Part shown: positions 1 to 39,243 of the stretch, in pieces
Layout: every line of letters begins with the position of its first letter
Numbering within the stretch: the first letter of the stretch is position 1
NCBI GenBank assembly: GCA_002167555.2
Contig: NHDL02000005.1
Span: 3,272 to 42,514, forward strand
Origin: Deltaproteobacteria bacterium TMED58
Lineage (GTDB): Bacteria > Desulfobacterota_D > UBA1144
Direction of reading: 5' to 3'
Length of the DNA stretch: 39,243 bases
Translations under genes and position numbers: made by a program
Notes under the pieces: model-generated
Told to the model about the DNA's origin: nothing
The model's input: only the letters and a program-made list of their open reading frames with translations
The model's database searches: none

Positions 1-423
1 CAACCTGATGGTATATATTATAATACTGATTCTGCTAGCTCAAAAAAAAGGATAACAGATATTATAGATAGTTTTTCTTCTTTAAATTCGGGGGAAATTC
101 CAAAAGACTTAGATTTTTTTCTTAAGGAATTACAATTTGGTCTTTCTGAAATTTTATTATGGATTTCAAAATTTGCTGATGATAGCATGATTGTTTTAAA
201 TTATGCTGAATTAACATCCGTTATTCATGAGTTTACTCTTAAAAATGAAAACTCTGTGCAAGATTTATGGTCAATTTCTGAGCTGATATGTGACGGAAAT
301 TATGAGCAAGCTAGCTCAAATTTGAGAATTTATAAGCAAAAATGGGATGAGATTTCAAGTAAATGCGGGGTCGAAGAATCTTCTGTTCAACAAACCCCCT
401 CCGAAGAGCCAAATATTCAATAA
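1..423 (+). CDS. C-terminal part of an unidentified protein (5' truncated by the window edge)
   Basis: Frame 1 is open from base 1 to the TAA at 421-423. The listed 187 start is internal. No family recognised. Confidence 0.6.
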   Translation, partial: QPDGIYYNTDSASSKKRITDIIDSFSSLNSGEIPKDLDFFLKELQFGLSEILLWISKFADDSMIVLNYAELTSVIHEFTLKNENSVQDLWSISELICDGNYEQASSNLRIYKQKWDEISSKCGVEESSVQQTPSEEPNIQ

Positions 424-465
424 GAGCATTGATTTTTGTTGTTGTAATGTTACATTAAAGGTCTT

Positions 466-615
466 ATGAAAAGAACATATCAACCTAGTGAACTAAAAAG
501 AGTTAGAACTCATGGCTTTAGATCCAGGAATGAAACAAAAGCAGGCAAAAAAGTCCTAGCTTTGAGAAGATCAAAAGGAAGAGCTAGCTTGACTGTTTCG
601 AGATACTCTAAATGA
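466..615 (+). CDS. rpmH: 50S ribosomal protein L34
   Basis: Read directly: [49 protein letters not shown] (49 aa, below the ORF-track cutoff). Classic L34 sequence, followed by rnpA. Confidence 0.97.
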
Positions 616-983
616 GGGTTGATTCCTCTAGAAAAAAGAAAATAAAAATAAACTTTAACGACGCTATAAATGGTGGCGTAAAGTACAAAATTGAGGGTGC
701 AAATGTTTTTGTTATAAACAAAAGCACTAGAAAATGTAATCTTGGTGTTATAATATCTAAAAAAGTAAGCAACCTTGCAGTTGTGAGGAATAAATATAGA
801 AGAACATTAAAAGAAATTTTTAGACTAGATTTTGAATTGTTAGAATATAAAGACTTAGTTTTTATAGTTAATAAAAAGATTTTAGATTTAGACTTCAATA
901 GGATAAGAAAAGAGCTTTCAAAAGTAAGAAAGTATATGTTTAATGAAAAGATTGATTCAGTTTTTGTTGATAACGCTAATTAA
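612..983 (+). CDS. rnpA: Ribonuclease P protein component
   Basis: ATGA overlap with rpmH; RnpA-like '[15 protein letters not shown]' motif; conserved position between rpmH and yidD. Confidence 0.9.
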
Positions 984-1176
984 AATTTATCGAGCGACAT
1001 TATCACGCATATTGCCACCATCTTGCAGATTCACACCATCATGTTCTGAATATGCTTTAGAGGCAATTAAAGTTCATGGTCCATATAAAGGCTTTATATT
1101 AGCTTTTGTTAGAATTCTAAAATGTAATCCCTTTTTTGAATCTCGAACAGATAAAGTGCCAAGAGGTAATAAATAA
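943..1176 (+). CDS. yidD: Membrane protein insertion efficiency factor YidD
   Basis: 'PPSCRFTPSCSEYALEAIKVHGPYKG' is diagnostic; overlaps the rnpA 3' end by about 41 nt and precedes yidC. Confidence 0.95.
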   Translation: MKRLIQFLLITLIKIYRATLSRILPPSCRFTPSCSEYALEAIKVHGPYKGFILAFVRILKCNPFFESRTDKVPRGNK

Positions 1177-2795
1177 TGAAGAAAAATTACTTAATCTTTT
1201 TATTAGCTTCTATGGTTATAATTTTTGGCTCTAATTTTTTTATTGCACAGGATACGATAGAAGAAAGACCTGTCTCCACTTCTCCTTCAAATGAGAAAAG
1301 TGAATTTCAGGTTTCTGAAAATTCATATGTTGTTAGCGATGAGCTAGCTGATGTTCCAGAGGAATTTGTAAACGAGGGGGTTAACTTTTCAACACCTTTG
1401 TTTGATGGAAGAATATCTAAACTAGGAGGCCATATATTTGATGTACGGCTTAAAAAATATTCTGATAAGCCGCTGGGGGGCGAACCTACCAAAATAATGG
1501 AAAAAGGTGAGTATATATCTAATACAATTATTAAGGCAAAAGATATAAATATTCCAAAGAAAATAAATTTTAACTATAATAACTCTAACTTTAACCTTAT
1601 ATCAGGTCCAGGAAAATTAGATTTAATATCAAAGTTTGGCCAAGTTACAATTCAAAAATCCTTTTTATTCGATTCTAATTCTTATGGAGTCGAACAACAA
1701 ATTATCGTTACAAATAAATCAAGCAAGAATTTAGTTTTTAGAATTTTTGAGGAATCAATTGGACAAGTTGATGCAGGCGAACATAGCGTTATAGGATATT
1801 ACTTAGATAATGAAATGGAAGTCGTTGATTATATGCCATCAGAGACTGAAAAGATAATAGGAGACTTTGACTGGCACGGTTTGTCCAAAAAGTATTTTTT
1901 AACTTCTACTATAATTGGAAATCTGGGTGAGAAAACACTTAAGTTCAATAAATTTTCATCAAATTCTGTTCGTTCTTTATTAAGCTATAAAACTATTAAT
2001 CTTATGCCAGGCGCAAGCTATACAACTTCTTCTACTGTTTTTTTAGGTCCCAAAGATCCAGATATATTAGCAAAATTTGGTAATAATTTTGCTGCAGCTC
2101 ATGACTTAGGATGGTTTGGTTGGCTTGCTGTTCCTTTGGAGAAGTTATTAAAAATATCTTATAAATTTGTTGATAACTACGGCTTTGCAATAATATTGAT
2201 TACCCTTCTTATTAGAATAATATTTTTACCTTTGACTATAAAAAGTATGATGTCAATGAAGAAGATGCAGTCTAAAATGGCTCTCATGAAGCCAAAACTA
2301 GATGCGATAAAGGAACAATATAAAGATGATAAAACAACTCAAAATAGTGAAATCATGAAATTATATTCTAAAGAAGGGGTAAACCCATTATCAAGCTTAA
2401 GCGGATGCCTTCCAATGTTAGTTCAAATACCCGTATTTGTGGCCTTATACAATGTATTACTTTACTCTTTAGACTTAAGGCACTCAGAATTTTTATGGAT
2501 TTCCGACTTATCTTCAGCTGAAATGTTGTTTGATATTCCTGGTACGGGTATTCCATTTAGAATTCTTCCACTGGTTATGGGAATATCTTGGTTTTTGACC
2601 CAAAAATTAACTCCTCCTAATCCCGGGGCAGATGAGTTTCAAACAAAAATATTTCAGTACATGCCTATCATGTTTACAGTTATGTTTTGGGGGTTACCAT
2701 CGGGATTAATTTTATACTGGACTGTAAGCAATATTATTTCTATATTTCAACAGCTATATATAAATAAAAAATTTGAAAAAATGCAAGGAGCATAA
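1176..2795 (+). CDS. yidC: Membrane protein insertase YidC
   Basis: 539 aa with N-terminal TM, periplasmic domain and C-terminal 60KD_IMP core (LPLTIKSMMSMKKMQ..., GCLPMLVQIPVFVALYNVL). Confidence 0.97.
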   Translation: MKKNYLIFLLASMVIIFGSNFFIAQDTIEERPVSTSPSNEKSEFQVSENSYVVSDELADVPEEFVNEGVNFSTPLFDGRISKLGGHIFDVRLKKYSDKPLGGEPTKIMEKGEYISNTIIKAKDINIPKKINFNYNNSNFNLISGPGKLDLISKFGQVTIQKSFLFDSNSYGVEQQIIVTNKSSKNLVFRIFEESIGQVDAGEHSVIGYYLDNEMEVVDYMPSETEKIIGDFDWHGLSKKYFLTSTIIGNLGEKTLKFNKFSSNSVRSLLSYKTINLMPGASYTTSSTVFLGPKDPDILAKFGNNFAAAHDLGWFGWLAVPLEKLLKISYKFVDNYGFAIILITLLIRIIFLPLTIKSMMSMKKMQSKMALMKPKLDAIKEQYKDDKTTQNSEIMKLYSKEGVNPLSSLSGCLPMLVQIPVFVALYNVLLYSLDLRHSEFLWISDLSSAEMLFDIPGTGIPFRILPLVMGISWFLTQKLTPPNPGADEFQTKIFQYMPIMFTVMFWGLPSGLILYWTVSNIISIFQQLYINKKFEKMQGA

Positions 2796-2796
2796 A

Positions 2797-3486
2797 ATGT
2801 CGATTCAAAAAGAATATGAAGGAAAAACTGTTACTGATGCCACAATAGAAGCATGTAAAGATTTAGGTATTAACAGAGAAGATCTTAATTTTGAGGTCAT
2901 TAGTGAAGGCACAACTGGCCTTTTAGGAATAGGTGGACGAAATGCAGTAATAAAAATTCTAAATCAAGATGCAAATAAGGCACCCTCTACTGAATCAGCA
3001 TCGGCAAATGTAGAACCAATAAAACTTGAGAAATTAGAGGAAATATTTAACCAAATAATAAACCATTTTGTTGATGATTCGAGTATTGAAGTTGAAACGA
3101 ATGACAGAAATGTACTATTAAAATTGAAGAGTGATTCTAATTTAGGTTTTTTGATTGGAAAAAAAGGTGAGATGATTAAAAACATTGAATTTCTTCTAAG
3201 TAGAGTTGCAAGTAAGGAAAATTCAGAAAGTATTTTTGTTTCAATTGATATAAATTCCTTTAGAGAGAAAAAAGATAAAGAATTAATTGATAGAGTTGTT
3301 ACCTTGATTGATAAAGTTATTTCTATTAACAGACCTTTAAGCTTAAACCCTATGAACTCATATGAAAGAAGAATTTGTTACTTAGAAATAGAAAAAAACT
3401 CAGAAGTCACATATAAAACTAAAGAGGTTGGGATGCTAAAGAAGATAACCATCTTACCTAAGGTTATTGATAAAAATTTATCTTAA
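2797..3486 (+). CDS. jag: Jag/KhpB-type RNA-binding protein (Jag_N, KH, R3H)
   Basis: ATG at 2797 preceded by 'aaggag' (the listed 2773 start lies inside yidC). Jag_N-like start, KH 'FLIGKKGEMIKNIEFLLSR', R3H-like end; follows yidC. Confidence 0.9.
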   Translation: MSIQKEYEGKTVTDATIEACKDLGINREDLNFEVISEGTTGLLGIGGRNAVIKILNQDANKAPSTESASANVEPIKLEKLEEIFNQIINHFVDDSSIEVETNDRNVLLKLKSDSNLGFLIGKKGEMIKNIEFLLSRVASKENSESIFVSIDINSFREKKDKELIDRVVTLIDKVISINRPLSLNPMNSYERRICYLEIEKNSEVTYKTKEVGMLKKITILPKVIDKNLS

Positions 3487-3897
3487 TTTTTTAAAAAAAT
3501 TTTTTAAAATTTCTTGTGACTTTAAATCTCCTAGATTAGTTGTCATACATTGATTCAATTTATGACCTCGATTATCATTTTCACAACCAAAATATATCCT
3601 ATTAATTCTGGCCTCTTTTGCTGCAGCTAAGCACATAGGGCAAGGCTCCAAAGTAGTAAATAGAGTAAAATCATTGAGTCTCCAGTCTTTATTCTCTTTT
3701 GCAGCTTTCTCTATAGCAATCATTTCCGCATGTGCCATTGGATTGCTGGTACTTTCAGTTTGATTAAAACCTTTAGTTATAATTGATTTATCATTATTTA
3801 CTACTACAGCCCCAATGGGTACTTCATTTAGATCTTGAGCTTTTTTTGCTTGTATCAATGCTAAATTCAGAAAGTAATTTACATCTTTGTTGTTCAT
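3478..3897 (-). CDS. tadA: tRNA-specific adenosine deaminase
   Basis: Cytidine deaminase-like zinc motifs HAE and PCPMC, 139 aa. Confidence 0.9.
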   Translation of the reverse strand: MNNKDVNYFLNLALIQAKKAQDLNEVPIGAVVVNNDKSIITKGFNQTESTSNPMAHAEMIAIEKAAKENKDWRLNDFTLFTTLEPCPMCLAAAKEARINRIYFGCENDNRGHKLNQCMTTNLGDLKSQEILKNFFKKLR

Positions 3898-3898
3898 T

Positions 3899-4480
3899 CT
3901 ATTTTTTCAAAATATTCTTGATTAATTTTTTACCAAATGTTGTCAAGATAGACTCAGGATGAAATTGAACTCCTTCGATATCTAATGTTTTATGTTTAAT
4001 TCCCATTATTGTCCCATCTTTTGTTTTTGATGTGATCGAAAAACTTTTAGGCAATGTTTTTTTATCTACAATTAATGAATGATACCTTGTTGCTTTAAAT
4101 GGGTTTGGTAAACCTTTATATATACCATCGTTATTATGATAGATATCAGAGGTTTTTCCATGTAAAAGTTTTTTTGCATTTATTATCTTTGCCCCATAAG
4201 CATAACCTATAGATTGATGACCTAAGCATACTCCAAAAATTGGAATTTGACCCGATAGACTTTTAATTAATTCCACCGATATCCCAGCCTCTTTAGGAGT
4301 ACAAGGACCAGGTGAGATAAAAATTATTTCGGGATTTATTTTTATAATCTCTTTTATATTAATTGTATCATTTCTTTTGATTGTAACCTTGGACCCTATT
4401 TCCTCAATATAATGGACTAAGTTATAAGTAAAGGAATCATAATTATCAATCATTAATACTTTCTTCATCATGCTACTCAT
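3899..4480 (-). CDS. trpG: Anthranilate synthase component II (glutamine amidotransferase)
   Basis: 'DNYDSFTYNL', 'SPGPCTPKEAG', 'GVCLGHQSIG', 'GVQFHPESILT'. Adjacent to trpE. Start may be an internal ATG at 4468. Confidence 0.9.
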   Translation of the reverse strand: MSSMMKKVLMIDNYDSFTYNLVHYIEEIGSKVTIKRNDTINIKEIIKINPEIIFISPGPCTPKEAGISVELIKSLSGQIPIFGVCLGHQSIGYAYGAKIINAKKLLHGKTSDIYHNNDGIYKGLPNPFKATRYHSLIVDKKTLPKSFSITSKTKDGTIMGIKHKTLDIEGVQFHPESILTTFGKKLIKNILKK

Positions 4481-5954
4481 TGTTCAAGCTCTTTCTTATA
4501 GCATTCAACATAGCTTTAGATTTATTTTTTGTCTCGTCATATTCATTTTTTGGTATTGAATCTGCAACAATTCCGGCACCTGCTTGAAAATATAATGTTT
4601 TGTTTTTAATATAAAATGACCTTATAACTATACTCATATCCATATTACCGGAAAAACCAAAATATCCTACGGAACCTCCATAGGGACCTCTTTGATTTGG
4701 CTCGAGCTCATTTATAATTTGCATCGCTCTTATTTTTGGTGCCCCAGATAATGTTCCTGCTGGAAAAGTAGATTTAAGCAAGTCAAAAGCATCTTTCTTT
4801 TTATCTATGAGCCCCTCTACATGTGAAACAATGTGCATTACATGCGAGTATCTCTCAATACCCATCATTTCTGTAACATTTACAGTGCTATTTTTGCACA
4901 CTCTGCTTATATCGTTTCTAGCAAGATCTACCAGCATTACATGTTCTGCTAATTCTTTAGGGTCTGACAATAAGTCTTTCTCCATTTTTAAATCCTCTTC
5001 AGTATCTATACCTCTGGGCCTTGTTCCAGCTATTGGACGAGATTCTACTTTATTATTTTCAAGTCTAACTAGCACTTCCGGTGATGCTCCAACAATTAAA
5101 GATTTTTCCATTTTAAGATAAAACATATAAGGAGAAGGATTAAGTTTTCTCAAGGATCTATATAAGTTTATAGGATCATCTTCATATTTAGTTTCCCATC
5201 TTTGAGAAACCACAGTTTGAATCACATCTCCTTTCTTAACATAACTCTTAATTTTTTTTACCGCATTCATAAAATTCGATTTTGTAAAGTTAGATTTAAT
5301 CGGGCTAGTCGTTTTCTTAAATTTATTATCTTTTTTGTATAAATTATTATTTGAAAATTTTAATAATTTTTCAATTTTGTTGATTTGTGACAATGCATTT
5401 TTATAGTATTTATCGATTTTATTTGAATCCTTTATATGAGCGTTAATCACGATTTTTGCAGTTTTATTTATATTATCAAAAATAATTACAGAATCTGTAA
5501 GCATAAAAAGGGAATCAGGAAAATCTCCAGTTGCTCCCGAGTTTTTGAATATATTCTCAATTTGATTGATTATTTCGTAAGAAAAAAAACCAACAAGTCC
5601 TCCATAAAACCTTGGAAGATTATCTACGATAACAGGCTTAAAATCACCCATTATTTCTTTCAATTTTACAAATATATCCCCATTTAATTTTGTTGTTTTA
5701 TTATTTGTTGACTTAATAGTGATTTTATTCTTTTCGGATGAGATTATTAAATTTGGATCAAATCCTAAAAAGCTATATTGAGACCATTTTTCTGGCCCGT
5801 CAGAACTTTCTAATAGAAAACAGTATTTCTTAGATGAAATCTTTTTTAAAATTGATAGAGGATTATCATAGTCCAAGCTAATCTCTTTAAATATTGGTAT
5901 CAAGTTCCCCTTCTTGCTGAGAGCTTTAAAATTTTCTAAAGTTAATGAAATCAT
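4473..5954 (-). CDS. trpE: Anthranilate synthase component I
   Basis: Chorismate-binding domain ('RPIAGTRPRG', 'LVDLARNDISRVC', 'FPAGTLSGAPKIRAM') and N-terminal 'LLESSDGPEKWSQYSFLG'. Confidence 0.92.
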   Translation of the reverse strand: MISLTLENFKALSKKGNLIPIFKEISLDYDNPLSILKKISSKKYCFLLESSDGPEKWSQYSFLGFDPNLIISSEKNKITIKSTNNKTTKLNGDIFVKLKEIMGDFKPVIVDNLPRFYGGLVGFFSYEIINQIENIFKNSGATGDFPDSLFMLTDSVIIFDNINKTAKIVINAHIKDSNKIDKYYKNALSQINKIEKLLKFSNNNLYKKDNKFKKTTSPIKSNFTKSNFMNAVKKIKSYVKKGDVIQTVVSQRWETKYEDDPINLYRSLRKLNPSPYMFYLKMEKSLIVGASPEVLVRLENNKVESRPIAGTRPRGIDTEEDLKMEKDLLSDPKELAEHVMLVDLARNDISRVCKNSTVNVTEMMGIERYSHVMHIVSHVEGLIDKKKDAFDLLKSTFPAGTLSGAPKIRAMQIINELEPNQRGPYGGSVGYFGFSGNMDMSIVIRSFYIKNKTLYFQAGAGIVADSIPKNEYDETKNKSKAMLNAIRKSLNNE

Positions 5955-5962
5955 GTAAATTC

Positions 5963-5991
5963 AATATATTATTACTGCTAACTTTTGTCAA
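5963..5991 (-). promoter_or_regulatory. Candidate sigma70-type promoter for trpEG
   Basis: Minus strand TTGACA - 17 nt - TATATT; the -10 ends 9 nt before the trpE ATG. Confidence 0.65.
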
Positions 5992-6048
5992 AGATTATTT
6001 AGTATATTTTGATTATAATTAATGATATAGAATTTTAAGGAGATTAAC

Positions 6049-7428
6049 TTGAATAGTTCGATTTTTAGAGAATATGACATAAGAGGTATAGCCGATTTGG
6101 ACTTAAAAGAGGAAGTTGTTTCAGATATCGGGCTAGCAATGGGCACAATGTTTAAAGAGAAAGGTGTTAAGACAATATCTCTTGGTAGAGATTGTCGAAT
6201 AAGCTCAGATAGGATTTTTAATACTCTGTCTTCATCACTGATTAAAACAGGGATTAATATAATAGATCTTGGTATGATAACGACTCCAGTACTATATTTT
6301 TCTCTATATGGACTAGATGTTGATGGAGGAATTATGATAACTGCAAGTCATAATCCATCAGATTACAATGGTTTTAAGGCAGCTATTGGGAAAAACGTTT
6401 TGTCAGCTAAGCAAATCCAAGACATTGAAAAAATCATTAAAAATAAAATTTTTTCTTATGATAAAAAAAAGGGATTTATTAAACAGCTAAATTTAATAGA
6501 TGATTATAAGAATGATATATTGAAATCAATTGCCTTAAATAAAAAAGTAAAAGTGGGTGTTGATTGCGCAAATACTCCAATTGGAGTTTTTGCTAAAGAT
6601 ATTATGTCTTCAGCTGGATGTGAAGTATATGAATTATTTCCAGAGCCAGATGGTACTTTTCCTAACCACCATCCTGATCCTTCAGTAGAGGAAAACCTTA
6701 AAGATCTTTCGTTTTTAGTAAAAGAGAAAAATCTAGATTTTGGTGTTTCGTTTGATGGAGATGCTGATAGAATCGGAGTTGTAGATGAAAAAGGAAATTT
6801 TATCTACTCTGATATGGTTTTACTTTTGCTTGCTAGATCTGTTTTGGCTAGTAATCCAGGAGCAAAGATAATTGGTGAAGTTAAATGTTCAAAAAATTTA
6901 TTTGAAGATATTACGAGAAATGGAGGGGTGCCAATAATGTGGAGAACCGGTCACTCTAATATTAAAAGAAAAGTTAAAGAAGAACTTGCTCCACTAGCTG
7001 GTGAATTAAGTGGACACATTTTTTTTGCTGATAAGCACCATGGTTTTGATGATGCCTTATATGCAGCCCTTAGGTTAGCAGAAGTTTTATCATTTCATCA
7101 AGGCTCATTCAGCTCAATGTTAAAAAATATTCCAGAAATGCATTCTACTCCTGAAATGAGAATAGATTTTCCTGAAGAAGAAAAGTTTGAATTTATAAAG
7201 AAGTTCTCTAAATCAATGCATGATACTTCAGATTCTACTGTTAATTTGGTAACGGTTGATGGAATCAGGATAGAGACTAAGAATGGTTGGGCTCTTGTTA
7301 GGGCATCTAATACACAACCTGCTTTAACTATAAGGTTTGAAGCTGATTCAAAACAAAGTTTAAATAAACTTATAAATTTTGTTCAGGATGAAATTAATAA
7401 AGTTACGGATAAAATTTGTATATCTTAA
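6049..7428 (+). CDS. Phosphomannomutase/phosphoglucomutase (AlgC/ManB type)
   Basis: 'REYDIRG', phosphoserine loop 'TASHNPSDYNGFK', metal loop 'DGDADRIG', C-terminal 'RASNTQPALTIRFEA'. TTG start after an AAGGAG ribosome-binding site. Confidence 0.92.
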   Translation: MNSSIFREYDIRGIADLDLKEEVVSDIGLAMGTMFKEKGVKTISLGRDCRISSDRIFNTLSSSLIKTGINIIDLGMITTPVLYFSLYGLDVDGGIMITASHNPSDYNGFKAAIGKNVLSAKQIQDIEKIIKNKIFSYDKKKGFIKQLNLIDDYKNDILKSIALNKKVKVGVDCANTPIGVFAKDIMSSAGCEVYELFPEPDGTFPNHHPDPSVEENLKDLSFLVKEKNLDFGVSFDGDADRIGVVDEKGNFIYSDMVLLLLARSVLASNPGAKIIGEVKCSKNLFEDITRNGGVPIMWRTGHSNIKRKVKEELAPLAGELSGHIFFADKHHGFDDALYAALRLAEVLSFHQGSFSSMLKNIPEMHSTPEMRIDFPEEEKFEFIKKFSKSMHDTSDSTVNLVTVDGIRIETKNGWALVRASNTQPALTIRFEADSKQSLNKLINFVQDEINKVTDKICIS

Positions 7429-8429
7429 ATTGGCATAACCTAACTGGGGTACATTGTGGATCAGTAGCGATTAGAAACGTTGCTAATTATTATGGAGTAA
7501 ATTATGAGGAGGCCTTATGTTTCGGCCTAGGGTCTGGAATGGGTTTTTTTTATACAAAAAATAAAGAGGGAAAGCCTTCAGAAGTTATTCATTTGAGGGC
7601 ACCCAATATGGAGCCAAATTTTTTTTCTAATTCCAATTTAAAATATGAATGGATTAAGGAATCGGACTTTAATATTGCAGAAAACAAATTAATTCAAGAT
7701 ATTAAAAATGGTTTTCCAGTTTTTCTACAAACAGATATTTATTTTTTACATTATTATAATTCACCCATACATTTCCCAGGACATGTAATTGTATGTATTG
7801 GTGTAGATGAAAAAAGAAAAGTATTTTATGTTTCAGATACAAATTTTAAAGAAATTCAGGAAATTTCTTTTACTGATATGAGAATGGCAAGGTCATCTAA
7901 AGCCCAGCCTTACCCTTTATATTTTAATCATTTTAAGATAACCAATTTTTCACCTTTTAGAGATTTGAAAGAAAAAATTGAAAAATCTATTTTTTACAAC
8001 TCCTATAATTATATAACTGGCCAGAAATCAGAAAGAGGAATTAGTTCAATCTTTACTATTTTAGAATGGATAAATAATTTAGAAAGATGGAAAGGATTAA
8101 AAGATTCTTCTGAAACTTTCAAATTTGCTTATCAAATTATAGTTAAGCGTGGATCAAAAGGAGCAGGCTTTAGATATATTTACAAATATTTTTTACAAAT
8201 TGCTGAAAAAGAATCAAAAAAAGTAAAAAAACTCAACCTTGTGGATGATATGGAACAAATAGCTGAAAATTGGAATAATATAGGCTTGAATCTAAGGTCT
8301 CTTAGCAAGCGACAATCAAAGAAAGTTTTTAATGAGCTTATTGATCTCTGTCAGGAAGTTTTTAATAAAGAATATTTATACCATTCTAAAATATTAGATA
8401 GTTTTGGAGATAATAAAAAAGGGGCTTAA
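7416..8429 (+). CDS. BtrH N-terminal / DUF4872-like protein (C39 peptidase-like fold)
   Basis: 'GVHCGSVAIRNVANYYGVNYEEALCFGLGSGMGFFY' plus 'PGHVIVCIGVDEKRKVFYVSDT' match the BtrH_N pattern by recall; helical C-terminus fits DUF4872. TTG start overlaps the upstream phosphomutase by 13 nt. Confidence 0.75.
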   Translation: MYILNWHNLTGVHCGSVAIRNVANYYGVNYEEALCFGLGSGMGFFYTKNKEGKPSEVIHLRAPNMEPNFFSNSNLKYEWIKESDFNIAENKLIQDIKNGFPVFLQTDIYFLHYYNSPIHFPGHVIVCIGVDEKRKVFYVSDTNFKEIQEISFTDMRMARSSKAQPYPLYFNHFKITNFSPFRDLKEKIEKSIFYNSYNYITGQKSERGISSIFTILEWINNLERWKGLKDSSETFKFAYQIIVKRGSKGAGFRYIYKYFLQIAEKESKKVKKLNLVDDMEQIAENWNNIGLNLRSLSKRQSKKVFNELIDLCQEVFNKEYLYHSKILDSFGDNKKGA

Positions 8430-8441
8430 AGCCCCTTTTTT
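8415..8441. terminator. Bidirectional intrinsic terminator between the BtrH-like gene (+) and groEL (-)
   Basis: Perfect inverted repeat AAAAAAGGGGCTT-A-AAGCCCCTTTTTT with a T-tract in both directions. Confidence 0.9.
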
Positions 8442-8447
8442 AATTTC

Positions 8448-10106
8448 TTACATCATACCGGGCATGCCACCCATTCCCATAGGGCCACCAGGCATTCCGC
8501 CACCGCCGGCAGCAGGACCTTCATCTGTAGATGGTTTTTCAACAATTAATGCTTCTGTAGTAAGAAGCAATGCAGATACACTCCCAGCATTTTGAATTGC
8601 TGACCTTGTAACTTTTGCAGGATCAACGATTCCTTCTGCTAACATATCACAATATTCTAGAGTAGCAGCATTGAAACCAAATGAACCTTTGGATTCTTTA
8701 ATTTTCTCAACGACAATTGATCCATCAGCACCAGCATTTTGAGCAATCTCTCTTATAGGCTCTTCAAGTGCTCTTCTAATGATGTTAACACCTGCGTCTT
8801 CTTCATCATCACCAGTACTAAATTTATCTAGACCTTTAATTGCTCTTACCAAAGCTACTCCACCACCAGGAACAATTCCTTCATCTACAGCAGCACGAGT
8901 CGCGTTAAGTGCATCTTCTACTCTAGCTTTCTTTTCTTTCATCTCAGCTTCCGTTGCAGCACCGACTAGAATTACAGATACACCACCAGCAAGTTTAGCT
9001 AATCTTTCCTGAAGCTTTTCTCTGTCATATTCGCCAGATGCATCTTGAATCTGAGCTTTTATTTGATTAATTCTTGAACTGATTTCAGCTTTTTTACCAG
9101 AACCACCAACAATAGTTGTATTATCTTTATCTATAACAACTCTTTTAGCGGAGCCACAGTGTTGTAGATTAGCAGCTTCTAGTGTCATTCCTGCTTCTTC
9201 GACTATAACAGTTCCACCAGTTAACACAGCTATATCTTCAAGCATGTCTTTTCTTCTGTCACCAAATCCTGGTGCTTTAACAGCGGCAACTTTAAGGGTA
9301 CCTCGCATTTTATTGACTACCAAAGTAGCTAATGCTTCTCCTTCAATATCTTCAGCAAGTATTAAAACTGGCTTGGAAGTTTTTGCAACTTCTTCTAGAA
9401 GTGGAACTAAATCTTTCATATTTGCTATCTTTTTCTCATACATGAAAATATAAGGCTCTTCTAGCTCTACAGTCATTCTTTCAGGCTCCGTAACTAAATA
9501 TGGACTTAGATATCCTCTATCAAATTGCATACCCTCGACGATATTAAGCTCTGTTTCAAGGCTCCTACCTTCTTCAACTGTAATAACGCCGTCCTTACCA
9601 ACTTTTTCCATAGCATCAGAAATAATTTGTCCTATTTCTCCCTCACTATTTGCAGAAATAGTTGCAACAGAAGAAATTTCGTCTTTACCCTTAACGGGCT
9701 TTGAACCCTTCCTTATCTCATCAATTACAGCCAAAACAGCTTTATCTATTCCTCTTTTGAGCTTCATAGGATCATGACCAGCAGCAGTAAGCTTTATACC
9801 TTCACGATATATTGCTTGAGCTAAAACTGTAGCAGTTGTTGTACCATCGCCAGCAACATCATTAGTTTTAGAAGCTACTTCTTTCACCATTTGCGCCCCC
9901 ATGTTCTCAAATTTATCTTCAAGCTCTATTTCCTTTGCAACAGTAACACCATCTTTTGTAACCACAGGCGCACCAAATGTTTTTTCGATTAAAACATTTC
10001 TACCTCTTGGCCCAAGTGTTGCTTTTACAGCGTTTGCAAGCTTGTCTACCCCTTCTTTTACTAGAGATTGGGCTTCTCTTCCAAATAAAATATCTTTTGC
10101 ACTCAT
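8448..10106 (-). CDS. groL: Chaperonin GroEL (HSP60)
   Basis: 552 aa, highly conserved ('[14 protein letters not shown]', '[27 protein letters not shown]') with a GGM-rich C-terminal tail. Confidence 0.99.
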
Positions 10107-10126
10107 TTTGAATTTAACCTCCTAAG

Positions 10127-10417
10127 TTATTCAATAATTCCTAAAATCTCATTTTGTGTTAAAAAAACATAATCGCCGTCGCCTAATGAAAGTTCCATTC
10201 CCCCATATTTATTAAACAGAACAGCATCTCCCTTCTTAACATCAAGCGGCATTACGGTACCGTCATCAAGAAGTTTGCCGGTGCCAACTGCAGCGACGGT
10301 TCCTTCTTGTGGTTTTTCCTGATTCGTATTTTCAGGGATTATTATTCCACCCTTTGTCACATTTTCGGGACTGTTAATTTTAACTAAAACCCTGTCATAT
10401 AAAGGTTTGATATTCAT
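10127..10417 (-). CDS. groS: Co-chaperonin GroES
   Basis: 'MNIKPLYDRVLVKI', 'GDAVLFNKYGG'; immediately upstream of groEL with an AAGGAGG ribosome-binding site. Confidence 0.98.
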   Translation of the reverse strand: MNIKPLYDRVLVKINSPENVTKGGIIIPENTNQEKPQEGTVAAVGTGKLLDDGTVMPLDVKKGDAVLFNKYGGMELSLGDGDYVFLTQNEILGIIE

Positions 10418-10462
10418 ATAAAATCCCCTCCTTAATATATTGTATAGTTATTAGATATATAG

Positions 10463-10490
10463 AAGATAAGCATGTTACTTGCTTTGTCAA
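10463..10490 (-). promoter_or_regulatory. Candidate sigma70-type promoter for groESL
   Basis: Minus strand TTGACA - 16 nt - TATCTT upstream of groES. Confidence 0.6.
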
Positions 10491-10538
10491 GATATTATTA
10501 TTAAGATTATAGACCAATTTAGGTATTGAAGTAGAAAA

Positions 10539-12605
10539 TTGAACATTTTAGATAAATATAACTTAAATTCCAATCAGCTTGAAGCTGCAAAGCATATTGA
10601 GGGCCCAGCCTTAGTTTTAGCGGGAGCTGGTTCAGGTAAAACTAGAATTTTAACCCTTAGAATACTCAATCTGGTCAAGTCCAAAATGGCAGGAAGTGAT
10701 CAAATTCTTGCTTTAACTTTTACAAATAAAGCAGCAGATGAAATTAAAGAAAGGTTGAGCAATATGTTAGGAACAGAAGACATATTTTCGTGGATGGGGA
10801 CTTTTCACTCTATTTCTTATAAGATTTTGCGAATTTTTGTTCAAGAATTGAGCCCTGATTATAAAAAAGGTTTCACTATATATGACAGTAATGATCAAAC
10901 TAAATTGCTAAAAGAAACAATTAAATATCTAGACTTAGATATAAATCAGCACCCACCTGCCTTAATTAAGACAATAATAGATAATCTTAAAAACTCTAGA
11001 CCATATGATGAATGGAATATAGAGGATAAAAACCGTAAAAATATAATTGAAACATACCAAAGAAAATTGAAAGAAAACAATTCTATGGACTTTGGGGATT
11101 TAATTTTAAACTGTTACCAATTGGTTTCAAAAAATAAAAAGGTTAGAGATTATTTAAGAAAAACATTTAAATATGTATTAATAGATGAATATCAGGATAC
11201 CAATGAAATACAATTTAAATTAATAAAGCTGCTATTAAATGAAAAGAAAAACTTATTTGTTGTAGGCGACGATAATCAATTGATATATGGCTGGAGGGGG
11301 GCATCGGTAGATACAATATTAAATTTTGAATCATTATTTCCAAAGACTAAACTTTATAAGCTAGAGCAAAATTATCGTTCGACTCCTCAAATTTTAGATA
11401 TTGCAAATAGTTTGATAGCTAATAATAAAAAAAGAATGGATAAAGATCTATGGACAAGTAATCCCAAGGGGGATCTAGTTGAACTTACTAGCCATAGAAG
11501 TGATATAGATGAAGCAAAACATGTTGCTAAGAAAATTAAAGATTGCTTGGAGATTTTTAGACTGAACGATATAGCAGTTTTTTACAGAACTAATGCTCAG
11601 TCTAGAGTATTAGAAGATGAATTAAGAAAAAGTAAGATTAAATATAAAATTTTTGGCAATATCAGTTTTTATGAAAGGGCCGAAATCAAAGATATGATTT
11701 GTTATTTGCGTTTCATAGCCAACCCGAATGACAGTATTGCTTTTAACAGAATAATAAATACGCCCTCTAGGGGAATAGGGGCAAAAACCTTGCAAAAGAT
11801 GATTGATATAAAGACTGAAGATATGACTTATATTGATTTGCTTAAATTATCATTAGATTCCAATGTTTTTAGCAAAAAATCTGAAGTAATGGTAAGAAAA
11901 TTTATTTATGCGATAGATAATTTTGTTTTGAGCTTAAACAATAATGTACTTATATCTGAATGCACAGAGCAGTTTTTGATGGATTCAAAATATCAAGAAT
12001 ATTTAAAGGATGAGGATAGAATCGAAAATATTTCAGAGTTTATAAATGTTATTAGTGATTGGGAAGAAGATACAGATAATAATAATATTTCAGAATTTCT
12101 TAATACCCTATCAATTTCATCAACTATTGATGGATTAAATTCTTCCGACGAATTAATCACACTGATGACGATTCATTTGGCTAAGGGCTTAGAGTTCCCA
12201 TGTGTTTTTTTTGTAGGATTGGAGGACCAAATTGTTCCACACTCTAGAACCCACGATAATGAGAAGGAGCTGGAGGAGGAGAGGCGATTATGCTATGTAG
12301 CTATAACAAGAGCAATTAAAAAACTCCATCTTTCATATGCACTATTCAGAAAAGTCTTTGGGCAAATAATGCCCTCTACAAAATCTAGATTTGTTGAGGA
12401 AATAGCAGAATCTGAGAATATTATAAGATTTGATGAAGATTCTTTGGAATCTAGCGATTTTGGTAATGAAAAAAAGGTTTTTCACTATAGATTTGGAAGT
12501 GGTTATATTGTTTATGATGAAGATTCAATTGAGGATGTTGTTTTGGTACAGTTCGACTCAGGATTTAGAAAAAAAGTTTTTATATACGATTTGGAGAACA
12601 GTTAA
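10539..12605 (+). CDS. UvrD/PcrA-type superfamily I DNA helicase
   Basis: Walker A 'AGAGSGKTRIL', 'LIDEYQDTNEIQ', 'GDDNQLIYGWRGA', 'LMTIHLAKGLEFPCVF', C-terminal Tudor-like 'FRYGSGYIV'-type tail (read as VFHYRFGSGYIV). TTG start. Confidence 0.95.
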   Translation: MNILDKYNLNSNQLEAAKHIEGPALVLAGAGSGKTRILTLRILNLVKSKMAGSDQILALTFTNKAADEIKERLSNMLGTEDIFSWMGTFHSISYKILRIFVQELSPDYKKGFTIYDSNDQTKLLKETIKYLDLDINQHPPALIKTIIDNLKNSRPYDEWNIEDKNRKNIIETYQRKLKENNSMDFGDLILNCYQLVSKNKKVRDYLRKTFKYVLIDEYQDTNEIQFKLIKLLLNEKKNLFVVGDDNQLIYGWRGASVDTILNFESLFPKTKLYKLEQNYRSTPQILDIANSLIANNKKRMDKDLWTSNPKGDLVELTSHRSDIDEAKHVAKKIKDCLEIFRLNDIAVFYRTNAQSRVLEDELRKSKIKYKIFGNISFYERAEIKDMICYLRFIANPNDSIAFNRIINTPSRGIGAKTLQKMIDIKTEDMTYIDLLKLSLDSNVFSKKSEVMVRKFIYAIDNFVLSLNNNVLISECTEQFLMDSKYQEYLKDEDRIENISEFINVISDWEEDTDNNNISEFLNTLSISSTIDGLNSSDELITLMTIHLAKGLEFPCVFFVGLEDQIVPHSRTHDNEKELEEERRLCYVAITRAIKKLHLSYALFRKVFGQIMPSTKSRFVEEIAESENIIRFDEDSLESSDFGNEKKVFHYRFGSGYIVYDEDSIEDVVLVQFDSGFRKKVFIYDLENS

Positions 12606-13112
12606 ATGAATTTAGGAGAAAAGATTATAGATTTTAATTTATTTGGCGTTGATGATAGTTATTTCTCTGTTGATAGTATAAATAATGAAAAAAAGATTGT
12701 GGTTTTTTTTACATGCAACCATTGTCCATATGTTCATGCTTATGAGGAAAGAATAATGAACCTTCAAAATGAATATGCAGAAAGTGTTCAGTTTATAGGA
12801 ATAAATTCTAATGATGATAAGAAGTACCCTGAAGATAGTTTTGAAAAAATGAAAGAAAGAAGTAATATACGGGGTTATAATTTTCCATATCTTCATGATT
12901 CAGATCAAAAAATTGCTAAATTATATGATGCATCACATACACCTCATTTTTTTGTATTTAATAAGAAAATTTTAATTTATAAGGGAAAGTTTGATGATAA
13001 CTGGTCTAATAAAAGCAAGGTTGTTAAAACGTACTTAGAGGATTCTATAAAGAATACTAGCTTTAATCCACAAGATACTTTTCCAGTAGGCTGTACAATA
13101 AAATGGCGATAA
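12606..13112 (+). CDS. Thioredoxin-like / AhpC-TSA-type redoxin
   Basis: 'VVFFTCNHCPYVHAYEERI' active-site region, 'LYDASHTPHFFVFN', C-terminal 'PVGCTIKWR'. Confidence 0.85.
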   Translation: MNLGEKIIDFNLFGVDDSYFSVDSINNEKKIVVFFTCNHCPYVHAYEERIMNLQNEYAESVQFIGINSNDDKKYPEDSFEKMKERSNIRGYNFPYLHDSDQKIAKLYDASHTPHFFVFNKKILIYKGKFDDNWSNKSKVVKTYLEDSIKNTSFNPQDTFPVGCTIKWR

Positions 13113-13135
13113 ACAAGTATAGAAAAGGTAAGATT

Positions 13136-13423
13136 ATGAAAAAACATGCTAGAATTAAAAACCTAGACGCTTTTTTAGAGAAATATTTAGAACCTATTCC
13201 ATCAGTAAAATTAATAACACCTGGGGCGATAAAAGTTGGAAAAGGAAAAGGCGAGACTCTTAAAGTTACCTATGGGCGTGAAATATATCAGGGACTCGGT
13301 GATATATTAGTTGGCTGCAAGTTGAATGCAACCTCGGGTAATTCTAATCAAGAAATTTTTGTATCTACAGGCATTCCAGAGAAAGTCAAAGAAATAATTG
13401 ACGATATTAAAAAGAAGGATTAA
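13136..13423 (+). CDS. DUF2103-like small protein
   Basis: 'AFLEKYLEPIPSVKLITPGAIKVGKGKGETLKVTYG...GNSNQEIFVSTG' resembles DUF2103 by recall. ATG at 13136 has AAGGT upstream; the listed 13103 start is an alternative. Confidence 0.55.
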   Translation: MKKHARIKNLDAFLEKYLEPIPSVKLITPGAIKVGKGKGETLKVTYGREIYQGLGDILVGCKLNATSGNSNQEIFVSTGIPEKVKEIIDDIKKKD

Positions 13424-13425
13424 AG

Positions 13426-16400
13426 CTAACCGATGGCATCTTTAATTTCTTGTTGGAATTCTATGCTATTATCAACAGTTATTCCATTTATCGATATATT
13501 TGCCTGTAATCCATTATATTTATAAAAAATCTCAACCGGACTGTTACCAGGAAATTTGTCAAAGATGTTTTTAAGTTTTTCTGTATCTTTGTTATTTAAA
13601 TCTCTATCTATTTTAATCAAAACTGGGATTGAAATATTAGATATTAGTCTAACGGAATCAACATCATTATAAGAGTTAATAATCAATTTAAAGTTTTCTT
13701 CCTCGCGTTCAACTGAACCTGTTATAAGAATCGGTGCACCAACCTGTAAGGCTGATTCATGCTTCTCGAATTCTCCTGAGAAAATTATTGCCTCTATGAT
13801 ATTAGTTGAATCTTCTAAATTTATAAGTGCATATTTACTTGAATTTCTTTTTGACGTTTTAACCTCAATAGAAGTTATAAATGCTGCTATCGTAACAATC
13901 TGCTTGTTGGTATATTTTTTAATATCATCTATAGTCTGAAATTTAATTTTGGACAACTTATCTTTTACAATATCCAACGGTTTTAATTTAATAGAGTATC
14001 CCAATGTTTGAATTTCTCTTTTACTTATTTCAAAATCTGACCATTCATCTTTAATCGTTAATGTTGGCTCAGTTATGGTTTCTTCTAGTGAAAATAAGGT
14101 TTCTTGGTTTGTATCATTTGCCTTACTTTTTTGTCCTACATAGCTTAATAATAAATCTAAATTATCAAATAATGTTGATCTATTATAATTAAAGCAATCT
14201 AAGGAACCAGAGGTTATTAAGCTTTCTAAAGATTTTTTATTCATTTTTCTAGAATCCATTAAAGATAAAAATTCAAATAGATTAGTAAAACCACCTTTAT
14301 CATTTCTTATTTTAATAATATTTGATACAATATTTGTTCCAATATTTTTTATTGCATTTAATCCAAATCTTATTGATTGTTTAAGCGGCGTAAATCCAGA
14401 CCCACTTTCATTAATGTCTGGGGGGAGTACTTTGATACCCATTTCTTTACATTCTCTAATATTAGAAACTATCTTTTCAGATAAATTAATTTCTGATGAC
14501 ATTAAGGCAGACATGAATTCACATGGGAAGTAAGATTTTAAAAATGCTGTTTGAAATGTAATATAAGCATAAGCCGTGCTATGACTCTTATTAAACGAGT
14601 ACTCTGCAAATTTCTCCATAGTATTAAAAATATCTAATGCAATTTTTTCCGGAATTTTATTTTTTTTAGTTCCATCCATGAATTTTTGTTTTTGAGCTAA
14701 CATTTCCGAAGCTTTTTTCTTTCCCATGGCACGTCTTAATAAATCTGCATCTCCTAGGGAAAAGTTAGCAAGTATTGATGCTGTTTGCATTATTTGCTCT
14801 TGGTATACAAAAAGACCATGAGTTTCTTTCAAAATATCTTTGAGCTCTGGCATTGGATAGTCAACATTCCTTTTTCCATTTTTTCTAAGTATATAATCTT
14901 CAACCATGCCACTATCCAAAGGTCCAGGACGATAAAGTGCAAGTAAAGCAACAAGGTCATCAAATTTATCTGCTTTTAGATTTTGCAGAACGTCTTTCAT
15001 ACCACTTGATTCAATTTGAAAGATACCTCTAGTAAGACCGGAAGAAAGTAAAGAAAAGATTTTTTTATCATTTAAATTTGATTTTTTTAATAATTCCTCT
15101 ATTTCAATTCCTTGATTAACTATAAATTTTTTTGCTTTTTTTATCACTGTTAAGGTTTTTAGTCCCAAAAAGTCAAATTTAACAAAACCCAAATCTTCTA
15201 CAGCATTCATATCATATTGTGTAACAGTTTCACCGCGTGAACCTTTATAAAGAGGAATCATCTTATCTAGAGATTCATCTGATATTACTACTCCTGCTGC
15301 ATGAGTAGATGAATGTCTAACTGAATTTTCAAGTTTAAGCCCTAATTTATAAAGTTCAGTAAATTGAGGAGAAGAGTTTATTAGAGTTTTGAATTCTTTA
15401 ATTTTCTTATAACATTCATCCAGGCTATAAACTTTTCCCCTAAAAGAAGGAATTAGATTGGTTATTTTATTTACATCACCAAAGTTAAATCCAAGTACTC
15501 GTCCCACATCTTTAATAACTGCTTTCGATGACATGGTACCGAAAGTTCCTATTTGAGCAACCTTATCTTGTCCATATTTTTTTGTAACATATTGAATTAC
15601 CTCATCTCTCCCTTCACCGCAAAAATCAATATCTATGTCTGGCATTGATATTCTTTCAGGATTAAGGAATCTTTCAAATATAAGCCCATGTTTGATTGGA
15701 TCGACCTCTGTTATATCTAACAAATAAGCTATAAGACTTCCTGCCGCACTACCTCTTCCAGGCCCAACTGGGATATTTGATGACTTAGCATATTTTATGA
15801 AATCTGATACTACAAGAAAGTAACCTTCAAAACCCATACTACTTATAATATCGAGCTCATGCTTAATTCTTTTTTTATATTCCATAATATTTGAACTTGG
15901 AATTAATCCATCTCTTGCTTTACAATCTAGAGACTCATCTATAAGTGATTCAAAATTATCATTAGATAAAATTTTGCCATTATCAATTTTTGGAAGGCGA
16001 TAATCATTTTGGTTAAATTCTAGATTACACCTTTCAGCTATTTGAAGAGTATTCTCTAGTGATTCTTCATAGTTATCTACAGCGGTTAACATTTCATCCC
16101 TAGATTTTAGGTAGAATTCATTACCACTAAATCTAAATCTTTTTTCTTCTTTAACTAGAGAGTTCGTTTGTATACAAAGTAATGCATCATGTGAGTGGTA
16201 ACAATCCTTAGTTAGATAATGGCAATCATTGGTTGCAACTACAGGAATTTTTAATTTACTTGCAATTTCCCTCAGCGTTGAATTAACTCTTACTTGTTCC
16301 TTTAATAGGGTTCCTTGAATTTCAATAAAATAACGATCACCAAGTGCATTCTTATATTCACTTGCAATTCTTAGCGCCTCATCTTTTTTTCCTTTTAATA

Positions 16401-16836
16401 TATTATGACAAACCTCGGAATTTAGGCATCCACTTAGTACTATTAGCCCCTCACTTTTTTCAAATAATAGCTCACGGTCTATTCTCGGTTTTCTATAAAA
16501 CCCTTCCAGATGACCTGTAGATACCAAAGAACATAAATTTTCATAACCCTTAATATTCATGCAAAGAACAGTGAGATGATGGGTTTTATTATTCTCTGGT
16601 GTTTTTTTTGTTCTATCCTTAGTTATATAGACTTCACATCCTATTATAGGTTTTATGTTATTTTTTTTTCCTAACTTATAAAAATCATAGGCACCGAAAA
16701 GATTCCCATGGTCAGTCAATGCAACAGCTGACATTCCTTGTCTAGCAACCTCATCAAAAAGCTCATCGAATTTAATTGCTCCGTCGAGCAATGAATACTG
16801 AGAATGAAGATGGAGATGTACAAAATCGTTTTTCAT
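13426..16836 (-). CDS. dnaE: DNA polymerase III alpha subunit
   Basis: PHP domain 'FVHLHLHSQYSLLDGA', polymerase motif 'MPDIDIDFCGEGRDEVIQYV', 'YSFNKSHSTAYAYITFQTAFLK'. The ATG at 16836 fits DnaE better than the listed 16860. Confidence 0.98.
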   Translation of the reverse strand: MKNDFVHLHLHSQYSLLDGAIKFDELFDEVARQGMSAVALTDHGNLFGAYDFYKLGKKNNIKPIIGCEVYITKDRTKKTPENNKTHHLTVLCMNIKGYENLCSLVSTGHLEGFYRKPRIDRELLFEKSEGLIVLSGCLNSEVCHNILKGKKDEALRIASEYKNALGDRYFIEIQGTLLKEQVRVNSTLREIASKLKIPVVATNDCHYLTKDCYHSHDALLCIQTNSLVKEEKRFRFSGNEFYLKSRDEMLTAVDNYEESLENTLQIAERCNLEFNQNDYRLPKIDNGKILSNDNFESLIDESLDCKARDGLIPSSNIMEYKKRIKHELDIISSMGFEGYFLVVSDFIKYAKSSNIPVGPGRGSAAGSLIAYLLDITEVDPIKHGLIFERFLNPERISMPDIDIDFCGEGRDEVIQYVTKKYGQDKVAQIGTFGTMSSKAVIKDVGRVLGFNFGDVNKITNLIPSFRGKVYSLDECYKKIKEFKTLINSSPQFTELYKLGLKLENSVRHSSTHAAGVVISDESLDKMIPLYKGSRGETVTQYDMNAVEDLGFVKFDFLGLKTLTVIKKAKKFIVNQGIEIEELLKKSNLNDKKIFSLLSSGLTRGIFQIESSGMKDVLQNLKADKFDDLVALLALYRPGPLDSGMVEDYILRKNGKRNVDYPMPELKDILKETHGLFVYQEQIMQTASILANFSLGDADLLRRAMGKKKASEMLAQKQKFMDGTKKNKIPEKIALDIFNTMEKFAEYSFNKSHSTAYAYITFQTAFLKSYFPCEFMSALMSSEINLSEKIVSNIRECKEMGIKVLPPDINESGSGFTPLKQSIRFGLNAIKNIGTNIVSNIIKIRNDKGGFTNLFEFLSLMDSRKMNKKSLESLITSGSLDCFNYNRSTLFDNLDLLLSYVGQKSKANDTNQETLFSLEETITEPTLTIKDEWSDFEISKREIQTLGYSIKLKPLDIVKDKLSKIKFQTIDDIKKYTNKQIVTIAAFITSIEVKTSKRNSSKYALINLEDSTNIIEAIIFSGEFEKHESALQVGAPILITGSVEREEENFKLIINSYNDVDSVRLISNISIPVLIKIDRDLNNKDTEKLKNIFDKFPGNSPVEIFYKYNGLQANISINGITVDNSIEFQQEIKDAIG

Positions 16837-16931
16837 TAAGTTAAGAATAATTATAAACAATTAAGTATTATATTAAAAATTTGAGTTGATATAATTGATA
16901 ATTTTTTTATTTGATGACAGAATAAAATCAT

Positions 16932-17867
16932 ATGTTTGAGAAAACAAAAGCTTTTTTTAAAAATGTTAAGGAAAAGCTATCAAAAACTAGCGATAGCCTT
17001 ACTTCTTCAATAACTGAGGTATTTAAAGTAAGGGTTAAAGTCGATGAAAAAGTGTTAGAAAATTTGCAGGAAAATTTAATATTATCAGATGTGAGTTATA
17101 GTTCTTCAGAAAAAATTATTTCAAATTTTAGAAATACCATCAAGAATATAGAGTCTGAGCAAGAAGTTACAGAGGGGTTTTATCTAAGTTTTTTACAAAA
17201 AGAAATTCAATCTATGCTTGCAAGAGATGATTTGTCTATCAGTTTAGATGCACCGGACATTGCTGTTATCATGATTAGTGGGGTAAATGGAAGCGGCAAG
17301 ACAACTACAATTGGTAAGTTGGCTAATATAATATCAAAAGAGAAAAAAGTTATGATTGTAGCGGCAGATACTTTTCGTGCCGCAGCGATTGACCAATTAG
17401 AAGTCTGGTCCAAAAGAGTGGGGGTAGATTTTTTTTATAGTGACAATAAAGATCCTGCAAGTGTGGTTTTTTCTTCTATAGATAAAGCTAAAGCTATACA
17501 GTCCGATGTAATAATAATAGATACAGCGGGTAGGCTGGGTAATAATGAAGATTTAATGAATGAGCTATCAAAAATTGAAAAAGTTATTGAAAAACAAAAT
17601 AATGTTACTTTGGTAGACAATTTGATTGTTTTAGATGGAACCTCTGGTCAAAATGCTTTATCTCAAATAGATAAATTTAAGTCACGCATCAACCTTTCAG
17701 GAGTAGTTATAACTAAGTTAGATAGTACATCAAAAGCTGGCTTTGCTATATCTGCGTCATATGATTATGATTTACCTATAAAATTAATTGGAATAGGTGA
17801 GGGAATAAATGATTTGCAACCTTTTGATCCTGAAGATTTTTCAAAAGCCCTTTTAGGATTGGATTAA
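16932..17867 (+). CDS. ftsY: Signal recognition particle receptor FtsY
   Basis: SRP GTPase motifs 'GVNGSGKTTTIGKLA', 'DTFRAAAIDQL', 'DTAGR', 'TKLDSTSKAG', 'GIGEGINDLQPFDPEDF'. Confidence 0.96.
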   Translation: MFEKTKAFFKNVKEKLSKTSDSLTSSITEVFKVRVKVDEKVLENLQENLILSDVSYSSSEKIISNFRNTIKNIESEQEVTEGFYLSFLQKEIQSMLARDDLSISLDAPDIAVIMISGVNGSGKTTTIGKLANIISKEKKVMIVAADTFRAAAIDQLEVWSKRVGVDFFYSDNKDPASVVFSSIDKAKAIQSDVIIIDTAGRLGNNEDLMNELSKIEKVIEKQNNVTLVDNLIVLDGTSGQNALSQIDKFKSRINLSGVVITKLDSTSKAGFAISASYDYDLPIKLIGIGEGINDLQPFDPEDFSKALLGLD

Positions 17868-17870
17868 AAA

Positions 17871-18941
17871 ATGGATAAGAAACATCTAATGAGAAAAGCA
17901 TTTGATTTAGCAAAAAAAGGTAAGAACCTTACCGGACTTAATCCTATGGTGGGAGCAATAATATTAAAATCTAGAAAAATTATTGGTAAAGGTTTTCATA
18001 GTCAATATGGAGGTCCACATGCTGAAGTGAATGCAATAGCTGATGCAGAATCAAGAGGGTTTAATGTAAAAGGCTCAACTTTAATTAGCAGTTTGGAGCC
18101 CTGTTGCCATACCCACAAGAAAACACCCCCATGTACGGATTTATTGATAGAGAAAGGAATTAAAACTCTATATTATGGTTCAGTAGATCTTAATCCTAAG
18201 GTTAAAGGTAAGGGAATAGAAAAACTTGAAAAGAATAACATTGAGACAATTTTCGTTGATTATCAGGATATTAATGATGAATTGAATAGAGGAGCATTAA
18301 ATATAATTAGAAAAAATAGACCTTTTGTAACATTAAAAATTTGCATGACTTTAGATGGAATGATTTATAATAAGAAAACAAAAAATGGCTCTATTGGAGA
18401 TAGTGAACAATTAAAACATTCTAATAATTTGCGAAAAATGCATGATTCAGTTCTAGTAGGAGTTGAAACGATTATTAAAGATAATCCAAAACTTACTTTT
18501 AGAGGAAATGGATGCGAAAATTTTACACAGCCGAGACCCATAGTTCTAGATTCAAATTTAAGAATACCATTAAATAGTCAGATAATTAGACTTGGGAATA
18601 ACCCAATAATTTTTACTAAAAAAAATAATATTCAGAAATTTAATAGACTTACTAAGTTAGGTTGTACTATTATAAAATTAAATAATCTAAAACCAGAAAA
18701 AATTTTAAAAAATTTAATGTTAAACAATTTGCAATCGATTCTGGTTGAAGGCGGAGGAAAAGTTTTCTCTTCATTTTTATCATCGGATATGTATGACGAA
18801 CTTATTTTATATTATTCATCAAATCTAATGGGTAATTCGGGATTAAACGTGAGTGAATCATTACATAAGGAATATAAAATAAAAAAGAAAAGTTCACGTA
18901 TAAAAAATATCGGGAACTCTGTAATGATGGTTTTTAAATAA
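17871..18941 (+). CDS. ribD: Bifunctional riboflavin biosynthesis deaminase/reductase
   Basis: 'NPMVGAIILK', 'HAEVNAI', 'EPCCHTHKKTPPCTDLLIEKGI' plus a C-terminal RibD reductase domain. Confidence 0.95.
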   Translation: MDKKHLMRKAFDLAKKGKNLTGLNPMVGAIILKSRKIIGKGFHSQYGGPHAEVNAIADAESRGFNVKGSTLISSLEPCCHTHKKTPPCTDLLIEKGIKTLYYGSVDLNPKVKGKGIEKLEKNNIETIFVDYQDINDELNRGALNIIRKNRPFVTLKICMTLDGMIYNKKTKNGSIGDSEQLKHSNNLRKMHDSVLVGVETIIKDNPKLTFRGNGCENFTQPRPIVLDSNLRIPLNSQIIRLGNNPIIFTKKNNIQKFNRLTKLGCTIIKLNNLKPEKILKNLMLNNLQSILVEGGGKVFSSFLSSDMYDELILYYSSNLMGNSGLNVSESLHKEYKIKKKSSRIKNIGNSVMMVFK

Positions 18942-19588
18942 TGAAAATAGGAGTTTTCGGTGGTTGCTTTAACCCCTTTCATTTGGGGCATCTCTCACTA
19001 ATTAAAGAGATTTCAAGTCAAACTGAAATGGATAAAATTATCTTTATCCCTAATATGAATCCTTATTATAAAGAATCCTATAGTACGCACTTTGATATAG
19101 TTGAGTCAATGATTAATCTTTCAATTCCAGGAACAATTAATTATGAAATAAGTCCATTAGAGAGTCAGCCTGGAAAAGATTACAGGACTTATGATACGTT
19201 AAAAATTTTATTAAAATCTCAAGCTAGTAATGATTTTAGCCTAATACTGGGCAGTGATCAGTTTATACAATTTCACAAATGGAAAAATTTTAAAAAAATA
19301 ATAAATTTAGTAAACATTATTGTTGGAATAAGAAATCCTTATAGTATTAATATAGATAATTTTGACGTCTATAATCAATTTTATAAAAAAATTAATATGG
19401 ATGGCAGAATGACGGTTTATGAATCAGTGAAAAGAAAAAAATTAATTATATACGATTTAATTAATAAGTACGATATTTCTTCATCCTCCATTCAACAAAT
19501 GTTATTATCAGGCAATATTAAAGGTGCTAAAAAATTTTTATCTCCCAAAGTATTAGATTTTATATTATCTAAAGGATTATATAGATAG
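18941..19588 (+). CDS. nadD: Nicotinate-nucleotide adenylyltransferase
   Basis: 'GVFGGCFNPFHLGHLSLIKE', 'ILGSDQFIQFHKWKN', 'ISSSSIQQML'. Confidence 0.94.
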   Translation: MKIGVFGGCFNPFHLGHLSLIKEISSQTEMDKIIFIPNMNPYYKESYSTHFDIVESMINLSIPGTINYEISPLESQPGKDYRTYDTLKILLKSQASNDFSLILGSDQFIQFHKWKNFKKIINLVNIIVGIRNPYSINIDNFDVYNQFYKKINMDGRMTVYESVKRKKLIIYDLINKYDISSSSIQQMLLSGNIKGAKKFLSPKVLDFILSKGLYR

Positions 19589-19929
19589 TGGAAACATTAG
19601 AACACATAAAAAATATTTGTGAATTGCTAGATAGAAAAAAAGGAAATGATATTTTAGTACTTGATATACGTAAGCTTTCTTCAATCAGTGATTATTTTGT
19701 TATTGTAAGTGCGGATTCGGAAAGAGGGGTTAAGTCTTTAGCAGAAAATTTGGTTAAAGATTTAAAAAAGAAGCTTAAGATAAAAGTCAGAATTGATGGC
19801 CTAAATGATGGACGATGGGTTTTAATAGATAGTGGCGATGTGATAATTCACATTTTTCATTCTGATACAAGAAAAGTATATGATTTAGAGTCTTTATGGT
19901 TTGAAGCGAAAAAAGTTAACCCTTTATAG
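19588..19929 (+). CDS. rsfS: Ribosomal silencing factor RsfS
   Basis: 'ISDYFVIVSADSERGVKSLAENL', 'WVLIDSGDVIIHIFHSDTRKVYDLESLW'; GTG start; follows nadD as usual. Confidence 0.95.
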   Translation: METLEHIKNICELLDRKKGNDILVLDIRKLSSISDYFVIVSADSERGVKSLAENLVKDLKKKLKIKVRIDGLNDGRWVLIDSGDVIIHIFHSDTRKVYDLESLWFEAKKVNPL

Positions 19930-19933
19930 GATT

Positions 19934-21127
19934 TTATTTCTTAGGTCTTCTGATGAATGCCGGAATTTCAAAATGTTCATCATCGCCTAGTGGATGCAAG
20001 TCGTCGATATCAGATTTCTCAGCAGCCTCCACTCCATTCTCAGTTCTATCTTCTAAGATTTCATTATCTAATTCCAAGCTAATTTGGTCTTTATCTTCTT
20101 CCTCAACGCTTACTGTTGATAAATTAGGTCTTGAATTTCCATCTATACCTGTAGCAATTACAGTAATCTTTACTTTATCACCAAGAACTTCATTAACAAC
20201 AAGACCAAAAATAAGTTCAACATTTGGATTTGCTTTAGATTTTATATGGTTACAAGCTTCATTTAACTCATCAATAGTAAAATTACTAGAAGCAGTAACG
20301 TTAATAAGAATCCCAGTTGCCCCTTCTATGGAGATATCTTCAAGAAGTGGACTAGTAATTGCGTTCTCTGCAGCTTCTATTGCCCTCGAAGTACCTTCTC
20401 CTTCGCCAGTACCCATTAAAGCTTTTCCACCACTTTCTTTCATTATTTTTTTAACATCAGCAAAGTCAACATTGATAAATCCAGATCCGACAATTATATC
20501 TGCTATACCTCGAACAGCATTAGTTAATACATCATCTGCCGCTCTAAAAGAATCTAAAATTCCTGAAATTTGTTGAACCTCATTTAATTTATCATTTGGA
20601 ATTACAATCAATGAATCTGCTTCTTTAGCTAACTCTTGAATTCCAAAATCAGCTTGTGAAATTCTTCTATTAGCTTCAAATGTGAAAGGCTTAGTTACAA
20701 TTGCAACAGTTAAGGCTCCTGCATCTTTTGCAAGTTTTGCTACGACGGGGGACGCACCTGTTCCAGTACCACCTCCCATGCCAGCAGTTATAAATACCAT
20801 ATCTGACCCTTGTAACGCTTCTGTTATATCATTTTGGTCTGCTTTAGCACATTCATTTCCTAACTCTGGATTACCCCCTACACCTAAACCCTTTGCTATA
20901 TTTTTTCCGATTTGAATTACGCGTTTTGCTTGTGATTTTTGTAAGTCTTGAAAATCTGAATTTATTGCGATAAATTCAACCCCATCGATTTTATCATTAA
21001 TCATACTGTTTACAGCATTTCCACCTGCACCACCAACACCCACTACCTTAATTTTTGCTCCTAAATTATCAAAGAGGTCTTCCTTTGGCGCCCCTGCTAT
21101 TTCACCAGAAAATTCAAAAGTTGGCAT
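19934..21127 (-). CDS. ftsZ: Cell division protein FtsZ
   Basis: Tubulin signature 'GMGGGTGTGASPVVA', 'GVGGAGGNAVNSMI', C-terminal tail 'IPAFIRR'. Confidence 0.99.
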   Translation of the reverse strand: MPTFEFSGEIAGAPKEDLFDNLGAKIKVVGVGGAGGNAVNSMINDKIDGVEFIAINSDFQDLQKSQAKRVIQIGKNIAKGLGVGGNPELGNECAKADQNDITEALQGSDMVFITAGMGGGTGTGASPVVAKLAKDAGALTVAIVTKPFTFEANRRISQADFGIQELAKEADSLIVIPNDKLNEVQQISGILDSFRAADDVLTNAVRGIADIIVGSGFINVDFADVKKIMKESGGKALMGTGEGEGTSRAIEAAENAITSPLLEDISIEGATGILINVTASSNFTIDELNEACNHIKSKANPNVELIFGLVVNEVLGDKVKITVIATGIDGNSRPNLSTVSVEEEDKDQISLELDNEILEDRTENGVEAAEKSDIDDLHPLGDDEHFEIPAFIRRPKK

Positions 21128-21221
21128 ATCGACTCCTTAGTAAGTTACAATATATGGTATTGCACTAATTATAAACTACTATATTTAGTATTATATAACA
21201 AAATAATAAAAAAAGCACTAT

Positions 21222-22457
21222 TTAGAAAAGGTCTGCAAACCAAGTCTTCATTGAGCTAAAGACCTTCTTAAATACTTGAGCTTCACGAATCCTAATTTTG
21301 GAGCTTTTAGCTGATTCTTGATTATTTGATCCCCAAATTAATAATCCAACACCAGTAGCACATTCAGGTTTTGAAACTAGCTCTTCTAATCCTGTAATTT
21401 GATTTGGAACTCCAAGTCTTACTGGCATATTTAGAATTTTCTGAGCAAGATAATCTGCTCCTTTTATTGCCATGGAGCCACCAGTAATAACGCATCCTGC
21501 AGGAAGCATATCATGATAACCTGATCTCATAATTTCTCTTCTAGCCATACTAAAGATTTCTTCTAGTCTAGGTTCAACTATATTTGCTAATTCTAATTGA
21601 CTAATTTTTTTTCTTCCAGTACCTGCAATTTTATCAATCTTTATTTCATCTTCTCCATCAACAAGATCTGCAGATGCAATTCCGTAACGCTCCTTAATTT
21701 CTTTTGCAACTTGTTTAGATGCACCTAAGCCAAAAGAGATATCGTTATCAAGAAAATCTCCACCTATTGTAATATTGCTAGTATATTTTATTGCACCATC
21801 AGAGAAGACAGCTATGTCAGTCGTCCCCCCACCACAGTCAAGCAGTACCACCCCAACGTCACGCTCATCAGGTGTTAAAACAGCTTCGCTGGAAGCAATT
21901 TGTTCGAGCACTAATGATTGAACATCTACTCCTGAATTATGAACACATTTTACTAAATTTTTCGCTTGTGTAACCTGGGCTGTTACCATATGAATTTTTG
22001 CTTCTAATTTAACTCCATAAAGCCCTACAGGGTCTTTTATTTTTCTTTCACCATCAACTATAAATTCTTGCGGCATTACATGGATGACTTCTCTGTCTGC
22101 AGGTTGAGCACCAGCAGTTGCAGATTCTATAACTCTATCTAAATCTCTTTTAGTAACTTCTCTATTTCTTAGGGTTATCATTCCATGGCCATTAAGACTT
22201 CTTATGTGTCCTCCAGCAATACCAACAATTACACTTGTTATTTCAGTCCCCGCCATTTTCTCAGCGTCCTCTATTGCTTGACGAATTGAATCAACTGTAC
22301 TATCAATATTTAAAACAATTCCTCTTTGTAAACCTTTAGAGGGGTATGAGCTAACTCCAATAATTTCTACATCGCCAGGGGCTCTGACTTCAGCTACTAA
22401 ACATAAAATTTTAGTTGTTCCTATATCTAGACCAACAATTACATTACTATCTGCCAT
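21222..22457 (-). CDS. ftsA: Cell division protein FtsA
   Basis: 'VGLDIGTTKI', 'LDCGGGTTDIAVF', 'CVITGGSMAIKG'; upstream of ftsZ. Confidence 0.98.
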   Translation of the reverse strand: MADSNVIVGLDIGTTKILCLVAEVRAPGDVEIIGVSSYPSKGLQRGIVLNIDSTVDSIRQAIEDAEKMAGTEITSVIVGIAGGHIRSLNGHGMITLRNREVTKRDLDRVIESATAGAQPADREVIHVMPQEFIVDGERKIKDPVGLYGVKLEAKIHMVTAQVTQAKNLVKCVHNSGVDVQSLVLEQIASSEAVLTPDERDVGVVLLDCGGGTTDIAVFSDGAIKYTSNITIGGDFLDNDISFGLGASKQVAKEIKERYGIASADLVDGEDEIKIDKIAGTGRKKISQLELANIVEPRLEEIFSMARREIMRSGYHDMLPAGCVITGGSMAIKGADYLAQKILNMPVRLGVPNQITGLEELVSKPECATGVGLLIWGSNNQESAKSSKIRIREAQVFKKVFSSMKTWFADLF

Positions 22458-22473
22458 TTATGCCATTATAATC

Positions 22474-23139
22474 CTAAAGATTATAATTTACAACACCCTT
22501 ATTTATATTGCTTACATCAATATAAGATTCGTTCATCTGTTTTGTTTTGCTATCTTTTAAAATTATAATAAGATTACTTATTTTCTTTTCAAATTTATCC
22601 TCTCCTAAGTAAATTTCTACCCCTTGGGTTGTAAAGATAGTTACTCCTAGAATCTCATCAAATACAATTTCAGAAATTTCTTTAGTCTCTAATGCTCCCT
22701 TTTTTACCAACAAATTTAATAAAAAAACACCGTCTTTAATTTTATCTTCTGATTCTAGTGACAATATTGGGTAGCTTTCATCTATATATTCTTCAATATT
22801 TCTTAAAAATATAGAATCTTGATCAATATATCCAGTGACATTACCAATTTTTGCGGACATTATAATTTTTTTTTCTTCTACTACAATCTTAATTTTAGTT
22901 AAATTAATTTGCTTAAATGATATATTTTTAATTAATTTAATATTTAATATTCTTTTAGTAGAATCCTCTTTATTATGAATTGCCAATATTTTGCCAACAA
23001 GCTCTGATGTTTTTATTATTTCATCCTTGGGTACGAGTTTGTTTCCTTCAACTGTTACCTCTTTTACAAAACAAAATATAGGAAAATATAGATATAAAGA
23101 TATTAAAGCTAATATAGGTAGAAATATTCTCTTCATCAT
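22474..23139 (-). CDS. ftsQ: Cell division protein FtsQ/DivIB (POTRA domain)
   Basis: N-terminal TM, POTRA-like 'VKEVTVEGNKLVPKDEIIKTSELV'; position between murB and ftsA. Confidence 0.85.
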   Translation of the reverse strand: MMKRIFLPILALISLYLYFPIFCFVKEVTVEGNKLVPKDEIIKTSELVGKILAIHNKEDSTKRILNIKLIKNISFKQINLTKIKIVVEEKKIIMSAKIGNVTGYIDQDSIFLRNIEEYIDESYPILSLESEDKIKDGVFLLNLLVKKGALETKEISEIVFDEILGVTIFTTQGVEIYLGEDKFEKKISNLIIILKDSKTKQMNESYIDVSNINKGVVNYNL

Positions 23140-24053
23140 TCTTCAACTATTTTTACTTCAGTATTCAAAATTGTTCCATCTTTATCTTTAACAATCTTTC
23201 TAATTTTTTGGATTAATGTTTTTATATCTTCTATCTTTGCCCCTCCAGTATTAATTATATAGTTAGCATGAAGTTCAGAAATTTTTGCGCCTCCTATAGA
23301 ATATCCCTTAAGGTTGAGGTCTTGAATAATCTTTCCAGCTTTAGATTCTTTTGTATTCATAAAGACACTCCCTGCGCTAGGATATTCAACAGGCTGTGTA
23401 TTATTTCTATGTCTAATATATGTTTTAATATTTTCTTTAGCTTTTTTTGTATCGCCTTTTTTTAACTGAAATGTGGCTTTTGTTATAATGTCATTTCTTT
23501 TGATAGAGCTATACCTATAATCAAAATTTATTTCATCTTTTTCTACCTCAATCTCCTTATTGTTCCTTAGAAAGAATACAGACTTTAAGCACTCTGATAT
23601 TGTTCCACCGTTGGCACCAGCATTTGTAATTAAAGCTCCACCGACAGTTCCAGGAATTCCAGTGGAGAACTCAAAGCCTACCAGGCCATTTTTTAATGAT
23701 CTATTAAGCACTAAATTTAAAGATGCCCCAGATTCTGCCGTCAAACTTCCGTCTGAAAAAAATCGTATTTTATTTAATTTTTTGGTGCTAATAATAATTG
23801 TTTTTGATAGTTTCACAAATAATATATTTGAACCATTCCCAGATATATAAAACTTGATTTTAAGACTCTTAATTTTTTTTATAAGACTTTTTAATTGTTC
23901 TAAATTATTAGGATAAATAATAATTGGAGTTATGGCACCAACACGCCAAGAGACATAATCACTCATATCATATTCAATAAAATACTTTATTTCGTTAAAT
24001 TCTAGAAAGCTAATTAATGACTTAAATTCTTTTTTTGAGCTGAATGCCAACAT
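23136..24053 (-). CDS. murB: UDP-N-acetylenolpyruvoylglucosamine reductase
   Basis: 'WRVGAITPIIIYPNN', 'GNGSNILF', 'GFEFSTGIPGTVGGALITNAGANG', 'PSAGSVFMN'. Confidence 0.96.
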   Translation of the reverse strand: MLAFSSKKEFKSLISFLEFNEIKYFIEYDMSDYVSWRVGAITPIIIYPNNLEQLKSLIKKIKSLKIKFYISGNGSNILFVKLSKTIIISTKKLNKIRFFSDGSLTAESGASLNLVLNRSLKNGLVGFEFSTGIPGTVGGALITNAGANGGTISECLKSVFFLRNNKEIEVEKDEINFDYRYSSIKRNDIITKATFQLKKGDTKKAKENIKTYIRHRNNTQPVEYPSAGSVFMNTKESKAGKIIQDLNLKGYSIGGAKISELHANYIINTGGAKIEDIKTLIQKIRKIVKDKDGTILNTEVKIVEE

Positions 24054-25401
24054 CTCTTATATCACCTGCCCCCATAGTTAAAATAGTATATTTCTTGTAA
24101 ATAAGTTTGGAAGAAATTTTATTTAGTAATTTTTCCTTATTTTGAAAAAAAAAGTGCTTTTGGGTTTTTTTTCTTTATTTTATTGAATAGTGTTTCAACA
24201 CTTATATTTTTCTTTTCAAAAGCTGAGTATATATCTACTAAATATAAATTTTCCCATTTGCTTAATTCTTTTATGAAATCATTGAGGAGAATTTTGGTCC
24301 GAGAAAATCTATGTGGTTGAAAGATTAATATGGCTTCATTTTTTGAGAAATTTTTTTTAATATTTTCTCTTACTGCACTTATAGCTGTAGGATGGTGTGC
24401 ATAATCATCTATAATTGTGACAAACTTATTGTTAAGAATTGTTTCAAATCTTCTTATTGGTGCTTTACAATTTATTGTTTTATTTTGAATTTTTTTTACT
24501 GTTAATCCTAATTCTAGTGCAAGTATTATGCTCGCTACTAAGTTATAACAATTATAATCACCATACAATTTAGAGTTAAAAATTCCTATTGATTTGTCTT
24601 TTATGAATATTTGAACCTTGGAATATTTATTATTTAATATTTCAAATGAATAATCGTTGTATTTGCTAAATCCTTTACCAAATTTAATAATTTTTTGCTG
24701 CGGCAGAGTTTTAACTAATTTATTTAGCATAGGAGAGTCATTGTTAACTATGCATTTTCTTTTAGTATTTATAATAAATTTTTTAAAAGCCGAAATTAAT
24801 TTTTTTTCGTCTTTATAGAAATCCAAATGATCATTATCAATATTAGTTATTAATGATATTTCCGAATCAATCTCATTAAAGCTATTGTCACTTTCATCCC
24901 CTTCAATCAAACAAAACTTTGATTTTCCAAAGTAAAAATTTGATCTAAGAATCTTATCTTCAGCACCAAAAAAAGTTGTTGGATCAATATGAGATTTATT
25001 TAAAATGAAGTTTGATATAGAGGTTGTTGTACTTTTACCATGACAACCAGTTATTGTAATATTTTTCATTTTATTGGTAAACAGACCCAATGCTTTACCA
25101 CGCTTTAAAATACTTATCTTATTTTTTTTGCTATAATTAACTCAGGGTTATTTTCCTTTATAGCCGATGAATAAATAATTAAATCGGGATTTTTTATATT
25201 TTCTGATGAATGTAATCCGTATATCGTGCACCCAATCTTTTTAAGTTTTTTTATTATTGGATCTTGCCCTATATCTGAGCCTGATACTTCAATATTGTTT
25301 AACTTTAAAAAAAAAGCTAATGAACTCATACCTATGCCACCAATTCCTATCATATGAACACTTTTAATTTTTCTTTTATTAAACATCTTGTAAAATTCCA
25401 T
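24022..25401 (-). CDS. murC: UDP-N-acetylmuramate-L-alanine ligase, split by two apparent frameshifts
   Basis: Three frame segments: 25401-25114 ('HMIGIGGIGMSSLAFFL'); about 25130-24137 ('ITGCHGKSTTTS', 'IDDYAHHPTAI', 'FQPHRFSRT'); C-terminus in the first frame again ('LTMGAGDIRDVGIQLKKRI*', stop 24024-24022). Shifts map to A8 (25122-25129) and T9 (24145-24153) on the coding strand. Confidence 0.85.
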
Positions 25402-26482
25402 CAGCTATTATTTGCGCAGAGTTTTGATTTGATAGTGATTGATTTTCTTCAAGTTTCCTATAAATATTATTCCGGATTTTATCATCATATAAGAGATTGT
25501 ATATCCTTATTATAAGTGATTCTATAGTCTCATGCTCCCTATGAAGAAACGCAAGCTTTTTATCTGAAATTTCTTTTGCATTTAGTAATTGATGGTTGCC
25601 AGATGATTTTTCAATCGGAATATAGATTGTTGGTATCTTAAAATAAATACTTTCAGCAATGGTACTTGCTCCTGCTCTAGATATCAAAACTTTTGTCCTT
25701 TGATAATATTCGTCAATATTATTTATAAATTCGTGTAATTCAAATTTGAAAAAGGGAAATTCCCTTCTGATTTGATTATAAAAATCTTCTAATTGGACAT
25801 CATTATTCAATCCACATTGATGAACAATGGTAAATTCACTTCGTTGTTCAAAAGAGTCTTTGATTTTATTTAAAAGTGATCTAAGGGAGTCTTTAAATTT
25901 CTTATTCAATAATTTAGATCCTTGACTACCACCTAGTATTAAAATATCTATTGGCTTAGACTCTATCCTTTTAACCATTAATTTTCTAATTGGAAAACCT
26001 GATCCAATACATTTTTTTTCATTAAAATATTTTTTAGTCACATTAAAATTAATAAAAATCTTGTTAGAAAATTTTGAAATAATTTTATTTGATAATCCTG
26101 GCACTGAATTACCTTCTACAATATAAATTTTTTTTCTTAAAATAAAACCAGCCAATGCGATAGGTAAAAAAATAAATCCACCAGTTCCAACTATTATCTC
26201 GGGTTTAAAGTTTTTAATTATTTTTATCGAATCCATAACTGATGAAAGAAGTATAAAAATAGATTTAACTTTGAACAATATTGACTTACCAACAAAACCA
26301 ACAGTATTAATTGTATATACTTGGTTGTTATTTTTTAATTTTGGTAATTTAATCTTGCTTCTGGAGCTAGCAACCAATTTTACTTGAACCTTCTCACTTG
26401 ATTCTTCGATGGACTCCAATATAGATATTGCAGGGAAGATATGCCCGCCAGTTGAACCAAGTGCAAAAAGAATCTTTCTCAA
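25379..26482 (-). CDS. murG: UDP-GlcNAc:lipid I GlcNAc transferase
   Basis: 'ALGSTGGHIFPAISI', 'GTGGFIFLP', 'GGSQGSKLLN', 'SRAGASTIAE'. Confidence 0.96.
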   Translation of the reverse strand: MRKILFALGSTGGHIFPAISILESIEESSEKVQVKLVASSRSKIKLPKLKNNNQVYTINTVGFVGKSILFKVKSIFILLSSVMDSIKIIKNFKPEIIVGTGGFIFLPIALAGFILRKKIYIVEGNSVPGLSNKIISKFSNKIFINFNVTKKYFNEKKCIGSGFPIRKLMVKRIESKPIDILILGGSQGSKLLNKKFKDSLRSLLNKIKDSFEQRSEFTIVHQCGLNNDVQLEDFYNQIRREFPFFKFELHEFINNIDEYYQRTKVLISRAGASTIAESIYFKIPTIYIPIEKSSGNHQLLNAKEISDKKLAFLHREHETIESLIIRIYNLLYDDKIRNNIYRKLEENQSLSNQNSAQIIADGILQDV

Positions 26483-27585
26483 TTTTTCCTCTTATCTAAT
26501 GCCAAAACAAGACCAAAAGCAAATAGTGTGAATATTAATGAACTGCCACCATAACTAATTAAAGGAAGAGGAACACCTTTTGTTGGCATTAAGCCAATGG
26601 TAACCGAGATATTTATTATGATTTGTAAAGATGTAAGGATTATTATTCCAGAAATAAGATTTCTAGAAAATAAGTCCTTCGCTCTTTCTAACATTTTAAA
26701 TCCGCTGAATATTAATAACCCAAAAAGTATTATGATTAGTAGGCTACCAATAAATCCTAGTTCCTCAGCAATAATTGAGAAAATGAAATCATTATAACCT
26801 TGTGGGAGAAAAAAAAGCTTTTGAGAGCTATTACCTAATCCAACACCAAAGAATTTTCCTTTAGCAAACGATACAAATGATTGTATTATTTGGTACCCAG
26901 TTCCTTGAGGGTCTTCATAAGGGTCCAAGAAAGACATGACTCGTTTCATTCGATATGGTGCAATATAGATCAAACTTAAAAACGAAGAAAGTAAAACAAG
27001 AAATATGCCAAAGATATGGCTAAGCTTTGCACCTGATAAAATTATCATCGCAAAAATAGTTACACAAATAAGAACGGTATTTCCAAAATCGGGTTGCATT
27101 AACAGCAATAAAATATATGGTATGCATGGAAGAAATGTAGATACTACGCCAATCTTAAACTCTTTTATCCTAGTATTTTTAATATTAAGATGCTGTGCAA
27201 TAAAAATTAAAAGCATATACTTCGCAATTTCAATCGGTTGTAAAGAGAAAGAGAAAACTTGTATCCACCTAGTAGCTCCGCCCGACTTCCTTCCTAATAT
27301 TGGTACTAAAACTAAAATAAGGAGGACGATTCCAATTATGTAGAAAAACTTATAATTTTTTGCAAGTATATTTGTATTAATAGATGAACATGCGCCCATA
27401 ATTACTAGTCCCAGCAAAAGAAATAGACCTTGCCTTTTTAGATAAAAGAAAGAGTCGGCATGATTTTCCATCGCGACTATGGAGCTAGAACTAAATACCA
27501 TCAAGAGACCTATAATAGAAAGTGTAATTGTCGAGATAATGAAAATTATCCTTGGTTCAATAGAATTAAGATAGCTCTTTAACAT
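26479..27585 (-). CDS. ftsW: Peptidoglycan glycosyltransferase FtsW (SEDS family)
   Basis: Multi-TM SEDS protein: 'GGATRWIQVFSFSLQPIEIAKY', 'GNSSQKLFFLPQGYNDFIFSIIAEELGFIG', 'GVPLPLISYGGSS'. The internal ATG at 27585 fits FtsW better than the listed 27672. Confidence 0.95.
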   Translation of the reverse strand: MLKSYLNSIEPRIIFIISTITLSIIGLLMVFSSSSIVAMENHADSFFYLKRQGLFLLLGLVIMGACSSINTNILAKNYKFFYIIGIVLLILVLVPILGRKSGGATRWIQVFSFSLQPIEIAKYMLLIFIAQHLNIKNTRIKEFKIGVVSTFLPCIPYILLLLMQPDFGNTVLICVTIFAMIILSGAKLSHIFGIFLVLLSSFLSLIYIAPYRMKRVMSFLDPYEDPQGTGYQIIQSFVSFAKGKFFGVGLGNSSQKLFFLPQGYNDFIFSIIAEELGFIGSLLIIILFGLLIFSGFKMLERAKDLFSRNLISGIIILTSLQIIINISVTIGLMPTKGVPLPLISYGGSSLIFTLFAFGLVLALDKRKN

Positions 27586-28804
27586 AGTCTGTAAATATTT
27601 CTCCTCTATGTGTAAATGAATCGTATTGATCAAAACTTGAAGTTCCAGGACTAAACAAAAGTACTTCTTCATTTTTTAAATTTTTGAGCCCCAATGTAAC
27701 TGCTTCAAGTAGATTCGGAGCTATAAGATTTGAATTTGAGTCAAAAATTTTGCTGAGTTCAAATTTATTTTCCCCACATAAAATTAATAGTTTAACCTTA
27801 TCTTTTATTAGTTTTTGTAGCGAATTATAATTTAGACCTTTGTTTTTTCCTCCCATTATTAGAATAATTTTTTTGTTAAAACTTTTAATTGCTACTTCTG
27901 TTGCTTGGGGAGACGTAGATTTTGAGTCATTAATTATTATCCTATTCTTACTTATTCTTTGGAGTCTATGAGGGGGGGAGGAAAATCTTCTCAGCACATT
28001 GATTTGTTTTTTTGCCGGTTTTTTGAAAAGAGAAAAAATATTTAAAGAAAATAAAATATTTTCTATATTATGTGGACCTAGAAGTTTCAATTTGTCTTTT
28101 CTAATTTTCATATTTTCAATAATTATATTATCATCTGTTTCATATATTTTATTATTTTTTAGCGGATTAATCCTATTGCTCTTTATATTTTTTTTAATAA
28201 ACTGAGGTTTAACCATTAGAGAATAATCTGTTTTATTTTGATTTTTAAATATTTTCATCTTTGATTCTTTGTATTCTCTAAAATTTAAATGATGGTCAAG
28301 ATGGTTTTCAGAAATATTTAGAAGGGCTGCAACGAATGGTTTGAATGATGAATCAATAAACTGTAATTGAAAGCTACTGACTTCTACTAATATTAAATCA
28401 AATTTTTCTTTTGAATTGACGGCTTTAATAAGGGGTGTTCCAATATTTCCACCTAGAAACACTTTTACGCCAGCACTCGTTAACAGCTCGTTGGTAAGCA
28501 TCGCAGTTGTTGTTTTTCCATTAGTACCCGTTATTGCTATTATTGGTTTATCTAGGAACTTTGATGCAAACTCTATTTCACTAATAATTTTTATTTTCTT
28601 ATTTATAGCAATTTTTAAGTTTTTATTTCTGAGACCTATGCCAGGGCTGACCACTATATAGCTACATTTCTCTAAGAGTTTGATAAAGTCTGATTGATTA
28701 TCGGTTTTATCATCAAAAGTACAAAAGCTAATAGAGTTTCTTTTACAAAACTTTTTTAGCTCAATTCCAGTCTTTCCCATTCCATAAATTAATATCTTTT
28801 TCAT
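27566..28804 (-). CDS. murD: UDP-N-acetylmuramoylalanine-D-glutamate ligase
   Basis: 'VVSPGIGLRNKNL', 'ITGTNGKTTTAML', 'NISENHLDHH', 'NDSKSTSPQATEVA', 'LLFSPGTSSFDQYDSFTHRGEIF'. Confidence 0.97.
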   Translation of the reverse strand: MKKILIYGMGKTGIELKKFCKRNSISFCTFDDKTDNQSDFIKLLEKCSYIVVSPGIGLRNKNLKIAINKKIKIISEIEFASKFLDKPIIAITGTNGKTTTAMLTNELLTSAGVKVFLGGNIGTPLIKAVNSKEKFDLILVEVSSFQLQFIDSSFKPFVAALLNISENHLDHHLNFREYKESKMKIFKNQNKTDYSLMVKPQFIKKNIKSNRINPLKNNKIYETDDNIIIENMKIRKDKLKLLGPHNIENILFSLNIFSLFKKPAKKQINVLRRFSSPPHRLQRISKNRIIINDSKSTSPQATEVAIKSFNKKIILIMGGKNKGLNYNSLQKLIKDKVKLLILCGENKFELSKIFDSNSNLIAPNLLEAVTLGLKNLKNEEVLLFSPGTSSFDQYDSFTHRGEIFTDYVKELS

Positions 28805-28805
28805 G

Positions 28806-29897
28806 TTATCTTATCTTCAATGATGCAATTGTAATTAGAGCTAAAATAATAGATATAATCCAGAACCTTATCACTATTTTAGATTCAGAATATCCCATTT
28901 TCTCAAAATGGTGATGAAGCGGGGCCATTTTTAGTATCCTCGTGTTATATAATCGAAAAGATATTATTTGAATAATTACTGAAAGTGCTTCAATCACAAA
29001 AATACCACCAGATATTAATAATAGAACTTCTTGCTTAATAATTATAGAGACTAGACCGATAGTTGCGCCCAGAGGTATAGATCCAACATCACCCATAAAT
29101 ATTTGTGCAGGATTAGAGTTAAACCACAAGAACCCCAATAGGGAACCAAGAATAGCTGATAGCAGTATACTTATTTCTGCCACATCTTTAATATATGGCA
29201 AATATAAATAATTGGTATATATGGAGTTTCCAGCTATATAAGTTAATAGAAAAATTGCTCCTACAGTGCTTAAGAGTGACCCTGTAGCAAGACCATCAAG
29301 CCCATCGGTTAAATTAACAGCATTTGCAGAACCTAAAATAATTAAAAAACATAATACATAATAAAATAATCCTAAATCAAAAAGTTCTTTAGTGAAAGGA
29401 AGGCTTATAAATGTATTACTAAAGAAAGAGTCGGAATATGAAAAGCCCTCAATTTTTAAAATAAAAAATAATATTAAGAAAAGAGTTATTGAAATCTGCA
29501 TAAATATTTTTTTAGATATTGAGAGCCCCTTACCCTTTCTAAGTTTAATTAGGTCATCAATAAATCCTGAAAATGCAAAAAGTATGTAAGCTCCTAGAAC
29601 CAAAAGAAAATTTTTATTTTCGAAGTTTCCATATAGTATTGAAGATATAAGTATACTAAATCCAATTACTATACCCCCCATATTAGGAGTACCCTTCTTT
29701 CCTTCATGTTGTGTAAGATACGAGCTAATGTTCTCAGAAAAGTTTTTCTTATTCATATAATTAATGAATTTTGGAGTAAAAAAAATAATTATAAAAAATG
29801 AAGATATACCAGCAAGAGCTGAACGTAAAGTAATATATTGGAGAATATTTAAGAAACCTAACGAATTAACAAATAAATCATAAAAATAATAGAACAT
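28806..29897 (-). CDS. mraY: Phospho-N-acetylmuramoyl-pentapeptide transferase
   Basis: 'GKKGTPNMGGIVIG', 'NAVNLTDGLDGLATG', 'FMGDVGSIPLGA', 'KMAPLHHHFEKMGYSESKIVIRFW'. Confidence 0.98.
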   Translation of the reverse strand: MFYYFYDLFVNSLGFLNILQYITLRSALAGISSFFIIIFFTPKFINYMNKKNFSENISSYLTQHEGKKGTPNMGGIVIGFSILISSILYGNFENKNFLLVLGAYILFAFSGFIDDLIKLRKGKGLSISKKIFMQISITLFLILFFILKIEGFSYSDSFFSNTFISLPFTKELFDLGLFYYVLCFLIILGSANAVNLTDGLDGLATGSLLSTVGAIFLLTYIAGNSIYTNYLYLPYIKDVAEISILLSAILGSLLGFLWFNSNPAQIFMGDVGSIPLGATIGLVSIIIKQEVLLLISGGIFVIEALSVIIQIISFRLYNTRILKMAPLHHHFEKMGYSESKIVIRFWIISIILALITIASLKIR

Positions 29898-31270
29898 TAT
29901 AAACCCAAGGAGATAAGTATTTTCTCCATTTTCATCCCCCTTGAACCCTTTACTAGAATAACAGTGTTATGAGTAGAATTTAAATTTATATATTTTTCGA
30001 TTTCATTATGATTTTTTAATTCAATAAAATTAGTATTTTTATCTAAGTTTTTTTTATAGTCATTGCTGTTTGGACCATAACTATAAACCTCTTTAAATTC
30101 ATTTTTCTTTAAATAACTACTAACTGACTGATGTTCCTTGGAAGATTCTTCACCAAGCTCTAACATGCTCCCTAATATTGCAATTTTTTTCTTTTTATAA
30201 AAGATTTTATTTGTCATTTCAATAGCTCTTATTGTTGAATCAGGGTTCGCATTATAGGTATCATTGATTATTACATTATCATTTTTAAGATTAATAATTT
30301 TAAACCTATTACTTATTCCATCAAAAGAATTAATACCATTAACAATTTCTTGAATATTCATATCGGTTTGCATTGCTAAAGAAGCAGAACATAAAGAATT
30401 ATAAATATTATTTAATCCCGGTGCTTTAAGTTTGACTCTGTAAAAACTTTCTTTATATTTGATATCAAAATTAGTAAAATCATTACTAATATTTACAGCC
30501 TTTAAATCGGCTTCATTATTTATCCCATATGTAATTTTCTCACAATCAATTTTTTTATAAAAACTTTTTATAAATTCGTCATCAAGATTAAATGAGAAAA
30601 GGGAATTCTTATTGAAGTATTTTGTTATATTAGATTTTTCGCAAAAAATATTTTTTTTATTCTTTAATCCCTCCGTGTGCCCAGTACCAATATTCGTTAT
30701 AGTTGCAAAATCAGGTTTTGCTATCTTAGATAGTTTTTCAATTTCACCATGGGAATTAGTTCCCATTTCTGATATCAATATCTCATGACTCTTGTTTAAA
30801 TTAAAAATTGTTATTGGTACTCCTATTTGATTATTAAAATTCCCTTCGCTAGCTAAAACATTGAATTTTTGTAAAAGAATATTTTTCAGAAGCTCTTTAG
30901 TGGTAGTTTTTCCATTGGTACCGGTTATCGCAAATTTTTTTAGCTTAGTTGTAGCCTCTATTATGAAAGATGCGAAATCGTGAATAAAACCAAGAGTAGA
31001 ATCTACTATTATTTGATTTTTTCCTTTTGATTCCTTACTTGTTATACAAAATTTTGCTCCTAGTTTGAATGCATCAATAATAAAATTATCACCTTCAAAA
31101 TTTTCCCCATTTAAAGAAATAAATATGTCACCTTTTTTAATTTTTCTGGAATCAGTTGATATTGTATTCCAATCATAAAGATTTATTTTGGAATCAATAT
31201 ACTTAACACCCTTATAGTCTTTTAAAAAAACTTTTAATAAGCTATTAGCTAAATTTATTTCTTCAGGCAT
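29897..31270 (-). CDS. murF: UDP-MurNAc-tripeptide:D-Ala-D-Ala ligase
   Basis: 'ISTDSRKIKKGDIFISLNGENFEGDNFI', 'ITGTNGKTTTKELL', 'INDTYNANPDSTIRAIE'. Confidence 0.96.
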   Translation of the reverse strand: MPEEINLANSLLKVFLKDYKGVKYIDSKINLYDWNTISTDSRKIKKGDIFISLNGENFEGDNFIIDAFKLGAKFCITSKESKGKNQIIVDSTLGFIHDFASFIIEATTKLKKFAITGTNGKTTTKELLKNILLQKFNVLASEGNFNNQIGVPITIFNLNKSHEILISEMGTNSHGEIEKLSKIAKPDFATITNIGTGHTEGLKNKKNIFCEKSNITKYFNKNSLFSFNLDDEFIKSFYKKIDCEKITYGINNEADLKAVNISNDFTNFDIKYKESFYRVKLKAPGLNNIYNSLCSASLAMQTDMNIQEIVNGINSFDGISNRFKIINLKNDNVIINDTYNANPDSTIRAIEMTNKIFYKKKKIAILGSMLELGEESSKEHQSVSSYLKKNEFKEVYSYGPNSNDYKKNLDKNTNFIELKNHNEIEKYINLNSTHNTVILVKGSRGMKMEKILISLGL

Positions 31271-32715
31271 CTTTTTATTTCCATTTTATCAGAGAATTTA
31301 ATTTTTTTCCCTTTTATATCTTGGTAGTCCTCATGTCCTTTTCCTGCTACTAGTAGCTGAGCGTCTTTTTCTAATTTTTTGACTGAATATTCTATTGCCT
31401 TCCGTCTATCACTTATAACTGTAATTTTATTTCTTTGATCTAGATTTATACCTGAAATTATATCTTTTATAATTTCATTAGGGTCCTCGTGCCTGGGATT
31501 ATCAGATGTAATTATAATATTATCCGCAAGACTTGCTGCAATTTTTCCCATTTTAGATCTTTTTCCTTTATCTCTATCTCCGCCACAACCAAATAAAATT
31601 AAAAGTTTTTTATTTTTAAAGTTTTCTTTTAACGAAATTATTGATTTTTTAAGTGCATCAGGCGTATGCGCATAATCTATAAATATATTTGAGTTTTTTT
31701 CAGAAATTTTTTCTAATCTGCCCGGTGCCCCCTTGAATAGTTTCACGCCACTATATATATCTTCGATTTTTAAACCTTTATTCTTTGAAAATCCAACAGA
31801 TGCAAGAATATTTTGAAAATTATATAAGCCAAATAATTTTGTATCCAAAATTAGTTCCTTATTCTTATTTTTAATTATCAAACGATTAATCGAATCTAGT
31901 TTAATTATTTTTTTTAAGTAAAAATCAGCATCCTTATTTTTTGTAGAATAAGTTATTAAATTTATATTTTTTTTTGTTTGATTTGCAATCATTGCACCAT
32001 ACTTGTCATCTATATTAATTACAGCTAGCTTATTTTTCTTTTTACTGTTATTTAGATAATATAAAAATAATTTTGCTTTGCTCTGATAGTAATTTTTCAT
32101 TGTTTTATGAAAATCTAGATGGTCATGTGATATATTAGTAAATATAGCCGAGTTAAAATTTATTCCTTCAACCCTTGACAATGCTAATGAGTGAGAAGAA
32201 ACCTCCATAAAGACTTTCTTTATCTTATTTTCATTCATTTTACTTAGATATTGATTTAGTTCATATGCATCAGGTGTTGTTAGACTAGATTTAATATTTT
32301 TTTTTCCGTAACTAGTATTGATGGTGCCTATTATGCCAACTCCTTTTTTTTTCCAAATCTCACTTAATAAGTGAGTCACTGATGTTTTTCCATTTGTACC
32401 TGTTATTCCACATAGGTCTAGTTTATTGCTTGGATTATTATATGATTCTGCACATGCAATAGAATATGACTGCTTTGAATCTTTGACTATATATATAGAG
32501 ACATCTGTATTTATTGATTTCTTGTAGTTATCATTTTCTTTTACTACAGCGGCAGCTCCATTTTTTATTGCATCATCAATATAATCATTTCCGTCTTTGT
32601 TGAGCCCCTTGATTGCAAAGAAAACATCATTCTTTTTAATTCTCCTTGAATTGTTTGATGGTTTACCAAAATTCTTCATTAAGATTGAAATTTGATTATT
32701 TTTTAATATACCCAT
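31255..32715 (-). CDS. murE: UDP-MurNAc-L-Ala-D-Glu:diamino acid ligase
   Basis: 'ITGTNGKTSVTHLL', 'NISHDHLDFHKT', 'IFIDYAHTPDALKKSI', 'TSDNPRHEDPNEIIKDI' (DNPR, meso-DAP-type motif). Confidence 0.96.
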   Translation of the reverse strand: MGILKNNQISILMKNFGKPSNNSRRIKKNDVFFAIKGLNKDGNDYIDDAIKNGAAAVVKENDNYKKSINTDVSIYIVKDSKQSYSIACAESYNNPSNKLDLCGITGTNGKTSVTHLLSEIWKKKGVGIIGTINTSYGKKNIKSSLTTPDAYELNQYLSKMNENKIKKVFMEVSSHSLALSRVEGINFNSAIFTNISHDHLDFHKTMKNYYQSKAKLFLYYLNNSKKKNKLAVINIDDKYGAMIANQTKKNINLITYSTKNKDADFYLKKIIKLDSINRLIIKNKNKELILDTKLFGLYNFQNILASVGFSKNKGLKIEDIYSGVKLFKGAPGRLEKISEKNSNIFIDYAHTPDALKKSIISLKENFKNKKLLILFGCGGDRDKGKRSKMGKIAASLADNIIITSDNPRHEDPNEIIKDIISGINLDQRNKITVISDRRKAIEYSVKKLEKDAQLLVAGKGHEDYQDIKGKKIKFSDKMEIKRCLKK

Positions 32716-32718
32716 TGA

Positions 32719-34611
32719 TTAAATTCCAGGTTCTAGGAACAAACTAATCTCTTCTTGAAATTGGTAGATATTTCCTGGCTTAGGTGACTGCTTCTTTACG
32801 AAACCATTACCAATTATTTTTACTTTCAAGTTTTTTTCTTTAGCGATTTTTATAACCTCCCTTTTTGCCTTACCCAAAAAAGAGGGAACATCCTTTGCTT
32901 TTACAAATTTCTCTACTTTTTCCTCATCTATTAATATTTTTTCAATTGTTTTCTTGAAGACAGGTGCTGCCCATCTTCCGCCGTAAGCCCTCTCACCTTT
33001 GGGATAATCTATTGTGATAACACTAACTAGCTGTGGACTGTCACTAGGGGCAAATCCTATAAATGAGACAATAAATCTTTCTTTAGAGTATCCACCTTTG
33101 GTGGCAACCTGACCGGTTCCAGTTTTTCCTGAAACGCTAACTCCTTCAATTTGTGCTTTAAATCCACCACCATCTTCAACAACTGATTTTAGAAGCTTTC
33201 GCATTTTTTTGCTTGTTGTATATGATATAATTCTTCTACCCGGATTAAGCTTTTTTTCGAAGATTATTTCCCCTTTAGAATTTGTGATTGATTTAATTAA
33301 ATATGGTTCAATATTAACTCCACCATTAGCGATAATTGACAGTGCCTTTGCTAATTGCAAAGAAGTTACTGACATTCCTTGTCCGAAACTAATATTAGCA
33401 GCTTGTATTTGACTCCATTTCTCAGGGTTTATCAATATTCCCTTTGCTTCGCCTGGTAGTTGGATATTTGTTTTTGATCCAAATCCTAAATTTTTAAGAA
33501 AACTGTAGTACTTATTGTTTGATATTTTTTCTATTATTTTAGAAGCTCCTATATTACTAGAAAAATTAAGTACTCCAGATATATTAAGATTTCCTTTTTT
33601 ATTTACATCATGGACTATATATTTTCCAATTCTACGCTTCCCCATTTCACAATCAATAATTGTTTTGTCATTTACAACACCTTCTTCAATTGCAGATGCG
33701 ACCAGGAAGCTTTTCATTACAGAGCCTGGTTCGAAGGTATTCCACGCAGGAAGATTTCTTTTTTTCGATAAATCCTCGTATTCTGAGTATTTATTTGGAT
33801 TGAAGAATGGGTAACTTCCCATTGCGTATATTTCACCGGTGTTAGGATTTATTATTATTCCATAGCCCCTTAGAGCTTTTGATTTCTTTACCGCCCTAGC
33901 AATCTCTTTCTCTAGAATAAATTGATACTTACTTTTAATAGTAAGATTTACGTTCGAACCATCTTCGGGGTTTTCAATTGCAGAGAAATTATCTGTGATT
34001 ATTTTTCCTTTACCATCTTTTGTAAGAGTGATGATTTTTTTTGACCCTGCAAGTTCATTATTAAATTTATACTCTAATCCCTCCATACCAATTTGATCCA
34101 GGTTGGTATGCCCTAATACTTGACCAGCTAGGTGACCAAAGGGATAATCTCTTTTGTATTCCATTTTTATTCCTACTCCAGGTAGGTTTAATGAAAGTAT
34201 TTTGTCTCCCTCTTTATGTGACGCTAATCTTTTAATCCAAACAAAATATTTTCTTTTGTTTAGTTTTTTTAGAACTTGTTCTCTTGGAAGGCTAAGAGTT
34301 TTACTTAATATCTTTGCATAGTAAACCTTATCCTTTATTTCTCTGGGATTTAAATGAATAGAGGGATATGCAACACTGACAGCTAAAATTTTTCCATTAG
34401 CATCTCTTATTTCACCTCTATTACCTAGCAATTGGAAAGGGTTGGTTTGTATCTTTGAAAATTTTAGAGGCTCTTCATTGTAAATAAGTTGTAAAGAAAA
34501 AACTTTGATAGTAATTACAATTAGAAATAAGAAAATACAATATTTTATTAGGTTAATCCTTTTTCTTAATTCGGAATCCTTTTCTTTAAACTCTTTTATA
34601 AAACTATTCAT
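32719..34611 (-). CDS. ftsI: Penicillin-binding protein 3 / FtsI transpeptidase with a C-terminal PASTA-like domain
   Basis: 'FEPGSVMKSFLVASAIE' (SxxK), 'SSN' as 'NFSSNIGASK', 'VSGKTGTGQVA' (KTGT), C-terminal 'VPSFLGKAKREVIKIAKEKNLKVKIIGNGFVKKQSPKPGN'. Confidence 0.95.
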   Translation of the reverse strand: MNSFIKEFKEKDSELRKRINLIKYCIFLFLIVITIKVFSLQLIYNEEPLKFSKIQTNPFQLLGNRGEIRDANGKILAVSVAYPSIHLNPREIKDKVYYAKILSKTLSLPREQVLKKLNKRKYFVWIKRLASHKEGDKILSLNLPGVGIKMEYKRDYPFGHLAGQVLGHTNLDQIGMEGLEYKFNNELAGSKKIITLTKDGKGKIITDNFSAIENPEDGSNVNLTIKSKYQFILEKEIARAVKKSKALRGYGIIINPNTGEIYAMGSYPFFNPNKYSEYEDLSKKRNLPAWNTFEPGSVMKSFLVASAIEEGVVNDKTIIDCEMGKRRIGKYIVHDVNKKGNLNISGVLNFSSNIGASKIIEKISNNKYYSFLKNLGFGSKTNIQLPGEAKGILINPEKWSQIQAANISFGQGMSVTSLQLAKALSIIANGGVNIEPYLIKSITNSKGEIIFEKKLNPGRRIISYTTSKKMRKLLKSVVEDGGGFKAQIEGVSVSGKTGTGQVATKGGYSKERFIVSFIGFAPSDSPQLVSVITIDYPKGERAYGGRWAAPVFKKTIEKILIDEEKVEKFVKAKDVPSFLGKAKREVIKIAKEKNLKVKIIGNGFVKKQSPKPGNIYQFQEEISLFLEPGI

Positions 34612-34924
34612 TTTTGATTTTTATAATATCTCTCTGGCTTGGAAACTTCATACTATTTTTCCTTGCATGTGATTCAATTCTTTCATGTGACTTAAGCTTT
34701 AAAGTCATACTTTTTAATTTTTTATTTTTCATAAGTACTTTTGAGTAACTACTTTTAGATTTTGTTAGTTCGTAGCCCACTTCAGTTTTATAGGCTTTTA
34801 GTCCAATGATTGATATTAGAAGAACAATGCACAATGCTAAAATCATAATAGGTCTACTGCTAGCTTTAATGAGACTAACTAATTGAGTTTTATTTCTTTG
34901 TAATAATATTGTTTCAGTTTTCAT
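34604..34924 (-). CDS. ftsL: FtsL-like cell division protein
   Basis: 106 aa bitopic protein with one TM and coiled-coil-like segment, positioned between rsmH and ftsI. Confidence 0.75.
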   Translation of the reverse strand: MKTETILLQRNKTQLVSLIKASSRPIMILALCIVLLISIIGLKAYKTEVGYELTKSKSSYSKVLMKNKKLKSMTLKLKSHERIESHARKNSMKFPSQRDIIKIKNE

Positions 34925-35841
34925 TAAATTGCCTCTCCTATTCTCATTTTTGCACTTCGAGAACTAGGATTTAAAAGAATTTCTTGTTCAGTTGGTCTAA
35001 TAGGTTTTTTACTTATTATTTTAAAAGTTTGTTTTTTCTTACAATCACAAATTAGTTGTGTTGGAGGGCATATGCATTTTGATTCGGAGGATTTAAAAAA
35101 TCTTTTAACAATTCTATCCTCTAAAGAATGAAATGTAATAATAACTAACCGGCCCCCTGTATTTAATATCTTTTCGCTTTTCTCCAGAAATTCTTCTATA
35201 GCGTCAAGTTCCTTGTTAACAGCTATTCTTAATGCTTGGAATGTTCTAGTTGAGGGATTGATATTGGATTTATTTTTATTAATTTTATTTATTATTTCTG
35301 ATAAGTCCTCACATGTTGATATTTTTTTCTTTGATCTATATCTAACAATCTCTGATGCAATTTTAAAGTGATTTTTTTCTTCCCCGTATTTTTTTAGTAA
35401 ATCTGATATTTCTTTAACGGAATAAGAATTAACAATCTTATCTGCCGTTAGTGTTTGTTTTAAGTTTATTCTCATATCTAACTTATTGTTTCCATTAAAG
35501 CTAAATCCTCTTTTAGAATTCAATAGCTGATAAGTTGAAATACCTAAATCTAAAATTACACCATCAACTTTTTCTTTTATTACTTTATCTATATCTTTAA
35601 AGTTAGCGCATATGAATTCAATTTTAGTTCTAGACTTTTTTAATCTTATTTTAGCAAGTTCAATTGAACTTAAATCATTGTCTATACATATTATTTTATT
35701 TATATTTTTTTTAGTGTTTGATATTTCTTCTGTATGGCCTCCCATCCCCAATGTTGCATCAAGATAAATTCCATTATTTTTAATTTTCAGATTTTTTACA
35801 GCTTCCTGTTTCATTACAGTAAAGTGAAGATTAGATTCCAT
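34924..35841 (-). CDS. rsmH: 16S rRNA (cytosine1402-N4)-methyltransferase
   Basis: 'YLDATLGMGGHTEEI', 'GVILDLGISTYQLLNSKRGFSF', 'RTFQALRIAVNKEL', 'FHSLEDRIVKRFF'. ATG at 35841 overlaps the mraZ stop by 11 nt. Confidence 0.96.
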   Translation of the reverse strand: MESNLHFTVMKQEAVKNLKIKNNGIYLDATLGMGGHTEEISNTKKNINKIICIDNDLSSIELAKIRLKKSRTKIEFICANFKDIDKVIKEKVDGVILDLGISTYQLLNSKRGFSFNGNNKLDMRINLKQTLTADKIVNSYSVKEISDLLKKYGEEKNHFKIASEIVRYRSKKKISTCEDLSEIINKINKNKSNINPSTRTFQALRIAVNKELDAIEEFLEKSEKILNTGGRLVIITFHSLEDRIVKRFFKSSESKCICPPTQLICDCKKKQTFKIISKKPIRPTEQEILLNPSSRSAKMRIGEAI

Positions 35842-36268
35842 CCAAAACCTCTCTACTGTTTTGAAACTTATCAAAACTTTTTTTAAGATTTTTATTCCAA
35901 CTATTCTCAGACCAAATCTCAAACCGGGATAGCATTCCAATAAAAATTGCATTATTATTTATTTTGAAATTTCTTCTTAAAATTCCAGGAATCATTATTC
36001 TACCCTCATTATCTATTTCACATTCATGAGCATTACCAACTAAATATCTTTCAAATTCAACTGTTTCTTTTTTAAATTGAGGTAGTTTAGATATTTTTGC
36101 TTCAAGTTTTATCCATTCTGGATATGGATAACATATTATAGAATTTTCAAATGTTGAAAGTATCAAATTTTTTGTTTTATGTTTCTTTTTGAGATTTTCA
36201 CGAAATTTTGAGGGCACACTAATCCTTCCAGTTTTTGAAATTTTATGAAGAAATTGACCTCTAAACAT
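35831..36268 (-). CDS. mraZ: Transcriptional regulator MraZ
   Basis: AbrB-like repeats: 'KISKTGRISVPSKFRENL', 'ECEIDNEGRIMIPGILRRNF'; first gene of the dcw cluster. Confidence 0.95.
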   Translation of the reverse strand: MFRGQFLHKISKTGRISVPSKFRENLKKKHKTKNLILSTFENSIICYPYPEWIKLEAKISKLPQFKKETVEFERYLVGNAHECEIDNEGRIMIPGILRRNFKINNNAIFIGMLSRFEIWSENSWNKNLKKSFDKFQNSREVLDGI

Positions 36269-36281
36269 AATAAACCTATAT

Positions 36282-36311
36282 TATGCCAAAATATGACAAA
36301 ATACGCCTTAA
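36282..36311 (-). promoter_or_regulatory. Candidate MraZ operator: three tandem decamers
   Basis: Plus-strand TATGCCAAAA / TATGACAAAA / TACGCCTTAA, 10-bp period, between the -10 and the mraZ start. Confidence 0.55.
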
Positions 36312-36316
36312 AACTA

Positions 36317-36345
36317 ATTTTATTAACATTTTTAATTAAAGTCAA
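36317..36345 (-). promoter_or_regulatory. Candidate sigma70-type promoter of the dcw operon
   Basis: Minus strand TTGACT - 17 nt - TAAAAT upstream of mraZ. Confidence 0.65.
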
Positions 36346-36365
36346 GGTTGTGTTAATGTCATTTT

Positions 36366-36572
36366 ATGGGTTTTATCAAAATTAAATTAAAAAAAAGAAA
36401 GGATATAGTAAAATTTAATTTTCTATATTCACTTCATCAACATCTTGGGTGGCCAAGATCTGATAAATACAATCCCGAGCAAATTTATATTTATACAACT
36501 GATGATTTATTCGATATTAATAAAAAAGTTCTTTTTCGTATTAAAAATTGGGTTAGTTTTGATATAATTTAA
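36366..36572 (+). CDS. Small hypothetical protein (68 aa)
   Basis: ORF with plausible composition filling the space between the mraZ promoter and the MBL gene; no clear ribosome-binding site, no family recognised. Confidence 0.4.
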   Translation: MGFIKIKLKKRKDIVKFNFLYSLHQHLGWPRSDKYNPEQIYIYTTDDLFDINKKVLFRIKNWVSFDII

Positions 36573-37495
36573 GTTTTTTCACTAATCACAAGGTTTTTAA
36601 ATCCAGTAATACTTCCTATTAAAGCTTTTCTAAGACCACCAAATTCTTTAGGACCGTTTATTAACCTATTAGACTCTTCATCCATTTTAGCAATTTCTAT
36701 TGCAATTTCTTCTTCTTCTTCGATATTCTTTTCTAGGCAAGCTGATACGCACTCTTTCCACCGATTCAGCTGATTTATATGTTTTTCTAATAGGCTAACA
36801 GCATCAGGCATGATAGCATGATGTGCAAATGCTAGTTTTTCTGGACACATTTCAATCATAACTTTTATTGAATCAATGCCGGAATCCATTCGATAGGGAT
36901 GTGGTGTCGTAGGAACCATAGCTGAATCCAAGCTTGGAACTAACATTCCTACAGAGTCTCCACAGAACATGATATTTTTGCTTTTTAAAAGAAAACTGAA
37001 ATGATGGCTAGCATGACCAGGAGTTTCTATCCAATCAAACTCTAAATCGTTCACTTTAATGTTAAAAGTTTTTTCATGTATAGAGATTATATTTTCTTCT
37101 TTAACTCCAACTGGTTTTTGATACATCTCCGCAACCCACCCTAAAGTGTCAAGCGAGGATTGCCATAAGACTTTATCGGGATCAATTAAATGTGGAGTTC
37201 CCCTCCTATGAACTAAAACTTGAGTATCTGGGAAGAACTCTAAGAAGGTTCCTAAGCCCCCAGAATGATCCAAGTGGATATGAGTCAAGAAAACATATTT
37301 TAAGTTTGAACTGTTAACACCTAAAACTTTTAACTGTCTAATTAATTCTGGTATCCCACATGTCGGACCTACATCTACTACTATATAGTCTTCATTTGCT
37401 TTAATTAAATAAGGAGCAATAAATTCAGTTTCATTATCAACTCGCAAATCTAGTTGCCATATAATATCGTCTAGCTGTCTTATATTTTTTTCCAT
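36569..37495 (-). CDS. Metallo-beta-lactamase-fold hydrolase
   Basis: 'FLTHIHLDHSGGLG' (HxHxDH), 'ETPGHASHHFSFLL', 'MFCGDSVGM'. Confidence 0.93.
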   Translation of the reverse strand: MEKNIRQLDDIIWQLDLRVDNETEFIAPYLIKANEDYIVVDVGPTCGIPELIRQLKVLGVNSSNLKYVFLTHIHLDHSGGLGTFLEFFPDTQVLVHRRGTPHLIDPDKVLWQSSLDTLGWVAEMYQKPVGVKEENIISIHEKTFNIKVNDLEFDWIETPGHASHHFSFLLKSKNIMFCGDSVGMLVPSLDSAMVPTTPHPYRMDSGIDSIKVMIEMCPEKLAFAHHAIMPDAVSLLEKHINQLNRWKECVSACLEKNIEEEEEIAIEIAKMDEESNRLINGPKEFGGLRKALIGSITGFKNLVISEKT

Positions 37496-37516
37496 AAGAA
37501 TAATTTATAATTCTAA

Positions 37517-39070
37517 TTGGTAATATTTTCAAGTAAAGGGGGGGGAAAAATATTTAATATATTTTCTTCATCTATTAAAGTAGGAATTCTTACTTTTATC
37601 AGCAGAGTTTTTGGATACCTTCGTGATTTAATAATTACTTTTTTCTTTGGGGCTAATTTTGAAACCGATGCTTTTTATGTTGCTTTTAGAATTCCTAATT
37701 TATTTAGAAGATTATTAGCTGAAGGTACCCTAAGTACAACTCTTGTCCCTTTTTTTACCGAAGCTCAGCTATCTAGTGACACTAATATTTTTAGGAATCT
37801 AAGAAATAATATTTTTACTTTAGTTTTTTTCGGCCTTCTTTTTATAACAGGAATTTTTTATTACTTTTCATCTGAGTTAATCAATATTTTTGCTTTTGGT
37901 TTTGATTTAAAAACCAAAGAATTGTCTGCAGATTTATTGAAAAATATGTCACCTTTTCTTTTTCTAATTTCATTATCAGCTTTAAATATGGGACTCTTGA
38001 ACTCAATTAATAAGTTCAATGCCCCAGCTTTCTCGCCAGTTTTGATGAACTTAGGCATTATAGCTGTAATATTATTTTCGTATTTTTATTTTTCTTTGAA
38101 TATTCAAGTTCTTTCATATGCTGTTTTATTTGGTGCTCTTTTACAGTATGCATTTCAAGTTCCTTTTATATTGAAAAATAACTTAGGATACTTTTTTAAT
38201 TTTACTAACCCTTTTAACAATAAGACCAGAGAAATATTTCTAGTAATATTCCCTCAGATATTTGGTTTAGCAGTTTATAACTTAAATATATTAGTGAATA
38301 CTCAATTCGCTTCTTTTCTGGAGAAAGGTTCTATAACATACCTTTATTTAGCAGAAAGATTAATAGAATTTCCTTTAGGAGTTTTTGCTGTATCAGTTGC
38401 AACAACTATTCTTCCCACTCTTAGCAGTCAATATCTGAAAAAGGATTATATAGCTTTTTCTCAGACAATTAATGAGAAACTCAAATTTTTAATATTTCTT
38501 TCTACTCCTTTTGCCCTTGCCTTTATCCTTTTAGGCCAAGATCTCTGCTCTGTTTTATACGCTAGAGGTGAATTTAGCATTGAGGATTCATTAAGTACTT
38601 ATAAAGCATTGATGGCATATTCTTTTGGATTAATATTTGTTGCTGGCGTAAGATTACTAACTCAGGGATTCTATGCTGCAAGGAACACTAAGATACCTGT
38701 GATATATGGTGCCTATAATTTGGGTATAAATTTCCTTTTATGTTATATATTAGCTTTTTATCTTAATCTTGGTTTTTTTGGTTTAGCTTTAGCTTCATCT
38801 ATATCTTCTATTTTCTTATTCTTATTTCTTCTTTTTAGGCTAAGGCGTTTAATTAAAGGAATTAAAATTTATGAATTTATTAAATATTTAATCATAATCG
38901 CTCTTATTTCTTTCGCTTCCATTTTTGCTGGAATTTATATAGTTAATTTACTCTTTGATAGTAAAAGCATATTATTCTTGTTAATCATGACAGTTATTAT
39001 GTCTATTATCTTTTTTACATTCATATCAAAAATGTTTAGGTTGAAAGAGTTAAGAATGATATTCAAGTAA
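37517..39070 (+). CDS. murJ: Lipid II flippase MurJ
   Basis: '[58 protein letters not shown]'; multi-TM MVF family. Start (TTG 37517) uncertain. Confidence 0.93.
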
Positions 39071-39114
39071 ATTTAAATTGTACATGTTTTGTTTTTTACA
39101 TTACCCTTAGAAAT

Positions 39115-39243
39115 ATGAGAGTTTTATTTCTAAATGGACCAAATTTAAACATGCTAGGGGAAAGAGAAAAGTCTTTGTATGGACAACTTACTTTGAATGA
39201 AATTAACGATTTAATTCAAAAAAAAGCAGATAATATGGGAATC
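39115..39243 (+). CDS. aroQ: Type II 3-dehydroquinate dehydratase (3' truncated by the window edge)
   Basis: Read directly: [43 protein letters not shown]; 'NGPNLNMLG' is diagnostic. Confidence 0.93.

Follow-up and report, generated by a model that had tools for sequence, protein, structure and literature searches.

The single-copy murC gene (UDP-N-acetylmuramate--L-alanine ligase) of the window, which is the whole stretch of 39,243 nucleotides analysed here, is spread over two reading frames as assembled (24022..25401, minus strand), and the two breaks are probably one-base run-length errors in the assembly, the cell itself possessing an ordinary single-frame murC. The technical origin of these errors is what we infer from sequence comparisons: wrong lengths at a run of eight A (A8) and at a run of nine T (T9) would have been introduced during the sequencing, the assembly or the consensus building of an environmental, multi-strain genome. 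Technical error is favoured because the broken genes are conserved, intact in relatives and, in the case of murC, present in one copy.

Reading frames and conservation of the murC segments

The first frame extends from 25401 to 25114 on the minus strand and encodes an N-terminal fragment of 95 amino acids (25114..25401) ending in IIAKKIR, with a premature stop at 25114, three codons past the A8 run (25122..25129). This run, read directly and compared with relatives, is one A short of the conserved reading frame; with one A added the protein reads AKKNKIS, the equivalent of which is AKKNKIR in the relative G004. The second frame, containing a middle ORF of 317 amino acids from a TTG (24137..25090), carries KKNKISILKRGKALG and proceeds up to KALFFSK and the stop at 24137. 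These 317 codons are the correct MurC frame. The T9 run (24145..24153), likewise read directly and compared with relatives, has one T above the conserved reading frame, and past it the C-terminal tail of MurC (24022..24144) is again in the first frame and reads TILTMGAGDIRDVGIQLKKRI before the stop. As assembled, therefore, MurC has two frame breaks and no single continuous reading frame. Both runs, in minus-strand reading, lie on the sequence where the original prediction had placed them, and translation of each frame confirmed the path that it had traced (a stop after A8, one A gained, an end at 24137, one T skipped). Its statement that no other complete coding sequence of the window is broken agrees with the comparison to three same-genus genomes, within the coverage of that comparison. 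The term compensating, which it used for the two frameshifts, holds for net length, where the shifts cancel; it is misleading in that two decoding events would be needed before the second shift could offset the first, and the DNA as written gives the 95-residue fragment, with nothing cured.

The N-terminal, middle and C-terminal domains of Mur ligases were found by Pfam in the order expected for MurC, with Mur_ligase (E 4.5e-18) in the first piece and, in the second, the ATP-binding Mur_ligase_M (5e-19) and the C-terminal Mur_ligase_C (9.1e-11). As in other bacterial MurC, the gene sits in a cluster of cell-wall and division genes of the dcw type and the motifs GCHGKSTT, DDYAHHP and QPHRFSRT are conserved; the difference is the spread over two frames, which is confined to the source assembly. 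The amino acid identity to MurC of the same-genus genomes G003, G001 and G002 is 67-69%; for the middle piece, comparison with intact MurC from the closest relatives gives 55-69%. When each segment is compared in its own frame with four same-genus genomes, identity amounts to 59-69% for the N-terminal, 64-73% for the middle and 76-81% for the C-terminal segment, the middle one falling in the mid-range of the window's genes. In all three segments the differences from same-genus genomes are concentrated on third codon positions, and this codon-position divergence shows no sign of pseudogene drift; judged by substitution pattern, all three look selected.

A MurC match was obtained in 12 of the family's 13 other genomes, all 12 being intact in one frame, while the thirteenth (80% complete) gave no match; this is the comparison with closely related genomes that the original prediction had proposed as a check. 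The frameshift is thus common to none of these 12 relatives, same-species strains aside, and conserved recoding is ruled out, murC being unbroken in every one of them. At both sites the relatives have the same protein but mostly lack the runs themselves; at the first of the two, G004 carries an in-frame A8. Since the segments are conserved and the relatives intact, the murC frame would be either intact in the cell or very recently broken. The original prediction had also named an intact second murC or mpl elsewhere as an observation that would speak against it. A profile search of the source assembly (92.8% complete) with Mur_ligase_M detected neither: of five matches, four lie in the cluster of the window at the positions of murE, murF, murD and murC, and the fifth, on contig 4, is taken to be a putative folC-like gene. 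No relatives of MurC were found among viral contigs.

The source assembly and its breaks at homopolymer runs

The source assembly comprises 1,011,758 bases (1.01 Mb) in six contigs. The closest named records are metagenome-assembled genomes (MAGs) of marine Dadabacteria, two of them named Candidatus Dadabacteria bacterium UBA1144, and marine pelagic Dadabacteria have been described as streamlined oligotrophs (PMC8115339). The source genome is thus that of a streamlined marine Dadabacteria of the UBA1144 type and not of an endosymbiont, and the analogy with AT-rich endosymbionts drawn in the original prediction does not fit.

In 560 kb (55%) sampled from this assembly (L031-L058, outside the window) there are 961 single, scattered N, and 512 of the 711 N located in long ORFs fall on third codon positions. 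We read these third-position N as strain differences masked in the consensus, which would make them a mark of merged strains. In a large set of marine MAGs the merging of per-sample contigs is documented (PMC5769542), and the source genome may possibly have come by the same route. Within its contig the window forms a stretch free of N, which places murC outside any visibly merged stretch and counts against the reading as run-length errors. In two N-rich stretches of the source genome (L033 near 4900 and L050 near 4190) the frame breaks away from homopolymers; these breaks are probably merging artefacts.

The survey of breaks covered the same 560 kb and, from three other assemblies of the genus, 755, 387 and 379 kb. 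It searched for proteins that switch frame along their match to a relative, and all candidates of the loose survey were inspected alike in all four genomes. Several candidates that extended at the 5' end into an adjacent gene or tRNA were set aside, as were the two in the N-rich merged stretches. Besides murC, five genes of the source sample show a one-base frameshift at A/T runs of 8-10. These are an unnamed gene without a Pfam match at an A8 (L047 near 8016), the only one of the five based on two reference genomes, and four others that rest on one reference genome each: trpB at an A9 (L053 near 15598; PALP match and our own reading of the sequence), an NtrC-like regulator at an A9 (L054 near 18070), in which Pfam places the response-regulator domain across both frames, trpC at an A10 (L055 near 15610; IGPS domain by Pfam), and a second unnamed gene without a Pfam match at a T9 (L057 near 8240). 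The breaks in L055 and L057, together with the T9 break of murC, were not counted by the strict automatic rule and were read by eye.

Among runs of at least eight, the ratio of broken to intact is 7:263 in the source assembly versus 1:470 in the three same-genus genomes (p 0.0045), i.e. a broken share of about 2.6% versus 0.2%; under the strict automatic rule alone it is 4:263 versus 1:470 (p 0.06). Within the source assembly, runs of at least eight differ sharply from runs of 5-7, which are almost never broken (p 3e-7). The breaks are thus limited to long runs and occur in several unrelated genes of one assembly, as expected for technical indels. Two of the seven shifts are -1 and five are +1. 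The murC gene contains seven runs of at least eight and is therefore a large target; the chance of two breaks falling in one gene is about 0.06, which is mildly unusual. A further +1 shift at a T6 may be present in L042 near 2610, as judged against one reference genome. In the sampled parts of the three relatives a single break of this kind was found, in a conserved thioredoxin-like gene of G001 (L143:16914-16922), where three reference genomes support a frameshift at a nine-base run.

Weighing of the explanations

The case for run-length errors combines the position of the murC breaks, on runs eight and nine bases long, the conservation of the three segments, the intact relatives and the five further breaks at runs of 8-10. 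The pattern is that of homopolymer errors in draft assemblies, namely one-base shifts in both directions, at long runs only, in unrelated conserved genes with intact relatives, although the rate is low here. Against it stand the presence of two breaks in murC and the dependence of four of the five other breaks on one reference. Moreover, short reads seldom err at runs of the A8 to T9 range, which would count against run-length error if such reads were used. Replication slippage has the same length dependence, A/T runs of 8-10 being its hot spots, so that the census alone cannot separate it from technical error; in this case both runs would have mutated to give a real, recent broken murC allele, common in the population or sampled from it and without rescue. 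This is unlikely, as peptidoglycan requires murC and no second murC or mpl was detected in the assembly, the three segments all look selected, and five other conserved genes, including trpB and trpC, would have to be broken simultaneously. A division of the enzyme into separately translated fragments assembling into a working MurC is scarcely credible: the first break does lie near the border of the N-terminal and middle domains, but the TTG at 25090 is the only start of the second ORF, the conserved tail (about 38 codons) has no start ahead of MGAGDIRD, and none of the 12 relatives has a split murC.

Slippage of the RNA polymerase or ribosomal frameshifting at both runs, giving enough full-length MurC, has precedents in AT-rich symbionts, where cell-wall genes are among those concerned and 12-50% of transcripts are corrected at long poly(A) runs (PMC5009743), and in Blochmannia vafer, with eight frameshifted genes (PMC3017870). 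Similarly to these rescued genes of Blochmannia and Buchnera, murC is an otherwise conserved gene with A/T runs in a small AT-rich genome; it differs in that its host is no endosymbiont, two opposite shifts occur in one gene, no relative shares them, and the case is known from DNA alone. The A8 run contains an A_AAA_AAA heptamer on which ribosomes could slip by -1, and the sequence 3' of both runs is conserved, but RNA structure downstream of either run does not exceed that of shuffles (z 0.17 and 1.14), and T9 would need the opposite, +1 shift. One and the same message would have to gain a base at A8 and lose one at T9, and the yields multiply. Furthermore, most indels arising in transcription at A/T runs are insertions, and in Buchnera no frame restored by transcription error was seen (PMC5574713); as five of the seven shifts have an extra base, rescue there would need a deletion, the rare direction of RNA polymerase at such runs (PMC5574713). 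Taken with the lack of the frameshift in all 12 relatives having murC, this makes decoding by slippage improbable. Still less probable is the wider proposal that a streamlined marine Dadabacteria tolerates broken alleles of murC and at least five other genes through efficient two-way transcription or translation slippage at A/T runs of 8-10. Among the options listed in the original prediction (sequencing indels, real mutations or slippage), sequencing indels are consequently the best supported, slippage being disfavoured by its need for opposite shifts and by the fact that no relative needs it.

Wider meaning and neighbouring genes

If the breaks are technical, conserved genes in AT-rich marine assemblies can appear lost or split at runs of at least eight, and claims of gene loss for streamlined lineages are affected; if they are real, slippage rescue would reach beyond host-restricted symbionts to marine plankton.

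In the same window, the gene at 21222-22457 (minus strand), in the ftsA position beside ftsZ, shows 98-99% protein identity and 83% DNA identity between species of the genus. For the adjacent genes at 19934-21127 and 22474-23139, protein identity is about 91% and 56-62%, respectively. Judged from these values, the pattern is one of strong conservation at the protein level and not of recent transfer.
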